This document shows, piece by piece, positions 1 through 64,000 of a DNA stretch of 64,000 nt. The stretch spans positions 1-64,000 of the forward strand of contig DRQG01000114.1 of NCBI GenBank assembly GCA_011369465.1, in the 5' to 3' direction. Each line of letters begins with the position of its first letter. The first letter of the stretch is position 1. Origin of the DNA: Caldithrix abyssi. Its GTDB lineage: Bacteria > Calditrichota > Calditrichia > Calditrichales > Calditrichaceae. The notes beneath the pieces were generated by a model. That model was not told the origin of the DNA. It made no database searches and saw only the letters and a list, made by a program, of their open reading frames with translations. The position numbers and the translations under genes were made by a program.

Positions 1-746
1 ATACACTTCGGAAAGGCCGGATTGGAAACGTCAACAATACATAAACCCTCGGCCCCGTTAGCCACATAAGCGTAAGTATCCTCAACCTGTACGGTTTTGG
101 CATGGGTAATTTCCTTAACCCGCCCCACCTTTTTGATTTGCGAGGGATCGCCGATGTCTAAAATAATCAATCCCCCCTTCATATCCGCCACATACAGATA
201 GTTACCTGCGATGTCCAAACCCCAGGCCCACCCCGGCGTATCATATCCCCCTACTTTTTTCGGGGCTGCAGGATCGCTGATATCATATACATTTACCCCT
301 TTGCTTTCTTCCGCTACAAACACATGAGGATAACGAGCCACAATCCAGTAGGCATCGCCATCCGTACGTATGGTTACTATTTTCTGGGGATTGGACGGAT
401 CACTCACATCCACCACATCAACGCCGCTCAATTCATTGGATAAATAAGCCCGGTTGTCTTCCACATAAATATTGTGGTTGCGATCCGCACGATATGTGCT
501 TACTTCTTTCGGATTATGTACGTCGCTCACGTCCAGAATCTGCATACCGGCCCAGATATTGCTAACATATAAGAGATGGTCCTTGAGAAACAGGTTTTGA
601 ATACCGTCTTTAACCTGCTCGCCCGAAGGCAGTTTACCGGGAGGCGTAGAACTTATTAACTCTGCACTGGCCTTTTGTCCGAATACATTATTTTGAAGAA
701 GTAAAACAATCAAAAAAACAAATATTAAGGCGCCTTTGACATTCAT
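1..746 (-). CDS. secreted LVIVD-repeat beta-propeller protein (C-terminus outside window)
   Basis: Reading leftwards from an ATG at 746, the frame stays open for 248 codons to the window edge, so the 3' end is missing. Residues 1-24 form a signal peptide: a Lys near the start, a long run of I/V/L/F, then FGQ. The rest is a series of about 40-residue repeats whose cores read like LYVADMKGGLIILDIGDPS and VFVAEESKGVNVYDISDP. This is the signature of LVIVD repeats, which fold as beta-propeller blades in exported proteins of FCB bacteria. The function is unknown; such proteins are surface or periplasmic. It is divergent from the YgfK-like gene. A T9SS sorting domain could lie in the missing part. 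Confidence 0.85.
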   Translation of the reverse strand, partial: MNVKGALIFVFLIVLLLQNNVFGQKASAELISSTPPGKLPSGEQVKDGIQNLFLKDHLLYVSNIWAGMQILDVSDVHNPKEVSTYRADRNHNIYVEDNRAYLSNELSGVDVVDVSDPSNPQKIVTIRTDGDAYWIVARYPHVFVAEESKGVNVYDISDPAAPKKVGGYDTPGWAWGLDIAGNYLYVADMKGGLIILDIGDPSQIKKVGRVKEITHAKTVQVEDTYAYVANGAEGLCIVDVSNPAFPKC

Positions 747-892
747 TATAGGGCTCCCTTTTATAGAGGTTAATATACGATGCGTAAATGGAGAAACGTA
801 TGATTGCGTCAATTTATACCTGCCCCTCGACAAAATCAAGAATGTTTGTAACTATTTGACTTTTCAGCAAGTTATTATCGTACTTAAAAACG

Positions 893-914
893 GGCTTCTT
901 TAGAAAAAGAAGCC
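893..914 (-). terminator. perfect 9-bp hairpin with T-run on the minus strand
   Basis: GGCTTCTTT (893-901) pairs exactly with AAAGAAGCC (906-914) around a 4-nt loop. Read on the minus strand, the stem is followed two bases later by TTTTT, as in an intrinsic terminator. No minus-strand gene ends here. It lies in the leader of the LVIVD gene, so it could be an attenuator or a stop for antisense transcription from the YgfK gene. Confidence 0.4.
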
Positions 915-960
915 GGACAGACAGATTTATTTGTGCTAAATTTTATGTTGACTGGAAACG

Positions 961-990
961 TTGACACACCTATTTTTTATATATTAAAAT
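961..990 (+). promoter_or_regulatory. sigma-70-type promoter for the YgfK-like gene
   Basis: TTGACA at 961-966 and TAAAAT at 985-990 are separated by 18 bp. The predicted transcript start is near 997. This leaves about 80 nt of leader before the ATG at 1079 but almost none before the TTG at 1007, which favours the ATG as the start. Confidence 0.5.
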
Positions 991-1078
991 TTTACCAAAA
1001 AACATTTTGGATGAAATAACGGCCACGGATTGTCAAAAAGAAGCAATCCTTCTCAGTGAAATAACCGGATATTGTATT

Positions 1079-3028
1079 ATGCCCCATCTTAAAGGCGCAA
1101 CATTAGGCGCACTTCTGCAAACAATGTTTGATGAATATAAACACCAACAAACTATTTTTAATTATCCCGCAACGAAAATATTTCGCGGATTTGACGGATA
1201 CGATTTGTCCGTTAAGTTGTACGGGCATGAGGCCTATACGCCTCTTGGCCCGGCAGCCGGTCCGCACACCCAGCTGGCCCAAAACATTCTGCTTTCATTC
1301 TTAGGCGGCAGCCGTATCATCGAGTTGAAAACCATTCAAATTCTCGATGATCTTACCATTCCCCGCCCCTGCATCGATATGAGAAACATCGGCTTTAACG
1401 TGGAATGGTCGCAGGAACTCCGTCTGGCCGAATCTTTACGCGAGTATGTGAAAGCCTGGTTGCTTTTACACATTCTGCGTGAATCCGAATTGTTGGGGAT
1501 CGATAAAGACGACCCGTTTTACAACACAATTTTTGATGTTTCCGTCGGCTACGACCTGCAAGGCATTTCATCCGAGCCGGTATCGCGCTGGATAGATAGC
1601 ATAAAATATGCCACTCCTGTCATTGAAGAGGTGCTGGATACCTTGCCAAAGGAGTTCGGCCACTTTAAAAAAATAAAAATCGATCCCCAAATATCGCAGT
1701 CCATCACCCTTTCCACCTTTCATGGCTGTCCGCCGGATGAAATCGAAAGTATTGTCCGCCACTTGATTGCGCAACATGGGATGCATGTGGTGGTGAAAAT
1801 GAATCCCACTCTTTTGGGGTACAATTTTGTGCACGATCTGCTCATAGATACACTGGGTTACCGCCACCTGCAACTGGATGAAGAAGCCTTTGCCAACGAT
1901 ATGACGCTGGACGATGCCCTGGCTATGATGCGTCGCCTTGATACATTTGCCCGTGAAAATGATAAAACCGTAGGCGTTAAATTTACCAATACTTTGGTAG
2001 TAAAAAATAATGAAACGATTTTCAGGGAACCTGTGCGTTATTTATCGGGGCCGCCTTTATATGTTTTGGCTATGCACACCATGCATACATTTCGCGAAAA
2101 ACTGGATGTACCGCTTACCATGTCCTATTCCGGCGGGATAAATAAAAATAATTTCAGCGAAGCGCTTTCCTGTAATTTAACGCCTGTAACAACCTGCACA
2201 GATCTGCTGAAAAAAGGCGGATACAGTAAACTATATACCTATTTAACCAATCTTAAAAAAGATATGGATCGTCTGTCTGTCCGGTCGGTAGAGGAATTTA
2301 TTCTTTCCAAAGCCGAAAATAAGTTTAGCCATGTACAAGAAGCCGGAAGATACAACAGCAGTCAGGTACTCCGTCAAATTACCAGCCAATCGCCGTACAG
2401 TTACGGGGCCAATACCGCCTTACCCAAAAAGATCGGTTCCCAACTGCATTTATTTGACTGCTTGAGTTGTGATATTTGTCTGCCGGTATGTCCCAACGCG
2501 GCCAACTTCCATTATAAAGTACGTACTGCTCCGCCTAAACCTGTGTTGTTCCGATGGAACAATGGACGGTGGGAAGCGCTCTCCGGCAAAGAATTCAGTT
2601 TGGATAAAGAATGGCAGATCGGCAATATCGCAGAGTTCTGCAACGATTGCGGGAACTGCGACACCTTTTGTCCGGAAGACGGTGGCCCGTATTTACGAAA
2701 ACCGCGGTTCTTTTTGTATCGGTCTTCATTTGATGACTGGAAACATCTGGACGGATTTTATTTTGTTAGTCCGCGGGAATTGCTGGCCCGCTTCAGCGGC
2801 CGGGTATATCGTCTTACCAAAGCCACAAAGGATTCCCGATGGGCTTGGAAAACACCGGATTTTGAATTAATATTTGACAGCGATTGCCATCCGTTACCCC
2901 CCGAAGAACATGGGATTGATCTACCCGAAAAAATCGATGTAAGCAAATTTTTTATAATGAAACAGATGTTTTCTATCATAGACGAATCCGTACATGCCTA
3001 TCCGCACGCTCTGCTTGTTTCTGTGTAA
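1079..3028 (+). CDS. YgfK-like Fe-S oxidoreductase lacking the FAD/NAD(P) module
   Basis: This 649-aa protein matches both ends of E. coli YgfK (a putative selenate reductase subunit of about 1030 aa). The N-terminal 400 residues are the DHOD/glutamate-synthase-like TIM barrel, with PVGPAAGPHTQLAQN-type, FHGCPPDEIE, KMNPTLLGY and SYSGG motifs. The C-terminus has two CxxCxxCxxxCP clusters, near residues 460-472 and 520-533, each able to bind a 4Fe-4S centre. The GltD-like FAD/NAD(P)H domain that sits between these parts in YgfK is absent; only about 55 residues join the barrel to the clusters. The frame is open back to a TTG at 1007. The ATG at 1079 is chosen because homology begins there and a promoter ends near 997. 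Substrate is unknown. A separate flavin subunit would be expected elsewhere. Confidence 0.8.
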   Translation: MPHLKGATLGALLQTMFDEYKHQQTIFNYPATKIFRGFDGYDLSVKLYGHEAYTPLGPAAGPHTQLAQNILLSFLGGSRIIELKTIQILDDLTIPRPCIDMRNIGFNVEWSQELRLAESLREYVKAWLLLHILRESELLGIDKDDPFYNTIFDVSVGYDLQGISSEPVSRWIDSIKYATPVIEEVLDTLPKEFGHFKKIKIDPQISQSITLSTFHGCPPDEIESIVRHLIAQHGMHVVVKMNPTLLGYNFVHDLLIDTLGYRHLQLDEEAFANDMTLDDALAMMRRLDTFARENDKTVGVKFTNTLVVKNNETIFREPVRYLSGPPLYVLAMHTMHTFREKLDVPLTMSYSGGINKNNFSEALSCNLTPVTTCTDLLKKGGYSKLYTYLTNLKKDMDRLSVRSVEEFILSKAENKFSHVQEAGRYNSSQVLRQITSQSPYSYGANTALPKKIGSQLHLFDCLSCDICLPVCPNAANFHYKVRTAPPKPVLFRWNNGRWEALSGKEFSLDKEWQIGNIAEFCNDCGNCDTFCPEDGGPYLRKPRFFLYRSSFDDWKHLDGFYFVSPRELLARFSGRVYRLTKATKDSRWAWKTPDFELIFDSDCHPLPPEEHGIDLPEKIDVSKFFIMKQMFSIIDESVHAYPHALLVSV

Positions 3029-3333
3029 ATATTATCCACTTCGACCGCGTTTATATCCAATAATAATTTCGGCAGATTTTCATCCTCACTCATTTGCCAC
3101 CAGTAAACGCACACGTTCAATCCGGTTAATTTTAATGCATTCAAAGTGTTACACCGCCATATTTTTTCTGTTACGTATTCTGTACTTTGTCCTATGGCAT
3201 AATACTTGCGAATTTAGATATAACCGAGAATTAATCGTGTTTAACAAAGCCTGTCCGACTTTAAAAGATTTCAGGCGGCATTCACCGGAAGATACTCGCT
3301 TGGATTTAATTCTTTTTCATATTGGAGCCAAAA
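3029..3333 (+). other. 305-bp intergenic region, no gene seen
   Basis: The open frame here is not in phase with recognisable protein sequence, and no hairpin with a T-run is evident. It presumably contains the promoter of the downstream gene. The only site seen is the ribosome binding site GGAG at 3324-3327, seven bases before the ATG at 3334. Confidence 0.4.
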
Positions 3334-4029
3334 ATGAATCGTTGGTTACTTTGTACATTAATTTTTGTCTTTTATGTTTATGCACAGGACCGGCCACAGC
3401 ATTTCCACTATCCTGCGGATACATTGGCGCCGCTGCAAAAACAGTTTTGCATTGCCTTTGAACAAAATGTAAAGCAATCGCAGATAGAGAGCATTTTTAA
3501 TCGCTTTTCAGCTCGTGTTGTAAAGCGCTTAACCGCTGTTGACAACCCGGTATATGTAGTTGAAATCAGCACCCGGGAAAACCCTTCGGATTTGAAACGT
3601 AAGATTGAAGATACACCGGGTGTATTTTATGTTACCGGTGAAAATCAGGAACCGAAAAATTTAGCGGTTGAATCGACTCCGATACGACGCAGCGGAAAAG
3701 CAACTATAAAGAAACCGGCCAAAACGCAGATTGAAGATGGCGCTGTCGGTTTGCAGACAAAATACCAACAGGTGGTGATAAAACATCTTCCGGGCTTATA
3801 TGCCTGCGTATCCAAAAGGTTAGAGAGTGCAAAAAAGAAAGGAAAATACGCTTTAATTGAAGCGACCGTAGATCTTAACGGCCGCATCAAACAGGTTCGC
3901 ATAAAAAAAAGTAATATCAGGGATCCAAGAATAATCGGATGTCTCAGAAAAAAGGTCTATACCTGGCGGGATTTTCCTGCACGACATTCCCCACCGGAGT
4001 TACAAATAAGGTTTAATTTCCGCTATTAA
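3334..4029 (+). CDS. secreted protein with AgmX/TonB-type C-terminal domain
   Basis: This 231-aa protein has a signal peptide (NRWLLCTLIFVFYVYAQ). A central segment (about residues 35-100) with FNRFSARVVKRL and VVEISTRENPSDLKRKI patterns recalls the short alpha/beta propeptides of subtilases. The C-terminal 90 residues read VVIKHLPGLYACVSKRL, VDLNGRIKQVRIKKS, RIIGCLRKKVYTWRDFP. This is the pattern of the AgmX/PglI C-terminal domain, a relative of TonB, with its paired cysteines. No ExbB or ExbD gene is nearby. It follows the YgfK-like gene on the same strand but 305 bp away, so cotranscription is doubtful. GGAG seven bases upstream supports the ATG at 3334. Its role is not known. Confidence 0.65.
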   Translation: MNRWLLCTLIFVFYVYAQDRPQHFHYPADTLAPLQKQFCIAFEQNVKQSQIESIFNRFSARVVKRLTAVDNPVYVVEISTRENPSDLKRKIEDTPGVFYVTGENQEPKNLAVESTPIRRSGKATIKKPAKTQIEDGAVGLQTKYQQVVIKHLPGLYACVSKRLESAKKKGKYALIEATVDLNGRIKQVRIKKSNIRDPRIIGCLRKKVYTWRDFPARHSPPELQIRFNFRY

Positions 4030-4134
4030 AATAATCAATAAAATTATGTTAAAAAATATCCCGGCAAGCTTGCAAATTATATCTTCTTGTTATAATTTCG
4101 CATTAATATTAGACCGTATCTTATGGAGAATATC

Positions 4135-4593
4135 ATGGATAAGAAAGAGAGAATTCAAATTGAAGTGGAAATCCCGGCAAAAAAAGTACATGTAGAACAC
4201 GCTTTTTGTCCCAATGGGCATCAATTGGTGGATGAAAGTGTAAAAATTCACGGTAAATCCGCTATAAAGGTGAAGGTAAAATATCAGGGTAAAGAAGGTC
4301 TCTTTTATATAGACCCGACATACGGCAGCTATGATAATATTGAAGAGGGTATCTCACTGCCCAAAGGCGCTGTTCTGGAACTGTTCTGCCCGGAGTGTGG
4401 TGTAAGCCTTACCGATAAAGATGAGACCTGCCAGCTATGTTCTGCGCCATTATTTGTTCTTGAATTACCGCATAACGGCATAGTTGAAGGGTGTTTGCGC
4501 AAAGGATGTGTGTACCATAAGATGAAACTGGTGGATGCTGAACAACAGGTGGCACGTCTATTCGAAAACGATACTATGGAGTCTTATTTATAG
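4135..4593 (+). CDS. conserved-looking zinc-ribbon protein of unknown function
   Basis: This 152-aa cytoplasmic protein has no signal peptide or membrane segment. It has a beta-rich middle and three clusters of metal-binding type: FCPNGH near residue 25, FCPECG with TCQLC further on (a four-Cys zinc ribbon), and GCLRKGCVYH near the C-terminus. I do not recognise a named family. Two in-frame ATGs exist (4123 and 4135). The second is chosen because GGAG lies six bases upstream, inside the extension. A TATAAT at 4091-4096 with a poor -35 (TTGCAA, 4070-4075, 15-bp spacer) may be the promoter. It converges on the GGDEF gene with a 30-bp gap. Confidence 0.7.
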   Translation: MDKKERIQIEVEIPAKKVHVEHAFCPNGHQLVDESVKIHGKSAIKVKVKYQGKEGLFYIDPTYGSYDNIEEGISLPKGAVLELFCPECGVSLTDKDETCQLCSAPLFVLELPHNGIVEGCLRKGCVYHKMKLVDAEQQVARLFENDTMESYL

Positions 4594-4623
4594 GCAAGAA
4601 CTGTTTCCCATAAATGTAACGGC

Positions 4624-5505
4624 TTATTCATAAACTTCGATCCGGTTTCGGCCGTTCTGCTTGGCTCTATAGAGGGCTTTGTCCGCCTTATTTATTAAAA
4701 ATCGAACCCGCGAGCTATCCGTGGGGGCTGTTGCAATTCCACCGCTAACGGTAACACGAATATGATGATCACCGAAGCCGGCTTGTTCAATATCTTTCCT
4801 CAATCGGTCGCCAACAAGGCGCGCTTGTGATTTATCCGTATCCGGCATAACCAAAACAAACTCTTCTCCACCGTATCTGGCTGCAAAATCCACGTCGCGC
4901 AAGGAAGTGTGGAGTAATTCGGCTACGCCTTTTAGCACATCATCACCCGCTATGTGTCCGTAGGTGTCGTTAACCGTTTTAAAATGATCCAGATCAAAGA
5001 TTAATAAGGACAAAAATTGTTTGTAACGTTTCACTCTTTTCAATTCGTATTTGAGGCGGTTTTCCAGGCTGCGGCGGTTATATAAATTTGTAAGCGGATC
5101 AAATAATATGAGGTCTTTAAGCAAGTTCTGGCGCTCAATGATGGAATCCAACCGGGCTAAAAACTCATCGATTTCGAATGGTTTGGTAATGTAGTCATCT
5201 ACCCGCAGACGCAGTCCTTGCAATTTTTCTTCTTTTTTATTCTTTGCCGTTAAAAAAACAAACGGAATCAAACTATAGTCCTTGACCTGTAAAACTTTTT
5301 TACGAAACTCAAGTCCATCCATTTTGGGCATCATTATGTCGGAAACAATCAAATCGGGCATTCGTCTTTCCAGCGATTCCAGGGCTTCCAGGCCATTATG
5401 AGCAATCTCGAAATTGTATCCTTTCCTCTCAAACATCAGACCCAGGATATTTATCAATTGCGAATCATCTTCTACCAGGAGTATGTGTGAACGTCCGTTT
5501 TCCAT
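4624..5505 (-). CDS. PleD-like response regulator with GGDEF diguanylate cyclase output
   Basis: This is a 293-aa two-domain protein. Residues 1-120 are a receiver: the acidic pair in LLVEDD, the phosphoacceptor Asp in VSDIMMPKMDG, and the Thr/Lys switch in FLTAK and TKPFE. Residues 130-290 are a GGDEF domain whose active site reads RYGGEEF, so it should make cyclic di-GMP from two GTP. An RxxD motif (RDVD) sits five residues before GGEEF, which is the inhibitory I-site. LFDPLTNLYNRR marks the domain start. The ATG at 5505 is preceded by GGAAAGG. No kinase is adjacent, so the input signal is unknown. Confidence 0.93.
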   Translation of the reverse strand: MENGRSHILLVEDDSQLINILGLMFERKGYNFEIAHNGLEALESLERRMPDLIVSDIMMPKMDGLEFRKKVLQVKDYSLIPFVFLTAKNKKEEKLQGLRLRVDDYITKPFEIDEFLARLDSIIERQNLLKDLILFDPLTNLYNRRSLENRLKYELKRVKRYKQFLSLLIFDLDHFKTVNDTYGHIAGDDVLKGVAELLHTSLRDVDFAARYGGEEFVLVMPDTDKSQARLVGDRLRKDIEQAGFGDHHIRVTVSGGIATAPTDSSRVRFLINKADKALYRAKQNGRNRIEVYE

Positions 5506-5620
5506 GCTTGCCTTTCCGTGTCTTGCTATCCGATTAGTCTCCCTAAAAATATAGATTTTCTAATCGACGACTTACAAGAAATCCTTAGCAGATCGATGGG
5601 AGCTGATAAGAATCGTTGAT

Positions 5621-7021
5621 TTATGATTCCTGAGTTTGGCCGCAGATTTGCTCTATTTCTTCCGGCGTTTTGGGAATATTTTCGCCGATCACTCTGTATC
5701 CGGAAGCCGTCACTTCCACATCATCTTCTATCCGGATACCACCAAAACCAATGTATTTTTTTACTTCATAATAATCAATAAAATCGTTGAATTTACCTTC
5801 TTTTTGCCACAATTCGATAAGAGCCGGGATGAAATAGATACCCGGTTCCACCGTCAACACATAACCGGGTTGCAGAGATTTTGCCAACCGCAGATAGGCC
5901 AAACCGAATTGCCGACTTCTTTGCACCGATTCATCATATCCAACATAATCCTCACCCAGATTTTCCATATCGTGTACATCCAGCCCCATCATATGGCCTA
6001 AACCATGCGGGAAGAACAGGGCATGCGCTCCCTGCGCAACCGCTTCATCCGGATTCCCTTTCATAAGTCCTATGTCTTTCAACCCCTGTGCAATCGTTTT
6101 GGCTGCCAGCAAATGAATATCCAGATAGCGTTTCCCCGGCGCAATGGCCTCGATGGCACGGGTTTGTGCGGCCAATACAATTTCATAAACAGCTCGTTGT
6201 TTCGCTGTAAACAAACCGCCAATTGGAATAGTACGGGTGATATCGGCGGCATAGTTGTTTAGAGATTGCGCGCCGGAATCATTTACCATTAAATGTCCCT
6301 TTTCCAGGCGATTGCCGTGGTAGTTGTTGTGCAGCGTTTCACCCCGCACCGATAAAATAACCGGAAAAGATGTTCCGCTGCCTTTTGACAGGGCAATTCC
6401 TTCTATGGTCCCGGCGATATCGCGTTCATACAGACCGGGCTGTGCCATGCTCATTGCAGTCAAATGCATCTCTCTCGTAATGGCATGGGCTCTTTCAATT
6501 TCTTCAATTTCTTGCGGCTCTTTGACGGATCGCTGAGCCACTACAGCCAGGATAAATGGTTCGGATGCGCCGTTTTTGATTTCGTTGAAGTCTTTGCCTA
6601 AAAATTGATTCAGTTTTATCCTATGCTCATCACGATACGGGGGAAGATAGTGTATTCTCCGGCCCTGCTTCACTGCTTTATTTATGAATGAAAAAAGCTG
6701 GTCAATCGGACGAGTGTCAGCCACTCCTATTTGTTTCCCTTTTTCATGTAACGTTTTTTGCGGCCCCATCCAGATAATATCGTCTATTCCGAAATCATAT
6801 CCGAAAAGAATACTCTCGCCGGTTTCCGTATCCAAAACAGCCGCCATTCCGGGCTCATTATGCCCGAAGTAGTATAAAAAGCTGCTATCCTGCCGGAATC
6901 GATAAAAATTATCTTTATAATTCATAGGACTTTCTTCATTACCCAAAAAAAGAAGAAGACCCTTGTCTATTTGTTTTAAAAGCATCTCACGCCTTTTTAA
7001 ATAAGTTTGTACAGAAAACAT
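5621..7021 (-). CDS. pepP: Xaa-Pro aminopeptidase (M24B)
   Basis: This 466-aa cytosolic metallopeptidase removes N-terminal residues that precede proline. The N-terminal creatinase-like domain (FLGNEESPMNYKDNFY, FYYFGHNEPG) is followed by a pita-bread catalytic domain. That domain carries the dinuclear metal ligands: NDSGAQ and YAADITRT (aspartates), FPHGLGHMMGLDVHD (histidine), VLTVEPGIYF and GGIRIEDDVEV (glutamates). The ATG at 7021 is preferred over a TTG at 7036 because AAAGGA lies six bases before it. It appears to be transcribed alone; the upstream GWxTD gene ends 300 bp away. Confidence 0.93.
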   Translation of the reverse strand: MFSVQTYLKRREMLLKQIDKGLLLFLGNEESPMNYKDNFYRFRQDSSFLYYFGHNEPGMAAVLDTETGESILFGYDFGIDDIIWMGPQKTLHEKGKQIGVADTRPIDQLFSFINKAVKQGRRIHYLPPYRDEHRIKLNQFLGKDFNEIKNGASEPFILAVVAQRSVKEPQEIEEIERAHAITREMHLTAMSMAQPGLYERDIAGTIEGIALSKGSGTSFPVILSVRGETLHNNYHGNRLEKGHLMVNDSGAQSLNNYAADITRTIPIGGLFTAKQRAVYEIVLAAQTRAIEAIAPGKRYLDIHLLAAKTIAQGLKDIGLMKGNPDEAVAQGAHALFFPHGLGHMMGLDVHDMENLGEDYVGYDESVQRSRQFGLAYLRLAKSLQPGYVLTVEPGIYFIPALIELWQKEGKFNDFIDYYEVKKYIGFGGIRIEDDVEVTASGYRVIGENIPKTPEEIEQICGQTQES

Positions 7022-7322
7022 TGTATTTCCTTTCAATGTGTTGAATTACGCAGAATGCATCAAGATAGAGACGATTTCGGTTGGAATCAAATTATGTTGT
7101 ATCTATAAAAACGGGGTATAGTATTCTCTTCCTATTCTAAATTTGCCGCTTATTTCAGGCAGAGAAAATTTCTATCTATCTCCGGTGATGTGATACAAGG
7201 TGATTGGCTACAAATTAACTACCAAACGGGATCGCCCTTCGCCAGTATGATAAATTCCCTGCTTACTTAGGTCAGTCAGCGTCCCGGAAAGGATACGGAT
7301 ACTGCCATTTGAAGAAAATTCA
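7022..7322 (-). other. 300-bp spacer between GWxTD gene and pepP, nothing recognised
   Basis: Both flanking genes read leftwards. No terminator-like stem, tRNA or convincing coding sequence is seen. A short minus-strand frame crosses from the end of the GWxTD gene to 7208 but resembles nothing. The pepP promoter should be here, but no clear -35/-10 pair stands out. Confidence 0.3.
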
Positions 7323-9638
7323 TTATTGCAGATTGAATATCGTTGAGCTTTGAGCACTTTTCCCGGTGTTTTTATCCGTAACAGTAATTGTAATTCGCAA
7401 CCGCCCGGCTTCCCAGTCTTTAAAATCGAATGCCGTATATTCGAATGCTCTTGGCTCGCTGCTCTGATAGTTTTTGGAAATGGATATGGTCTTTTTATTT
7501 GAGGCCGAAAACAATCCGGCAATCGTCCCAAAGATACCTTTGCTCTCTTCCTGGGGTTCCACTTTTTGATCTATGGTGTATTCAGCCAAACCATCCTGAT
7601 TATCCAAATGATAGATTTCATAATATACATACACCAATTGATCCCGGTTAAAGCGTCGGGAAGGGTTGGGCATAACCCGTAGGCCGTTTCGGGTAAAAGC
7701 GTCTACCTTATCCGTAGGAGCAATGTCGTAAGCCAACAAAAGATCACTTACGGACAAATCGCTTTGCGAAAAAGGATTGGATTTAATTTTCACACGGTAT
7801 CCACCCAGAGCCAGGGTATCTTCATCCAGCACGTGTGTAGAAACATAAAAGGTGTTCAAATCGTTGTACGTTCTGTACACATCCAGAAGTTGGTTATTAT
7901 AAAAGTAAGTACTATCGGAATTCAGCAGCTTTTTAGTGTGATATTCTTTTTGGATCAGGTGGAGTGAAGTATCCTGAACAGCATATCCCGTTTCAATTTG
8001 CAATGTGTCGTTTGTATTACGTCCACCAAACAAATTGTCTTTGGGAACGCCTATAAAAATTTCATAATAATTTTCGTTCAGATCATCCAGAAAATTAACA
8101 ATATTCATCGTATAATTAATGGTTCGCATGTTCTTAATGGATAAGGCTCGTTCTTTGTTTAATGCTTCATGTACCATTTGTCGCGATTCTATCCGTACTT
8201 CGGAGAGAGCAGACTGCCGATCCAGTTCGGTTTGAGCCATATAATAGGCATCAAGCTGGGGGTCCCAGCCCAGCCTTGTTTCAACCATCTGCGGGTTACT
8301 GGGCGCCGGTACAAGCCGCCAGGCATTGGGTTCGCCATATTCATGAATTTCAAAATGGAAGATCAACCTCGGATTCATGAACGTTTCATAATATAACCAT
8401 GATTCATTACTGGCCGTACGGTCTCCTAAAAAAGTGGCTACCTGATCCGGGGGTCCATAACGGACATAAATAAAGCCTTTATCGTTCAATCGATCGTTTT
8501 GATAATATACCGCCGGAAATTTTAGAACACCGCTGATATCGGGATCGGTTACCAGCAAACGGACACCATCCCAACGATAATCTCTTTCCGCTTTTATTAA
8601 ACGGCGGTAATGCTCGGCTAAACGCATATTCACCTTCGCTCCCGGAAACGGGTTGCGCTTTGTCCAGAATCGTTCATAAAATTCCTGAATTTTATTCAGG
8701 TTGGGGAAGCTCGTTTTCAAATCGGCATCGGTCATCAAATATTTTAAGTCATCATAAATGAACCTGAGTTCGTGGTAGCTGCGTACGCTCTTCAGAGCAT
8801 CCCAATAATCCTTTTCAGCTTCTTCGTCCCGGCCCGTTTCATAATACAACCGTACACGGGATAAATAAACAGGCACTTTGGATATGGGTAAGTCCTCTTG
8901 CAAGAGCTCGCTAAGAATGGAATCTGCTTCGGCAAATTCGCCCAATCGGCGATATTTTTCCCCCAGAAAAAAACGGTCGTAAACGGAATGTCTTTTCCGC
9001 AGCCATTCCAGCTGTACGCCATCCGTATCGTCAAAAGATTTAAACACGCCCTTTTCACCATAGGCAAGATAAAAATCATAGTAACGGAAAATGTCCAGCG
9101 AAGGATTAATTGCATTGGGCTTAATGTGAATCTGCCGCAGCCCCAGTTCAATCGCTTTTTTGTAATTTTCACGATACAATTCCAGTTTTGCGAATTCGTT
9201 AAATACTTCCATATAGGTGGAATCGATCTCTATTATTTTTTGGAAATGTTCTTCGGCATCATTCCAGGTAAAAGTTCTTCTAACCGGGTCCATAAAACGG
9301 GCCCGCTCGCGATCACAAATACCCGCATAATAATGCGCTTCCAAATTATTCGGTTGTTTTTCCAACACATCAGCAAAACATTGCTGTGCATCGTCATATT
9401 TTTTCAGGTAATAGTTCAGGTAACCGAGCCACAGGTGAGCATCGGCGCGGTCCTTATCTAACTCCACGGCTTTCTTATACATTTCCGCTGCTTTTTCATA
9501 TTGTTTCTGGCGGAAAAATATCTGGCCTTGTTGAAGCAGCTGGCCGTATGTATCCTGGCCAGCCAGGGGGAATACCATCCCCATAAGCAGTAATATAAAT
9601 ATAGAACGCTCAACAGATTGCCTCACCTTAAAATACAT
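7323..9638 (-). CDS. secreted TPR and GWxTD-domain protein
   Basis: This 771-aa protein begins with a signal peptide (SIFILLLMGMVFPLAGQ). TPR repeats follow (about residues 30-250; for example YEKAAEMYKKAVELDKDRAD and YDDAQQCFADVLEKQPNN). The central part has the landmarks of the GWxTD family: FWTKRNPFPGAKVNMRLAEH and DKGFIYVRYGPPDQV followed by SWLYY. The C-terminal third is beta-rich and ends in a predicted immunoglobulin-like strand set. GWxTD proteins are common in Calditrichota, Ignavibacteria and Acidobacteria, and their biochemical role is not established. It heads an envelope block with TonB, a barrel and a lipoprotein on the same strand upstream, but 128 bp separates it from the tonB-like gene. 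Confidence 0.85.
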   Translation of the reverse strand: MYFKVRQSVERSIFILLLMGMVFPLAGQDTYGQLLQQGQIFFRQKQYEKAAEMYKKAVELDKDRADAHLWLGYLNYYLKKYDDAQQCFADVLEKQPNNLEAHYYAGICDRERARFMDPVRRTFTWNDAEEHFQKIIEIDSTYMEVFNEFAKLELYRENYKKAIELGLRQIHIKPNAINPSLDIFRYYDFYLAYGEKGVFKSFDDTDGVQLEWLRKRHSVYDRFFLGEKYRRLGEFAEADSILSELLQEDLPISKVPVYLSRVRLYYETGRDEEAEKDYWDALKSVRSYHELRFIYDDLKYLMTDADLKTSFPNLNKIQEFYERFWTKRNPFPGAKVNMRLAEHYRRLIKAERDYRWDGVRLLVTDPDISGVLKFPAVYYQNDRLNDKGFIYVRYGPPDQVATFLGDRTASNESWLYYETFMNPRLIFHFEIHEYGEPNAWRLVPAPSNPQMVETRLGWDPQLDAYYMAQTELDRQSALSEVRIESRQMVHEALNKERALSIKNMRTINYTMNIVNFLDDLNENYYEIFIGVPKDNLFGGRNTNDTLQIETGYAVQDTSLHLIQKEYHTKKLLNSDSTYFYNNQLLDVYRTYNDLNTFYVSTHVLDEDTLALGGYRVKIKSNPFSQSDLSVSDLLLAYDIAPTDKVDAFTRNGLRVMPNPSRRFNRDQLVYVYYEIYHLDNQDGLAEYTIDQKVEPQEESKGIFGTIAGLFSASNKKTISISKNYQSSEPRAFEYTAFDFKDWEAGRLRITITVTDKNTGKSAQSSTIFNLQ

Positions 9639-9766
9639 ATTATTCCTACCTTTTTTGTAATAGTTTAAACCAGGCGTTTATACCGGAAGAGATCGTTCTG
9701 CCGTGTTTAGATTTTTCCCTTCATTTTAGGAAATTCTTTAAATACTATTAAAACGTCCGATTTTGA

Positions 9767-10354
9767 CTAATTAATTACATAAGTTTTTTCGATCCAGAAC
9801 TCAATAGTTTTGCCGCTAAAAATTGCCGGTTCCCAACGAGATCGATAAGCAGCGCGCAATACTTTTTGTAAGGCACGTTCACTACGTGTAGAATTTTTAA
9901 TGACTTTATGCTGTAAAATTTTACCGTTCCTGCCAATCTTCAAAGATAAAACGATTACGCCGCGTATTTCTTCATCTATCTCTTCCGGAACCACCTCCAC
10001 AAGCTGGCGGGGCTGCCGGTCTCGGATGGTGAAGGAAATATCACTTATTCCTTCCCCAGGCTTATTTTGTTCTATTTCGCTATAATCTATGGTGATTTGG
10101 TCCAATAATTCAATTTCTTCCGCGGCAACAGGGATAGCGGGTTTAGTGGGACGCGGCCTTTTCAAAAGCTTCTTCTGAACTGTTCTGGGAATTTCGATAA
10201 CCTCTATGACAGGCAAATCCGATCGTGTGTATTGAGGCGGAATAATTTCACCTCTGGGAAACAAAAACAGAACCACAATAAGCCCTGTTAAAACAAGGAT
10301 AAAACTGTATTCAAGTTTTATTTTGTAACTATGTTTAACCGAATCTTTCTTCAT
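9767..10354 (-). CDS. TonB-family energy transducer
   Basis: This 195-aa protein has one N-terminal membrane anchor (FILVLTGLIVVLFLFP, about residues 18-33). A short Pro/Lys-rich periplasmic linker follows (LLKRPRPTKPAIPVAAEE), then a C-terminal TonB domain with IRGVIVLSLKIGRNGKILQHKVIKNS and a final aromatic strand (FWIEKTYVIN). TonB passes proton-motive energy from ExbBD to outer-membrane transporters. Neither ExbBD nor a TonB-dependent receptor is in the window. The linker is short compared with E. coli TonB, as is usual for this group. Confidence 0.82.
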   Translation of the reverse strand: MKKDSVKHSYKIKLEYSFILVLTGLIVVLFLFPRGEIIPPQYTRSDLPVIEVIEIPRTVQKKLLKRPRPTKPAIPVAAEEIELLDQITIDYSEIEQNKPGEGISDISFTIRDRQPRQLVEVVPEEIDEEIRGVIVLSLKIGRNGKILQHKVIKNSTRSERALQKVLRAAYRSRWEPAIFSGKTIEFWIEKTYVIN

Positions 10355-10474
10355 GGAGTGAGTGCCACCACCGGGAATTCCAATTCCTTTTTCTCTATTT
10401 TACGAAATTAAAAAGGAAAATGTGTCATTTTTCTGTAAAAGGATAAAAGATATGTGCCATGGCAGAATAAAAAA

Positions 10475-10495
10475 AGGCGGAATTAATATCCGCCT
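10475..10495 (-). terminator. intrinsic terminator after the barrel/lipoprotein operon
   Basis: On the minus strand AGGCGGA and TCCGCCT form a 7-bp GC-rich stem around a 7-nt loop, followed directly by a T7 run. It lies 30 bp past the stop of the gene at 10526-11836. Confidence 0.8.
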
Positions 10496-10525
10496 GATTT
10501 ATTTTAAATGGAGTGAAGAAGCAAT

Positions 10526-11836
10526 TTAAAATTGCAGTTTTATTCCCAAAGCGGCAAACACACCTTCCGATGAACCGGGCCAGAGACTATTTATAACTGC
10601 GTACGACATATCCATCTGGAAAAATCCGAAGTGCAATCCGGTCCCAAGCCCGAATTGGAACCCGTGGTTCCCGCCCACGGCAAAACCGCTGCGCAATGGC
10701 AGCCAGGAAAGCGGGTAGTACTCGGCACCGACGCCGACCCTGGGTGTGGTTGTATTGGCAAAATAATTATCCAACCCCTGCCGCCATTCGGCCACAAGGG
10801 TTAAATTATTCAGCAGTTGATAACTGGCTCCGGCCCGCATAACGGAAGGCAGCTTTGTTTCAAATGGATCGGCCGCATAGGAGGTATCAATTTCTACTAT
10901 ATCGTCCTCATTTGTTTCTCCAAGTAGTTTTAGATTACCGCTTTGCTCCAATACAACGCGTTCAATATGGTCGGTCCATCGGATACTGGCAAAAAGATTT
11001 GAGAAGCTGAGGCTGAAAAACCATTTTTCTTCGTATTGCGCTGTAAGCCCAAGGTCTATCCCAAAGCCCTGGCCGGTCGGCCCGGCTGATTCGGGAGTGC
11101 TGACCAAGGCTTCCATTCTTGCACTAAAGGCAACCGAATCGTGTTTGGCTCCAAATCGATCAATCTTGAGTTCGGAATTAATAACCTTTGCACCCGCACC
11201 GCCTAAATAATAGTTCACATTTACACCAACCGCTAATACACTCACATATTTCTTCAGGAATTTCAGTTCCAGGGGATATCCATATCCGGCGGAAATTTTC
11301 ATAGCGGCAAACGATCCGCCCTTAACAGGATTGTTTTCATGAAGAGAGTAATCCAAAGTAAAATTAGGGCCGTTCAACGCGAGATCAACAAATTCTTTAC
11401 TGAACTCTGAAAACATCTGCCCCTGTTGAATAACCTGCACAGACAGACCAAAATTATTATAGGCGAAACCGAATGCATTCATGCCTAAATTGGTCGTAGC
11501 TTTTAATCCTTCATCCGGAATCATATCAAGAATAGCCTGTTTATCGCTTTCCGAATAGGGCTGCCCTTTATGACCTTCCTGTGTAAAATACCGATTGTAA
11601 TCGGCAAGAGAAAAACTGTTGTTATACAAACCAACATTAAACGAAACAAAATTCAGTTCGAAGGTATTTCCCCTTTTAAGGGCTAAATTAGCGGGGTTCC
11701 AGGGCATGGCCTGTACGCCTCGGCTAATGGCGGAATAGTTATCGGCCAGGCCCAGACTTACCGCATCAAAACTTTGTGCGTTCAGACTGAATATAACGCC
11801 CAATATCAGTAAAATACTTTTTTGTATTATTTGCAT
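10526..11836 (-). CDS. DUF5723-like outer-membrane beta-barrel protein
   Basis: This 436-aa protein has a signal peptide ending NAQS. Its start (GLADNYSAISRGVQAMPWNPANLAL) is typical of FadL/PorV-like and DUF5723 barrels of the FCB group. Alternating hydrophobic strands and glycine-rich turns continue to the C-terminus, which ends in ALGIKLQF with the terminal Phe expected for BAM-inserted barrels. It follows the large lipoprotein gene by three bases and ends at an intrinsic terminator, so the two form an operon and probably work together at the outer membrane. Cargo is unknown. Confidence 0.72.
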   Translation of the reverse strand: MQIIQKSILLILGVIFSLNAQSFDAVSLGLADNYSAISRGVQAMPWNPANLALKRGNTFELNFVSFNVGLYNNSFSLADYNRYFTQEGHKGQPYSESDKQAILDMIPDEGLKATTNLGMNAFGFAYNNFGLSVQVIQQGQMFSEFSKEFVDLALNGPNFTLDYSLHENNPVKGGSFAAMKISAGYGYPLELKFLKKYVSVLAVGVNVNYYLGGAGAKVINSELKIDRFGAKHDSVAFSARMEALVSTPESAGPTGQGFGIDLGLTAQYEEKWFFSLSFSNLFASIRWTDHIERVVLEQSGNLKLLGETNEDDIVEIDTSYAADPFETKLPSVMRAGASYQLLNNLTLVAEWRQGLDNYFANTTTPRVGVGAEYYPLSWLPLRSGFAVGGNHGFQFGLGTGLHFGFFQMDMSYAVINSLWPGSSEGVFAALGIKLQF

Positions 11837-11839
11837 AAA

Positions 11840-13927
11840 CTATTCTTCCTTATTTAGCATTACACGCATTTTTACGAAGCCGTTGATTACGATTCCATCC
11901 TGCTGCCTAATGCGAACGGTCTGGTTGGTTTCATTGATTGTGACCGTCTGGCGATAGTAGAGTGGAGAATAATTAAATATCTGTATTTGTTCTTTAGTGA
12001 GGTTTACCTCTACCTGACTATCCACGCCCTGGCTAACATACCCCGAAGCATCAACAACGGCAGGTTCCACGTTGGCTTTGATCACCAGTTTTTGCCAGGG
12101 TTGTTCCGCCTGGGAACTGTCCATATCGGTTGAATCCACGGAGAGGACGAAAAATACATCGGCTCCAATGGGCATCTGATTCGTAAGAGTCAAGGCCACA
12201 TTGGCCATGAGCAGTTGTTCGTCAATTTTTTTCCTCGTGTCATCGCTGATATCATCTCTGTGAAGACTATCCATACTGGATTGAAATACCAGCGGTTCGG
12301 TAATATGAAAGGCTAACGGCGAATCGATGGAATAGCGCAAGCGGATACCGTCTCCATCCGTTACGCTGCCATCTCCGCCCACCGTAGCTTTTCCTTTTAT
12401 ACTAATTTCCGTAGGCATTATGGCCATCAAATCTATAATGCTGGGATTCGTAGAATTTTTGTCCAGAACAATCGTCGTAACGGGAGCGTCATCGGATTTT
12501 TGAACCAGTTCATCGATAATTACTTTTACGGAATCTGTAACAGGCCCGTTTTCATCATCCTTATGATATCCGATCATTTCGAGCTGTACGCCAATAGGAA
12601 AATTAATCTGGTTGTCAAAATTGAGGGTGAGTATAAGGTCTTCCAGACGTATTCTCCCCTCGATATCTTTAAATATATCAATCGAGTCCAGCCGTACTTC
12701 ATCGAAATCAAATTCCAACGTATCAATTTGGCCGTCCAACTCGCTCAACATCAGGGAGTCCATCTTTACATCCACAACAAAAGAATCCTGCGCCGTAATC
12801 CGAACAAACCCCGGATCGGTGGTTATATTTGCCGAAGCATTAAAATGAACATACTGGATAAACTCACCGGGGTTGTTTGCATTTATGAGTTCATAGCCGG
12901 AAAAATCAATATAATCGCTATAAAAGGAGCCGGCGGAGATGTGTGGCTCGATCACTTTGATTTGACCGTCGCGTATAAAATTCGGGAATTCCACCCGAAT
13001 CGAGGCATTAACGGGCAGCTGATTCGTAATACTAATTCTGGCTCCCGATTTTTTAATGACCGCTCGACGGATGCGATAGTCCTGATCGCTAATATCCACG
13101 CTGTCATTACGGCTGAAGGATTGATCGGGGATTATCGCCCACGCTTCTTCCACCTTCAATTTAGTCATGGAAAAAACCGTATAAATAGAGCCGTTGGCCA
13201 TTTCCTGCGTAATAACCTGTGGAGAAGATGAACCTTCGAGAGGAAGTGTGTATTGAAATCGTAGTTTGTTGGAAATGGATTTTCCGTCCATAGTTACCGG
13301 ATCACTCTGCAACGAGCTTTTTGGCGGGATGGGAGAGGTGAACTCGAAAGTAGTGATAAAGGTATTCAGACTATCGTCATAAACATCTATTTTCATTCCA
13401 CTACGAATACCTACAAAAAGATCATTATAAAATGTAATGTAAAAACTGCCCTCTTTTATTTTAACATATTTAAAATCCGTGAATGCTACTGTTTGAGAAG
13501 GCGGTTGAACCGTAATTGAATCGTATGGCGGAAGAGTGTCTCCCACACCCACACCCGGGAACACTTCGTTTAACAAGGGTAAAAAATATATTCGATCACT
13601 GTTAACATCCACCGGTTTATCCAATTGGATTTCATCCAATGTGCCGCTAAAGTGTTTATCATCCGGCTTAATGGACAAATCACGGGCATCAATCTGTTCC
13701 CAGTCTGTGGAGTCCTGAAGGTTAAAGGCCAGAATAGGTATTCCATCTCCGGTTGTATCGGGGAGCAGCCCGTTTTCTTCATCCACCGCTTCGGACATGT
13801 AAAAATCTTGCGTTGGCAGATATAGCGTCCATTCGCTCTCCCAGGGAGGCAATTTGGGCTCGTTTATTTGGCAGCCCACCAAAACAACTAAGAAAATAAG
13901 GCCGATTATAAAATTATAATTCTTCAT
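11840..13927 (-). CDS. large lipoprotein, beta-sandwich repeats, function unknown
   Basis: This 695-aa protein starts with a type II signal peptide; the lipobox is LVGC with Cys near residue 19, followed by QINEP. The remainder is beta-rich, with many Asp/Ser/Thr-bounded strands and recurring phrases such as VEFPNFI, VQLEMIGYH and TLTNQMPIGADVFFVLSVD, suggesting several stacked Ig-like sandwiches. I see no catalytic motif. It is three bases upstream of a DUF5723-like barrel, so a lipoprotein-barrel complex at the outer membrane is likely but inferred. Confidence 0.7.
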   Translation of the reverse strand: MKNYNFIIGLIFLVVLVGCQINEPKLPPWESEWTLYLPTQDFYMSEAVDEENGLLPDTTGDGIPILAFNLQDSTDWEQIDARDLSIKPDDKHFSGTLDEIQLDKPVDVNSDRIYFLPLLNEVFPGVGVGDTLPPYDSITVQPPSQTVAFTDFKYVKIKEGSFYITFYNDLFVGIRSGMKIDVYDDSLNTFITTFEFTSPIPPKSSLQSDPVTMDGKSISNKLRFQYTLPLEGSSSPQVITQEMANGSIYTVFSMTKLKVEEAWAIIPDQSFSRNDSVDISDQDYRIRRAVIKKSGARISITNQLPVNASIRVEFPNFIRDGQIKVIEPHISAGSFYSDYIDFSGYELINANNPGEFIQYVHFNASANITTDPGFVRITAQDSFVVDVKMDSLMLSELDGQIDTLEFDFDEVRLDSIDIFKDIEGRIRLEDLILTLNFDNQINFPIGVQLEMIGYHKDDENGPVTDSVKVIIDELVQKSDDAPVTTIVLDKNSTNPSIIDLMAIMPTEISIKGKATVGGDGSVTDGDGIRLRYSIDSPLAFHITEPLVFQSSMDSLHRDDISDDTRKKIDEQLLMANVALTLTNQMPIGADVFFVLSVDSTDMDSSQAEQPWQKLVIKANVEPAVVDASGYVSQGVDSQVEVNLTKEQIQIFNYSPLYYRQTVTINETNQTVRIRQQDGIVINGFVKMRVMLNKEE

Positions 13928-14148
13928 ACTTTCCCTTCTGTCTATTTTGCTTTTGTTAAATTCGGCTATTTCTTTTTTATCTTTATCAATTTATGGTGCC
14001 TGTTCATATTCACTGCATTTCGATCCACAGGACACGCATCTATTAAACAAAAATCTTTGGAATACATTCCTTTTACCTAAAAAATAGCGTAAATTAATAT
14101 AAAAACTTTGATTCCGAACACAAACCGATAGTTAAAGCAAAGCCCCCG

Positions 14149-14586
14149 ATGAAATCAAAAACATTTAGAGAGATCGAACATACCGCCGATGTAGGAATGG
14201 AGGTGAGCGGAAAAACGCTTGAAGAACTGTTTGCCAATGCCGCCAACGGGTTTTATTCCATTACGGGTGTTCCCCCTGGCGAAGCCTCTTCCGCTGAACG
14301 TTATGATTTATCTCTGAGTGAATTATCCAAGGAAGAACTGCTGGTATCTTTTCTGAATGAACTTAATTACCTGCTCATGGTACAACAAATTGTTATTACA
14401 GGTTTTTCTTCTTTTAAAATTTATTTGGATTCCCCGCAATGGACACTGCTCTGTACAGGAGCTGTTTCCCGATTAAGTCCCCAAGTTTATGATCAACTGC
14501 AGGAAATAAAATCGGTTACCTATCACAAAATAAAAATTGTACATCAAAAGAATGGTTACACTACCCAAATCTTTTTTGATATTTGA
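14149..14586 (+). CDS. archease, RtcB cofactor
   Basis: This 145-aa protein shows the archease signature at its start: FREIEHTADVGMEVSG followed by TLEELFANAANGFYSI. It ends with the conserved strand pair that carries further acidic residues. Archease speeds guanylylation of RtcB and broadens its nucleotide use. The gene ends 12 bp before rtcB on the same strand, which is the expected partnership. No strong Shine-Dalgarno precedes the ATG; the start is set by homology, because the family begins just before the HTADxG motif. Confidence 0.93.
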   Translation: MKSKTFREIEHTADVGMEVSGKTLEELFANAANGFYSITGVPPGEASSAERYDLSLSELSKEELLVSFLNELNYLLMVQQIVITGFSSFKIYLDSPQWTLLCTGAVSRLSPQVYDQLQEIKSVTYHKIKIVHQKNGYTTQIFFDI

Positions 14587-14598
14587 CGAGGTGCTCCG

Positions 14599-16056
14599 AT
14601 GAAATTCAAAAACTATGAAATAAAAAAAATTGACGACCACCTGTTTGAGATACCCAAAAGCGGTTCCATGCTCAAACCCGGCCGTGTGTATGCCAATGAA
14701 CAAATGATGCGGCAACTGTTGTCGGAAGAAGAACCGCTGCAACAGGTGATTAACGTAGCCCATCTGCCCGGAATAGAAAAATATTCGTTAGCCATGCCCG
14801 ATATTCATTGGGGGTATGGCTTCCCTATAGGCGGTGTGGCAGCAACGGATTGGGATAGCGGGGTTATTTCACCGGGCGGTGTCGGGTATGATATTAACTG
14901 CGGGGTTCGTTTAGCCGCTACCGCATTGGATAGCAGCGCTGTGAAACCAAAAATGAATAAACTGGTGGAGGAACTTTTCCGAACCATCCCGACCGGTGTG
15001 GGCGCATCGAATGCCATCAAGAAATTAAATAAAAAAGACATGACCCATGTTTTGCGCGAAGGGGTGTATTGGGTTGTAGAGCAGGGATTCGGCAACGAAG
15101 AGGATTTAAATTATATCGAAGAAACCGGAAAACTGGACTGGGCTCAACCGGAACAGGTAAGCCCCAGAGCCATTGAACGCGGACAAACCCAGCTCGGCAC
15201 GCTCGGTTCTGGTAACCATTTTTTAGAGCTGGATGAAATCGACCGGATTTATGATGAGCGGATTGCCGAGGTGCTGGGCCTCTTCAAAGGTCAGATTGTC
15301 GTCTTAATTCATACAGGTTCGCGGGGGCTGGGTTATCAGGTTTGCGACGATTACCTTAAAGTGATGGGCAAAGCGGCTCAGAAATATCATATTGCCCTGC
15401 CCGACCGCCAACTGGCCTCCGCTCCCATCAACAGCCCGGAAGGGCAAAACTATCTGGGTGCCATGGCGGCAGCGGCAAATTTTGCCTGGAGCAATCGCCA
15501 GGTTATAATGACACTCGCTAAAAAAGCTCTGTTGCGGGTACTGGGTCTATCGGAATCGGCTTTAGATTTCCATCTGGTTTACGATGTTTCACACAACATC
15601 GCTAAAAAGGAAAAACATACGGTAGATACGAATGTAAAAAAGACTGTTTGTGTGCACCGTAAAGGCGCTACGCGGGCATTGGCTCCGGGGAATACGGCTA
15701 TTCCGGATAAATACCGTTCCATCGGACAACCGGTGCTTATACCGGGTGACATGGGGCGCTACTCCTTTGTTTGTATCGGCACACAAAAAGCCGAAGAGGA
15801 AACGTTCGGGAGTACGTGTCATGGTTCCGGCCGTCTGTTGAGCCGGCATAAGGCAAAAAAAATAGCGCATGGCAGGGATATTTTTAAGGAAATGGCCCAG
15901 AGGGGCGTTGTGGTTCAGGCCCGCGGACGAGGCACTTTGGCGGAAGAAATGCCCGAGGCTTATAAAGACGTTGCCGATGTGGTCAATATCATGCACAGCA
16001 GCGGCATCAGCAAAAAAATAGCCCGCCTCAGGCCGTTGGGGGTGATTAAAGGATAA
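14599..16056 (+). CDS. rtcB: RNA-splicing ligase RtcB
   Basis: This 485-aa GTP- and Mn-dependent ligase joins 2',3'-cyclic-phosphate (or 3'-phosphate) ends to 5'-OH RNA. The metal ligands can be placed by offset from the Pyrococcus enzyme: Asp98 and Cys101 in GVGYDINCGVR, His207 in GSGNHF, His238 in HTGSRG, and His333 in DVSHN. The guanylylated histidine is His408 in CHGSGR. VHRKGATRA (about 352-360) is also present. The length is normal and there is no intein. GAGGTG precedes the ATG. It is cotranscribed with archease, and its stop lies six bases from that of the converging recX gene. Confidence 0.96.
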   Translation: MKFKNYEIKKIDDHLFEIPKSGSMLKPGRVYANEQMMRQLLSEEEPLQQVINVAHLPGIEKYSLAMPDIHWGYGFPIGGVAATDWDSGVISPGGVGYDINCGVRLAATALDSSAVKPKMNKLVEELFRTIPTGVGASNAIKKLNKKDMTHVLREGVYWVVEQGFGNEEDLNYIEETGKLDWAQPEQVSPRAIERGQTQLGTLGSGNHFLELDEIDRIYDERIAEVLGLFKGQIVVLIHTGSRGLGYQVCDDYLKVMGKAAQKYHIALPDRQLASAPINSPEGQNYLGAMAAAANFAWSNRQVIMTLAKKALLRVLGLSESALDFHLVYDVSHNIAKKEKHTVDTNVKKTVCVHRKGATRALAPGNTAIPDKYRSIGQPVLIPGDMGRYSFVCIGTQKAEEETFGSTCHGSGRLLSRHKAKKIAHGRDIFKEMAQRGVVVQARGRGTLAEEMPEAYKDVADVVNIMHSSGISKKIARLRPLGVIKG

Positions 16057-16062
16057 GACGGA

Positions 16063-16704
16063 TTAGAGTTCTTCCTCTGTTTCCCACTGTGCGGTTACCT
16101 CACGGATGATGTTCCATGTAAACCCCCTCTGCCGCAGAAAATTCCGCACTTTTTGTAATCTTTTTGCACCGCCAATTTTTTGCATTCCGTTATATTTTTT
16201 TCCAGCAAGAACTTCAGCCTGCTGAAGCTGCTCCGTTTCCGGGTAATGATCTTCCAGCCAACTTTCCACCATTTCCCGCGGCGCCCCCTTTTCGATTAAT
16301 TTTTTTTTGATACGCAGAGGTCCGCTGTGTCGCAAAGATTTTTCTTCCTCGGCAAAGCGGCGTACAAAATCTTCGTCATCCAACAAGTTGTTTTTTCGGA
16401 GTCGATCCAGTACGCTCATAATTAATGCTTTATTATATCCTTTATGCATAAGTTTGAGATACAATTCCCGTTCAAGGTGCGGCCGACGGGAAAGGAAGCG
16501 GTAGGCTTGCTCCTTGCAGTTTGTCTCTTCTTCAAACCGGCTTATTTTTGATTGCAAAGCAGCATCAATTTGGGAACCCTGAGCAAGACGAAATTTGAGC
16601 AGCGTATCCTCATGAACCGCTTGTTCGCTTCCGTCATCAAAAAATAAGGTATATATCCGTTTACGCGGTTTACTGAATTCTATTTTATCTATACGTTTTT
16701 GCAT
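16063..16704 (-). CDS. recX: RecX regulator of RecA
   Basis: This 213-aa, all-helical protein is built of three-helix repeats: RFLSRRPHLERELYLKLMHKGY, VLDRLRKNNLLDDEDFVRRF, and LRIKKKLIEKGAPREMVESWL. LDDEDF and the R-rich helices are the RecX signature. It has a longer N-terminal extension than E. coli RecX, with a KPRKRIYTLFFDDGSEQ strand segment common in Firmicutes and FCB forms. RecX restrains RecA filament growth. The ATG at 16704 is used; a TTG two codons earlier has no better ribosome site. recA is not adjacent in this window. Confidence 0.9.
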   Translation of the reverse strand: MQKRIDKIEFSKPRKRIYTLFFDDGSEQAVHEDTLLKFRLAQGSQIDAALQSKISRFEEETNCKEQAYRFLSRRPHLERELYLKLMHKGYNKALIMSVLDRLRKNNLLDDEDFVRRFAEEEKSLRHSGPLRIKKKLIEKGAPREMVESWLEDHYPETEQLQQAEVLAGKKYNGMQKIGGAKRLQKVRNFLRQRGFTWNIIREVTAQWETEEEL

Positions 16705-16866
16705 ACCCAAAAGGCCCTATCCCCGTATTCTCAAATTTGAGATATTTTTCCCATAATTCTTAAAAACAGTAAGAATTTATATACCAACCCAAATCACAAG
16801 CTGTTAATTTTATTTCAATTATAAAGATTGAAGATAATTTAAAATTATGGTACGCTCTTTGCAAAT

Positions 16867-16884
16867 CTATAGTTTACACTATAG
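16867..16884 (+). promoter_or_regulatory. operator-like palindrome upstream of the MerR-led sulfur operon
   Basis: CTATAGT (16867-16873) and ACTATAG (16878-16884) are perfect 7-bp inverted repeats around TTAC. The site ends 28 bp before the regulator's ATG at 16913. A TTTACA overlapping the palindrome and TATTAC 17 bp further on could form the promoter, which would put a bound dimer over the -35. Autoregulation by the adjacent MerR protein is inferred. Confidence 0.55.
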
Positions 16885-16912
16885 TTTTATCTATATATTA
16901 CAATCAAGTTTT

Positions 16913-17377
16913 ATGGTAGAAAAAAATAAAAAAGAAGACGTCCTTTTTCCCATCGGCATCGTAGCCAAGATGTTTGGCATCTCTGTGGCTACTTTACGCC
17001 TGTATGAATCCGAAGGGCTGATCATTCCTTTAAAAAGCAAAGGCCGCCATCGTTTTTACAATAACGATGACATCAAGCGTATTGAATGCATCCGCAGTTT
17101 GATCGAGGAAAAGGGACTCAACCTCACCGGCATCCGCATGCTGCTTTCCACCATTCCTTGTTGGGAGCTGAAGCCCTGTTCCGAAGACGACCGCAAAAAA
17201 TGCGATGCCTATTTTACCTCGGAAATTCCCTGCTGGATGGTGGAAAACAAGGGCGAACGTTGTAAAAATGAAAATTGCCGAGACTGCCCTGTTTACACGC
17301 AATCGGCACAATGTAACAATATAAAATTTATTCTCAAAAAATACTGGAGGTCTAAACCGTATGACGAAACGATTTAA
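16913..17377 (+). CDS. MerR-family regulator with eight-cysteine C-terminal domain
   Basis: This is a 154-aa protein. Residues 10-75 are a MerR winged helix-turn-helix: FPIGIVAKMFGISVATLRLYESEGL, then GRHRFYNNDDIKRI. The effector part is not the usual long coiled coil with a metal loop. It is a short module with Cys at 83, 89, 97, 107, 117, 122, 125 and 134, arranged around two PCW motifs (IPCWELKPC, IPCWMV) and CxxCPVY. That could hold an Fe-S cluster or zinc. An upstream ATG at 16847 is rejected because the operator palindrome would lie inside the gene. Its stop overlaps the start of the molybdoenzyme gene by 17 bp, so the two are translationally coupled. It most likely controls that operon in response to redox or sulfur state. 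Confidence 0.85.
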   Translation: MVEKNKKEDVLFPIGIVAKMFGISVATLRLYESEGLIIPLKSKGRHRFYNNDDIKRIECIRSLIEEKGLNLTGIRMLLSTIPCWELKPCSEDDRKKCDAYFTSEIPCWMVENKGERCKNENCRDCPVYTQSAQCNNIKFILKKYWRSKPYDETI

Positions 17378-19586
17378 AAGACGTCAGTTTATTAAAATCC
17401 TTGGAGCGGGAACCGGCGGCGCAGTGTTGGGCACTACCGCGCTTAAGGCTTTTCAGCCCGGAGAAAAAACGGATAATTTCCACCTGCTTGGCAAGGCAAC
17501 TGACGCGGCAACCCCCACCTACTGCGAAATTTGTTTTTGGAAATGTGCAGGCTGGGTCCACAAAAAAGATGGAAAACCCTGGAAAATCACCGGCAATCCG
17601 GATGATCCCAACAGTAACGGACGATTCTGCCCCCGCGGTACGGGCGGAATAGGCGCCTACACCGATCCGGATCGGCTCAAAACACCTCTTATCCGTGTGG
17701 AGAAAAACGGCAAACAGGTTTTCCGGGAAGCTACCTGGGAAGAGGCTTTTGATTACATTGCCGATAAAATGAAAATGATCAAGAAAAAGTGGGGCCCGGA
17801 ATGCGTTGCCTTGTTTACGCACGGATCCGGAGGCAGCTATTTTAAGACACTCTTAAAAGCCTACGGTTCCAATAACATTGCGGCTCCGTCGTATGCCCAA
17901 TGCCGCGGCCCCCGTGAAGAAGCATACCTGCTTACCTACGGTGAAGGCGTTGGCTCACCTGAACGCACCGATATCCGCAATTCCAAATGTATTGTTCTGA
18001 TCGGTTCGCATATCGGTGAGAATATGCACAACGGTCAGGTACAGGAATTCAGCGAAGCGGTTGCCAACGGAGCAACGGTTATTACCGTAGATCCAAGATT
18101 TTCAACGGCAGCCAGTAAATCCAAATACTGGCTGCCTATCAAACCGGCTACCGACCTTGCCCTGCTGCTGGCCTGGATCAATGTAATTATAGAAGAAGAA
18201 TTGTACGACAAAGAATACGTTAAAAAATATACCTATGGTTTTGATGAATTGAAAAAAGCGGTTAAACACAATACACCGGAATGGGCTTATCCCATCACCA
18301 CCATTAAACCGCATATTATCCGTGAAACAGCACGCGAAATGGCGCGCCATGCCCCGGCCACCATCGTTCATCCGGGACGGCATGTTACCTGGTACGGCGA
18401 CGATACGCAGCGGGTTCGTGCCGGCGCCATTTTAAATGCCTTGTTGGGTAGTTGGGGACGGCGGGGCGGTTTTTACGCGCAAGCCAAAGCGCATGTTAAA
18501 AAATACCCCGTTCCCAAATTCCCCAAACCGAAAAAAAACTGGAAAGACGCCTTTCCTAATCAGTTTCCTTTGGCCAACCTGGCGCTGTCCTCAGGTATTT
18601 GCGACGCGACCATCCCGACGGCAGAACGGGATTGTTCATTTAAAGGCTGGATTGTGTACGGCACTAACCTGATGTTGACCTTGCCCCAGCCTCAACAAAC
18701 CCTGGAAGCAATCCAAAATCTGGAGTTACTGGTAGCGATTGATATAATGCCGGCCGAAATTACGGGTTACGCCGACGTTGTTTTACCCGAATGTACCTAC
18801 CTGGAGCGCTATGACGATTTGCGTATTTCGCCAGGACGCTTCCCCACCGTTGCTTTGCGCGCGCCGGCGTTTGAGCCCAAATACAATACCAAGCCGGCCT
18901 GGTGGATGGCTAAGGAACTGGCTAACCGTCTGGGACTGGAAAAATATTTCCCATGGAAAAACATCGAGGAATATCTGGATTATCGTCTCAAATCCATCGG
19001 CAGTAGTCTGAAGGAAATGAAAGAAATTGGCGTAAAAAAACTGGAGAACGAGGAAGATCTGTATTATCTGGATGGCGAGGAATACGAGTTTAACACCCCC
19101 ACGGGCAAAATAGAACTGTACTCCACAGCTCTGGCCGAGTATGGCTTCGATCCCATTCCCCGCTACACAGCCCATGAAGAACCGCCGGATGGATACTATC
19201 GCCTTCTTTACGGACGCGCACCGATGCACTCATTCAGCCGTACGACCAACAATCCTTTGCTTACCGATGTCAAGAGTGAAAACGAAGTATGGATCAACCC
19301 AAAGGTGGCCCGTGAATGGGGCATAAAGCAAGGTGATTACGTGGTGCTGGAAAATCAGGATGGCGTGCGTTCCAACCGAATACGCGCCAAAGTCACCCAG
19401 CGCATCCGTCACGACGCCATTTATATGGTGCACGGTTTTGGGCGGTCGGATAAGAGGTTACGACGATCCTATTTGCGTGGCGCCGATGACACACACCTGA
19501 TAACCCGTGTAAAACTGGATCCCGTTATGGGGGGCACCGGAATGCGCGTCAATTTTGTTACTTTCAGAAAGGAGGGTGAAGCCTGA
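17361..19586 (+). CDS. Tat-exported molybdopterin oxidoreductase, polysulfide/thiosulfate reductase type, catalytic subunit
   Basis: This is a 741-aa protein with a twin-arginine signal (KRRQFIKILGAG). A 4Fe-4S site is formed by Cys55, Cys58, Cys62 and Cys90 (CEICFWKC ... RFCPRG), followed by the bis-MGD folds of the DMSO reductase family. A cysteine near residue 181 (YAQCRGPREE) stands where PsrA/PhsA-type enzymes supply a Cys ligand to molybdenum. The C-terminal domain starts near YRLLYGRAPMHSFSRTTNNP and ends in the usual cofactor-capping barrel. GGAGG precedes the ATG. With the ferredoxin and NrfD genes that follow, it makes a PsrABC/PhsABC-like periplasmic complex. The substrate could be polysulfide, thiosulfate, tetrathionate or sulfite; the neighbouring sulfur transporters argue for a sulfur compound over arsenate or nitrate. 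Confidence 0.9.
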   Translation: MTKRFKRRQFIKILGAGTGGAVLGTTALKAFQPGEKTDNFHLLGKATDAATPTYCEICFWKCAGWVHKKDGKPWKITGNPDDPNSNGRFCPRGTGGIGAYTDPDRLKTPLIRVEKNGKQVFREATWEEAFDYIADKMKMIKKKWGPECVALFTHGSGGSYFKTLLKAYGSNNIAAPSYAQCRGPREEAYLLTYGEGVGSPERTDIRNSKCIVLIGSHIGENMHNGQVQEFSEAVANGATVITVDPRFSTAASKSKYWLPIKPATDLALLLAWINVIIEEELYDKEYVKKYTYGFDELKKAVKHNTPEWAYPITTIKPHIIRETAREMARHAPATIVHPGRHVTWYGDDTQRVRAGAILNALLGSWGRRGGFYAQAKAHVKKYPVPKFPKPKKNWKDAFPNQFPLANLALSSGICDATIPTAERDCSFKGWIVYGTNLMLTLPQPQQTLEAIQNLELLVAIDIMPAEITGYADVVLPECTYLERYDDLRISPGRFPTVALRAPAFEPKYNTKPAWWMAKELANRLGLEKYFPWKNIEEYLDYRLKSIGSSLKEMKEIGVKKLENEEDLYYLDGEEYEFNTPTGKIELYSTALAEYGFDPIPRYTAHEEPPDGYYRLLYGRAPMHSFSRTTNNPLLTDVKSENEVWINPKVAREWGIKQGDYVVLENQDGVRSNRIRAKVTQRIRHDAIYMVHGFGRSDKRLRRSYLRGADDTHLITRVKLDPVMGGTGMRVNFVTFRKEGEA

Positions 19587-20122
19587 TGTCACGATATGCA
19601 ATGGCCATAGATACGAAACGTTGCGTAGGCTGCACCGATTGTGTAGTGGCCTGCCAAACCGAAAATGACGTTCCGGTAGGATACTGCCGCGACTGGATTG
19701 TGGAAGCCACCAGCGGGGTTTATCCCGAATTGCAACTGGAAATCCGTTCCGAACGCTGCAATCATTGCAGCGATGCCCCCTGCGTTCGCTGCTGCCCGAC
19801 CAGCGCCAGCCATTACGCCGAAGGCGGGATTGTCATGGTGGATCACGATGATTGTATCGGTTGCAAGGCCTGTATCGCCTCCTGTCCTTACGACGCACGA
19901 TACGTTCACCCGGAAGGGTATGTGGACAAATGTACCTTCTGCATACACCGGGTTAAAGAAGGCGAAAATCCGGCTTGTGTTAGCGTTTGCCCCACGCATG
20001 CCATGATTTTTGGCGATCTGGATGATAAAAACAGCGAAATATCCAAAGTGTTGCAAACCCGTAAGCATAAAACGCTGATCCCCGAAGCGGGGACAAAACC
20101 GAATGTATTTTATTTATTGTAA
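19586..20122 (+). CDS. four-cluster ferredoxin subunit (PsrB/DmsB/PhsB type)
   Basis: This 178-aa protein has four Cys motifs for four 4Fe-4S clusters: CVGCTDCVVACQ, CNHCSDAPCVRCCP, CIGCKACIASCP, and CTFC with CVSVCP. This is the standard electron-transfer subunit between a membrane quinol oxidase subunit and a molybdopterin catalytic subunit. It has no signal of its own and should travel with the Tat-exported partner. Its ATG overlaps the stop of the catalytic gene by one base (TGATG), after GGAGGGTG. Confidence 0.94.
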   Translation: MSRYAMAIDTKRCVGCTDCVVACQTENDVPVGYCRDWIVEATSGVYPELQLEIRSERCNHCSDAPCVRCCPTSASHYAEGGIVMVDHDDCIGCKACIASCPYDARYVHPEGYVDKCTFCIHRVKEGENPACVSVCPTHAMIFGDLDDKNSEISKVLQTRKHKTLIPEAGTKPNVFYLL

Positions 20123-20154
20123 TAAAATGAAAAAATGATAACGGAGATTGTTCC

Positions 20155-21120
20155 ATGCAAGAAATCAACATTACATCCGGAAGAATGAACCCGGGCGTGG
20201 ATCCGCTTTTGCACGCCTGGGGCTGGGAAATTCCACTCTACCTGTTCCTGGGCGGGGTGGTGGCCGGCATCCTGTTTTTTTCCGCCGTGTACTATCTGCG
20301 CGGTAAGGCGAATGATTACAAAGCAGCGGTAAAGATAGCGCCTTTGTTTGTACCGCCTTTGCTGGCTCTCGGCCTGCTGGCCCTGTTCCTGGATTTATCA
20401 CACAAACTGTATTTCTGGCGCTTATACACAACCATTCGCTGGGAATCCCCCATGTCCTGGGGCGCCTGGACGCTTTTACTTATTTTCCCGTTGAGCACCG
20501 CCTGGGCAGCTACCTTTGTAAAAGAGTTATATCCCCAATGGGACTGGAAATATGAAATTCTCAACAAACTGGACGATTGGCTTAAAAAGTACCGCACCCA
20601 GATGGCCTGGGCGTTAATCTTCCTGGCTGTCATTCTGGGGATGTACACCGGAATCCTGCTTTCGGCCTTTAACGCGCGTCCCTTCTGGAATACATCCATA
20701 CTCGGACCGCTTTTCCTTACTTCCGGTCTTTCTACCGGGACGGCAGTGGTATTGCTTATCTCGAAAAATCATGAGGAACGCAAACGGTTCAGCAAGCTGG
20801 ACATGGCTTTGATCGGGATTGAGCTGTTCCTGATCATCCATTTGTTTATGGGCTTTTTAGCCAGTACCGAAGTACATATCCACGCAGCGCATATGTTTTT
20901 AGGCGGACCCTACACAGCCGTTTTCTGGTCTTTTGTCGTCGGCCTGGGGTTGTTGTTACCGCTTTTTGCCGAAGTACTGGAACTGAAAGGTTACAAGATA
21001 CCCGTTCAGATTCCGGCAATTCTGGTTCTGGTAGGTGGTTTGATCCTGCGTTTCATCATTGTGGATGCAGGTCAATCTTCCCGTTGGCTGTATAAATTTA
21101 TCGAACAAATGTACTATTAG
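20155..21120 (+). CDS. NrfD/PsrC-family quinone-interacting membrane subunit
   Basis: This 321-aa polytopic protein has about eight or nine membrane helices (for example IPLYLFLGGVVAGILFFSAVYYL and MALIGIELFLIIHLFMGFL). The first-helix motif GWEIPLYLFLGGVVAG is typical of NrfD/PsrC. It should exchange electrons between menaquinone and the ferredoxin subunit, anchoring the periplasmic complex. It follows the ferredoxin gene by 32 bp. Length and topology are normal for the family. Confidence 0.92.
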   Translation: MQEINITSGRMNPGVDPLLHAWGWEIPLYLFLGGVVAGILFFSAVYYLRGKANDYKAAVKIAPLFVPPLLALGLLALFLDLSHKLYFWRLYTTIRWESPMSWGAWTLLLIFPLSTAWAATFVKELYPQWDWKYEILNKLDDWLKKYRTQMAWALIFLAVILGMYTGILLSAFNARPFWNTSILGPLFLTSGLSTGTAVVLLISKNHEERKRFSKLDMALIGIELFLIIHLFMGFLASTEVHIHAAHMFLGGPYTAVFWSFVVGLGLLLPLFAEVLELKGYKIPVQIPAILVLVGGLILRFIIVDAGQSSRWLYKFIEQMYY

Positions 21121-21162
21121 TAATAAGATGAGAAGTAAAACCGAAATGAGGAAGGTTTAAAA

Positions 21163-21666
21163 ATGGAAGAAAAAAAGTATATGTCCCCTTACGTGGCGGG
21201 CATCGGCCTGGGGATAACCCTTTTGCTGGCCTTTGTTTTTATGGGCCGCGGGTTGGGAGCTTCCGGTGCGATGATGCGTTTTGAAGTGTGGTTTCTTAAT
21301 TTATTCGCATCCGATCACGTCGCTTCCAATCCCTATTTCAGCAAATATGCAAATAATCCCCTTAACAACTGGCTCGTTTACGAAATTATCGGGGTAATGA
21401 TTGGCGGATTTATATCCGGAGCTTTGGCAGGACGACTTAAATTTAAAATCGGGAAAGGCCCGAATATTTCCAATAAAGGCCGTTTAATCCTGGCTTTTAC
21501 GGGCGGTACATTGATGGGCTTTGCCGCCCGTTTGTCCCGCGGCTGCACCAGCGGACTGGCCCTGACCGGCGGCGCCACGCTGGCCTTAGGCGGCTGGGTT
21601 TTTATGTTTTCCGTATTTGCCGGGGGATATGCTCTGGCTTATTTCCTGCGGAAACAATGGATATAA
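21163..21666 (+). CDS. YeeE/YedE-family sulfur transport protein, first half
   Basis: This 167-aa membrane protein has four to five helices. The family signature is a glycine-rich helix with a single cysteine: FAARLSRGCTSGLALTGG. In TsuA/YeeE, the thiosulfate importers of this family, such cysteines line the path and relay the substrate. Here the transporter is split over two genes, as is common in bacteria outside the enterics. It is 42 bp downstream of the NrfD gene and 31 bp upstream of the second half. Confidence 0.88.
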   Translation: MEEKKYMSPYVAGIGLGITLLLAFVFMGRGLGASGAMMRFEVWFLNLFASDHVASNPYFSKYANNPLNNWLVYEIIGVMIGGFISGALAGRLKFKIGKGPNISNKGRLILAFTGGTLMGFAARLSRGCTSGLALTGGATLALGGWVFMFSVFAGGYALAYFLRKQWI

Positions 21667-21697
21667 TAATAGGAAAATTAAAACGTGGAGTTAAACG

Positions 21698-22288
21698 ATG
21701 GCACCTTTTTATAAATTCGGATATTTCAGCGAACAAACCGGTTTTCTGATCGCTCTTATTTTAGGCATCGGTTTCGGTTTTTGGCTGGAACGCGCCGGTT
21801 TCGGCAATAGCCGTAAACTGGCTCTGCAATTCTACTTTAAAGATATTACCGTGTTAAAAGTAATGTTTACAGCAATCGTCGTGGCTATGCTGGGTCTTAT
21901 GTACCTTTCCCTGTTCGGCTGGCTGGATATTAGTAAAGTATATATTAATCCAACCTATATCGGGGCGCAGGCTGTTGGCGGATTATTACTGGGTTTTGGT
22001 TTCATCATCGGAGGCTATTGCCCGGGTACCGCCGTTGTAGGCGGCGTAACCGGCCGTATTGACGGATATATTTTTATTTTAGGCGCGCTCTTCGGCATGT
22101 TTGTTTTTGGCGAAATGTTCCCCGCCATCGAGGACTTATTTCTATCCGGCAATATGGGCGATGTGCGTTTGATGGATTATTTTAATTGGTCCAGCGGTGT
22201 TACCGCTCTTGTGGTTGTCCTGCTGGCTATTGGTATGTTTATTGGCGGCGAGTGGCTGGAAAGAAAATACGGAGGACAGGAAGCATGA
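21698..22288 (+). CDS. YeeE/YedE-family sulfur transport protein, second half
   Basis: This 196-aa membrane protein with five to six helices is homologous to the preceding gene. It has its own signature cysteine in FIIGGYCPGTAVVGG and the WLERAGFGNSRKLALQFYF segment seen at the start of many YeeE proteins. GTGGAG precedes its ATG, so this is a true second gene and not a broken fusion. The pair should form one pore moving thiosulfate or another sulfane-sulfur ion across the inner membrane. Its stop overlaps the start of the rhodanese gene (ATGA). Confidence 0.88.
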   Translation: MAPFYKFGYFSEQTGFLIALILGIGFGFWLERAGFGNSRKLALQFYFKDITVLKVMFTAIVVAMLGLMYLSLFGWLDISKVYINPTYIGAQAVGGLLLGFGFIIGGYCPGTAVVGGVTGRIDGYIFILGALFGMFVFGEMFPAIEDLFLSGNMGDVRLMDYFNWSSGVTALVVVLLAIGMFIGGEWLERKYGGQEA

Positions 22289-22917
22289 AGAATCTAAATC
22301 TGAAAACAATCGGTTTTGGCACGCTGATTTTATTAGGCCTCATCCTGGCTTTTTCTCCGGTGGACCAAATGGCGCACAAACATGTGGATACGGCCTTTCT
22401 TTTACAGGAAATCAGCAACCAGAGCCATTATGTTGCGCCGGATGAGGTAGCCCATTGGGTCATTGATAAAGATCCTTCGGTACAAATTATCGACATCCGT
22501 TCCAAGGAGGATTACGATAAATATCATATTCCCGGCAGCGAATGGATTCCTCTCGCTAATCTGTTAAGTGATGAAGCGAAAGATATACTCGACCCCGACA
22601 AAACCATCGTGCTGGCTTCCAACGGAAATTCCAAAGCCGCTCAGGCCTGGGTTTTACTAAAAGAGGCCGGCTATGATGACGTGTATGTGCTGATGGGTGG
22701 GATGAATTACTGGGTGCAGGTATTCACCAATCCCGAAAAGCCTAACGGCGCTTATACCGACGAGGAAATCTTTGCATACCAGTTTCGGAAAGCGGCAGGC
22801 CCGGTGTTAATGGGAACGCAAGTTGCGGCCAGTACAGATACAGAGATAAACAAACCTAAAAAAGTAATCAAACGCAGGCGTAAGAAGCCTTCCAAAAAAC
22901 TTGATGAAGGGTGTTAA
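22285..22917 (+). CDS. membrane-anchored rhodanese-fold protein, no active-site Cys, C-terminal Cys on basic arm
   Basis: This 210-aa protein has an N-terminal membrane segment (TIGFGTLILLGLILAF) and then a single rhodanese domain at about residues 48-150: VQIIDIRSKEDYDKYHIPGS and VYVLMGGMNYW. The catalytic loop, normally CxxGxR, reads LASNGNSKAA (110-119) and has no cysteine. A linker leads to a Lys/Arg-rich tail (KKVIKRRRKKPSKK) that ends EGC. Cys210 is the only cysteine in the protein and is the last residue. GGAGG precedes the ATG, which overlaps the stop of the YeeE gene. A terminal cysteine on a flexible tail recalls the DsrC arm, so a sulfur-carrier role at the membrane is plausible but unproven. 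Confidence 0.85.
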   Translation: MKNLNLKTIGFGTLILLGLILAFSPVDQMAHKHVDTAFLLQEISNQSHYVAPDEVAHWVIDKDPSVQIIDIRSKEDYDKYHIPGSEWIPLANLLSDEAKDILDPDKTIVLASNGNSKAAQAWVLLKEAGYDDVYVLMGGMNYWVQVFTNPEKPNGAYTDEEIFAYQFRKAAGPVLMGTQVAASTDTEINKPKKVIKRRRKKPSKKLDEGC

Positions 22918-22929
22918 ACAGTCTGTTGT

Positions 22930-22968
22930 AAAAAAGGCATATAGATATGTTTCTATATGCCTTTTTTT
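22930..22968. terminator. bidirectional intrinsic terminator between sulfur operon and DUF971 gene
   Basis: GGCATATAGA (22936-22945) pairs perfectly with TCTATATGCC (22952-22961) around a 6-nt loop. It is flanked by A6 on the left and T7 on the right, so it can stop transcription on either strand. It ends the plus-strand sulfur operon and the minus-strand DUF971 unit. Confidence 0.88.
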
Positions 22969-22992
22969 GTTACAAATGCTCTAATTTCGTCT

Positions 22993-23352
22993 TTATTTAC
23001 TGTTGAGCGGGCCCTCGATTCGAATTGCGTTACCTGTACACACATCACACTGGCACAATTCTCTCAACAGATTATACGGATAAATCCCTGTATTATGCCC
23101 ATCACTGAAATGGAATTCCACTGCGTAACGCCCCATTTGAACCCAACCGGTAAGCTTAACATCGCTCATATTCTGCCCGTATATTTTAAACAGTCCTTCC
23201 GACGTGTCCGAAGGACGCTTTTCGCAGGCCGCACAGGGGCAGTTTTTACGCAAATGATCAGCGAAATACAGGCTTTCGTGGCCATCGCTCCAAAGAATCA
23301 CAATTACAGTATCGCTGATCCGCCGAATATCGGTTAATTCTATTTGGTCCAT
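22993..23352 (-). CDS. DUF971 domain protein
   Basis: This 119-aa protein consists of one DUF971 domain, the fold found at the N-terminus of gamma-butyrobetaine hydroxylases. Landmarks are ITVILWSDG-like strands, NCPCAAC with a pair of cysteines, YAVEFHFSDGHNTGIYPYNLLREL, and CQCDVC. The two CxxC-like groups suggest a zinc or Fe-S site. Stand-alone DUF971 proteins are often near Mrp/ApbC iron-sulfur genes; none is here. Its ATG is one base after the stop of pepT, so they are one transcription unit. Confidence 0.85.
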   Translation of the reverse strand: MDQIELTDIRRISDTVIVILWSDGHESLYFADHLRKNCPCAACEKRPSDTSEGLFKIYGQNMSDVKLTGWVQMGRYAVEFHFSDGHNTGIYPYNLLRELCQCDVCTGNAIRIEGPLNSK

Positions 23353-23353
23353 A

Positions 23354-24604
23354 TTATCTGCTTTTTTCTTCCCATATTTGCAGCAAGTTTACGATGGTTT
23401 CCACCGCTTTTTCCATATCCTGGATGGAAATCCACTCCTTCTGGCTGTGGAAATTGTGCCCGCCTGTAAACACATTTGGAGTAGGCAGCCCCATATAAGA
23501 AAGTCTGGCGCCGTCCGTACCGCCTCGTATCAGGTTTTTTTTCGGTTCCAATCCGCTGCGCCGTACCGCTTCCAGTGCGTACTCCACAACCTCGGGGTGT
23601 TCGTCAATCTTATATTTCATATTCCGGTACGATTCTTTTACTTCCATTTCCACGGAAGCGGGATTGTATTTATCGGATAACTCACGAGCAATGTGGGCCA
23701 GCAATTTTTCCCTTTCTTTTAATCCTTCTACGGTAAAATCGCGGACAAGAAAGGTAATTTCAGTCAATTCCACTCCGCCTTTTATGGCATGAGGATGTAA
23801 GTAGCCTTCCCGTCCTTCCGTTGTCTCCGGCGAGTTGCTGTTCTTGGGCAGCCTGTCAATAAATTCCGCTGCAATCTTAATACCGTTAATCATTTTACCC
23901 TTGGCATAACCGGGATGAACATTAACGCCTTTTACTTTAACAATGGCGGTATCGGCGCAAAAGGTTTCATCTTCAATTTCACCCGCGGCCTCGCCGTCGA
24001 TGGTGTAAGCGAAATCCGCGCCGAAATGTTTTACGTCAAAATGCTCGGTGCCTGTGCCCACTTCTTCATCTACTGTAAAAGCCACCCGAATTTTACCGTG
24101 TTTAATCTCCGGATTTTGGATAAGATACGTTAGCGCACCCATAATTTCCGCTATACCGGCTTTATTATCCGCGCCAAGCAATGTTGTACCATCCGTAGTA
24201 ATAATATCATGCCCGATGCAGTTTTTTAAATCCGGATTATTTCTGTATTCTATTACCTGGCTGGTATCTGCGGGTAAAACGATATCTCCACCCTGATAGT
24301 TTTCGTGGATTACCGGATTCACACCGGCGCCGCTTACTTCCGGCGAGGTATCCACATGAGCGATCAATCCGATTACGGGTACCGGGTGATCCACATTGGC
24401 AGGTAATGTGGCAAATACATAACCGTGTTCGGTCAGTTCCACATCTTCCAAACCTAAATCCTTTAACTCTTTTACAAGATGTTTGGAAAGTTCCAGTTGT
24501 TTAAGTGTACTCGGATAGGTATCGGATTCTTCGCTGGATTGGGTATCAAATTTGACATAGGTTAAAAAGCGGTCTAAAAATAACGAACGATCAACAGGTT
24601 TCAT
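23354..24604 (-). CDS. pepT: peptidase T (tripeptide aminopeptidase, M20B)
   Basis: This 416-aa dizinc cytosolic peptidase releases the N-terminal residue of tripeptides. Family landmarks are the starting FLTYVKFDTQS, LIAHVDTSPEVSGAGVNP (first His/Asp ligands), TTDGTTLLGADNKAG, AFTVDEEVGTGTEHFD (catalytic Glu pair), and IRGGTDGARLSYMGLPTPN near the C-terminus with a final His in GGHNFHSQKEW. The length matches PepT (about 410 aa). GAGGT lies upstream of the ATG. It is followed directly by the DUF971 gene. Confidence 0.95.
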   Translation of the reverse strand: MKPVDRSLFLDRFLTYVKFDTQSSEESDTYPSTLKQLELSKHLVKELKDLGLEDVELTEHGYVFATLPANVDHPVPVIGLIAHVDTSPEVSGAGVNPVIHENYQGGDIVLPADTSQVIEYRNNPDLKNCIGHDIITTDGTTLLGADNKAGIAEIMGALTYLIQNPEIKHGKIRVAFTVDEEVGTGTEHFDVKHFGADFAYTIDGEAAGEIEDETFCADTAIVKVKGVNVHPGYAKGKMINGIKIAAEFIDRLPKNSNSPETTEGREGYLHPHAIKGGVELTEITFLVRDFTVEGLKEREKLLAHIARELSDKYNPASVEMEVKESYRNMKYKIDEHPEVVEYALEAVRRSGLEPKKNLIRGGTDGARLSYMGLPTPNVFTGGHNFHSQKEWISIQDMEKAVETIVNLLQIWEEKSR

Positions 24605-24745
24605 TTTTACCTCATGGTTAAGTTTTTTATCGTAATTTTATCAATATGGATTTTAGAGAAAATACAAATTAAAAGCAAAGAATTTTGCGGTGTATTCCGG
24701 AAGACCGGGCAAGGGGGCTGAGCTCAATGAATATTTAAGGATGAA

Positions 24746-24780
24746 CAAAAAAAACCTGTCCGTTTTAATGAACGAACAGG
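24746..24780 (-). terminator. intrinsic terminator after PorV-like gene
   Basis: On the minus strand CCTGTTCGTT and AACGGACAGG pair (one G-U wobble) around a 6-nt loop, followed by a run of eight T. It starts ten bases past the stop of the gene at 24791. Confidence 0.85.
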
Positions 24781-24790
24781 TTGGGTTTTA

Positions 24791-25951
24791 TCAAAACGCA
24801 CCGTAGAAGTAAACCTGCGCCCCAATGGTTATGCGCCATTCACTGGTATTTTGTGTGTAGGGTATCAGGGCGTCATCCAGATCAAACTCTCTTTTTATAT
24901 TGGTCTCGGTATACTCCAGCGCCGTATTTAGCATAAAGCTGCTAAACTTGATCCCTACACCGCCGGTGAATACATGATCCGGATTAAACACATTTTGAGT
25001 TTCTTTGTTTTTATAGTAGCCGATGCGATAGGCCAGCTTTTCGGTTTGCCATTCTGCTCCAATATGAATCGAATATGTATCTTCGGTTCCGTATAAATCT
25101 TTGAGGGAACGATTGTTCACAGTTACCGCAGACATGGGTTGATTCCGATAATCCATGGAAAGGATGAGATGTTCCATCGGAAAGACGGCTATACCGATGG
25201 AGAAAGCCAAGGGGATACCCAGTTTTACACTTCCACCTCCGGTTGAATCCTCTGTTACGGTATATGGGATAATAAAGTGTGCACCCACGGTAAAAAGATC
25301 CATCGGTTTAATCATCAAACCACCTTCGGCGGAAAATCCGGAATACTCGTTGTTATAGGTTATATAATTTGTTGGATCATTTTGATTGTTTTTATTCAAA
25401 TTCCTGAAACCATCCACTGTCCCTATCAGATAATTTAAGGTGAGGCCTACCGATATGACTTTATGCAGGCGTACACCAAAAGCTAAGGTAAATGCATCCA
25501 CTCCTCCATCCGAATTATCGTGATAACTGTACGAATCGGTAGATGTCTTTATGGTGTGATTTTGTTCCAGGGTTAAATTATAAACGCGCCGGAAAGAAAA
25601 TCCTGTGCCCCCGGAAACACCTTCTATTTCGAACGGCACCACAATGCCGATAAAATTTAACTGAGACCAGGAATTTAAATCCACCTTCCATGAATTTATA
25701 CCGTAAGGTTCAAACCCGTTAATCGAGGAATTTCCGAAACCAAATCGTCCGACTACGGACGAAGCATACGAACGCAAATACCCCAATCCTGCCGGATTCC
25801 AGGCCAGACCGAGTACATCATCGGAAAGGGCTGTATACGCGTTACCCATGGCGGCTGCCCTGCCCCCATTGGCATTGAAAAACAGATTTGCCGCATTTTG
25901 CGAGAATGTATAGGAAAAAGCCAGAAGCACTATAAATATTATCTTTCTCAT
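24791..25951 (-). CDS. PorV/UPF0164-like outer-membrane beta-barrel protein
   Basis: This 386-aa protein has a signal peptide (IIFIVLLAFSYTFSQ). The start of the mature protein is characteristic: FFNANGGRAAAMGNAYTALSDDV followed by AWNPAGLGYL. This is the plug-strand motif of PorV/PorQ and FadL-like barrels. It contains many amphipathic strands and ends in QVYFYGAF with a terminal Phe. PorV in Bacteroidetes is part of the T9SS outer-membrane shuttle; several paralogues occur in each genome of this group, so a T9SS role cannot be assigned here. It is a single-gene unit with its own terminator. Confidence 0.8.
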   Translation of the reverse strand: MRKIIFIVLLAFSYTFSQNAANLFFNANGGRAAAMGNAYTALSDDVLGLAWNPAGLGYLRSYASSVVGRFGFGNSSINGFEPYGINSWKVDLNSWSQLNFIGIVVPFEIEGVSGGTGFSFRRVYNLTLEQNHTIKTSTDSYSYHDNSDGGVDAFTLAFGVRLHKVISVGLTLNYLIGTVDGFRNLNKNNQNDPTNYITYNNEYSGFSAEGGLMIKPMDLFTVGAHFIIPYTVTEDSTGGGSVKLGIPLAFSIGIAVFPMEHLILSMDYRNQPMSAVTVNNRSLKDLYGTEDTYSIHIGAEWQTEKLAYRIGYYKNKETQNVFNPDHVFTGGVGIKFSSFMLNTALEYTETNIKREFDLDDALIPYTQNTSEWRITIGAQVYFYGAF

Positions 25952-26017
25952 AGTTAGACCTTATATTGAAATTGGTATTGATTTCGGATTTGTTATTTAA
26001 CGTGAATGTAATATTAA

Positions 26018-28309
26018 TTAAAATCTAAAACCAATATTAATATAGGAAATCCAATTTAGCAACTGATTGCCGTTTATCACGGAAAATTCAAGCGGGCCAA
26101 CCGGACTATCGATACCTATCGTAGCGCCATATCCTTGAATTAAATTGTTTAGAGTAAACACCTTCTCGAGATCCGAGGATATCTTGGCTATGTTGCCATC
26201 TGCAAGAAAATAAATCCTGTTTAACACCTGATATTGAAACCGCAAACCGCCCAAAATGTAATTATTGGTTGGTGTGCTTAAAAACGGCAGGCCATAAAAC
26301 GGAATATAAGACCTCGTTTCCCGGACTATCCCACCAAGAAAAAAGTTATACGACAGAGGTATGCCTACCTTGGAAGTCAAGCCAACTCCAAAACGCATTC
26401 CCATAGAAAAACGTTCGCTAATTTCAAATATTGGCTTAAACGCAAACCTGAATCGCCAAAAGCTACTATAACTTACCTGTTCTTCTATCTTGAGCGGATC
26501 GGTATTCCCCTCAGTTAGGTAAAAACGAAACAATCGGTTGCTTTTCTCTATATCGGGGATATATTCCGTGGAAATGGCAGCTTGTAAACCGCTTCGCGGA
26601 TATACCGTTCGGTCATAAGAATCAAAACGCAAATAGGTAAATAAGTTATAAAGTGAAAACTTTTCCTGGTATTTTACGCGCACCGGGAGTGTTGTGCCTA
26701 ATTGTTCGGGGAGCGAGACAAAGGTTTCGGCGAACAAACTACTCCTATCGAACTGGATTCCGACGCCGACAGATAAAGAAGATAACAAAATCGTTTGGGT
26801 GGCCAGGTTAGAAGTAATGTTTTTAAGCCGGATCTCGTTGATCGAGATATCACTGAAATCATAGCCAGAGACCGTATAATCCGAATAAGATACATCCAAA
26901 CCAAGCCCTACATTGGGCCGCCAATCGGTGTAATAAAAATAGGATGCATGTATAACCGGATTTTCCCCCAAATTTCCTTCCATAGCCATTTTAGAACCTT
27001 TAAGCCACAGGTTTCTTAGTGTTACATTTATCAGAACAGAAGAGCGGATATCCGAATCATAATGCAAACCGACCTTAAGAACATCGGGATGTTTTTCAAT
27101 AACAAGAATCTCAAGAATATCACCATCAGCGTGGGAATAGATACGATAGTTGACCCTTTCAAAGAAACGGGTGCCATATATTCGGTTAACAGCCTCCTCT
27201 ATATCACCAACTGTAACCCGGTCCCCCTGCTTAATTAACAGTTTATTCAAAACCAGATGGCGGCTTACATTTTTCAGACCACTTATGCGAATTTGCTTTA
27301 CTACAAAAAATGGCGGTGGATGTGGAGCGGATACTTTATCTGATGCAGAAGTATAATTTTTTAAAGATGCACTAAACGATTTTAATTCATCCAGTTTTTC
27401 CAGAGCCGCTTTTTCACCTCGTCCGATGATATCCTTAACCTGTTTGAAACTGGCCGCATCTATTCCGGTGATATCCGGAACGATGAGAATATCGCATTTT
27501 TTACGTTGCTCTGCGGTAGATCGGTCTCCCCGGAAGGACATGACCTGATCCATCACATCAAATAATGAGTTAATTTCATCTCTGGCGCGCAATGGAGCAC
27601 CCACATCCACACCGATTATGTAATCCGCTCCCATATCGATTACATCCTGTACGGGGAAATTTCTCACAATCCCCCCATCTACCAACAAATGGCCATCAAT
27701 TTCAACCGGTGTAACTACGGTTGGGATGGCCATACTCGCCCGGGTTGCCTTGGCTAAATAACCTTGTTTCAGAACTACCGCTTTACCCGTTTCCAAATCG
27801 GTGGCTATACATCGAAAAGGAATAGGTAATTTGTCAAAATCACTTATACTGCTTCCCGGTAGCATGAGTCTGGTTAATAGAAGAGAGAGTTTATGCCCGG
27901 CAATAAGCCCTTTGGGGAAAGAAATGGAAAATTCACGGATCGGAATTTCCAGAATAAATCGTCCGTGATCGCTTTTTTCCTCCATAGAAAGCATTCTACG
28001 TGATAATTCGTCGCTAAATACCCCATTCCAATCGATACCGGCAACGATGGAATCCAACTGGGCAGCACTATACCCGAGAGCATATAATGCGCCAACTATG
28101 GAGCCCATGCTTGTTCCGGTAATATAATCCGGTCGGATACCCTGCTCTTCGAGAATTTTTAACACACCGATATGGGCGAGTCCCTTGGCGCCTCCACCGC
28201 TTAGAACCAGACCAATTTTTGGCCTGTCCGGTCTATTTTTTTTCTCTAATGTTTGTCCGGAAACAAAGATGGGTATCGTAATCAGAATGATAATCAAAAG
28301 TGCCTTCAT
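26018..28309 (-). CDS. patatin-like phospholipase fused to POTRA and BamA-type barrel
   Basis: This 763-aa exported protein has residues 1-18 as signal peptide (KALLIIILITIPIFVSG). Residues 30-300 are a patatin lipase: GGGAKG oxyanion motif, GTSMG with the catalytic serine, and VDGGIVRNFPV with the catalytic aspartate. Then comes a POTRA domain (FVVKQIRISGLKNVSRHLVLNKLL) and a C-terminal 16-strand-type barrel ending in NIGFRF. This is the layout of type Vd (PlpD-like) proteins, in which the barrel displays or releases a phospholipase A. The ATG at 28309 (AGGGA upstream) is used. A longer frame reaches 28402, but it would run through the tRNA gene and disrupt the signal peptide. Confidence 0.92.
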   Translation of the reverse strand: MKALLIIILITIPIFVSGQTLEKKNRPDRPKIGLVLSGGGAKGLAHIGVLKILEEQGIRPDYITGTSMGSIVGALYALGYSAAQLDSIVAGIDWNGVFSDELSRRMLSMEEKSDHGRFILEIPIREFSISFPKGLIAGHKLSLLLTRLMLPGSSISDFDKLPIPFRCIATDLETGKAVVLKQGYLAKATRASMAIPTVVTPVEIDGHLLVDGGIVRNFPVQDVIDMGADYIIGVDVGAPLRARDEINSLFDVMDQVMSFRGDRSTAEQRKKCDILIVPDITGIDAASFKQVKDIIGRGEKAALEKLDELKSFSASLKNYTSASDKVSAPHPPPFFVVKQIRISGLKNVSRHLVLNKLLIKQGDRVTVGDIEEAVNRIYGTRFFERVNYRIYSHADGDILEILVIEKHPDVLKVGLHYDSDIRSSVLINVTLRNLWLKGSKMAMEGNLGENPVIHASYFYYTDWRPNVGLGLDVSYSDYTVSGYDFSDISINEIRLKNITSNLATQTILLSSLSVGVGIQFDRSSLFAETFVSLPEQLGTTLPVRVKYQEKFSLYNLFTYLRFDSYDRTVYPRSGLQAAISTEYIPDIEKSNRLFRFYLTEGNTDPLKIEEQVSYSSFWRFRFAFKPIFEISERFSMGMRFGVGLTSKVGIPLSYNFFLGGIVRETRSYIPFYGLPFLSTPTNNYILGGLRFQYQVLNRIYFLADGNIAKISSDLEKVFTLNNLIQGYGATIGIDSPVGPLEFSVINGNQLLNWISYINIGFRF

Positions 28310-28369
28310 AAGATCCCTGTTAAAAAAGGTGGGGTAGCAATGGCTAATAATATCTCTACTAAAAAAAAG

Positions 28370-28452
28370 TACGAGGAGGGAGACTTGAACTCCCACGCCC
28401 AAAGGGCACCAGATCCTAAATCTGGCGCGTCTGCCAATTCCGCCATCCTCGC
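28370..28452 (-). tRNA. tRNA-Leu (anticodon UAG)
   Basis: The minus strand folds as a class II tRNA. The acceptor arm GCGAGGA pairs with TCCTCGT, the anticodon stem is CCAGA/TCTGG with loop TTTAGGA (anticodon TAG), a long variable arm follows (TGCCCTTTGGGCG), and the T-arm is GGGAG/CTCCC with TTCAAGT. The D-arm contains TTGGCAGAC. CCA is not encoded. A T8 run begins two bases after the 3' end and can terminate transcription. Confidence 0.96.
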
Positions 28453-28462
28453 AAAATGCGTA

Positions 28463-28491
28463 AATTTACTTAGTAATTACCCTTAAAGCAA
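28463..28491 (-). promoter_or_regulatory. promoter of tRNA-Leu
   Basis: On the minus strand TTGCTT (28486-28491) and TAAATT (28463-28468) are separated by exactly 17 bp. The -10 ends ten bases before the tRNA 5' end, an arrangement typical of tRNA promoters. Confidence 0.6.
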
Positions 28492-28510
28492 CCCGCATAA
28501 AGAGCAAAAT

Positions 28511-29275
28511 TTATTTGGATTTCCAGCAGGATGTTAAACGCGTAAGTTCACGATTATCGTTTGCGCGTAAAATACTATGCACAAATTCCTTATTTTCCTT
28601 TTCATTTTTTTGTTCACTAAAAACGACTACGCGGTCCCCCAATTTGGCTTCGGCACGATAGCTAACCTGTAAATCCTTTAATATGTATTGTTTCCAAATT
28701 TCCGGAGGAACAGATTCAATCGCCCATTCAATATAATTAAGGAAATTAACGTGTTGGTTTAGGTCCAGATCACTTAACCGAACATTAAATTCCTTCTTTA
28801 TTTGAAACTCTTCCAATTGTGGCAGCGCATCAAAGTTATCATTCATTGCCCTGTCTTTTTCTTTGTAAACCAAATCACCCAGGGCTTCCGGAATACTAAC
28901 CGGTCGGCGTGTTTGAATATCCATTATCATCCAGGAAGTGGTTGCCGTAGCGATAACCCGGCCGGCTTTATCCTTTACTAAAAAATCACGCAATGCAAAA
29001 GAGTCGTTTTTGTCCGAAGGCCATGTTTCCACAATTACCGTATCCATCCAGTCAGGATATCGTTCTACCTGTATGTGTAAACGCGACAGCACCCAGGTAA
29101 TGCCCTGGCGGTTCAGATGAATTACAGATACCTGTAAAGCATAGGAATGATTAAAGGCGGCTTCCATAAGATAGTTAGCCAATGATTGTATTGAAAGTTT
29201 GCCTTTTGAATCTATTTCATAAGAACGAACCCTGAAAGTTTCCCGCCATAACAGTTTTTCTTGTGTAGGTGTCAT
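28511..29275 (-). CDS. acyl-ACP thioesterase (FatA/FatB family)
   Basis: This 254-aa protein is made of two hot-dog folds. The first (residues 10-130) has FRVRSYEIDSKGKLSIQSLANYLMEAAFNHSYAL and TWVLSRLHIQVERYP. The second (about 155-250) has FNVRLSDLDLNQHVNFLNYIEWAIES, where the Asn and His are the expected catalytic pair of the family. It hydrolyses acyl-ACP to free fatty acid in the cytoplasm. Bacterial versions of this length are common in Firmicutes and FCB genomes. It is upstream of tRNA-Leu on the same strand and not in an obvious operon. Confidence 0.9.
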   Translation of the reverse strand: MTPTQEKLLWRETFRVRSYEIDSKGKLSIQSLANYLMEAAFNHSYALQVSVIHLNRQGITWVLSRLHIQVERYPDWMDTVIVETWPSDKNDSFALRDFLVKDKAGRVIATATTSWMIMDIQTRRPVSIPEALGDLVYKEKDRAMNDNFDALPQLEEFQIKKEFNVRLSDLDLNQHVNFLNYIEWAIESVPPEIWKQYILKDLQVSYRAEAKLGDRVVVFSEQKNEKENKEFVHSILRANDNRELTRLTSCWKSK

Positions 29276-29411
29276 TGTTTCTCTTTAGTATAATTTTAGT
29301 TTGAAACAGATATTTTATCGTCATAAATTCAATATTGCCTAATGATCATATATCCCGGCTTAAAATAATCTTCTTTTGCCGAACCACAAATATAACAGTG
29401 AAGGATTTATT

Positions 29412-29996
29412 TTGAAAGTAAAAATACATGCAAAAAAACGGATTCTGGACAATTTTTTTCGAATTGATGAAGTCAATTTACAGTTCGAAAGGTTTGACGG
29501 CGCATGGTCGAAGCCGGTACGGCGCTACAATGTGGACCGTGGTGAAGCGGCAGGCGCTCTTATTTATTTGACTGATCGACGGAGTTTTGTATTCGTTCGT
29601 CAATTCCGCTACGCGGTGTATTCGAAAGGTGAGGAAGGCTGGATTGATGAAATTGCGGCCGGTGTTATGGAAAAAGAGGACACTCCATTGAGCTGCATCC
29701 GGCGGGAGTGTATCGAAGAATCCGGCTACGAAATAGATTCGTTCCATTCACTGGGTTGGTTTTACGTCAGTCCGGGGATTACCAATGAACGTATTCATCT
29801 GTTTATCGGTATGTGCACCAGCGATTGCAAAAAGCATAAGGGCGGTGGATTGGATGAAGAAAACGAGGATGTATATCTTGTAGAAATGTCCAGGGAAGAG
29901 GTAAAACGCAAACTTTGGGATGGTTATTTTAAAGACGGAAAAACAATAATTGCCTTGCAATATTTTTTCCTGAATGAATCCCGCTTACTTGAATAA
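29412..29996 (+). CDS. NUDIX hydrolase, NudK/ADP-ribose pyrophosphatase-like
   Basis: This is a 194-aa NUDIX protein whose box reads GVMEKEDTPLSCIRRECIEE followed by SGY. The REx2EE core is intact; the first Glu position is Asp, as in NudK/TrgB-type enzymes that split GDP-mannose or ADP-ribose. The N-terminal RYNVDRGEAAGALIYL and VRQFRYAVY strands fit that subgroup. The TTG at 29412 is chosen because AAGGA lies six bases before it; further upstream TTG and GTG codons have no ribosome site. Its last 12 bases overlap the end of the converging mreB gene. Confidence 0.85.
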   Translation: MKVKIHAKKRILDNFFRIDEVNLQFERFDGAWSKPVRRYNVDRGEAAGALIYLTDRRSFVFVRQFRYAVYSKGEEGWIDEIAAGVMEKEDTPLSCIRRECIEESGYEIDSFHSLGWFYVSPGITNERIHLFIGMCTSDCKKHKGGGLDEENEDVYLVEMSREEVKRKLWDGYFKDGKTIIALQYFFLNESRLLE

Positions 29997-31001
29997 CACC
30001 TGTTTGTAAAAATCGAAAGATTCCAGGATTTTCTTTGTGCCTTCGGCGACGCTGAACAAAGCGTTTGGCGCAACCGTAACCGGCAAATTAAGCCGGTCGC
30101 GCAAATAAACATCCAAACCCTGCAACAGAGCGCCTCCTCCGGTAAGAACAAGACCTCTATCTACAATGTCACCGGCCAGTTCCGGCGGTAATTGATCGAG
30201 CGTGTTGATAATAGCGTTTGTAATGGCGTTAATGATACCGGAAAACGCGGCAAGAAAAAAGTTGTTTGGAACCGAGATTTCTCTCGGCAGCCCCGTTCGT
30301 TGGTCAATCCCGCTCACTTTGAATCGTCGTCTTCTGCAGCCTTCGTGTGCTATTCCGTGTTCAATTTTTATTTTTTCCGCTGTAAGCTCGCCTATGTCCA
30401 GATAATATCGGTTCTTCATATAACGCATGATGGCCTCATTCATTTCGTCGCTGGCAAGGCGAAGAGTATTATCCACCACAATACCACCGTAGTTGATAAC
30501 GGCGATATCGGTTGTTCCGCCGCCGATATCCACAATCATATTGGCATGCGCGCCCAATACATCCATCCCCACTCCGATGGCCGCTGCCATGGGTTCGTAA
30601 ACGAGATACACCTTGCGCGCTCCGGCTGCCAAAGCGCTGTCTATAATCGCTTTTCTCTCTACCGAGGTAATACCCGTGGGAACCCCGATTACCATCCGGT
30701 TGAGCAAAAACGAAGGAATGTTAGCCCGGCGGATAAAGGATTTAACCAAAGCTTCACCGGCTACAAAATCGGCAATAACACCATCTGCCAGAGGTCGGAT
30801 CACTTTAATCTCACGACCCGTTTTTCCTAACATTCTTTTGGCTTCCAATCCGATACATAATATTTTATATCCTCTGTTGCTCCCGTTCTTAAAAGCAATC
30901 ACCGAAGGTTCATTAACTATATATCCTTTATCATAGGCATAAATGATGGTATTGGCCGTGCCTAAATCCATACCAAGGTTTTTAAATATTCCCGAAAACA
31001 T
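29985..31001 (-). CDS. mreB: rod shape-determining protein MreB
   Basis: This 338-aa actin homologue has GMDLGTANTIIYAYDKG (phosphate 1), IVDIGGGTTDIAVINYGG (phosphate 2) and VDRGLVLTGGGALLQGLD (adenosine site), together with YEPMAAAIGVG. It polymerises under the inner membrane and guides lateral wall synthesis. The N-terminal MFSGIFK is a likely amphipathic membrane-binding start. mreC and mreD are not adjacent. AGGT precedes the ATG. Several FCB genomes carry more than one MreB, so this may be a paralogue. Confidence 0.93.
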   Translation of the reverse strand: MFSGIFKNLGMDLGTANTIIYAYDKGYIVNEPSVIAFKNGSNRGYKILCIGLEAKRMLGKTGREIKVIRPLADGVIADFVAGEALVKSFIRRANIPSFLLNRMVIGVPTGITSVERKAIIDSALAAGARKVYLVYEPMAAAIGVGMDVLGAHANMIVDIGGGTTDIAVINYGGIVVDNTLRLASDEMNEAIMRYMKNRYYLDIGELTAEKIKIEHGIAHEGCRRRRFKVSGIDQRTGLPREISVPNNFFLAAFSGIINAITNAIINTLDQLPPELAGDIVDRGLVLTGGGALLQGLDVYLRDRLNLPVTVAPNALFSVAEGTKKILESFDFYKQVLFK

Positions 31002-31111
31002 ACCTGATATACCTTATAGCTCAAATATTATTCATTATAGGAATGATATATACATCTAATGAAGAATCGTCGGCATTTATTTCCGTAACTTAATAATAAG
31101 GATGTTCAATA

Positions 31112-31147
31112 TAAAAAAATGCCCGCTCAAATTAATGAGCAGGCATT
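31112..31147 (-). terminator. intrinsic terminator after the S1 gene
   Basis: On the minus strand AATGCCTGCTCA pairs with TGAGCGGGCATT (one wobble) around a 6-nt loop and is followed by T7. It lies 31 bp past the S1 stop and isolates it from mreB. Confidence 0.88.
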
Positions 31148-31178
31148 AATAGTTTAACCCATTTACTTCAAGGTTAAT

Positions 31179-33308
31179 TTATTTTTCCGCTTTTTCTTTT
31201 TCTTCGGCTTCTGCTTCGGCCTCGGGTTTCGTTTGGGTTTCTGTATCTGTAGCCGTCTCAGGTTCTTCCGGTTTCTCTTCGGTTTTTTCCTCTTTAGCCT
31301 CTACAGTTGCCTCAGGTTCAGAGCCGGATTCGGGTTCTTCCGAAGCGGTTTCTTCTTCTTTCTGTTCTTTTTTCTTTGGTTTTTCCTCTTCTTTAGCGGA
31401 ATCCTTTGCTTCGGTTGTTTTGGCTACCTCGGCTAAGGTTGTTTTACTCGCACCCTGGCTGGCCAAATAATCTTCGAATTCTTTTCGTTCGCGGTCACTG
31501 AAATATGCGCTTACGGACAGAACAATTTTTTTGTTCTCCTTATCAAATTCGATGACTTTGGCGGGAATCTCGGAGCCAACTTCATATACATCGCTGGCTT
31601 TTTTGCCTTTTGGCAAACCCAGATGCTGATTGGGAATAAAACCATCAACACCCAGCGGCAGCGTTACGATGATCCCTTTTTCGATAATGCGGGCGATTTT
31701 TCCGTTTGTCTCGGTACCCACCTTGTAATTTTCTTCAAAGGAATCCCAGGGGTTGGCGTCAATCTGTTTGTGCCCCAAGGCGATACGGCGCTCTTCGCGA
31801 TTGATTCCGAGAACAACCACTTCGATCTCATCACCCTTTTTAACGATTTCACTCGGATGGCGTACTTTCTTCGTCCAGGATAAGTCTGAGATATGCACCA
31901 GGCCGTCAATGCCCTCTTCCAATTCCACAAAGGCCCCAAACTGGGTTAAATTGCGAACCTGTCCTTTATGTACAGAACCTACCGGATATCTTTCTTCAAT
32001 ATTTTCCCAGGGATCCGGTTCCAGCTGCTTCAGACCCAACGAAATCTTTTTAGCATCCGGCTCGATATTCAGCACAACCGCTTCGATTTCCTGACCGACG
32101 GTAAGCAGTTGGCTGGGATGTTTGATATGTTGAGACCAGGACATTTCCGAAATATGAATCAGACCTTCGATGCCTTTTTCCAGTTCCACAAAAGCACCGT
32201 AATCGGTCAAACTGACCACACGGCCTTTGATCGTGGAACCAACCGGATATTTTTCTTCCACATTTTCCCAGGGGTGCGCCTGCAGTTGCTTCAATCCCAG
32301 TGAGATACGATCCTTTTCTTCGTTGAAGTCCAGAATCATGACCTCGAGTTCCTGATCCAGTTTAACCAGTTCGGAGGGATGATTAACCCTGCCCCAGCTT
32401 AAATCGGTGATGTGCAGCAATCCGTCCACACCGCCCAAATCAATAAACACGCCAAAATCGGTGATGTTTTTAACCGTACCTTTACGCACCTGTCCGCGCT
32501 CAAGAGTATCCAGGATTTCCTTGCGCTGGCTTTCCATTTCTTTCTCGATAAGTACGCGGGAGGATACAACGATGTTCTTGCGGGCGTGGTTCACTTTGAC
32601 GATCTTAAAATTCATCTGTTTGCCCAGATAAGCGTCAAAATCGCGGATGGGTTTCACGTCAATTTGCGAGCCGGGCAGAAAGGCATCTACCCCCATCAAA
32701 TTGACCACCATGCCGCCTTTTATACGACGGGTAATTGTACCCGGGATCACTTCATCATTTTCATGTTTTTCGACCAGTTTTTCCCATATACGGATAAAAT
32801 CCGCTTTTCGACGCGAGAGGGTTAACTGCCCGTCGCTGCTTTCCAGCGTTTCCAGATATACCTCTATTTCGTCGCCGGGTTTAATTTCATCGATATTATC
32901 AAATTCTTCCAGAGGGACGATGCCTTCAGACTTAAAACCAATATCTATGATCACACCGTTATCGGTGATATTTAACACGCGTCCGTTAACGATCTCTCCT
33001 TCACTGATTTTGCTCATGGTCTGATCATAAAGACGTGTGAGCGTTTCCATCTCGGCTTCGGGATATTCCTTCTCTTCTTCGAGATCATTAATGTCCACGA
33101 CGATCTCTTCATAGTCATCGTTTTGAGCAGTACTTTTTTCCGGTTCAGGTTTTGGCTCGTCTGCTGTAGATTTTTCCGTTTCTTTTGTTGCTTCTTCCTG
33201 AGTGTCCGTTTCCTGAGCGCTTTGCTCGTCAACGGGGTTAGGGTTAACGATTTCAGTGGCCTCAGAGACCTGTTCTTCCGCCACTGCTTCTTTTTTCTCT
33301 TCTGACAT
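31179..33308 (-). CDS. rpsA: 30S ribosomal protein S1, six S1 domains with long acidic tails
   Basis: This is a 709-aa protein with six S1 OB-fold repeats, starting with VNGRVLNITDNGVIIDIG, PGTITRRIKGGMVVNLMG, RKGTVKNITDFGVFIDLG, IKGRVVSLTDYGAFVELE, HKGQVRNLTQFGAFVELE and TNGKIARIIEKGIIVTLP. S1 brings structured or leaderless mRNA to the 30S subunit. E. coli S1 is 557 aa; here about 95 N-terminal and 110 C-terminal residues are very rich in Glu, Lys, Thr and Pro and look disordered. The ATG at 33308 has GGAGG ten bases upstream, so an extension to 33344 is not used. Confidence 0.94.
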   Translation of the reverse strand: MSEEKKEAVAEEQVSEATEIVNPNPVDEQSAQETDTQEEATKETEKSTADEPKPEPEKSTAQNDDYEEIVVDINDLEEEKEYPEAEMETLTRLYDQTMSKISEGEIVNGRVLNITDNGVIIDIGFKSEGIVPLEEFDNIDEIKPGDEIEVYLETLESSDGQLTLSRRKADFIRIWEKLVEKHENDEVIPGTITRRIKGGMVVNLMGVDAFLPGSQIDVKPIRDFDAYLGKQMNFKIVKVNHARKNIVVSSRVLIEKEMESQRKEILDTLERGQVRKGTVKNITDFGVFIDLGGVDGLLHITDLSWGRVNHPSELVKLDQELEVMILDFNEEKDRISLGLKQLQAHPWENVEEKYPVGSTIKGRVVSLTDYGAFVELEKGIEGLIHISEMSWSQHIKHPSQLLTVGQEIEAVVLNIEPDAKKISLGLKQLEPDPWENIEERYPVGSVHKGQVRNLTQFGAFVELEEGIDGLVHISDLSWTKKVRHPSEIVKKGDEIEVVVLGINREERRIALGHKQIDANPWDSFEENYKVGTETNGKIARIIEKGIIVTLPLGVDGFIPNQHLGLPKGKKASDVYEVGSEIPAKVIEFDKENKKIVLSVSAYFSDRERKEFEDYLASQGASKTTLAEVAKTTEAKDSAKEEEKPKKKEQKEEETASEEPESGSEPEATVEAKEEKTEEKPEEPETATDTETQTKPEAEAEAEEKEKAEK

Positions 33309-33487
33309 AAATAATTTACCTCCAATGAACGATTTGTCCGGCACCTGATTGGCCCGGCGTTATTTAACAAAGTTAAGTAATTTAATATGATATTCTTAAA
33401 AAAACAATCAAATTTAATGATATTCGAATATTTTCTTCCATTCCTATTATCATTATTAAGCGAAAATTACGTATGATTCAAAATGTA

Positions 33488-33516
33488 TTGGTATTTTTTT
33501 TACAATTGTGTAATTT
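33488..33516 (+). promoter_or_regulatory. possible promoter of the sensor kinase operon
   Basis: TTGGTA (33488-33493) and TAATTT (33511-33516) are 17 bp apart, 37 bp before the kinase ATG, within AT-rich DNA where chance matches are common. Confidence 0.35.
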
Positions 33517-33553
33517 TATGTTTTTAAAGACCTAAACCTTTACCCGGGCAACA

Positions 33554-35455
33554 ATGAGATTAGCTAATAAAGTAATTCTAATTATTGTCATTACCGTTAC
33601 AGTGACAATCTCTGTACTCTTTTACACTCTGGGTGTACATTTCGACAATCAGATAGAGAATCACTTGCTCACAACAGCCCGCTCCATTTACAACAACATC
33701 GTTCTTATACGAAAATGGGTTTCGGATCACGAGGGTGTTTTCATTCTTAAACGCAGCGGTGAGCAGCCTAATCGGTTTTTGCCCCATCCGGAGTTAATCA
33801 CCATTGACGGCGACACCCTAATGTTGCGCAATCCGGCCTTGGTTACGCGCGAGCTTAGTGAATTGAGTACCACCATGGGCGATCAGGTACATTTTCATTT
33901 GACCAGTCTCAAGTATCTTAACCCCGGCAACAAACCGGATCAGTTCGAAAAACAAGCCCTTTTGTTTTTTCAGGACAGCACAAAATCGCAACAAAAACAT
34001 GAGTTTTACCAAACGGAAATCGTTGGTAAGAAAGAATATTTCCGTTTTTTTGCCCCACTTTATACGGATCAATCGTGTTTGAGCTGTCATTCGCGTCAGG
34101 GTTATGAATTGGGCGATTTACGCGGTGGAATCAGTATATTGTTGCCCATCGATGAACACCGCAAAGCCAAGAAAACCCATATGCTCTTTTTTACCTTAAC
34201 CGGAGTGCTGGCTATTATCGCAATGAGTATTCCCATGTTTATCGCTATCAAACGTTCTGTTATAAAACCTCTGGGCGAAATAGAGCAGGTAGCGCGGCAT
34301 ATAGAATCCGGTGACTACGATTTCCAGCTAAAATGGAACAGTTCGGATGAAATCGGCAGCTTAGCGTCCTCTATAGACAAAATGCGCCGTCAGATAAGAG
34401 ATTATACTTCCCAGTTAAAAGAATCGGAAAACAAATACCGTCAGCTCAGCGAATGTTCTTTTGATGCGGTGGCTATTATTAACAGCTCATCTACTATTAT
34501 TTACGCCAATAACAAATTTTTGCATTTGACCGGCTGTGAATCGAGAGAGATAGGAAAAATTGACTTGCGAAAATTTCTTAGCAATGAAAAGAAGCAAAAT
34601 CTGAGCACACACAACACCGATGAAGAAGCCGAGCATTATGAGACCGTATTACTCAGCCGGGATCAACTGGAAATTCCGGTGGAAATCTATCAGATTAGAG
34701 GGTTTTCACTGGGTGAGGAACAGGACCTTTCATTCGTATATATCCGGGATTTAAGTGAACGTAAGAAAATCGAAGCCTATTCCATCCAGACGGAAAAGAT
34801 GTTTGCGCTCGGACAGATATCCGCCGGTATAGCGCATGAAATCCGCAACCCCATTTTTGCCATTAACAATAATCTGGAATATTTGAAAAGCCGGTATCAG
34901 TCGGATGAAATGTTTAAGGAATTATATCCTGAATGCAAGCAGAGTATTGAACGAATTCAAAATTTAGTTTCCGGCATTCTGGATTTTGCTCGTCCCCACG
35001 AGTTATCATTCAAATTGGTTGATATCCGGCATATCATTGAACGCAGTCTGGTTCTGCTGGAAAAGCAATTGGAAAAATCAGCTATTCGAATCATAAAAGA
35101 ATTTCATCACGATCATAGTCCGATCAAAGCCGATCCGCATAAACTGGAACAGGTATTTGTTAACTTGTTTTTGAATGCCTTTCAGGCCATGGCCTCCAAA
35201 GGTACCCTGACCATCCGTACACGGGATGAGGATAAGCATCTTGCCGTAGAAGTGGAAGATACGGGTAAGGGAATCCCACATGAAGATTTGAAAAGGGTTT
35301 TCGATCCTTTTTATACAAAATCGGCAAACGGTACGGGATTGGGCATGGCCATCGTGCAGCGTATTCTGGATCAACATAATGCCCACTATTGGATTAAGAG
35401 CGAAGTTGGTTTGGGTACGGTATTTTATATTTTATTTCATCGCGACGGGAGATAG
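33554..35455 (+). CDS. sensor histidine kinase with heme-type CxxCH input domain, HAMP and PAS
   Basis: This is a 633-aa membrane kinase. The first helix (VILIIVITVTVTISVLFYTLG) is followed by a periplasmic domain of about 180 residues. That domain contains Cys175-Leu-Ser-Cys178-His179 in a Tll0287/DUF3365-like context (YTDQSCLSCHSRQGYELG), a c-type heme attachment motif. The second helix (about 210-230) leads to HAMP (IKPLGEIEQVARHIESGDYD), PAS (about 290-400), HisKA with IAHEIRNPI (phospho-His) and an ATPase domain with N (LFLNAFQAM), DTGKGIP and GTGLGMAI boxes. It should sense redox state, NO or a related ligand outside the inner membrane and phosphorylate the regulator encoded six bases downstream. 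Confidence 0.92.
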   Translation: MRLANKVILIIVITVTVTISVLFYTLGVHFDNQIENHLLTTARSIYNNIVLIRKWVSDHEGVFILKRSGEQPNRFLPHPELITIDGDTLMLRNPALVTRELSELSTTMGDQVHFHLTSLKYLNPGNKPDQFEKQALLFFQDSTKSQQKHEFYQTEIVGKKEYFRFFAPLYTDQSCLSCHSRQGYELGDLRGGISILLPIDEHRKAKKTHMLFFTLTGVLAIIAMSIPMFIAIKRSVIKPLGEIEQVARHIESGDYDFQLKWNSSDEIGSLASSIDKMRRQIRDYTSQLKESENKYRQLSECSFDAVAIINSSSTIIYANNKFLHLTGCESREIGKIDLRKFLSNEKKQNLSTHNTDEEAEHYETVLLSRDQLEIPVEIYQIRGFSLGEEQDLSFVYIRDLSERKKIEAYSIQTEKMFALGQISAGIAHEIRNPIFAINNNLEYLKSRYQSDEMFKELYPECKQSIERIQNLVSGILDFARPHELSFKLVDIRHIIERSLVLLEKQLEKSAIRIIKEFHHDHSPIKADPHKLEQVFVNLFLNAFQAMASKGTLTIRTRDEDKHLAVEVEDTGKGIPHEDLKRVFDPFYTKSANGTGLGMAIVQRILDQHNAHYWIKSEVGLGTVFYILFHRDGR

Positions 35456-35461
35456 TCCGTA

Positions 35462-36850
35462 ATGATATTTCGTATATTGATATTGGATGACGAACAGGCG
35501 GTATGCAACTCGTTAAGACGTATTCTGAATAAACCCGACCGGGAAATATTGATTGCCACAACCGCGGATATGGCCTTACAACGTCTTAATGAAAAACCGA
35601 TTGATCTTTTATTACTCGATTATCGATTGGGGGACACCGACGGGCTGCACTTTTTACAACAAGTAAAAGACGATTTTCCGGATCTTTTGGTCATTATGAT
35701 TACCGCCCATGGGAACATCGATGTGGCGGTGGAAGCTATGAAATACGGCGCCTACGACTTTATCCAAAAACGGGAAGAACCCGAGGTGATCCTATTTAAT
35801 GTGCAGCGCGCCTTAGATAATCTGCGGCTAAAAAAAGAGGTGGAAGAATTACGCAATTCCTTTTTAATAAATGAAAATCAACCTGCAATAGTGGCCTATT
35901 CACCGGGGATGAAGGCGGTAGTCCATATGGCCGATGAGTTTGCCAAATCCGATTCTACTATCTTGATTACAGGCGAAACCGGAACCGGAAAAAGTATTTT
36001 AGCCGAATACATCCATCATCAGAGTTCGCGTTTCAACAAACCGTTCGTATCCATCAACTGCTCGGCCATCCCGTCCGAACTTATCGAAAGTGAACTCTTC
36101 GGTTACGAACACGGCGCCTTTACCGGTGCGCGGCAAAAAGGCAAAAAGGGACTGGTCGAAATGGCCGATAACGGAACCCTGTTCCTGGACGAGATTGGTG
36201 AACTTAATATGGATATGCAGGCTAAACTACTTCATGTACTGGAGAAAGGTGCCTTCCATAGGGTGGGTGCAGTAGAGCCGACCTCTGTAAACGTACGCTT
36301 CATTGCCGCTACAAATACGGATTTACAGGAGAAAGTGCAGGCTAAGGAATTCCGTATGGATTTGTTTTACCGCCTGAATGTGGCCCAACTGTCCGTACCG
36401 CCCTTACGGGAGCGCCGTGAGGATATATTGCCCCTGGCTAAACTATTTATCGATCAGTTCAATAAACGATTCAATAAACAGGTAAAAAAAATTTCCAAAG
36501 AAGCGGAACAGTTTTTAACCATGCTCCCCTGGCCCGGCAATGTGCGGGAACTGCGGAATTTTATCGAGCGCATGATGATTCTTAAAAAAAACGAATCGAT
36601 TGAAGCAGAAGACCTATCTATCTCTAATCCTGTTATGCAAGCAGGAAAAGAAGATTCAATATTTCAGGTCTCTCTCCAGCCCGCGGACGGATTAAACTTA
36701 TTACACGAAGCTCAGAAGGAGATTATCACTCAGGCGCTTAAAATGGTCAATCACAATATCTCACGCGCTGCAGAACTGGTGGGGATTCCGCGAACATCGC
36801 TTACTTCGTGTATGAAACGTTTTAATATTCAAAAAGAAACAACGGATTAG
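35462..36850 (+). CDS. NtrC-family sigma-54 response regulator
   Basis: This is a 462-aa three-domain regulator. The receiver (1-120) has LDDEQ, LLLLDYRLGDTDG (phosphoacceptor Asp) and ITAHGN; the switch Lys is in FIQKREE. The AAA+ domain has GETGTGKS (Walker A), HGAFTGA (sigma-54 contact) and NGTLFLDEIGEL (Walker B). The C-terminal Fis-like helix-turn-helix reads NISRAAELVGIPRTSLTSCMKR. It is the partner of the kinase six bases upstream. No -24/-12 promoter was found next to the following genes, so its targets may lie outside the window. Confidence 0.94.
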   Translation: MIFRILILDDEQAVCNSLRRILNKPDREILIATTADMALQRLNEKPIDLLLLDYRLGDTDGLHFLQQVKDDFPDLLVIMITAHGNIDVAVEAMKYGAYDFIQKREEPEVILFNVQRALDNLRLKKEVEELRNSFLINENQPAIVAYSPGMKAVVHMADEFAKSDSTILITGETGTGKSILAEYIHHQSSRFNKPFVSINCSAIPSELIESELFGYEHGAFTGARQKGKKGLVEMADNGTLFLDEIGELNMDMQAKLLHVLEKGAFHRVGAVEPTSVNVRFIAATNTDLQEKVQAKEFRMDLFYRLNVAQLSVPPLRERREDILPLAKLFIDQFNKRFNKQVKKISKEAEQFLTMLPWPGNVRELRNFIERMMILKKNESIEAEDLSISNPVMQAGKEDSIFQVSLQPADGLNLLHEAQKEIITQALKMVNHNISRAAELVGIPRTSLTSCMKRFNIQKETTD

Positions 36851-36910
36851 ATTATATCGTATCATCCAAAATAATTACGCTTTAAAGAATGAAATGAAAG
36901 GTAGTTTCTT

Positions 36911-37975
36911 ATGAGTTTTCCAGAGCACAACACGCAAATAATTTACCTCGACCGCAACGAAAACAACTACGGTCCGGCGCCAGCCTGTTTAGAAATTCTA
37001 AATAATATCGACCATGGGCTTCTGAATTGGTATACACGTGCCCATGAGAAATCCACCAAAGGAGAACTTTATGCGCGCCTGGCTAAAGATTACAACCTAA
37101 GCGAAGATCGGGTGGTTCTCGGTTATGGGGGCGAAGACTTGCTTAAACAGGTCATACATTGCTACCTGGGCAAAGGAGAGACCCTGTTTGTTCCTCAGTT
37201 TTCCTGGTGGTATTATAAATCCATTGCCGACGAAGTGGAAGGAATCACCGTTGAATTTCCTCTTTATCCCGGTGAAGAAGCCTACCACTACGATGTGGAT
37301 GGGCTGCTGGAAATGTACGAGCAGCATAAACCGCGCATCCTGTTCATCAGCTCGCCAAACAATCCCACCGGCAATACGCTTAGCCCGGAAGAACTGCAAC
37401 GGGTGCTGGATAAAACCAAAGAGGCCGTTGTGGTGCTGGATGAAGCCTATGCTCTGTTCAAAACAACCGACCTGTCTTACGTGACTGAGATTATCAATAG
37501 TTATCCCAATACAATGGTTATTCGTACCTTTTCCAAATATTATGCTCTGGCCGGCCTGCGCGTCGGATTTGCATTGATCGGCAAGGGACTTACCCGTTTC
37601 GAACGCTTCTCTTCGCGTTATCTCGGCTACAACCGCTTAACCGAAGCTATTGCTCTGGCCGCGTTGGATTCACCGCAATATTACGCGGATATCACCGCCA
37701 AGATGAATGCGGACAAAGATATGTTTTTTGAAGAATTCAGCAGGCTGCCCGGGTTTAAGCCCTACCGATCCGACGCCAACTTTATGCTGATTGATATGGA
37801 AAAAAGTCAAATGGCCCCGCTGAAAAAATATCTGACCGAACGGGGCATCATCATCAAATTTATGAATGAAAAGGTGCTCAATTCCCAATTACGCATTACC
37901 ATCGGACAGCAGGACGAAAACCGAAAACTGATGGATGCTATCAAAGCGTATGTTGCTGTAAAGGAAGCCGTTTAA
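36911..37975 (+). CDS. HisC/CobD-like PLP enzyme (aminotransferase or phospho-amino-acid decarboxylase)
   Basis: This 354-aa fold-type I PLP protein has LDRNENNYGP at the start (the HisC/CobD hallmark), FISSPNNPTGN, VVLDEAYALF, and the Schiff-base lysine in FSKYYALAGLRVGF. HisC converts imidazole acetol phosphate; the close relative CobD decarboxylates threonine or serine phosphate. No his or cob genes are nearby. The gene ends two bases before a CDP-alcohol phosphotransferase gene and is followed by a LicC-like cytidylyltransferase. This makes a role in producing a phospho-amino-alcohol headgroup more likely than histidine synthesis. AAAGG precedes the ATG. Substrate assignment is inference. 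Confidence 0.82.
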   Translation: MSFPEHNTQIIYLDRNENNYGPAPACLEILNNIDHGLLNWYTRAHEKSTKGELYARLAKDYNLSEDRVVLGYGGEDLLKQVIHCYLGKGETLFVPQFSWWYYKSIADEVEGITVEFPLYPGEEAYHYDVDGLLEMYEQHKPRILFISSPNNPTGNTLSPEELQRVLDKTKEAVVVLDEAYALFKTTDLSYVTEIINSYPNTMVIRTFSKYYALAGLRVGFALIGKGLTRFERFSSRYLGYNRLTEAIALAALDSPQYYADITAKMNADKDMFFEEFSRLPGFKPYRSDANFMLIDMEKSQMAPLKKYLTERGIIIKFMNEKVLNSQLRITIGQQDENRKLMDAIKAYVAVKEAV

Positions 37976-37977
37976 CC

Positions 37978-38859
37978 ATGGGAATCATCAAAGAATATAG
38001 ACAATCCTTAAAGCTGACCGACGCGGAAGAACCTTTGGATCTCTATTTTTACCGCATCATCTCTTTTGTTTTTGTAAAGCTGATTTACCCCTTACCGGTA
38101 ACTCCCAATCAACTTTCCATTCTGGCTATGATTATGGGGATCGTAAGCGGTTATTTTTTTGCCGGAGCCACTGCGGAAGATTACGCCCGGGCGGCGCTTT
38201 TCTATTCCATCTACTATCTGTTTGATTTGAGCGACGGACAGGTAGCCCGTCTAAAAAAGAACGGCACCCGTCTGGGCCGGATAATCGACGGCATTGCCGA
38301 TTATGTTACCCACGGAGCCATCTATATCGGTTTGGGCATAGGCCTGAGCCGAGTAACCGGCGAGCCTCTGCAAAGCTGGCTGCTTGTACTGGCCACCCTG
38401 CTCAGTCTGTTATTCCACGTGGTTTTATTTGATTTTTACCGTAACCGTTATCTGGAATATTATTACGGAAGCATTAGTTTGTACGGCGAGGATTTGCAAC
38501 TTTTTAAAGATGAATATCTGGCGCTGAAAAAACAGGGCGGCAACTATGTAAAGCGGTTTATTTATTTTGTTTATCTGAAATATCTCGGATTGCAGCAATT
38601 TTTCACGAAAAACAATACGGAAAAAACGTTTGCTTTCGATCGTGATGATTTTTTGCGGCGGAACAAACCGGTAATCCGTTTGTGGAGTTTGATGGGCAGC
38701 TCTTTGCATATTACTCTGCTCATCATTCTGGCTATGCTGAACAAAATCTATTTTTATTTTTATATTTTGCTTTTTGGCATAAATGCCTACGCTTTCGTGA
38801 TGCTTACCATCCAGTATTTTACGGACCGAAGCACCAAACCAGCGGGAGAGGATGCATGA
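37978..38859 (+). CDS. CDP-alcohol phosphatidyltransferase family membrane enzyme
   Basis: This 293-aa protein has about six membrane helices and the complete family motif DGx2ARx8Gx3Dx3D, seen as DGQVARLKKNGTRLG followed by RIIDGIAD (about residues 84-106). Such enzymes move a phospho-alcohol between CMP and a lipid or a second alcohol. There is an unusually long polar loop between helices (about residues 155-225) with EYYYGSISLYGEDLQLFKDEY. Its ATG is two bases after the PLP-enzyme stop, and its stop overlaps the next gene (ATGA), so the three genes are one translation-coupled unit. Confidence 0.9.
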   Translation: MGIIKEYRQSLKLTDAEEPLDLYFYRIISFVFVKLIYPLPVTPNQLSILAMIMGIVSGYFFAGATAEDYARAALFYSIYYLFDLSDGQVARLKKNGTRLGRIIDGIADYVTHGAIYIGLGIGLSRVTGEPLQSWLLVLATLLSLLFHVVLFDFYRNRYLEYYYGSISLYGEDLQLFKDEYLALKKQGGNYVKRFIYFVYLKYLGLQQFFTKNNTEKTFAFDRDDFLRRNKPVIRLWSLMGSSLHITLLIILAMLNKIYFYFYILLFGINAYAFVMLTIQYFTDRSTKPAGEDA

Positions 38860-39593
38860 CAGCTGTGATTTTAGCCGCAGGCGTGGCCTCGCGTTTGCGC
38901 CCCTTAACCGATAACACGCCCAAATGTCTGTTGCAGCTTGGCAAACAGACCATTCTTGGGCGTTCAATCGACTATTTACTGGTAAATGGAATTGAACAAT
39001 TCATCATTGTAACAGGGTATCTGGGTAGTCAAATTGTCGATTTTATCGGAAATACATATCCCGATGTTCGGATAAAATTTGTACACAATGCCGAGTACGC
39101 GACCACGAACAATATTTATTCTCTGTGGCTGGCCCTGCAAAATATGGAAGATGAGGCTATGCTGCTTTTGGACAGCGATATTCTGTTTGATCCGCGCATC
39201 ATTGCCCTGCTGCTGGATTCTTCTTTCGAAAACTGTCTGGCTCTGAAATCCACCCATCGGCTTGGTGAAGAAGAAATAAAAGTACGAATAAACGGCCAGG
39301 GCTATATTACGGATATCAGCAAAGAAGTGGACCCCAATCTGGCCATCGGCGAATCGATCGGTATAGAGAAGTTTTCCTCTTCCGGGCTGCGGTCACTGCA
39401 CAACGAATTAAACCGCATGATTGTCGATCAAAAACAGGTGAACGTTTGGTACGAGAGCGCTTTTCAGAACTGTATCAACGACGGACTACAGCTCTGGCCG
39501 GTGGATGTGGGGCGTTTGGTTTGTATGGAACTGGATACTCCGGAAGACTTGCGCCAGGCAGAGATGGAAGTGATTCCCCAACTGGATAGATGA
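38856..39593 (+). CDS. LicC/PntC-like CTP:phospho-alcohol cytidylyltransferase
   Basis: This 245-aa Rossmann-like nucleotidyltransferase has MTAVILAAGVASRLRPLT followed by PKCLLQL (nucleotide and Mg binding), FVHNAEYATTNNIYSLWLAL (typical of LicC, phosphocholine cytidylyltransferase, and the phosphonate enzyme PntC), and LLLDSDILFD (metal-binding Asp). It most likely activates a phospho- or phosphono-alcohol as its CDP form for the adjacent phosphotransferase. The ATG at 38856 overlaps the upstream stop and has GGGAGAGG before it; a longer in-frame extension is not used. Confidence 0.88.
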   Translation: MTAVILAAGVASRLRPLTDNTPKCLLQLGKQTILGRSIDYLLVNGIEQFIIVTGYLGSQIVDFIGNTYPDVRIKFVHNAEYATTNNIYSLWLALQNMEDEAMLLLDSDILFDPRIIALLLDSSFENCLALKSTHRLGEEEIKVRINGQGYITDISKEVDPNLAIGESIGIEKFSSSGLRSLHNELNRMIVDQKQVNVWYESAFQNCINDGLQLWPVDVGRLVCMELDTPEDLRQAEMEVIPQLDR

Positions 39594-39617
39594 AGATAAT
39601 TCTATACATATAAATTT

Positions 39618-40148
39618 TTAATTTTGATTTTCTTCTTTCCCCGCAAAATAGCATTCCAGGTCGCAAACCCGGCAATCATCCCGTTGATCGCACTCATAAG
39701 TGAAATTTTGTAAATCTTTTCTGAATTTTTTGCTTGCGGCTGCGTCCGAGAGATAGTACCCCATAAAAGTAACCAGCTTGTGGCCGGTTTCTTCCTCCAG
39801 CAGGTGTTCCACCTTACAGGCTTCCGCCTCGGCCAGTTCATCGCTCAAACACAGCACTTCTTTAAAAAAGAGACGGATAATACGCCGCTTACTCAGTACA
39901 CCGCGGATGAGCTCGATAGCATGATCGGTGAGATGATAAAATTTGTTTTCGTCCTCAACAACGTACCCGCGGGTAATCAGCTTTTTAACGGTAATGGATA
40001 CGCTGCTGCGGCTGATATTCAGATAGCGGGCAACATCCACTCCGCGAACGTAGCCGTTTTTATTCAGCAGTTCGTACATGGCCATAAGATGATGCACACT
40101 ACTGTGCGTCAGCTCCACTTCTTCAAACTTTTTCCAGACTTCTTTCAC
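39618..40148 (-). CDS. DtxR/MntR-family metal-dependent regulator
   Basis: This is a 176-aa protein with an N-terminal winged helix-turn-helix (YVRGVDVARYLNISRSSVSITVKKLITRGYV) and a dimerisation domain. In ACKVEHLLEEETGHKL, the Cys, Glu and His match the DtxR metal ligands Cys102, Glu105 and His106. The SH3-like third domain is absent. The C-terminus carries four cysteines (YECDQRDDCRVCDLECYF) that could bind a second metal. It converges on the LicC-like gene with a 24-bp gap. The ATGTTA/TAACAT palindrome 22 bp upstream could be its own operator. Iron or manganese is the likely effector. Confidence 0.85.
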   Translation of the reverse strand: MKEVWKKFEEVELTHSSVHHLMAMYELLNKNGYVRGVDVARYLNISRSSVSITVKKLITRGYVVEDENKFYHLTDHAIELIRGVLSKRRIIRLFFKEVLCLSDELAEAEACKVEHLLEEETGHKLVTFMGYYLSDAAASKKFRKDLQNFTYECDQRDDCRVCDLECYFAGKEENQN

Positions 40149-40170
40149 GGGTTTTCCTACATTTAAACAA

Positions 40171-40190
40171 ATGTTAACCTATTATAACAT
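40171..40190 (-). promoter_or_regulatory. inverted repeat upstream of DtxR-type gene
   Basis: ATGTTA (40171-40176) and TAACAT (40185-40190) are separated by 8 bp, 22 bp upstream of the regulator's start. Size and position fit a DtxR/MntR-type operator, but six-base AT-rich arms could arise by chance. Confidence 0.35.
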
Positions 40191-40220
40191 CAGTAATATA
40201 AAAAGAATTTGTGGATTTTC

Positions 40221-40233
40221 AAATAAAATACTT
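40221..40233. repeat. target-site duplication, left copy
   Basis: AAATAAAATACTT abuts the left terminal repeat of the MITE and is identical to the copy at 40464-40476. Confidence 0.8.
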
Positions 40234-40463
40234 CATACTTGTCCAAAATAAAAATTATAACACTATACTGCTTGAAGAAAATGGCAACTCACCCCCTTTT
40301 CCGCCACGGCGGACAGGCATTCCCCCTCTCTTTCGAAAAGAGAGGGGGACCAAGGGGGAGAGTTGGTGGATGGACAGATTTGACAATGAAGATAGTTATT
40401 ATTGTAACTCCTTAAAAAAACAATGCCTGTTTTCATCAAAATAAGTTATTTTGGACAGCTATG
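40234..40463. mobile_element. 230-bp MITE with 18-bp terminal inverted repeats and 13-bp target duplication
   Basis: The left end CATACTTGTCCAAAATAA and the reverse complement of the right end CATAGCTGTCCAAAATAA match at 16 of 18 positions. The element is flanked by perfect 13-bp direct repeats (AAATAAAATACTT at 40221-40233 and 40464-40476). It has no open reading frame of note. Terminal CA and a 10-13 bp duplication are features of IS4-family insertions, so it is probably mobilised by an IS4-like transposase elsewhere in the genome. It sits between coaE and the DtxR-type gene. Confidence 0.85.
40285..40365. repeat. nested palindromic REP-like element inside the MITE
   Basis: Outer arms CAACTCACCCCCTT (40285-40298) and AAGGGGGAGAGTTG (40352-40365) pair at 13 of 14 positions. 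Inside them, CCCCCTCTCTTT and AAAGAGAGGGGG (40322-40348) form a perfect 12-bp stem, and CCGCC/GGCGG (40301-40312) a small one. Its G/C-run composition differs sharply from the AT-rich MITE around it. It resembles the dispersed C-run/G-run palindromes common in FCB genomes; no second copy is in this window. Confidence 0.75.
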
Positions 40464-40476
40464 AAATAAAATACTT
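40464..40476. repeat. target-site duplication, right copy
   Basis: AAATAAAATACTT abuts the right terminal repeat of the MITE and is identical to the copy at 40221-40233. Confidence 0.8.
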
Positions 40477-40506
40477 AAAAACAAAGAGTCCGGCAAAGGT
40501 AGTTAC

Positions 40507-41148
40507 CTATCTTTTTCGTTCCTGCTTTCTTTGCAGATCAATCAGTGTTTCGTAAACCTGGCGGGTGCGTTCTTTTAGTTCCTCTAATGTGCCGTCATTT
40601 TCAATAACGAAATCGGCCCATTTCACTTTATCCTGCAAAGGAATCTGTTTGCTGGCGCGTTCGCTGAATTGTTTTTTGGTCATTCCGTCCCGGCTGGTTA
40701 CCCGTTTACTGCGCAGGCTCATCGGCGCGTTTACCACAATTATATAGTCGAACATCTGCTCAATGCTGATCTCGTACACCAGCGCGGCGTCAATAATAAT
40801 GATGGGGAATTTCTGGGAAAATCGGGCCCGTTCCATTTCTTCCACAAGGCTTTCCACCATGCGGGGATGCACCAGCTGGTTCAGCTTTAAAGTTTGTATT
40901 TCATCCTTAAAGGCCAGTTCGGCCAGCCGTTTGGCATTTAATTCTCTGTTCTTGAAGAAAATATCCTCTCCGAAAACCTGTTTGAGTTCTTTTTGCAAAC
41001 GCCGGTCTTTCCGGATTACTTCTTTGGCTTTCTGATCGGCATTAATCACTTTACAACGCCATTGTTCAAAAAAAGAACATACCGTGGATTGCCCGCTGCC
41101 GATACCGCCCGTTACCGCAACAACCAGTGGATTTTTGTATTTTCTCAT
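40507..41148 (-). CDS. coaE: dephospho-CoA kinase
   Basis: This 213-aa protein catalyses the last step of CoA synthesis, ATP-dependent phosphorylation of dephospho-CoA. Landmarks are VAVTGGIGSGQST (P-loop), VINADQKAKEV, LNQLVHPRMVESL, IIIDAALVYEI, and RVTSRDGMTKKQFSERASKQIP. The P-loop lysine is replaced by glutamine (Gln20, codon CAA), which is unusual for a Walker A motif. Everything else looks intact. It is the last gene of a minus-strand run, six bases after the subtilase, and has AAAGGA before the ATG. Confidence 0.92.
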   Translation of the reverse strand: MRKYKNPLVVAVTGGIGSGQSTVCSFFEQWRCKVINADQKAKEVIRKDRRLQKELKQVFGEDIFFKNRELNAKRLAELAFKDEIQTLKLNQLVHPRMVESLVEEMERARFSQKFPIIIIDAALVYEISIEQMFDYIIVVNAPMSLRSKRVTSRDGMTKKQFSERASKQIPLQDKVKWADFVIENDGTLEELKERTRQVYETLIDLQRKQERKR

Positions 41149-41154
41149 ATTCCT

Positions 41155-44100
41155 TTACCTCACAATCGCCAGTTTTCCGTATTTTCTGTCATTTTCCGTT
41201 CGCACCTCGTAAATATAAATTCCGCCGCTTACCCTTTGATTATTATTGTCCCGTAAATCCCAGGAAATCGCGCCGAAGCTGCTTTCTTCTTCTATCTTCC
41301 TTATTAACCTGCCGTTCAAATTATAAATTCGTATCGTCGCCTGCGCCGGTAAATTGGCAAAATAGACCTTTTCATCCTCGGGGCGAACCGGCTGCGGATA
41401 CAGCAAGAAAGTTTGTAAATCTTTGACCGGCTTAAACAAACTGATTCGTCCGCTTTCTTTCAAAAGTGTTCCCTCAGCGCTGTGTAAATTCTGCAATGTA
41501 AGATAGCTGGGTTTGCCGAAAGCCCCGGCCATCGACTGCGCAGGTAGAACGATTTCCACCTGCTGCCCCAGTGAATCTACTACATTTACAGCCTCTATCA
41601 TACCGGCCGGTTCAAGACGATAGTTGTTTTTATCCGTCAAATCGTCCAACCGCATCGGTTCGCTGAAGTACAATTGAACATGGTAACGATCCGGCAATTC
41701 GTAGCGCCTAAGATAAGGTTGTGGCGCTTGCGGTTCAACCCAAAAGGAAGCCTTGTTAAACCGCCGGTCCACCGGAATGCGCCCGCGGCTGAAAATATTT
41801 GTAACGGTTACCGTATCGCTCACATTTACCGGCAAGGGACGGGCAAAAGCGGCCAGCAGAGCATGCTTATCAGCAAACAACACCGCGGCTACGGCATTTT
41901 CCCCGCTGGATTGAATTTGGATACGGTAGGGGTAATCCGGGTGAATGGCAACCGGTTGGTCAAAGATAAGTTTAAGCTGGGTGGCATTTAAAACAAGCGC
42001 AGAGATCAGACGAGGCGGATAGGCCGTAACTATGGAATCGATCCGGCTGAGCGGGCTTTCTGGCACCGAATAGGAAGAATCCAGCGCGCTGGCCGCATAA
42101 TAATAGGCGGTGTTCGGCAAAAGCAGGGAATCGCTGAACTGATTTTGGGCAAGAGTAACCAGCGGTTTTAAATCATTCCAATCGGTTCCGCGATAAAGAC
42201 GGTATTGTTCCGCTCCGCTCACCGTTCCCCAATGCATACGGATATGCGTGCTGTCCGCTTCATCGATAACGAAAGGAAACGGGGCCAGAGGACGGCTGCC
42301 GTTCGCTCCGCTAAATCCGATCACAGCGTTCCCATCATTAAAATAGAATTCATCCCGGCCATCGGAATTAAAATCTGCCACGAGAACCGTATTGCTGCGG
42401 GCCGGCGCATAATGCCAGATGGGAACGAGGCTATCGCTTTCCACGCGGAATACATACAAATTGGGATAAAAGGCGGCAAAAAGAAGCGGTTGACCGTCCA
42501 GACGGCCGGTATAAACGCCGCTGTCAAATTCGCGTGTGCTGCGGTAACCGTAAAAATGCACCGCGGCTGAGGCCAGTAACGTATCCTGTGCCGTACTTAG
42601 CCGAAATCGTTCCAAGCTCCAATGGCGGGCGTCAAATTCATGCTCATAGTCCAGTTCATCCGGTGTGTGACTGCCGGCGAACAGTAACGCCCGGGGATCG
42701 GCGCTTAACATTTCGGTGGCGTCTTCATTTACGGTACGGCCCGTGCCAAGCAGTTTATATTGATTATCTCCCGTAGAGGTATAGATTATAAGATCGCCGT
42801 CATAATCGCCAAAAACGATCTCAATCCGTCCGTCTTCATTTAAATCGCTTTGCGCTATACGCGGCACTCCAAAATTGTTTTGCCCCTGGGTTGGATTGGG
42901 AAGTACGGCCGTTTGTTCGAAGCGGTTGTCACCCGCGTATTCCATAATCACGTAATCCTTATCACGATAGCCGATCAGCTCGTTTTTACCGTCGCCGTCG
43001 CTATCGCCGTAGGCCGCCGGCCAGAAATCGCTGCTATCCTGCCAGATGGTTCTTAATGCAAAACTGCCGGCAGATTCCGTTTCCAGAATATAGGCATTTT
43101 TACCATAAGCGAGCAGAATGTCCGGCAAACCATTGCCGTTCACGTCACCGGCATCGCGGGGAATGGCCTTAAAATCGGTAACCGCTCTTTGTACAAAATG
43201 ATCGCTGTCAAATTCATAAATTTCTACCGGACCGAAGGCGTAATCTTCGTCGTACCGGCTGAGCAGACATTCCTGTTTTCCGTCCTTATCCAGATCGATT
43301 GGTTTGGACAGCATATAACCGGCGGGCAATTTCCAGGGCACCGGAGTGAACGATTGAAACTGAAAATTCTCTTCCAACCGGAAATCAAAAAGCTTTCCGC
43401 TGTTATCCGCCCGGCTGAGCAAACCGCTGCCGTTCTCCGCTTCTATATAGAAAGAATACGAGCCGGGATAAGCGTTTTGAGTCAGTTTGATACTATGATT
43501 TCGCGTTTCATATCCCAAATCGATTACATCGGTTACATCCGGCCGGTCTTTTGGCCGCACATAAAGGCGCGCGCCGGTCACATCATCCGTGCGGAATTGG
43601 ATCAGGACTGCGCCCTGCGGGCCATCATACAGATTGATTACCTGAACGCCGCTTATTTCAGGCGCTGTCCGGTCGATATAAACCGTTGTGCGGGTTTCGT
43701 CTTCCCTGCCGTTCAGCAGCTGCATCTGCATCCGGATAACCAGCGTGGTATCGCTATAGGAAGCGATATCCACAGCGCCTAACGTATCGGAAAACACCTG
43801 ACGACGGTCTTCATCCAAAACGGTGAACCATTCCTGCGGTTGTTTGCCCAATCCATAGCTGACCGAAGCCTGCAGAATATCGGGATGCACGATGGAACCG
43901 ACCAGCCAGAGTTTGTCGCCCGCATGGCTGGATTCCGGAAGGGGCTGTCGCAGTTGTATGGCTCCACCTTCGCTGGTTAACACGGCGCCTATGGCCGATA
44001 AGCGGCCGGCCCCGCTGTAATAATCCCATCCTTTGGATAGCACATCCTTTGCGCTGGTTTTAAGGATATTGCGGATCTGCCCGTTGCTGTATTCCGAATT

Positions 44101-45264
44101 ATGGGAAAGCAGCAGCCCGGCCACGGCCGACACAAGCGGCGCGCTGAACGAGGTGCCGTTTACCGAATTATAACCGCCGCCAATCGCCGTACTCAGCATA
44201 TCCACGCCGGGAGCGATTACATCCAGCGTGTTTCCGTAATTGGAAAAACCGGCCAAACCGTCGGCGGGCGTCGAAGCGCCCACCGATATCACCTCCGGCA
44301 AACCGGATGGATAATGGGCAGCATCGCTGGCGCTGTTGCCTGCGGCGGCGATAAAAAGAATTCCTTCCTGCGCGGCATAGTAAATTACCTCTTTCAGAAA
44401 TCGGGACAAAGCGACATCGCCGAAGCTCATATTCACAATCCGCGCTCCGTTGTCCAAGGCATAGAGGATGGCATTGGCTACGTCATCCTCTTCCAGATAA
44501 CCGGCCGCGGTTCCGGCCCGCAAATTCATAACGCGCACGCCCGGCGCCGTTCCGCTTATGCCCCTGCCGTTGCCATTTGCAGCGACGATAATTCCGGCCA
44601 CCTGCGTTCCGTGCCCCGTACCGTATTCATCCATCGGATCATTATCCTGATCCAGATAGTCGCCCCCGTCGGGGAAACGGGGCGCGTCGGTAAAATCCCA
44701 GCCCAGCGAATCATCGACAAAACCGTTGCCGTCATCATCCACGCCGGGCAAACCGTTTAATTCCGATCTGTTTACCCATAAACCGGGACGTATGTCGGGA
44801 TGCCGGTAATCAATGCCTGTGTCAATCACTCCGATAAGCACAGAGGAATCGCCTTTGGTGTATTGCCAGGCTTGCTGGGCGCCAATGGTTTGCAGATACC
44901 ATTGTTTATCCAGCAAACTGTCGCCGGCCGAATTATTGATGCGAAAGGTCTTTACTTCCTCAAAATAATCAATCCAGCCTTGTTGGCGTAAACTATCGAG
45001 AAATTGCGGCGATGGGGTGGTATAGATAAGCCATCGGTAAAATACAGGAGCGGTCTTGGTCGAGAGGATCGCAGGTTGAAAACGGGACAGCGTATCGGCA
45101 CTTAATTTCTTGCTTAACCCTGTTATTTGCCTCAGCCCGCTATCCAGAATTTGAGATCTACGAGTGAGGCCTTTCTCTGTGAGTCGTATGAAATAATTAC
45201 CGGCGGAGGCAAGAGTCAGATTGCTTAACAGTAAGATTAGAAGGAACCGGTACTGTATTTTCAT
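41155..45264 (-). CDS. secreted subtilisin-like protease with VCBS/FG-GAP repeats and T9SS sorting domain
   Basis: This is a 1369-aa protein: signal peptide (FLLILLLSNLTLASAG) and propeptide, then an S8 domain with the triad Asp148 (GVIDTG), His218 (GHGTQVAG) and Ser372 (GTSFSAP). A long linker follows with FG-GAP/VCBS-type repeats (PIDLDKDGKQECLLSRYD, GDVNGNGLPDILLAYG, GDSDGDGKNELIGY, SDLNEDGRIEIVFGD, ADFNSDGRDEFYFND), fibronectin-like domains, and a C-terminal T9SS sorting domain (YPQPVRPEDEKV, IRIYNLNGRLIR, YIYEVR). It should be exported and surface-attached or released through T9SS. The ATG at 45264 lies four bases after the TPR gene; a longer frame to 45396 overlaps that gene and is rejected. 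No strong Shine-Dalgarno is seen. Confidence 0.92.
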   Translation of the reverse strand: MKIQYRFLLILLLSNLTLASAGNYFIRLTEKGLTRRSQILDSGLRQITGLSKKLSADTLSRFQPAILSTKTAPVFYRWLIYTTPSPQFLDSLRQQGWIDYFEEVKTFRINNSAGDSLLDKQWYLQTIGAQQAWQYTKGDSSVLIGVIDTGIDYRHPDIRPGLWVNRSELNGLPGVDDDGNGFVDDSLGWDFTDAPRFPDGGDYLDQDNDPMDEYGTGHGTQVAGIIVAANGNGRGISGTAPGVRVMNLRAGTAAGYLEEDDVANAILYALDNGARIVNMSFGDVALSRFLKEVIYYAAQEGILFIAAAGNSASDAAHYPSGLPEVISVGASTPADGLAGFSNYGNTLDVIAPGVDMLSTAIGGGYNSVNGTSFSAPLVSAVAGLLLSHNSEYSNGQIRNILKTSAKDVLSKGWDYYSGAGRLSAIGAVLTSEGGAIQLRQPLPESSHAGDKLWLVGSIVHPDILQASVSYGLGKQPQEWFTVLDEDRRQVFSDTLGAVDIASYSDTTLVIRMQMQLLNGREDETRTTVYIDRTAPEISGVQVINLYDGPQGAVLIQFRTDDVTGARLYVRPKDRPDVTDVIDLGYETRNHSIKLTQNAYPGSYSFYIEAENGSGLLSRADNSGKLFDFRLEENFQFQSFTPVPWKLPAGYMLSKPIDLDKDGKQECLLSRYDEDYAFGPVEIYEFDSDHFVQRAVTDFKAIPRDAGDVNGNGLPDILLAYGKNAYILETESAGSFALRTIWQDSSDFWPAAYGDSDGDGKNELIGYRDKDYVIMEYAGDNRFEQTAVLPNPTQGQNNFGVPRIAQSDLNEDGRIEIVFGDYDGDLIIYTSTGDNQYKLLGTGRTVNEDATEMLSADPRALLFAGSHTPDELDYEHEFDARHWSLERFRLSTAQDTLLASAAVHFYGYRSTREFDSGVYTGRLDGQPLLFAAFYPNLYVFRVESDSLVPIWHYAPARSNTVLVADFNSDGRDEFYFNDGNAVIGFSGANGSRPLAPFPFVIDEADSTHIRMHWGTVSGAEQYRLYRGTDWNDLKPLVTLAQNQFSDSLLLPNTAYYYAASALDSSYSVPESPLSRIDSIVTAYPPRLISALVLNATQLKLIFDQPVAIHPDYPYRIQIQSSGENAVAAVLFADKHALLAAFARPLPVNVSDTVTVTNIFSRGRIPVDRRFNKASFWVEPQAPQPYLRRYELPDRYHVQLYFSEPMRLDDLTDKNNYRLEPAGMIEAVNVVDSLGQQVEIVLPAQSMAGAFGKPSYLTLQNLHSAEGTLLKESGRISLFKPVKDLQTFLLYPQPVRPEDEKVYFANLPAQATIRIYNLNGRLIRKIEEESSFGAISWDLRDNNNQRVSGGIYIYEVRTENDRKYGKLAIVR

Positions 45265-45268
45265 TATA

Positions 45269-46876
45269 TTAATTTTTATTAATCGCAACCAATTTATCCA
45301 GAAACTCGATTTTTTTCTTGAAGCGCGGATTTTCCGGATCCTTCCTGGATAGCTCCATAAACACACGCCGGGCGTCTTCAAATTTTTTCTGGGCAATCAG
45401 GATTTCACCGAAAGTGGGCGTGAGCAGACTGGGATTACTCATAATGTCTTCGATATCTACCCCATCTTCGTCTTTATCATAAGACGGGGTATGCGTCTTA
45501 TCCGGTGTGCCTGCTTCTCCTTTCTGCTCTATCGTTTCTTCCGGAATGATTTTCGGTTCATCCGTTTGTTCAATGCGTTCAATGGCCTCGGTTAAATGAT
45601 CTTCCTCTTCGGCAACTTCGGTAACCTCTTCTATCTCCGCTGGAATTTCTTCTTCTATTGCTTCTTTTTCTTGCTGTAAATCGGTATCGGAAACGATGCT
45701 TTCCGCAGCGACTTCTTTTTCTTCCGTAATCGAATCGAGTTGTTCGGTCTCAGAGGATTCTTCCCGGGGAGCTTCTTCCTCTTTTTGTTTTGCGTCGGCC
45801 CGTTTTTCTTCCTGAAAAATAATGCTCGTATCAAGAATAGGTTTCTCTTCTACCATTTGCTCGTGTTCCTCGTCCGGAAGATTTTCTTCTTCGGTCGTGT
45901 CTTCACCCCATTCTTCTTCACCTTCCTCATCATCAACCACCGGTCGAAAAATATCCTCCATAAGGGTGGAAAAGTCATCCTTTACATTGTTATATTGGCT
46001 GAGATCCGGAGGATGAATGTCTATTTCTTTACTCTCGCCACTTTCAATTTGCCGTGGAGAATCGCTGCCATCTTCTTCGACAAATAACTGCTCTTCAATA
46101 TCCATCGTTTCATCCGGTGTAACCGGAACTTCATTCTCGCCTGTTTCTATGACGTGGCTCAGTATTTCGGGCTCCAGACTTTTATCATCTTCTATCGGTG
46201 CCGGCACATCCTCATCGATACCGGCTGCGGGGTCAATGATGATTTGTTCGGTATCTTCATCCTCTTGCAAACGGGCTGACGATTCATCTTCCTCGGGCAA
46301 GACATCTTCTCCCGAAATTTCCATTTCCGGCACTTCGGGGAGCTCAACGATTTCTTCCTGAGGCTGAATGTCTGCTTCCGGTTGGCCTTCTGCCTCCTGT
46401 GCAGGCTCGTTTTTCGGTTCATTTGTAACCTGCTCTTCTACGTGTTCTTGCAGCACAGTCGTCTCACCGGTATCACCCAGTTTTGGTATTGGCAGATTAT
46501 TTGCTTTTAATTCGGATAATAATCCTTCGTCCAGCGGGTTAATCAACACAGCTTTCTGAAGCAGTTCATACCCGGGTGCCGATAAATTATTTCTAAAGTA
46601 GATCCGGGCCAAGGCTCGTAAAGCCTGAATGTGTTCCGGGGCGTAAAACAAGGTACGCTCGTATTCGGTTTTGGCTTCATCGTATCGTTGGGCCAATTCG
46701 TAACAACGGCCGAGTGTGTAATGCCCCTCCGGATACATGGGAAATGTTTTCACGCCGGCTTCGCATAGTTTCATAGCGTCTTCTATCAAATTTTTGGCGA
46801 TAAGCTTGTCCGCCCTTTGGGCAAATAAAATCGATTCGCCGCCAACCTGTGCGGCAATGGATTTGGTATCAATCAT
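45269..46876 (-). CDS. TPR protein with long acidic central region
   Basis: This 535-aa protein has no signal peptide. Residues 15-120 are TPR repeats (AMKLCEAGVKTFPMYPEGHYTLGRCYELA, YDEAKTEYERTLFYAPEHIQALRALARIY). Residues 155-460 are dominated by Glu, Asp, Thr and Pro and are probably disordered. The C-terminus returns to a TPR-like helical pair (FGEILIAQKKFEDARRVFMELSRKDPENPRFKKK). The function is unknown. It lies between lptE and the T9SS subtilase on one transcript, so a part in envelope assembly or export is a reasonable guess. GAGGAG precedes the ATG. Confidence 0.8.
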   Translation of the reverse strand: MIDTKSIAAQVGGESILFAQRADKLIAKNLIEDAMKLCEAGVKTFPMYPEGHYTLGRCYELAQRYDEAKTEYERTLFYAPEHIQALRALARIYFRNNLSAPGYELLQKAVLINPLDEGLLSELKANNLPIPKLGDTGETTVLQEHVEEQVTNEPKNEPAQEAEGQPEADIQPQEEIVELPEVPEMEISGEDVLPEEDESSARLQEDEDTEQIIIDPAAGIDEDVPAPIEDDKSLEPEILSHVIETGENEVPVTPDETMDIEEQLFVEEDGSDSPRQIESGESKEIDIHPPDLSQYNNVKDDFSTLMEDIFRPVVDDEEGEEEWGEDTTEEENLPDEEHEQMVEEKPILDTSIIFQEEKRADAKQKEEEAPREESSETEQLDSITEEKEVAAESIVSDTDLQQEKEAIEEEIPAEIEEVTEVAEEEDHLTEAIERIEQTDEPKIIPEETIEQKGEAGTPDKTHTPSYDKDEDGVDIEDIMSNPSLLTPTFGEILIAQKKFEDARRVFMELSRKDPENPRFKKKIEFLDKLVAINKN

Positions 46877-46923
46877 TTTTTCTCCTCATAAAAATGAAGA
46901 TAAGGTACTTTCGTATATGGCTG

Positions 46924-47430
46924 TTACCAGCTGCCGATGGTGCTGTCCACAATTTCATCACCGATCAGCAGCAACGTCTCATCAATCACCCGATCGCGTT
47001 CTTCCAGACCGGCAGTCGCATCCAGCAAACCGTACTGCTTAATAGTTTTTTCAAATAACACTTTGGAGTTACGCAGGTCTTCGACTTTTACTTTTACCGA
47101 TATTGTTAGTTTATACTGGCTGGTTGTCTCACCCTGTTCCACGCTTACGGCTTTTTGTGTGATGGAATTGATGGTTCCGTAAACAATAACATCCGCCAGG
47201 GTTTCGTCCACAATGGCCAATGTATTATCTTCGACAAATTTGGTAATTACATAATCGGTCAATTTTTCCCGAATATTCGGATAAGCGGTTTTATCGTTAA
47301 ACAAGGGAATGGCCACCGTTTTCAGGTTAGAAGGCAACGATCCCTTAAAGGAATAATACCCGCAGGATACCAGTAACAGCCCCGCCAAACCAATCCCCAA
47401 AAATCGTATCTTATTACTGCAAAAGGGCAT
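46924..47430 (-). CDS. lptE: LPS-assembly lipoprotein LptE
   Basis: This 168-aa lipoprotein has the lipobox LVSC followed by GYYSFKGSLPSNLKTVAIPLFND, the standard opening of the FCB LptE family. Strands with ADVIVYGTINSITQKAV and YKLTISVKVKVED follow. LptE plugs the LptD barrel that inserts lipopolysaccharide in the outer membrane. Two starts are possible. The ATG at 47430 lies four bases past the upstream stop (reinitiation) and gives a 22-residue signal; the ATG at 47451 overlaps the sigma-54 activator gene by 17 bases. lptD is not in the window. Confidence 0.85.
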   Translation of the reverse strand: MPFCSNKIRFLGIGLAGLLLVSCGYYSFKGSLPSNLKTVAIPLFNDKTAYPNIREKLTDYVITKFVEDNTLAIVDETLADVIVYGTINSITQKAVSVEQGETTSQYKLTISVKVKVEDLRNSKVLFEKTIKQYGLLDATAGLEERDRVIDETLLLIGDEIVDSTIGSW

Positions 47431-47434
47431 AGCG

Positions 47435-48589
47435 CTATAATCCGTATTCATTTATTTTACGGTAGAGCGTCCGTTCGCTTATCTGCAATGCGCGGGCTGT
47501 TTTACGCCGGCTTCCGCCAAAACGCTGCAAGGTCTCTTTTATCAATTTGCGTTCCATATCGCTCAGCGTCATAGGCTGAACTTCCTTTTCAGGCGATTGC
47601 CCTTCCGGGGATGTATAAACTTCACCGTACTGTCTCTTCTGAAAAGCGATATTGTTTTCGAGTAAAGCGCTCAATGATCGTTTTATTTCGCCCATATCCA
47701 GTTTTAACGAAATTAAAGTACGATAGATCAATTCTCTTTCGGCCTGATCCGGCGTTTTGTTCAAAGGTACGGGCAGGTTCTCCGAGATACTCTCTTCACG
47801 GTGGATGTTTAACGTGTTGCGTATGTATTCGGGACGAATAATCTCGCCTTTGTTGAGGATAATTGCCGTTTCTACAAAATTTCGCAGTTCCCGCACATTG
47901 CCCGGCCAGTTGTATTCCATCATCAGGTCAATTGCTTCCGGCGCAAACCCTTTAAAATCTATATCATTTTTTAACGCATAATCGTGGCTGAATTTTTTAA
48001 CCAGTATTGGGATGTCCTGTTTTCTTTTGCGAAGGGGTGGAATACGCACCGTAATCGCCTTGAGCCGAAAATATAAATCACGGCGGAATTCCCCGGTTTC
48101 CACCGCTTTCTCAAGGTCTTTATTTGTAGCTGCGACAACACGTACATCCACTTTGTGCGTGGTGGTGCCCCCCACTCGCATAAATTCGGCTGTTTCCAAT
48201 ACGCGCAGAAGCTTAACCTGGGTGTTCAGCGCCATCTCACCGATTTCATCCAAAAATATGGTACCTTTATCGGCAACTTCAAAATATCCTTTTTTCTGAC
48301 CGATTGCGCCGGTAAAAGAACCTTTTTCGTGTCCGAAAAGTTCCGATTCAAGAATTCCTTCGGGAATAGCTCCGCAATTAACCGTTATTAAAGGTTTGTC
48401 TTTTCGTTTGCTTAAATTGTGAATTGCCGTGGCTACAAGCTCTTTGCCCGTTCCGCTTTCGCCGATAATGAGTACCGACAAATCCGTAGGAGCCACCATT
48501 GTTATGGTGTGCATCAAATCTTCCACTTCCGGGCTGTTTCCGTAAAATCCGATTTTTTTTTGTAACGATTCTAATGAGGTTCCGGACAA
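47435..48589 (-). CDS. sigma-54-dependent transcription activator without receiver domain
   Basis: This is a 384-aa protein. The AAA+ domain begins near residue 10 with no sensory domain before it: GESGTGKE (Walker A), HEKGSFTGA (GSFTGA form of the sigma-54 loop), KGTIFLDEIGEM (Walker B) and the arginine finger region RRDLYFRLKA. The C-terminal Fis-type helix-turn-helix reads GSRRKTARALQISERTLYRKIN. The start is a TTG at 48589 with GGAG eight bases upstream. In Bacteroidetes and relatives, such a receiver-less activator commonly precedes lptE, and the same order is seen here. Control may be by level or by an unlinked partner. Confidence 0.9.
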   Translation of the reverse strand: MSGTSLESLQKKIGFYGNSPEVEDLMHTITMVAPTDLSVLIIGESGTGKELVATAIHNLSKRKDKPLITVNCGAIPEGILESELFGHEKGSFTGAIGQKKGYFEVADKGTIFLDEIGEMALNTQVKLLRVLETAEFMRVGGTTTHKVDVRVVAATNKDLEKAVETGEFRRDLYFRLKAITVRIPPLRKRKQDIPILVKKFSHDYALKNDIDFKGFAPEAIDLMMEYNWPGNVRELRNFVETAIILNKGEIIRPEYIRNTLNIHREESISENLPVPLNKTPDQAERELIYRTLISLKLDMGEIKRSLSALLENNIAFQKRQYGEVYTSPEGQSPEKEVQPMTLSDMERKLIKETLQRFGGSRRKTARALQISERTLYRKINEYGL

Positions 48590-48803
48590 GGCATAAGCTC
48601 CGTACTGTTGTTGGAATATTATATTTGATGTAATTTATTAAATAATAATAGTTAAATCAATTTGGCAGAATATCTGCGAGAACGACCGATTTACAGAACA
48701 ATAACCGATAAAACTAGATAAACAAACCGTATCTTAATGGGTTGGCCGGGATAAACAGTACTCAAAAAATATAAAAACGAGACCGGGCTCAAAAAAACAA
48801 TGA

Positions 48804-48837
48804 ATAAAAAAAGGCTGCCCGTTTTCGGACAGCCTTA
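48804..48837 (-). terminator. intrinsic terminator after the giant T9SS protein gene
   Basis: On the minus strand AAGGCTGTCCG and CGGGCAGCCTT pair (one wobble) around AAAA and are followed by a T-run. It starts 18 bp past the stop at 48855. Confidence 0.88.
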
Positions 48838-48854
48838 GTCAATGTATATTCAGT

Positions 48855-51800
48855 TTATTTTAAAAGCAGCATTCGTTTTACCTGTTGGAATTTGCCGGCT
48901 TGAATGCGATAGAGGTAGATCCCGCTGGAATAGCCCGAGGCATCAAATTGGATTTTATGATACCCGGCCTGTTTACGGCCATTGAATAACGTGGTTACCT
49001 TTTGTCCCACTATATTATAAACATCGATCCGTACATCGCTGGCTACAGGCAAACCGAACACAATGGTTGTTTGCGGGTTAAAGGGATTGGGAAAATTCTG
49101 CATCAACGAGTAATCTTTGGGAATGCCATTCAGTTCATCCAATATACCGCTAAGGTCTTCAACGGTGATGGTAATCGTATCTTTATCCGTAGCGTTACTG
49201 TCATCGGTTAGTGTACAGAAGAGGTAAAATTCACCGATGATATCCGAGGAATAGATCGTGAGCGTATCCGTTTCGGGATTATAGTTATAACTGATGGCTA
49301 CAGGATCGCTTTGTTCGAAGGACCAGACCAGGAGTGAGTCAGGCGTATCCACATCCGACTCGTATTTGGTCATATCCAATTTGGTAGAATCATTTACCCC
49401 CATAGACATTTGCTGCGGTAAATTTACGATTTCCGGCGGATCGTTTATGGAATGGACATTCACAACAACCGTTGCCGTATCGCTGGATCCATTGCCATCT
49501 GAAGCAGCATAGCGGAAAGAATCGCTTCCGAAGAAATTGGCGTCCGGTGTGTATAAGACAGCCGTGTCCCCTACAAGTGAAGTAGTCCCGTTCGGGGGAT
49601 CGCTTATCCAGGTGACGGTAAGGTTATCTCCATCCGCATCGCTATCGTTGGATAGTACCTGTATGGTCACATTGTTATCTTCGTTAGTGGTTGCACTGTC
49701 ATCCTGGCTGACTACCGGATCGTTGACCTGCTCAACAAGCATATGAACGGTTGCCGTATCCTTCAATCCTGTTCCGTCATCAATCACATAAGAGAAGCTG
49801 TCTTTTCCAAAGAAATTTGCATCCGGTGTGTAGGTGACGGTGCTGTCATTGTTGTTTACGGCGCTGCCATTTGGCGGATCGGTTATACTGATCACGCTTA
49901 GTACATCGCCGTCGGCATCGCTATCGTTTTGCAACACATTTATCGTGATGGCCGCATCTTCCGTTGTCGTAGCGCTGTCATCCACTGCTACAGGTTTATC
50001 GGCAACAGCATTAATTGTTATGGAAACCGTAGCCGTATCTTCCCCGCCGTTTCCATCCTGTACAATATACGTAAAGCTGTCACTGCCGTTATAATCCGCA
50101 TCCGGAGTGTACTGGATACTGCTGTCACCGCTTACCTGGGCGCTGCCGTGCGCCGGATTTCCCACACTGGAAATAGTCAGCGGATCTCCTTCGGGATCGC
50201 TGTCATTGGTAAGTACATTGATCGTTACGGATGCATCTTCATCTGTTACTCCGTTGTCATCGCCGGCTACGGGGTTACCGTTCACTGTAATGACCACATC
50301 CGCCGTGTCAGCCCCCCCGTTTCCGTCACCAAGGATATATTGCAAAGTATCCGTTCCGTAAAATCCGTTATTAGGTGTATATGTTATCGTACTGTCATTG
50401 TTGTTAGTGGCATTGCCGTTGCTGGACTGTATGATATCCGTAACAGAGAGCGCATCGCCATCCGGATCGCTGTCGTTACGCAATACATTCACTGTAACAG
50501 GGTCATTTTGCGATGTTCCTGCAGAATCTTTTACGGCAACCGGTTTCCCGTTTACGGTTATACGTACCATAGCCGTATCGCTGCCGTTATGACCGTCCGA
50601 CAACACATATTTGAAACTATCGGGGCCATAAAATCCGTTGTTTGGCGTATAGGTGATGGTGCTGTCATTATTGTTCACTGCACTACCGTTGGCCGGCGCC
50701 AACACTTCGCTCACACTAAGCGTGTCATTATCCGGATCGGAGTCATTTAGCAGTACATTAACCGTAATACTCTGATCCTGTTGTGTCGTATCGGCGTCAT
50801 CCACAGCCAATGGCGGGTCATTAACACCCGTAATGGTGATACGAACCGTGGCGGTGTCGCTTCCGCCTATTCCGTCCTCAATCGTGTAGGTGAAACTATC
50901 TGCGCCAAAAAAATCAGAATCCGGTGTATAAGTGACGGTTCCGTCATTATTGTTCGTCACACTACCGTTTGCAGCCTGGGTTACCGCACTCACCCAAATG
51001 GAATCTCCCTCACTATCCGAATCATTCTGCAATACGTTAATAGTAACGGCATTGTCTTCCGTAACACTTGCCGTATCATCAACGGCCATCGGGGGATCAT
51101 TCACTGTTACAAAAACTCTGGCTGTATCCAGAGAGCCGTTTCCATCGCTGATAACATAGTCGAACGAATCGGCCCCAAAAAAATCCGTATTCGGTGTATA
51201 GCGTACCGTACTGTCATTTAAAACAGTGGTTGTTCCATTTTGGGCACTCAAAGCATCGCTAACCACAACGGTATCTCCATCCACATCCGTATCATTGGAG
51301 GTAACCGGTATATCCACTGCTGTGTTTTGAGGGGTTTTAGAAGAATCGTTAACCGCTTGCGGCGCATCGTTGACAGCGTTTATCGTTACAAAAACCGTAG
51401 CGGTGGAAGAAGCGCCCTGGTCGTCCGTAACCGTATAGGTGAAGTTATCTTCCCCGTTATAGTCCGCATCCGGTGTATAAGTTACACTGCTATCGCCAAG
51501 AATAGCTACTGTACCATGCGCTCCCTGTGTAACATCCGTAACCGTGAGGGTATCGTTTTCAACATCGCTGTCATTTGCCAATACATTTATCGTTCCCTGA
51601 GTATCTTCATCGGTTGTCAGAGAGTCATCAACTGCATTTGGAGCATCATTCACAGCCATTATGGCAAAAGTTGCCGCATCGCTATCCGTTTTTCCCCCTT
51701 CATCAGTAGCCGTAAATGTGATGGTTTCCGTACCGTACCAATTCTCATCCGGAGCCGTAATGGTGGCCACCCGGTTGGCATCGATGGTCACGGTTAATTC

Positions 51801-52700
51801 ACTATTACCGGAATATGACCAGGTAATCAGACTATCCGGACTCAAATCATCCAGCACATAATCATCCAACGCAATGGTCATAAAGCTTTCCCCTTCATTG
51901 ATGGTCTGTCCGGGAATATTGCTCACATAAGGCGGGCCGTTTTCCTGGTCAGGTACTATCCCGTCAATCAGGCGAAAGGTAAACCAGTGGTTAAATTTTC
52001 CGTTTTCGTTTTTATCCCCGTCACCGCCCTCCAATGAATGCGCAGGCCAGCTTCCATAGGTACCGCCTACATCACGTTGCGGATCCGGGTTATATCTGAG
52101 TTCACTTTTCCATTCTGAACTAACCAAATATCCCAATATATATATTTTAGTAGGATTACCAATTGAATCTAACGGCAGTTTTACTTCGTAATAGCCAACT
52201 ATTGTATCCAGATTCGCAAAAGAAGTATCCATATCGATTTGTTCCCAAACACCGTCAGTCTCATTCCAAGGCCCGTAATAGGCATAAACGGAATCCCGGT
52301 TACTGTAGGCTTCTTTTACAAAATAATCGGCATAAAAAGGTAGTTCCCATGATTGCTCGTCAAACCACCAAGGTTGCTGAGGCATTATTTGTGTCCAGAC
52401 CGTACCCGCTTGATCTGTTCCCAGCCCTGTTTTGGGATTATCATGAGGATCAGTGTCGATATACCAGAATATTTTTGTGTGTCGCCTAACTGTATCCGTA
52501 GCAGCAAGATGAGGACCGGAATAAGCCAGGTAAAGATAGGTGTCATCCCATGTGCAATAGGCTGTATATCCGTCTGTGCTGGTTATCCAATCTTCATCGG
52601 AGTCAAAGCTGATGGTTCCGTTAAAGGGTAAGGTATGATACGTTGTAGCCAGAATAAGATTTGCCCATAAAAACAAAATTCCAGTAATTCTTTTTTTCAT
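48855..52700 (-). CDS. giant secreted protein with eight tandem cadherin-like Ig repeats and T9SS sorting domain
   Basis: This is a 1281-aa protein. After the signal peptide (ITGILFLWANLILATT), residues 20-250 form a domain with WDDTYLYLAYSG and YYEVKLPLDS, reminiscent of CBM9/DOMON-type binding modules. One Ig-like domain (about 255-350) is followed by eight repeats of about 91 residues (about 355-1080) of the pattern VAVDDSATTxED, INVLxNDSDxxGD, VTYTPDxxFxGxDSF, DTATVxITV, rich in Asp as in calcium-binding cadherin-like folds. A final Ig-like domain precedes the T9SS sorting domain (LMQNFPNPFNPQTTIVFGLP, VDVYNIVGQKV-like, GIYLYRIQAG). A surface adhesin or binding protein is likely. GGAGG precedes the ATG. 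Confidence 0.9.
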   Translation of the reverse strand: MKKRITGILFLWANLILATTYHTLPFNGTISFDSDEDWITSTDGYTAYCTWDDTYLYLAYSGPHLAATDTVRRHTKIFWYIDTDPHDNPKTGLGTDQAGTVWTQIMPQQPWWFDEQSWELPFYADYFVKEAYSNRDSVYAYYGPWNETDGVWEQIDMDTSFANLDTIVGYYEVKLPLDSIGNPTKIYILGYLVSSEWKSELRYNPDPQRDVGGTYGSWPAHSLEGGDGDKNENGKFNHWFTFRLIDGIVPDQENGPPYVSNIPGQTINEGESFMTIALDDYVLDDLSPDSLITWSYSGNSELTVTIDANRVATITAPDENWYGTETITFTATDEGGKTDSDAATFAIMAVNDAPNAVDDSLTTDEDTQGTINVLANDSDVENDTLTVTDVTQGAHGTVAILGDSSVTYTPDADYNGEDNFTYTVTDDQGASSTATVFVTINAVNDAPQAVNDSSKTPQNTAVDIPVTSNDTDVDGDTVVVSDALSAQNGTTTVLNDSTVRYTPNTDFFGADSFDYVISDGNGSLDTARVFVTVNDPPMAVDDTASVTEDNAVTINVLQNDSDSEGDSIWVSAVTQAANGSVTNNNDGTVTYTPDSDFFGADSFTYTIEDGIGGSDTATVRITITGVNDPPLAVDDADTTQQDQSITVNVLLNDSDPDNDTLSVSEVLAPANGSAVNNNDSTITYTPNNGFYGPDSFKYVLSDGHNGSDTAMVRITVNGKPVAVKDSAGTSQNDPVTVNVLRNDSDPDGDALSVTDIIQSSNGNATNNNDSTITYTPNNGFYGTDTLQYILGDGNGGADTADVVITVNGNPVAGDDNGVTDEDASVTINVLTNDSDPEGDPLTISSVGNPAHGSAQVSGDSSIQYTPDADYNGSDSFTYIVQDGNGGEDTATVSITINAVADKPVAVDDSATTTEDAAITINVLQNDSDADGDVLSVISITDPPNGSAVNNNDSTVTYTPDANFFGKDSFSYVIDDGTGLKDTATVHMLVEQVNDPVVSQDDSATTNEDNNVTIQVLSNDSDADGDNLTVTWISDPPNGTTSLVGDTAVLYTPDANFFGSDSFRYAASDGNGSSDTATVVVNVHSINDPPEIVNLPQQMSMGVNDSTKLDMTKYESDVDTPDSLLVWSFEQSDPVAISYNYNPETDTLTIYSSDIIGEFYLFCTLTDDSNATDKDTITITVEDLSGILDELNGIPKDYSLMQNFPNPFNPQTTIVFGLPVASDVRIDVYNIVGQKVTTLFNGRKQAGYHKIQFDASGYSSGIYLYRIQAGKFQQVKRMLLLK
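49455..51640 (-). repeat. eight tandem about 273-bp units coding Ig-like domains
   Basis: The repeated protein pattern (NDSD ... YTPD ... DSF ... DTATV) recurs at a spacing of about 91 codons. Neighbouring units share DNA stretches such as those coding NNNDSTITYTPNNGFYG in two consecutive copies, pointing to recent duplication of some units. The long open frames on the opposite strand across this region are by-products of the repeat and are not genes. Confidence 0.8.
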
Positions 52701-52910
52701 ACCAAAACCTCCATATTCTATATTCCTATATAATTTTCTATTGATGAAGATAAATATTTACGGATAATGATTTGTGATCTATTTGGACAAAACAAATATA
52801 TTTTCCTTATAGAGCCGAAATTTCCGGAAAAATTATCACTTTTACGACTAAACGGATTGTTTATTCAGACCATTTGTAATCAGGCCTATCGACTGCCTGA
52901 AAAGAAACTT

Positions 52911-52939
52911 TTGGTTTCGGAGTAAAATAGTGTTATAAT
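52911..52939 (+). promoter_or_regulatory. promoter of the DEAD-box helicase gene
   Basis: TTGGTT (52911-52916) and a perfect TATAAT (52934-52939) are 17 bp apart, giving a leader of about 85 nt. The 329-bp gap 52701-53029 holds this promoter and the divergent start of the giant protein gene; a CAGGC/GCCTG inverted repeat (52881-52899) just upstream has no T-run. Nothing else was seen there. Confidence 0.6.
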
Positions 52940-53029
52940 TGGTTTTTGCACATCGGTATGATTACGCTTCGATAACCCTGCCTTCGTGTATCCATAATTA
53001 AGTCCATTTTTACAAACTCAGAGAGATAA

Positions 53030-54613
53030 ATGAAGAACATGAAAACATTTAACAAACTTGGCCTTTCTGCGCATTTACTTCAGGCAATCGACAGTAAAGG
53101 ATATGAAAACCCCACACCCATCCAGGCATTAACCATTCCGCTTATGCTCAAAAATGAAACAAATATTATCGCACAGGCACAGACGGGTACAGGAAAAACC
53201 GCTGCTTTCGGTTTACCGTTAATTGATATGATCGATTCGGAGTGGAACGCGGTTCAAGCTTTGATTTTAACACCCACAAGAGAACTGGCTATTCAGGTTT
53301 CCGAAGAAATTAACTCGCTTAAGGGGGCTAAAAGGATCAAAACCATTCCTGTTTACGGCGGTCAGTCCATTGATCAACAACTACGGCAATTAAAAAAGGG
53401 AGTGCATATCGTTGTGGGAACCCCTGGCCGGATAATTGATCATTTGAAGCGGAAAACGCTTAAGCTGCAGAATATGAATTATTTAGTGATTGACGAAGCA
53501 GATGAGATGTTGAACATGGGCTTCATTGACGATATGGAAGAAATCATGCGCCATACAAATTCAGAGAAAAGAACACTTCTGTTCTCTGCTACGATGCCCC
53601 GTAAAATAAAAGAACTGGCGCGCAAATATATGGATAACTACACCACTCTTAAAGTTGAAAAAGAACGACTCACTACAAGTCTCACCAATCAAATTTATTT
53701 TGAGGTAAAGGCTTCGGATAAATTTGAGTCTCTTTGCCGGATAATTGATATGGAAGAACCGTTTTACGGGCTGGTTTTTTGTCGCACGAAAAATGACGTA
53801 GATGCTTTGGTTGCCGGATTAACAGAGCGTGGTTACGATGGCCAACCCATTCATGGCGACATTTCTCAGGCTCAGAGAGAGCGTACACTGGATAAATTCA
53901 AGAAACGGAAAATAAATATACTTGTCGCCACGGATGTAGCGGCCCGTGGTATTGACGTGAATAATCTTTCACACGTAATTAATTATGCCCTGCCCCAGGA
54001 CCCGGAATCGTATGTTCATCGCATTGGTCGTACCGGAAGAGCCGGGAATAAGGGTACAGCGATCACCTTTATTACTCCCGGCGAGTATAAACAATTGATG
54101 TTTATTCAACGTTTTGTCAAGACCGACATAAAAAAAGCGCAAATACCCACCATAAAAGATATTATTCAGGCGAAAAAGAAAAAAATACATCAAGAATTAC
54201 AAACGATTATGGAAAAAGAAATCACACCGGATTATTACAAATGGGCCGATAAATTAATGGAAAACACCGATCCTGAAGAATTAGTGGCCGCTTTGTTAAA
54301 ATACAGTTTTGACGAAGACGTTAATCCGAATGCGTATAAAGAAATTAAAGAGATTTCGCATTCCACCCCTCGATTTGATAACCAGAGCAAATCACGTCTG
54401 TTTGTTGCTTTAGGCAGAAAAAACCGCTTAAACTCTCGTAAACTGATCGATCTGATTAGAGACAAAGTGGCTATAAAGTCCGGACAGATTAGTGATATAC
54501 AGGTCAAGGATTCTTTTTCATTTATAACCGTTCCTTCTCATAAAGCGGAAAAAATAATTTCCGGTTTTAAAGGGAAAGGACGCAAACCGCTTATTACCCA
54601 CGCCCGCCCCTAA
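53030..54613 (+). CDS. DEAD-box ATP-dependent RNA helicase (DeaD/CshA type)
   Basis: This 527-aa helicase has all core motifs: Q motif (FNKLGLSAHLLQAI ... NPTPIQ), AQTGTGKT, PTREL, TPGRI, DEAD in VIDEADEML, SAT, the ATDVAARGIDV segment and HRIGRTGRAG. The C-terminus (about 450-525) is a DbpA-type RNA-binding domain (SRLFVALGRKNRLNSRKLIDLI), which in DbpA and DeaD directs the enzyme to rRNA or structured RNA. It is a single-gene unit with a good promoter, an 85-nt leader and an intrinsic terminator. A role in ribosome assembly or RNA turnover is expected from the family. Confidence 0.94.
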   Translation: MKNMKTFNKLGLSAHLLQAIDSKGYENPTPIQALTIPLMLKNETNIIAQAQTGTGKTAAFGLPLIDMIDSEWNAVQALILTPTRELAIQVSEEINSLKGAKRIKTIPVYGGQSIDQQLRQLKKGVHIVVGTPGRIIDHLKRKTLKLQNMNYLVIDEADEMLNMGFIDDMEEIMRHTNSEKRTLLFSATMPRKIKELARKYMDNYTTLKVEKERLTTSLTNQIYFEVKASDKFESLCRIIDMEEPFYGLVFCRTKNDVDALVAGLTERGYDGQPIHGDISQAQRERTLDKFKKRKINILVATDVAARGIDVNNLSHVINYALPQDPESYVHRIGRTGRAGNKGTAITFITPGEYKQLMFIQRFVKTDIKKAQIPTIKDIIQAKKKKIHQELQTIMEKEITPDYYKWADKLMENTDPEELVAALLKYSFDEDVNPNAYKEIKEISHSTPRFDNQSKSRLFVALGRKNRLNSRKLIDLIRDKVAIKSGQISDIQVKDSFSFITVPSHKAEKIISGFKGKGRKPLITHARP

Positions 54614-54642
54614 AACAAAGACGACTGTAAGCAATCTAAACT

Positions 54643-54680
54643 AAAGTGAACATTCTCTTGCCGACGATGTTCACTTTTTT
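54643..54680 (+). terminator. intrinsic terminator after the helicase gene
   Basis: AAAGTGAACAT (54643-54653) pairs perfectly with ATGTTCACTTT (54667-54677) around a 13-nt loop and runs into TTTTTT. Confidence 0.85.
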
Positions 54681-54819
54681 GTTTGTTCTATTTGCTTTTA
54701 TCCAACATCTCTTTATTCTTGCATCATTTTGATCAACTCTTTAACTTGAGCATTCGGAAATCCGAAACGGTTCAATGGCAACAGATATTATGTTATGGGA
54801 ATAAACATAAGGACAGTTT

Positions 54820-55851
54820 ATGAATCCGATTGATTTGCGCAGCGATACGATTACACAACCTTCGCAGGCTATGCGCGAGTTTATGATGAATGCTGAGGTG
54901 GGTGATGATGTGTATGGCGAAGACCCCACTGTAAACGCATTGCAAAATAAAATTTGTGAATTGACAGGTAAAGAAGCCGCTTTATTTGTAAGCAGCGGAA
55001 CTCAGGCCAATCAGGTCTCGCTTAGCGCCCATACGGAACCGGGCAATGAAATTATCTGCGAATACCGCTCGCATATTTTTAACTACGAATCCGGCGCTGC
55101 GGCGTTGCTTTCGGGCATACAGTTGCACCCTCTGATCAGTGAATACGGTATATTGGACCTGGAACAGGTGGAAAACGCGATTCGGCCTAAGGAAGATCAC
55201 TATCCCAAAACACGGGTAATCGCCGTGGAAAATACACACAATCGCTGGGGCGGTACCATTTACCCGTTGGAAGAGATTAAAAAGCTGCGCTTACTGGCCG
55301 ACGAATACGGACTACTCATGCATCTGGACGGCGCCCGGTTATGGAATGCTTCCGTAGCTACCGGTGTATCCCTTAAAGAATACGCTTCTTTCTTCGATTC
55401 CGTATCATTATGTTTTTCCAAAGGCTTAGGCGCTCCGGTAGGCTCAATTGTCGTCGGAAGCAAAGCATTTATCCGCAGAGCGCACTATTACCGCAAAGCC
55501 TTTGGCGGAGGGATGCGTCAGGCCGGATTCTTAGCTGCCGCTGCCATATATGCAATCGATCATAATTTTGAACGGTTAGTTGATGATCACCGCAGGGCAC
55601 GCACCCTGGCCGAAACCATTAACGATTTACCTCCATTTGTAGTTAATTTACGAACGGTAGAAACGAATATCGTTATCATCGATACCAGCATCAGCGGATT
55701 ATCCGCCCCGTATGTATCGGAAAAATTAGCAGAGAACGGCTTACGGGTAAGCGCCATTTCTCCCACCCGATTGCGCGCGGTAACGCATTTACATTTTGAT
55801 GACAATCAACTGGACAAGGCCATCGAAATATTCAAATCAACCAAATTCTAA
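54820..55851 (+). CDS. ltaE: low-specificity L-threonine aldolase
   Basis: This 343-aa fold-type I PLP enzyme splits threonine and allo-threonine to glycine and acetaldehyde. Landmarks are IDLRSDTITQPSQAMREFM, VGDDVYGEDPTVNALQ, FVSSGTQANQVSL, ENTHNRWGGTIYPLEEI, HLDGARLWNA (PLP Asp) and the Schiff-base lysine in SLCFSKGLGAPVGS. The length is typical. AAGGA precedes the ATG. It is nine bases upstream of trkA on the same strand, probably cotranscribed but functionally unrelated. Confidence 0.95.
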   Translation: MNPIDLRSDTITQPSQAMREFMMNAEVGDDVYGEDPTVNALQNKICELTGKEAALFVSSGTQANQVSLSAHTEPGNEIICEYRSHIFNYESGAAALLSGIQLHPLISEYGILDLEQVENAIRPKEDHYPKTRVIAVENTHNRWGGTIYPLEEIKKLRLLADEYGLLMHLDGARLWNASVATGVSLKEYASFFDSVSLCFSKGLGAPVGSIVVGSKAFIRRAHYYRKAFGGGMRQAGFLAAAAIYAIDHNFERLVDDHRRARTLAETINDLPPFVVNLRTVETNIVIIDTSISGLSAPYVSEKLAENGLRVSAISPTRLRAVTHLHFDDNQLDKAIEIFKSTKF

Positions 55852-55860
55852 AAGTCATTT

Positions 55861-57213
55861 ATGGCAAAATCCTTGCATATAATCATTATCGGCGCCGGAG
55901 AGGTTGGTTACAATCTGGCTAAAATGCTCTCCTACGAGCGGCACGATATTGTTCTGATCGAAGAGAATGCGGAAAAATATCAACGTGCCGTAGATGGTCT
56001 TGATGCGCAGGTTTATCATGGCAGCGGCACAAGTTTTCGTTTACTGGAAAAGGCCGGCATTAAGAAAGCCGATATGCTGGTGGCCGTGACCAATCGGGAC
56101 GAAGTAAACCTGATAGCTGCCCTGATGGCCAAACAATACGGTGTCGGTAAAACGGTAGCCCGCGTGAAAAACCGCGAGTTTTTAATGTCCGAAGCACCGA
56201 TTAATCCTCAGAAAACCCATATCGATTTGATTATCCATCCGGAATCGGTGGCGGCACAGGGTACTGTCCGGCTATTAAAGCAGAGCGCCGCTACGGATAT
56301 TATTGAATTTGCCCGTGGCCAAATCATTCTCATCGGTATTCAACTGGATCGGAATTTACCCATTTTGCACCGCCCGTTAGCGGAACTGACACAGGAGTAT
56401 AAGGATTTTCCCTTCCGCACCATCGCCATCCAACGAAAAGATATAACCAAAATTCCCCGCGGCAACGACGTATTTATGCCCAATGACCGGGTTTTTGTCG
56501 TAGCTCCCAAAGAGAATATAAAAGATGTGATTCGCATAACCGGCAAAGAAAACGTCAACATTGAAAATGTAATGATTCTGGGCGGCGGACAGATCGGTTA
56601 TCTGGTGGCGCGGGAGCTGGAAAAACAATACAATGTAAAGGTAATTGAATCCAACATTGATAAATCGCAAAATCTGGCTGAACGTCTTAAAAAATCGCTG
56701 GTGATTCGTGGCGACGGACGGGATTTAAATTTACTGGCCCTGGAAGGCATTATCGATATGGATGCCTTTATTTCGCTCACCGGAGACGACGAAACCAACA
56801 TCATATCCTGTCTGATGGCCAAACACTTGCGGGTGCCTAAAATTATTTCTCTTATTAATAAAGTCGATTACACGCCGATTATCCCTACAATCGGGATAGA
56901 CGCTTATATTTCCAAACAACAACTCACTGTAAACGGTATTCTTAAGTTCATTCGGCGCGGCGCCGTTGTGAGTGTGGCCTCCATTCCGGGCATTTCTGCC
57001 GAAGCTATCGAAATGATCGCCCAGAAAGGATCCCGTATCACCAAAAAACCATTAATCGATCTAAAGTTTCCGAAAGATGCCATCCTCGGCGCGGTGATGC
57101 GCAATGACAAAGTGTTTATTCCGGTTGGCGGAACCCAGATACAGGCTGGCGATAAAGTGGTTTTATTCGCGCTTCCACCGGCCATCAGCGAAGTTGAAAA
57201 ACTATTTGAGTAA
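55861..57213 (+). CDS. trkA: Trk potassium uptake regulatory subunit TrkA
   Basis: This 450-aa cytoplasmic protein has two RCK units. Each has a Rossmann nucleotide fold (IIIGAGEVGYNLAKML and VMILGGGQIGYLVARELE, each with a downstream acidic residue for ribose) followed by a TrkA-C domain. LVAVTNRDEVNLIAALMAKQ and SLTGDDETNIISCLMAKHL are the matching second motifs. It binds NAD(H) and ATP and gates the TrkH channel encoded eight bases downstream. The duplicated form with four domains is the classical TrkA. Confidence 0.95.
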   Translation: MAKSLHIIIIGAGEVGYNLAKMLSYERHDIVLIEENAEKYQRAVDGLDAQVYHGSGTSFRLLEKAGIKKADMLVAVTNRDEVNLIAALMAKQYGVGKTVARVKNREFLMSEAPINPQKTHIDLIIHPESVAAQGTVRLLKQSAATDIIEFARGQIILIGIQLDRNLPILHRPLAELTQEYKDFPFRTIAIQRKDITKIPRGNDVFMPNDRVFVVAPKENIKDVIRITGKENVNIENVMILGGGQIGYLVARELEKQYNVKVIESNIDKSQNLAERLKKSLVIRGDGRDLNLLALEGIIDMDAFISLTGDDETNIISCLMAKHLRVPKIISLINKVDYTPIIPTIGIDAYISKQQLTVNGILKFIRRGAVVSVASIPGISAEAIEMIAQKGSRITKKPLIDLKFPKDAILGAVMRNDKVFIPVGGTQIQAGDKVVLFALPPAISEVEKLFE

Positions 57214-57221
57214 ACAGCAGA

Positions 57222-58667
57222 ATGATTCATTACCGTCCAGTTCTGAACATACTCAGCGCTTTACTCGTTTTTCTTGCGGCAGCGCTGGCCGTTCCCACAT
57301 TCGTTTCTTTTTTATATGAACAAACGGATTTAAATGCCTTTCTGATTACTATTGGCGTCTCGCTGGGAATCGGTATTCCCTCGTTTTTTCTTACCCGCAG
57401 CAAGGAAGAACTGCAAATTCGCGACGGTTTTATCGTTGTAAGTTTCGGCTGGTTCATTTTTGCCCTGGTTGGCGCCCTGCCTTTTGTTTTGTCCGGTTTT
57501 ATTCCATCTTATACGGATGCCTTTTTTGAAACGATGTCCGGTTTTACCACAACCGGGGCGTCCATCCTGACCAATATCGAGGCCCTGCCGCATGGCCTTT
57601 TGTTCTGGCGTTCCTTTACCCATTGGCTGGGAGGCATGGGCATCATTCTATTGTCTCTGGCTATTTTACCTCTGCTGGGTGTTGGCGGTATGCAGCTGTT
57701 TAAAGCCGAAGTACCCGGCCCCACCCCCGATAAACTGTCTCCGCGAATCAAACATACGGCCGAACTGCTCTGGGGCGTTTATTTGCTGATTACCGTTCTG
57801 GAAATCCTTGCGCTTAAATTAGCCGGAATGAACTGGTTCGATTCCATGTGTCATACCTTCGGAACGATGGCCACAGGGGGATTTTCCACCAAAAATGCCA
57901 GCGTGGGCGCTTATAACAGCCCCACCATAGACGCCATCATCATCCTGTTCATGATTATTGCCGGAACCAATTTTGCCCTGCATTACCGCGCTCTGCGGGG
58001 CAAACCGCTGATATATTGGAAAGACCCGGAAGCGACTTTTTTTGTAATCGTTATCGCTCTGGCTACGCTTATCATTGGATTTGATGTGTGGGAGCGCAAC
58101 GGCAACGACGCCTTCCGCGCCGGGCAGCACGCGCTGTTCCAGGTCGTTTCCATTATAACTACAACGGGTTACGGCACAGCCGACTATGAACAGTGGGCGG
58201 CTTCTTCAAAAATTGTACTGTTTATATTGATGTTTATCGGCGGGTGCGCAGGTTCTACCGGCGGCGGGATGAAAGTTATCCGTTCTCTCATTCTGGTAAA
58301 ATTCGGCCGTAATGAATTAAAGCGGCTGATCCATCCTCAGGCGGTTCTGCCGGTTCGGGTGGGTGATATGGTGGTTTCGCGGGACATCCTGACCAATATA
58401 TCCGGCTTTTTCCTTCTGTACGTGACCATATTTGTTCTGGGCATTATTTTCATGGGCGCGCTGGGGCTCGATTTTGAATCGGCTTTCGGAAGCGTTGCCG
58501 CTACTCTGAATAATATAGGCCCGGGCCTGGGCAGCGTCGGGCCCACGGAAAATTACGCCCATATTCCGGATCTCGGCAAATGGTTCCTGTCGTTCCTGAT
58601 GCTGGCCGGACGTCTGGAAGTGTACACCGTTTTAGTGCTTTTTACCGTTTCCTTCTGGAAAAGATAG
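57222..58667 (+). CDS. trkH: Trk-type potassium transporter membrane subunit
   Basis: This is a 481-aa polytopic protein with the four pore-loop repeats of the KcsA-like SKT superfamily: [42 protein letters not shown] and [29 protein letters not shown] is the intramembrane loop that forms the gate. It transports K+ under control of TrkA from the preceding gene. The start ATG is eight bases after trkA. The terminal segment [19 protein letters not shown] is typical. Confidence 0.95.
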
Positions 58668-58677
58668 AATAGTAGCG

Positions 58678-59355
58678 ATGCTTTCTCACTCGTTTATCCA
58701 TATACCGCATGACTGGGCTCTCTCCCCTGCCGCGGCAATACGGCTGCAAAAAGAATTGGCTCAAAAGGTGATAAGCCAAGACCTGCTCGGAAAGGTGCGG
58801 TACGTGGCCGGTGTGGACGTCGGATTTCCGAAAAATAAGAACATCGCCCGGGCAGCGACTGTTGTTCTTTCCTATCCGGGATTGGAACCGCTTGATTCTG
58901 CGGTGATCGAAGAGAGCGTACGGTTTCCCTATATTCCCGGTCTTCTGTCGTTTCGTGAATTGCCGGCGCTGTTAAAGGCATTGGAAAAACTGCGTATTTT
59001 GCCCGACCTGATTCTTTGTGACGGGCAGGGCATCGCTCATCCGCGCCGTTTGGGAATTGCCGCTCATTTGGGAGTGATTACGGACATCCCCTGCATCGGC
59101 GTTGCCAAATCCCGGCTGACCGGAATACATGAGGCCGTACCTGAGGAAAAGGGCCAATGGACGGAATTGAAGGATGCCGAAGAAACCATCGGAGCGGTGT
59201 TGCGTACGCGAAAGGGCGTGAAACCGCTTTTTGTATCCATCGGTCATAAAATATCGCTGATTACGGCCGTGGAATATGTTTTGGGCTGCGTTACACGTTA
59301 TCGTCTTCCGGAAACCACACGACAGGCGCATCGGCTGGCTTCGGGGATAAAATAG
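58678..59355 (+). CDS. nfi: endonuclease V (deoxyinosine repair)
   Basis: This 225-aa nuclease cuts one bond 3' of deoxyinosine, or of inosine in RNA. Landmarks are VAGVDVGF (catalytic Asp), [20 protein letters not shown] (the PYIP wedge and catalytic Glu), [22 protein letters not shown] (catalytic Asp, family signature) and [11 protein letters not shown]. It follows trkH by ten bases. It converges on an envelope gene with an 11-bp gap. Confidence 0.93.
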
Positions 59356-59365
59356 GCATGTTTTC

Positions 59366-59839
59366 TTATTTATCCTCCTCAAGTCTCAATTCCAGCAGCA
59401 CATAGGCCCGCCACTTTTTCCCATCCTGTACTTTCTGCTCTTTCAGAATGCGATAAGCGCTCAAATCTATTTCTTTGGAAACACTGTCCCTATCAACAAC
59501 TGCATTTGCGCCTGCGCTTGTTGTGTTATTCTGTTTGCGGAGCAGCCCGGCCAGGCGGGTCTGTGCTTTGAACAGCGCCTTTTCTCCGGCGATTGCTCGG
59601 TTGGTGGAAACGGCCGTGCCGCGGGCGTATAACCGGTCCTCATTCACCGGCAGATGACGAAACCATTCCGGAGCTTTGGCGGGGATATTTTCCATTTGCA
59701 GCGCCTGACTGCTATCACGGTAGGCGGAATCGGCCGCAAGCGAGTCTGCCCTGTCCGGGCTCTGCTTTTTTTCCGAGCCGCAGGCCAGTAATAAAAGCAG
59801 GGTAAACAGGGCCGAAAAATATACGGTTATATTTCGCAT
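59366..59839 (-). CDS. LPP20-like lipoprotein
   Basis: This 157-aa lipoprotein has lipobox LLLAC with Cys near residue 20, then a short Ser/Asp-rich linker. An LPP20-type domain follows: APEWFRHLPVNEDRLYARGTAVS, NRAIAGEKALFKAQTRLAGLL, and a final strand KKWRAYVLLELRLE. Family members are outer-membrane-associated lipoproteins, some linked to flagella (FlgP) and others of unknown role. It is the last gene of a five-gene minus-strand run of exported proteins, 139 bp after the FecR-domain gene. Confidence 0.78.
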   Translation of the reverse strand: MRNITVYFSALFTLLLLLACGSEKKQSPDRADSLAADSAYRDSSQALQMENIPAKAPEWFRHLPVNEDRLYARGTAVSTNRAIAGEKALFKAQTRLAGLLRKQNNTTSAGANAVVDRDSVSKEIDLSAYRILKEQKVQDGKKWRAYVLLELRLEEDK

Positions 59840-59978
59840 AAATATTTTCCTATGACGATGAGAAAGCGCGTTTTCGGAATTGCCATTTTTCCCTTGCCGG
59901 TTGCTTTCTTTATTGATGTATCGTAACGCTCTGTTCTTAATTAAATATTTCTGAAATCATTTTTGGGGCATACCAGCC

Positions 59979-60779
59979 TTATTCCTGCAATAACCGGTCT
60001 CGCTCCTTATTCCATTGCACCCAATCGGATTTTTGATCTTCTTCGAAATCAAACCGTTGCTGTTTGTAACTGATGTTATTCACTTTGTTAAAATCTTCCA
60101 GGTCTTTTTGCAGCATTTCATCAAACTGCTGTTGATCCTGTTGTTTAAAGCGCTCGAAATCGTCCATTTCCTTCTGCTTAAACTCTTCCCATTGCTTTTG
60201 CTGCTGCTTTTTATATTCTTCAAAATTCATCACCAGAATCAGTTCTTCACCGGCATTCACCTCAAAAGTAGAATCGGCCAGGGTTTTCCCATCTTCTTTA
60301 AAGGGTGTTACGGCGATGGTGCCTTTGTAACAACGATAGGCCGTGTGGTTGGAGTCGGCCTCCAGGCGATACACCGTACCCCGCACAGCGCAAACCGATG
60401 ACGGCGTTTTAACGTTTATTTTACTTTTTCCCCACGGTAAAAACAGGCTCAGCCAGGCGCTGCCTTTGTCCAGCTTAACCTCGTGGGTTCCGGCGTCATC
60501 CTGAGTGATTTCCACAATGGTTTTTTCACCGATGCGCAGGACTTTTTTGGTTTCAAAGGTAATTTCACAACGGGATTGCCGGGCGGTTTTGATACGATCA
60601 AATTCAAACACGGGCATTTTGTATTTAACGGGCTGCCATTTTACCGTTCCCCGGGATTGAATAAAATTATCGCCCAGCGGGAAGGTAACCTTGCCCAACG
60701 GTTTTCTCTCGTTATCTCCGGCAAAAAGCAAACCGGCCGCCAAAACCCATATTATACTTACGGAAATAATTCCTCGCAT
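59979..60779 (-). CDS. periplasmic FecR-domain protein with charged helical tail
   Basis: This 266-aa protein has a signal peptide (ISVSIIWVLAAGLLFAG). Residues 60-175 are a FecR domain (SRCEITFETKKVLRIGEKTIVEI, SKINVKTPSSVCAVRGTVYRLE). There is no N-terminal cytoplasmic or membrane segment, so this is not a classic sigma/anti-sigma transducer. Residues 185-266 form a highly charged helix with a repeated F-x2/3-D pattern (DDFERFKQQDQQQFDEML, LEDFNKVNNISYKQQ), similar to the N-terminus of the transglutaminase-like neighbour. GGGAGG precedes the ATG. The gap to the upstream gene is 42 bp. Confidence 0.8.
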   Translation of the reverse strand: MRGIISVSIIWVLAAGLLFAGDNERKPLGKVTFPLGDNFIQSRGTVKWQPVKYKMPVFEFDRIKTARQSRCEITFETKKVLRIGEKTIVEITQDDAGTHEVKLDKGSAWLSLFLPWGKSKINVKTPSSVCAVRGTVYRLEADSNHTAYRCYKGTIAVTPFKEDGKTLADSTFEVNAGEELILVMNFEEYKKQQQKQWEEFKQKEMDDFERFKQQDQQQFDEMLQKDLEDFNKVNNISYKQQRFDFEEDQKSDWVQWNKERDRLLQE

Positions 60780-60821
60780 AACTTTTGTACCTCCCTTTTA
60801 TCTAAAATATCCCCTTCAAAT

Positions 60822-62264
60822 TTAAAGCGGAATAACCACCGGTGTGACCGTTTTAAACTCCGGCATGGCCATGCCCGCATCGGCATTGATATAGGTGGGA
60901 TCGCAAATAACATACCGGCTGCCGTTATATTGGACAGAATCGCCGTTGATATTGGAACGAAACTTGACGGCCGTGGCAATGTGACCGGGATAATCCAAAG
61001 CGATGATATCCATGCCGAGCAAATTTTTAACCAGAAATGCGAAGAGAATGGAACGATCTTCGCAATCCGAGGCCGGATAATAGAGCGTTTCTTCGGGCAT
61101 CAGATATTTTTCCCGGCCAAACTGCTGGTCATCGGTTTTATACTCAAAAGCGGTTTGCACAAAACGCAGTAAAAAATTTACCGCTTCCAGTTCCGATTTG
61201 CCCTGCACCGCGGGTGCCAGCGCCGTTAACAGGCTGTAACTGGCCGAAGGCGAAACGGGCGCGTCAAAATATACTTTAAGCTCGGTTTGCGGATATTTTT
61301 TAAATAAATCTATGATGTCCTTGTCATACCGCACAGTGATATCATATCTTTTGCCCTGATATACAAAATGTAATTGTTTTTTTCCGGTCTCGTTTTTAAT
61401 CACCGGTACGGCAGTCAGCTTCATGTTAGGGATGGTCTTCGCGTTTGGATAGGCGCCCTGATAGCTGTAAACTTTGCCACTCAAATCCAGTGTTTTCCCA
61501 AACGACACAAAATAGTATTTACGATTGTCCAGAGTAACAAATTGATTTTCGTAGATGAGGTTTTCGTTGGGCAGCAGCAGGAATACAGCGTTATCTTTGT
61601 AAGCGACTTTGGCTTTATAACCGGATTTGAGCAACAGAAACCAACTGAACAAATTTTGATGTGATTCACCTCCGGGCATAACCGTTTTGCTGAGGTTGTG
61701 TACCAAAACCACATAGCCCCAGTCGTTCAGCTTCATCTGTTTTTTATAGGCCTGCAACTGAGACACATATTGCGCTGCTTCGGAAGAGGCCAATTGTTCC
61801 CAGGCCTTGCTTACCTGTTCACTGCTTATTGGCGTTTGCAGTTTCAGGGCCACGCCTCCCGCTTTTTGGAACGGGACAGTGCGTCCGAAATAGGGTACTA
61901 AAATATTTTGTTTCGGTTTGGGAATCAGAGGTTTGGGCGGAGGCGGCGGAACAGGCTTTTTGGCCGGCAGCGCAAGCGGTTCCACTTTTTTCAACGCATC
62001 CGGAGGCGGCGCAGGTTTATCCTGCGGTTTGGCTTCCGGCATACGTACAGGTTTCGGTTTCGTATCCGGTTTGATGCCCTGGCTGGTTAAAAATTCCTGC
62101 CAGTCTTTTTTAAGAAAATCAAGAAAGGCCTTATCATCATCGGATAAAAATGTATTGAATTGGGCGCGGTCTTTTTTCAGCCATTCCTCATAAGTATCCT
62201 GAGCAAATACGGAGGAAGTAATTATAAAAAAACTGCCAAGCAGAAGGAGAAGATTTGTATTCAT
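60822..62264 (-). CDS. exported transglutaminase-like protein with Pro-rich linker
   Basis: This is a 480-aa protein: signal peptide (LLLLLGSFFIITSSVFAQ), a charged helix (YEEWLKKDRAQFNTFLSDDD, then KAFLDFLKKDWQEF) and a Pro/Lys/Ala-rich linker (about residues 66-120). A large beta-rich region ends in a transglutaminase-like papain fold. The likely triad is Cys in ASDCEDRSILFAFLV, His in YPGHIATAVKF and Asp in YVICDPTY. Relatives act as proteases, peptidoglycan or peptide amidases, or cross-linkers; the substrate cannot be told from sequence. It is in a run of exported proteins between the CarboxypepD_reg and FecR genes. Confidence 0.8.
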   Translation of the reverse strand: MNTNLLLLLGSFFIITSSVFAQDTYEEWLKKDRAQFNTFLSDDDKAFLDFLKKDWQEFLTSQGIKPDTKPKPVRMPEAKPQDKPAPPPDALKKVEPLALPAKKPVPPPPPKPLIPKPKQNILVPYFGRTVPFQKAGGVALKLQTPISSEQVSKAWEQLASSEAAQYVSQLQAYKKQMKLNDWGYVVLVHNLSKTVMPGGESHQNLFSWFLLLKSGYKAKVAYKDNAVFLLLPNENLIYENQFVTLDNRKYYFVSFGKTLDLSGKVYSYQGAYPNAKTIPNMKLTAVPVIKNETGKKQLHFVYQGKRYDITVRYDKDIIDLFKKYPQTELKVYFDAPVSPSASYSLLTALAPAVQGKSELEAVNFLLRFVQTAFEYKTDDQQFGREKYLMPEETLYYPASDCEDRSILFAFLVKNLLGMDIIALDYPGHIATAVKFRSNINGDSVQYNGSRYVICDPTYINADAGMAMPEFKTVTPVVIPL

Positions 62265-62318
62265 CGTTATCCCCTGGCTTTTATTTGTGTTTTACAATAG
62301 TGTATTGGAATCGATCCT

Positions 62319-63512
62319 TTAATGAAAGACTCTGGAACTCACATTTTCATCATACATTTGATTAAGCGGCACAATACGTTGATTAGCGTCAATCTTGAAC
62401 ACTTTCCATACATTGCCGCGCTGACCGGCCGGCACACTAAAGCTCTGCTGCAAGCGTCCCTCGGCATACACATCCACGCGGGCGCCGCTCATACTTAAAT
62501 CCAGCCTTCCGCTGCGGTTACGACCGCTGTAATCGTGTACGGCGTAGGTATATTCTCCTGCGGCCGGTTTATAAATAGTGATGGTTTCCGGTCCGTAACG
62601 ATCCGTATCATCGCGATCCAGAAAATTTTTACCGCTAATCAGGGTTTTCTGATTCCACCAGATATGGAACGTACCGCCCTCCGGTTTGGGACCGGTAAGA
62701 TGAGCGTCAAGATCGCGCGGGAAAGGCCCCCAGGTTAGCACGATGCGAAATTTTTTAATTACCGGGGCAAGGGCAAAATTCATGCTCACCGGCAGTTCCG
62801 AAATATCCATTTGGAATTGATGCATGGAAGGAATAAATCCCTCTTTTGTGAACGTGGCCGTGTATTTGCCGTAATCCAGTTTCTGGGCAAAATAACCGGT
62901 TTCATCGGTCATCCCCATAGCTACGGTTTCGCCGGTGCGCCGCTCTTTGATCATTACATTGGCGTTGGAGAGCGGTTTACCTGTGGTAGCGTTGATCAAC
63001 GTAACGGTATAAATGCGCTGCTGCTGGTACATTTCCAGAAAGTCATAATAGGTTCCGTCCACTATGGCGCCGGCACGAAACACCAGGCCGGGCATTTTGG
63101 GCGGGATGGCCACTTTAGCATTACGGTGATTGAGGTTATCTTCCACAAACACTTTGGCTTTGGAATTGGCCAGCATTAAATAATCTTCTTTGGAGGCAAA
63201 ATCTTCATCCATCAATATATTGGCCACCCAAATGTTCACCAGTTTTCCGGCCGCGTTTTTAATAATAAATTCCTGTGAGCCGCCGCTTGTGGTACGGTTT
63301 ACCACAATGTTCCCGTCGGACGATGGTTTGTTTAAACTACCGCGAATGATTTCTACCGTACCGTCGTGATAATACTGCAAAATGGCTTCTGCCTCGCCGT
63401 CCATAGCCAGCTCATCCCACACAACGGTCACTTTAAAGTCGTAGGCCAGCAGGGGTAAAGCAGCGGCCAGACTAAGCAAAACAATTCTTAAAACCCATTG
63501 TCCTGTTTTCAT
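62319..63512 (-). CDS. exported carboxypeptidase-regulatory-like protein with YfaP-type C-terminal domain
   Basis: This 397-aa protein has a signal peptide (VLRIVLLSLAAALPLLAYD). A beta-rich N-terminal part is followed by a CarboxypepD_reg-like sandwich at about residues 170-250 (VTLINATTGKPLSNANVMIKE, TDETGYFAQKLDYGKYTATF). The C-terminal domain reads VLTWGPFPRDLDAHLTGP, FHIWW, LDRDDTDRYGPETITIY and GEYTYAVHDYSG, which is the YfaP/DUF2135-like pattern. No enzyme motif is seen. AAAGGGA supports the ATG at 63512 over a TTG two codons earlier. It starts three bases after the partial upstream gene stops. Confidence 0.8.
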   Translation of the reverse strand: MKTGQWVLRIVLLSLAAALPLLAYDFKVTVVWDELAMDGEAEAILQYYHDGTVEIIRGSLNKPSSDGNIVVNRTTSGGSQEFIIKNAAGKLVNIWVANILMDEDFASKEDYLMLANSKAKVFVEDNLNHRNAKVAIPPKMPGLVFRAGAIVDGTYYDFLEMYQQQRIYTVTLINATTGKPLSNANVMIKERRTGETVAMGMTDETGYFAQKLDYGKYTATFTKEGFIPSMHQFQMDISELPVSMNFALAPVIKKFRIVLTWGPFPRDLDAHLTGPKPEGGTFHIWWNQKTLISGKNFLDRDDTDRYGPETITIYKPAAGEYTYAVHDYSGRNRSGRLDLSMSGARVDVYAEGRLQQSFSVPAGQRGNVWKVFKIDANQRIVPLNQMYDENVSSRVFH

Positions 63513-63514
63513 TG

Positions 63515-64000
63515 TCAATCCCTTTGTAATAACGGTGATACAATATTATTTTTGGCAATTCGCACCAGAACAAAAAACAACTGGTTATTTAAATCGGGAT
63601 ACCGTTCCAGCACTTCGATATGACGCAGCAGATATTTTATTTTCATAAAAGAGATTTCATCAACGGCGTCCCCCATATTTTCATCTTCCAATACAATACG
63701 CAAATTGTGCATCTGCACAGCCAAATTGGTAAGTATATTGAAAATAGCCCGTTCTTCGGCCGTTTTCCAGGCGTCCGATTCCCGGCCCTGCGAAGTGTAC
63801 ATACCCACACCGTAATAGTAGGTTGTATCTTCAAAAAAATCTTTATCCAACCATTGCGGTTTGGGTATCTGTTCAAATTCCAACCAGGGAACGGACAACC
63901 GGGCTGTTGAATCACGAGAAAACAGGGTCACGTACTCATCATTCAAGGTACTTATGCAAAAACGATCTACGGGATAGAACTGATTACGAATTGAATCCAG
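63515..64000 (-). CDS. LPP20-like exported protein, N-terminus outside window
   Basis: The frame is open from the window edge for 161 codons to a stop at 63515, so the 5' end is missing. An internal TTG at 63946 is not the likely start, because the sequence before it (DSIRNQFYPVDRF) looks coding. The middle reads YYYGVGMYTSQGRESDAWKTAEERAIFNILTNLA, matching the strand-helix core of LPP20-like domains, and it ends with a strand NQLFFVLVRIAKNN. It heads the visible part of the envelope operon. Whether it is a lipoprotein cannot be seen. Confidence 0.72.
   Translation of the reverse strand: MDSIRNQFYPVDRFCISTLNDEYVTLFSRDSTARLSVPWLEFEQIPKPQWLDKDFFEDTTYYYGVGMYTSQGRESDAWKTAEERAIFNILTNLAVQMHNLRIVLEDENMGDAVDEISFMKIKYLLRHIEVLERYPDLNNQLFFVLVRIAKNNIVSPLLQRD

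Follow-up and report, generated by a model that had tools for sequence, protein, structure and literature searches.

What could a rhodanese-fold protein do when its catalytic cysteine is missing and the only cysteine that it has is its very last residue? This question is raised by a gene of Caldithrix abyssi contig DRQG01000114.1 (assembly GCA_011369465.1), of which positions 1-64,000 were analysed, a stretch of 64,000 nucleotides that we call the window. The gene, here named Rhd, lies at 22285-22917 on the forward strand and encodes 210 residues; its ATG overlaps the TGA of the upstream YeeE half (ATGA, 22285-22288). Residues 62-144 (22468-22716, +) match the rhodanese profile Pfam PF00581 with an E-value of 3e-19, which is above the cut-off. 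The AF2 model, made with a 70-row alignment as input, has a mean pLDDT of 89.9, and its matches in the PDB by Foldseek are rhodanese domains, thus the protein belongs to the rhodanese superfamily by profile, model and structural comparison. The domain is preceded by an N-terminal transmembrane anchor (residues 6-23; 22300-22353, +), which is a helix in the model, and is followed by a helix at residues 159-176 and a basic tail (residues 177-210; 22813-22914, +). The tail ends in KKLDEGC, is modeled without secondary structure at a pLDDT of 55-78, and is present in all complete members of the family. The first-pass annotation had described a rhodanese fold without its catalytic cysteine, having LASNGNSKAA in place of CxxGxR and a lone cysteine at the end, and this description holds. 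The stretch is the right one, as IVLA-S-NGNSK aligns without gaps to the usual YCRSGNRS loop and places Ser112 (TCC, 22618-22620, +) at the position of the cysteine that an active rhodanese sulfurtransferase needs. The one cysteine in the 210 residues is Cys210 (TGT, 22912-22914, +), directly before TAA, and this is the proposed sulfur-carrying thiol. No family-specific model for Rhd was found in Pfam or NCBIfam.

Rhd is the last gene of a PsrABC-like polysulfide-reductase operon that also encodes two YeeE half-pores, and the genes upstream of it are on the same strand with ends that overlap or nearly touch. The operon opens with a MerR-type regulator (16847-17377, +; Pfam MerR_1) and closes with a terminator hairpin (22930-22967, +; -20.5 kcal/mol, z -7.9 against shuffles). 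The regulator has nine conserved cysteines in its C-terminal part in the pattern PCW..PC..C..PCW..C..C..CxVY..C, kept in 44-45 of 45 operon-linked homologues, and a search of this region found no match in Pfam or NCBIfam; it is possibly an Fe-S or persulfide sensor. The enzyme genes are a PsrA/PhsA-like molybdopterin oxidoreductase (17361-19586, +) with the twin-arginine signal KRRQFIK, a PsrB-like 4Fe-4S subunit (19586-20122, +; Pfam Fer4_11) and a PsrC/NrfD-like membrane subunit (20155-21120, +; Pfam NrfD, E 7.9e-49). This is the make-up of a PsrABC/PhsABC complex, with a Tat-exported Mo subunit, a 4Fe-4S subunit and an NrfD subunit, and the PsrA score falls under the PhsA equivalog cut-off. 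A Psr/Phs complex has been reported for C. abyssi, encoded close to genes for sulfur transferases, yet the organism respired neither sulfur nor thiosulfate (PMC5317091). If that complex is the one encoded here, which would fit the pattern, this hints at a possible role of the operon in the import or oxidation of sulfur rather than in its respiration. In another Calditrichota genome (G024) the operon is followed by a flavoprotein which, from the appearance of its sequence, is like sulfide:quinone oxidoreductase (L072, 9402-10640).

Between the enzyme genes and Rhd are the two half-size YeeE/YedE pore subunits. YeeE1 (21163-21666, +; Pfam Sulf_transp 175-309) is of the C-half, PmpA-like type and YeeE2 (21698-22288, +; Pfam Sulf_transp 10-149) of the N-half, PmpB-like type, so that these are PF04143 halves with one conserved cysteine each, of the same kind as the known half-pores PmpA and PmpB (PMC11582611). 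By profile match to 6leo and 8j4c, Cys128 of YeeE1 (21544-21546, +) corresponds to StYeeE Cys293 and Cys108 of YeeE2 (22019-22021, +) to StYeeE Cys91. The cysteine of the GC(T/M)SG motif in YeeE1 and the CPGT motif of YeeE2 are each kept in 81 of 81 sequences. In StYeeE the relay order is Cys293 first, Cys91 second and Cys22 third (PMC11073785). The position of Cys22 is Gly36 in YeeE2, and in the readable members of the wider set it is occupied by Gly, Ser or Asn; the half-pores thus retain two relay cysteines without the third, inner one.

The evidence that the terminal cysteine matters begins with its conservation inside the phylum. A single-sequence search of the genome contigs with Rhd gave no matches, therefore relatives were gathered through a whole-genome search and a YeeE1 alignment; sixty relatives were searched, and the Calditrichota search, made with an Rhd profile, did not select through YeeE1. 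Among 40 Calditrichota genomes the family is present in 21, the gene order is the same in nearly all of their loci, and Rhd accompanies a close YeeE2 wherever a genome of the phylum has one. All 19 complete close homologues, the one in the window included, have exactly one cysteine, which is the last residue and comes after EG. The 18 others come from 18 other genomes (one further relative reaches the contig end before its tail), and this rules out a sequencing error at the last codons, which had been raised as a possible source of the terminal cysteine.

Beyond the phylum, the scan with the YeeE1 alignment gave 483 loci, of which the best 80 were used. These were found through YeeE1, thus their YeeE linkage is partly built in by the sampling. 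The best 80 of the 483 include Ignavibacteriota, Bacteroidota, Chlorobiota, KSB1, Gemmatimonadota, Acidobacteriota, Neomarinimicrobiota, Bdellovibrionota, Pseudomonadota and others, and nearly all have the order YeeE1-YeeE2-Rhd. We aligned 70 complete YeeE-linked Rhd homologues (alignment A4) from about ten phyla and down to 19% identity, in which no column is invariant other than D70, G139 and C210. A cysteine is among the last three residues in all 70 and is the last residue in 67; in the three exceptions (GGCG, GGGCSG and GGACF) it is followed by one or two further residues. The end is [DE]GC in 63 of the 70, and the tail cysteine is the sole cysteine in 51. The catalytic loop column, on the other hand, reads S in 51, G in 11, A in 4, and C, D, F and T in one each. 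Mapped on a family tree computed with the loop left out, the loop position needs at least 10 changes and the tail cysteine none. This pattern is what would be expected if the loop is free to vary and the tail thiol is functional. The first-pass annotation had suggested checking whether loss of the loop cysteine goes together with gain of the terminal one, and this is what we see (69 of 70 lack a loop cysteine and 70 of 70 have the tail cysteine); no homologue with a loop cysteine but without the tail cysteine occurs among the 70. Given this invariance and the sampled control set of about 36 unrelated rhodaneses, of which one ends in cysteine and many keep a CxxGxR-type loop, a terminal cysteine by chance can be ruled out.

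A few single loci deserve comment. The lone sequence with a cysteine in the loop is an Ignavibacteriae Rhd (L123, 5033-5686), which has LVCTDG together with a terminal EGC, a possible reversion. One apparent exception to the tail cysteine (L149, 4979-5581) is probably a damaged copy, a misread or an assembly error, because its frame stops early (PPV*) just before an end in the same frame (..ELRYRC*). Finally, a contig labelled Heimdallarchaeota (L167) has an Rhd loop and tail identical to those of a Calditrichota genome (G037, L019) and is probably mis-binned.

On balance we lean towards reading Rhd as a sulfur carrier that is tethered to the membrane, works through its tail cysteine and acts for a two-part YeeE/YedE (PmpAB-like) pore. 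The tail-cysteine layout is kept in about ten groups, always beside a sulfur-transport pore, thus Rhd probably hands sulfur to that pore. The rhodanese fold would have lost its own sulfurtransferase chemistry and been retained as a docking scaffold, leaving the last-residue thiol, on a basic and flexible arm, as the working group. A sulfur enzyme at the outer face, PsrABC-type here and a secreted multi-domain rhodanese elsewhere, would make or use sulfane sulfur, which the tail cysteine could hold as a persulfide or a thiosulfate adduct. The tail would then bring the sulfur to the pore mouth, close to Cys128 of YeeE1, the first pore cysteine, from where it may pass to Cys108 of YeeE2 and across the membrane. 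There is precedent for such an arm in the swinging-arm cysteine of SoxY (PMC5336275), and it has been suggested that the SoxY cysteine could pass sulfur to the cysteines of SoxT/YeeE (PMC11582611). The same authors doubt direct transfer from cysteine to cysteine inside YeeE, where the cysteines are about 7 A apart (PMC11582611). At the cytoplasmic exit of StYeeE, Cys17 of YeeD acts as a 'fourth' cysteine (PMC11073785); Rhd could be its mirror image, an outer 'zeroth cysteine'.

This reading places the rhodanese domain and the tail on the periplasmic side, which we consider quite likely on the basis of the transmembrane helix count set on the StYeeE topology. In an AF2 model of a natural YeeE2-Rhd fusion, used for the helix count only since its confidence is low (67.6), five long helices belong to YeeE2 and the Rhd anchor adds a sixth. 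Residue 22 of StYeeE, which comes right after the first helix, is at the cytoplasmic face (PMC11073785), and with this count the end of YeeE2 falls inside and Rhd outside. The Tat signal of PsrA agrees with this placement, as do the signal-peptide-like N-termini of the secreted rhodaneses that stand in place of PsrABC at other loci. The opposite arrangement, with domain and tail in the cytoplasm and the tail cysteine as an inner acceptor that replaces YeeD and the third YeeE cysteine, we judge unlikely. It does have the attraction of filling the gap left by the absent inner pore cysteine, and the tail, with a mean net charge of +5 over the last 30 residues, is so basic that the positive-inside rule favors the cytoplasm for it. 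Both the helix count and the N-termini of the replacement partners speak against it. The charges around the anchor are mixed (n=70), being higher in the N-terminal than in the C-terminal flank in 42 of 70 and equal in 14 of 70, and in the fusions the comparison of the linker with the residues after the transmembrane helix is ambiguous.

A second way to doubt the carrier reading is to look for a different partner or a different use of the thiol. Rhd shares its operon with PsrA and, by the Tat signal, would share its compartment, so that the tail cysteine might give polysulfide sulfur to the PsrA site or take sulfur from it, in the manner of a Sud-like donor whose thiol has been shifted to a tail, with the YeeE pair being a mere neighbour. 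A parallel exists in the C. abyssi metallopterin ergothioneine synthase (CaMES), where a near-terminal cysteine (1135 of 1136) is essential in the sulfur relay to the bis-MGD enzyme (PMC9516567); CaMES is a different protein from Rhd but a useful precedent. We nevertheless consider service to the Mo enzyme rather unlikely. Four of the seven genomes tested (G029, G073, G074 and G087) have the YeeE pair with Rhd and lack a PsrA orthologue, having only distant relatives of about 30% identity; part of the YeeE1 stretch of G029 is masked. Fusions of YeeE2 to Rhd, each of those examined retaining the Rhd transmembrane helix, occur in several lineages (L025, L092, L093, L132, L134, L151, L154, L165 and L172) and imply that Rhd physically associates with the pore, while no fusion of Rhd to a Psr subunit was seen in the loci examined. 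Because of these two observations the YeeE pair, and not PsrA, is the constant and obligate partner, and the Rhd module is independent of the Mo enzyme of the window operon. At eight loci (L136, L145, L149, L164 and L166; L132, L134 and L139) secreted rhodaneses of two or more domains (310-322 and about 540-557 residues) lie directly before YeeE1 in place of PsrABC, and several of them keep cysteine loops such as FYCDSG and IYCGTG. The thiol could also act without carrying sulfur, as a redox or structural latch whose disulfide with a pore cysteine gates or anchors the complex. For this it would be enough to have a lone thiol on a basic arm close to the two thiols of the pore, and no transferase chemistry would be needed, an argument drawn from the conservation among the 70. 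We find such a latch improbable, as it leaves the rhodanese scaffold and the usual sulfur-enzyme neighbours unexplained and could tolerate other positions, yet the cysteine is always within three residues of the end. Least probable of all, and to our minds very improbable, is that EGC serves as a tag for sorting or modification with no relation to sulfur transfer. Being short and placed at the very C-terminus behind a basic segment, the motif does look like a tag; however, the pattern K[KR][KR]EGC-stop had 13 matches in 26 genomes, at most one per genome and all on the Rhd gene, and a search for [DE]GC-stop (TAG stops omitted) in the genome of the window found none on other long ORFs, the longest other frame being 93 codons. 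Given also how rare such an end is on other rhodaneses, a general tag can be set aside.

Two of the genomes lacking a PsrA orthologue offer a separate observation on their molybdopterin proteins. The distant relatives of PsrA in G073 (C1:1741026-1742987) and G074 (C1:1997617-1999617), about 30% identical to it, belong to frames of about 1150 residues, which is the length of CaMES.

The carrier reading bears on a question that has been raised for SoxT, namely how sulfur reaches YeeE/YedE pores from outside and in what form it is carried (PMC11582611). Rhd is a dedicated YeeE partner that is sometimes fused to the pore and has one invariant thiol, which makes the outer-side question testable through a single residue. 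No description of this rhodanese tail together with YeeE was found in the literature that we searched. More broadly, it is possible, at a likelihood we would put a little short of even, that tethered periplasmic carriers of this type operate across about ten phyla, with an enzyme fold without its active site and a thiol arm loading the YeeE relay from outside, so that sulfur would move from thiol to thiol and not as a free ion. For annotation, a dead rhodanese with a [DE]GC end beside YeeE halves can serve as a signature in uncultured sulfur-cycling bacteria, many of which have genes now annotated as 'rhodanese-like' that would be affected. For the family as a whole, a label of sulfurtransferase or rhodanese enzyme is probably wrong.

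Comparison with known systems helps to place Rhd. The neighbouring complex is close to the PsrABC of Thermus thermophilus (2vpw), which is the best PDB match of PsrA over its full length (E 1.8e-217) and shares the subunit order, but the window operon adds YeeE1, YeeE2 and Rhd under the Cys-rich MerR regulator. The half-pores resemble PmpA and PmpB in that each half has one cysteine, at the Cys91 and Cys293 positions; they differ in being longer (167 and 196 aa) and in being accompanied by Rhd and usually by PsrABC. Sud of Wolinella (1qxn), which Rhd matches at 1.4e-5, is likewise a rhodanese domain tied to polysulfide reductase. Sud is a soluble dimer that works through its loop cysteine, whereas Rhd adjoins PsrABC without a loop cysteine and has a transmembrane anchor and a tail. 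YeeD/TsuB, the partner of YeeE/TsuA in Spirochaeta thermophila, also adds a cysteine at an end of the YeeE path, and fusions of the two are known; its fold, however, is of the TusA type and it stands at the cytoplasmic exit, while Rhd is a rhodanese fold that is probably periplasmic.

The first-pass annotation had proposed a docking platform whose tail bears a persulfide close to the YeeE pore, after the device of DsrC. Such a carrier stands as the best explanation, and the DsrC device does not. DsrC/TusE does share a near-terminal cysteine on a mobile C-terminal arm, but it has another fold, is cytoplasmic and normally has two conserved cysteines, whereas Rhd has one on a rhodanese fold. SoxY is the better analogue. 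In SoxYZ a periplasmic cysteine on a swinging arm takes sulfur intermediates between enzymes and has been suggested to feed the YeeE-like SoxT, and Rhd has the corresponding single C-terminal cysteine on an arm that is unstructured in the model, within three residues of the end in 70 of 70. The terminal variants GGCG and GGGCSG presumably recall the Gly-rich end of SoxY. The differences are that SoxY has another fold and acts in the Sox pathway as a soluble heterodimer with SoxZ, while Rhd is a membrane-anchored rhodanese fold, usually ending in EGC, in an operon that has no SoxZ-like gene in the window. We therefore class Rhd not as a member of the SoxY, DsrC, Sud or YeeD families but as a tail-thiol sulfur carrier and YeeE partner protein.
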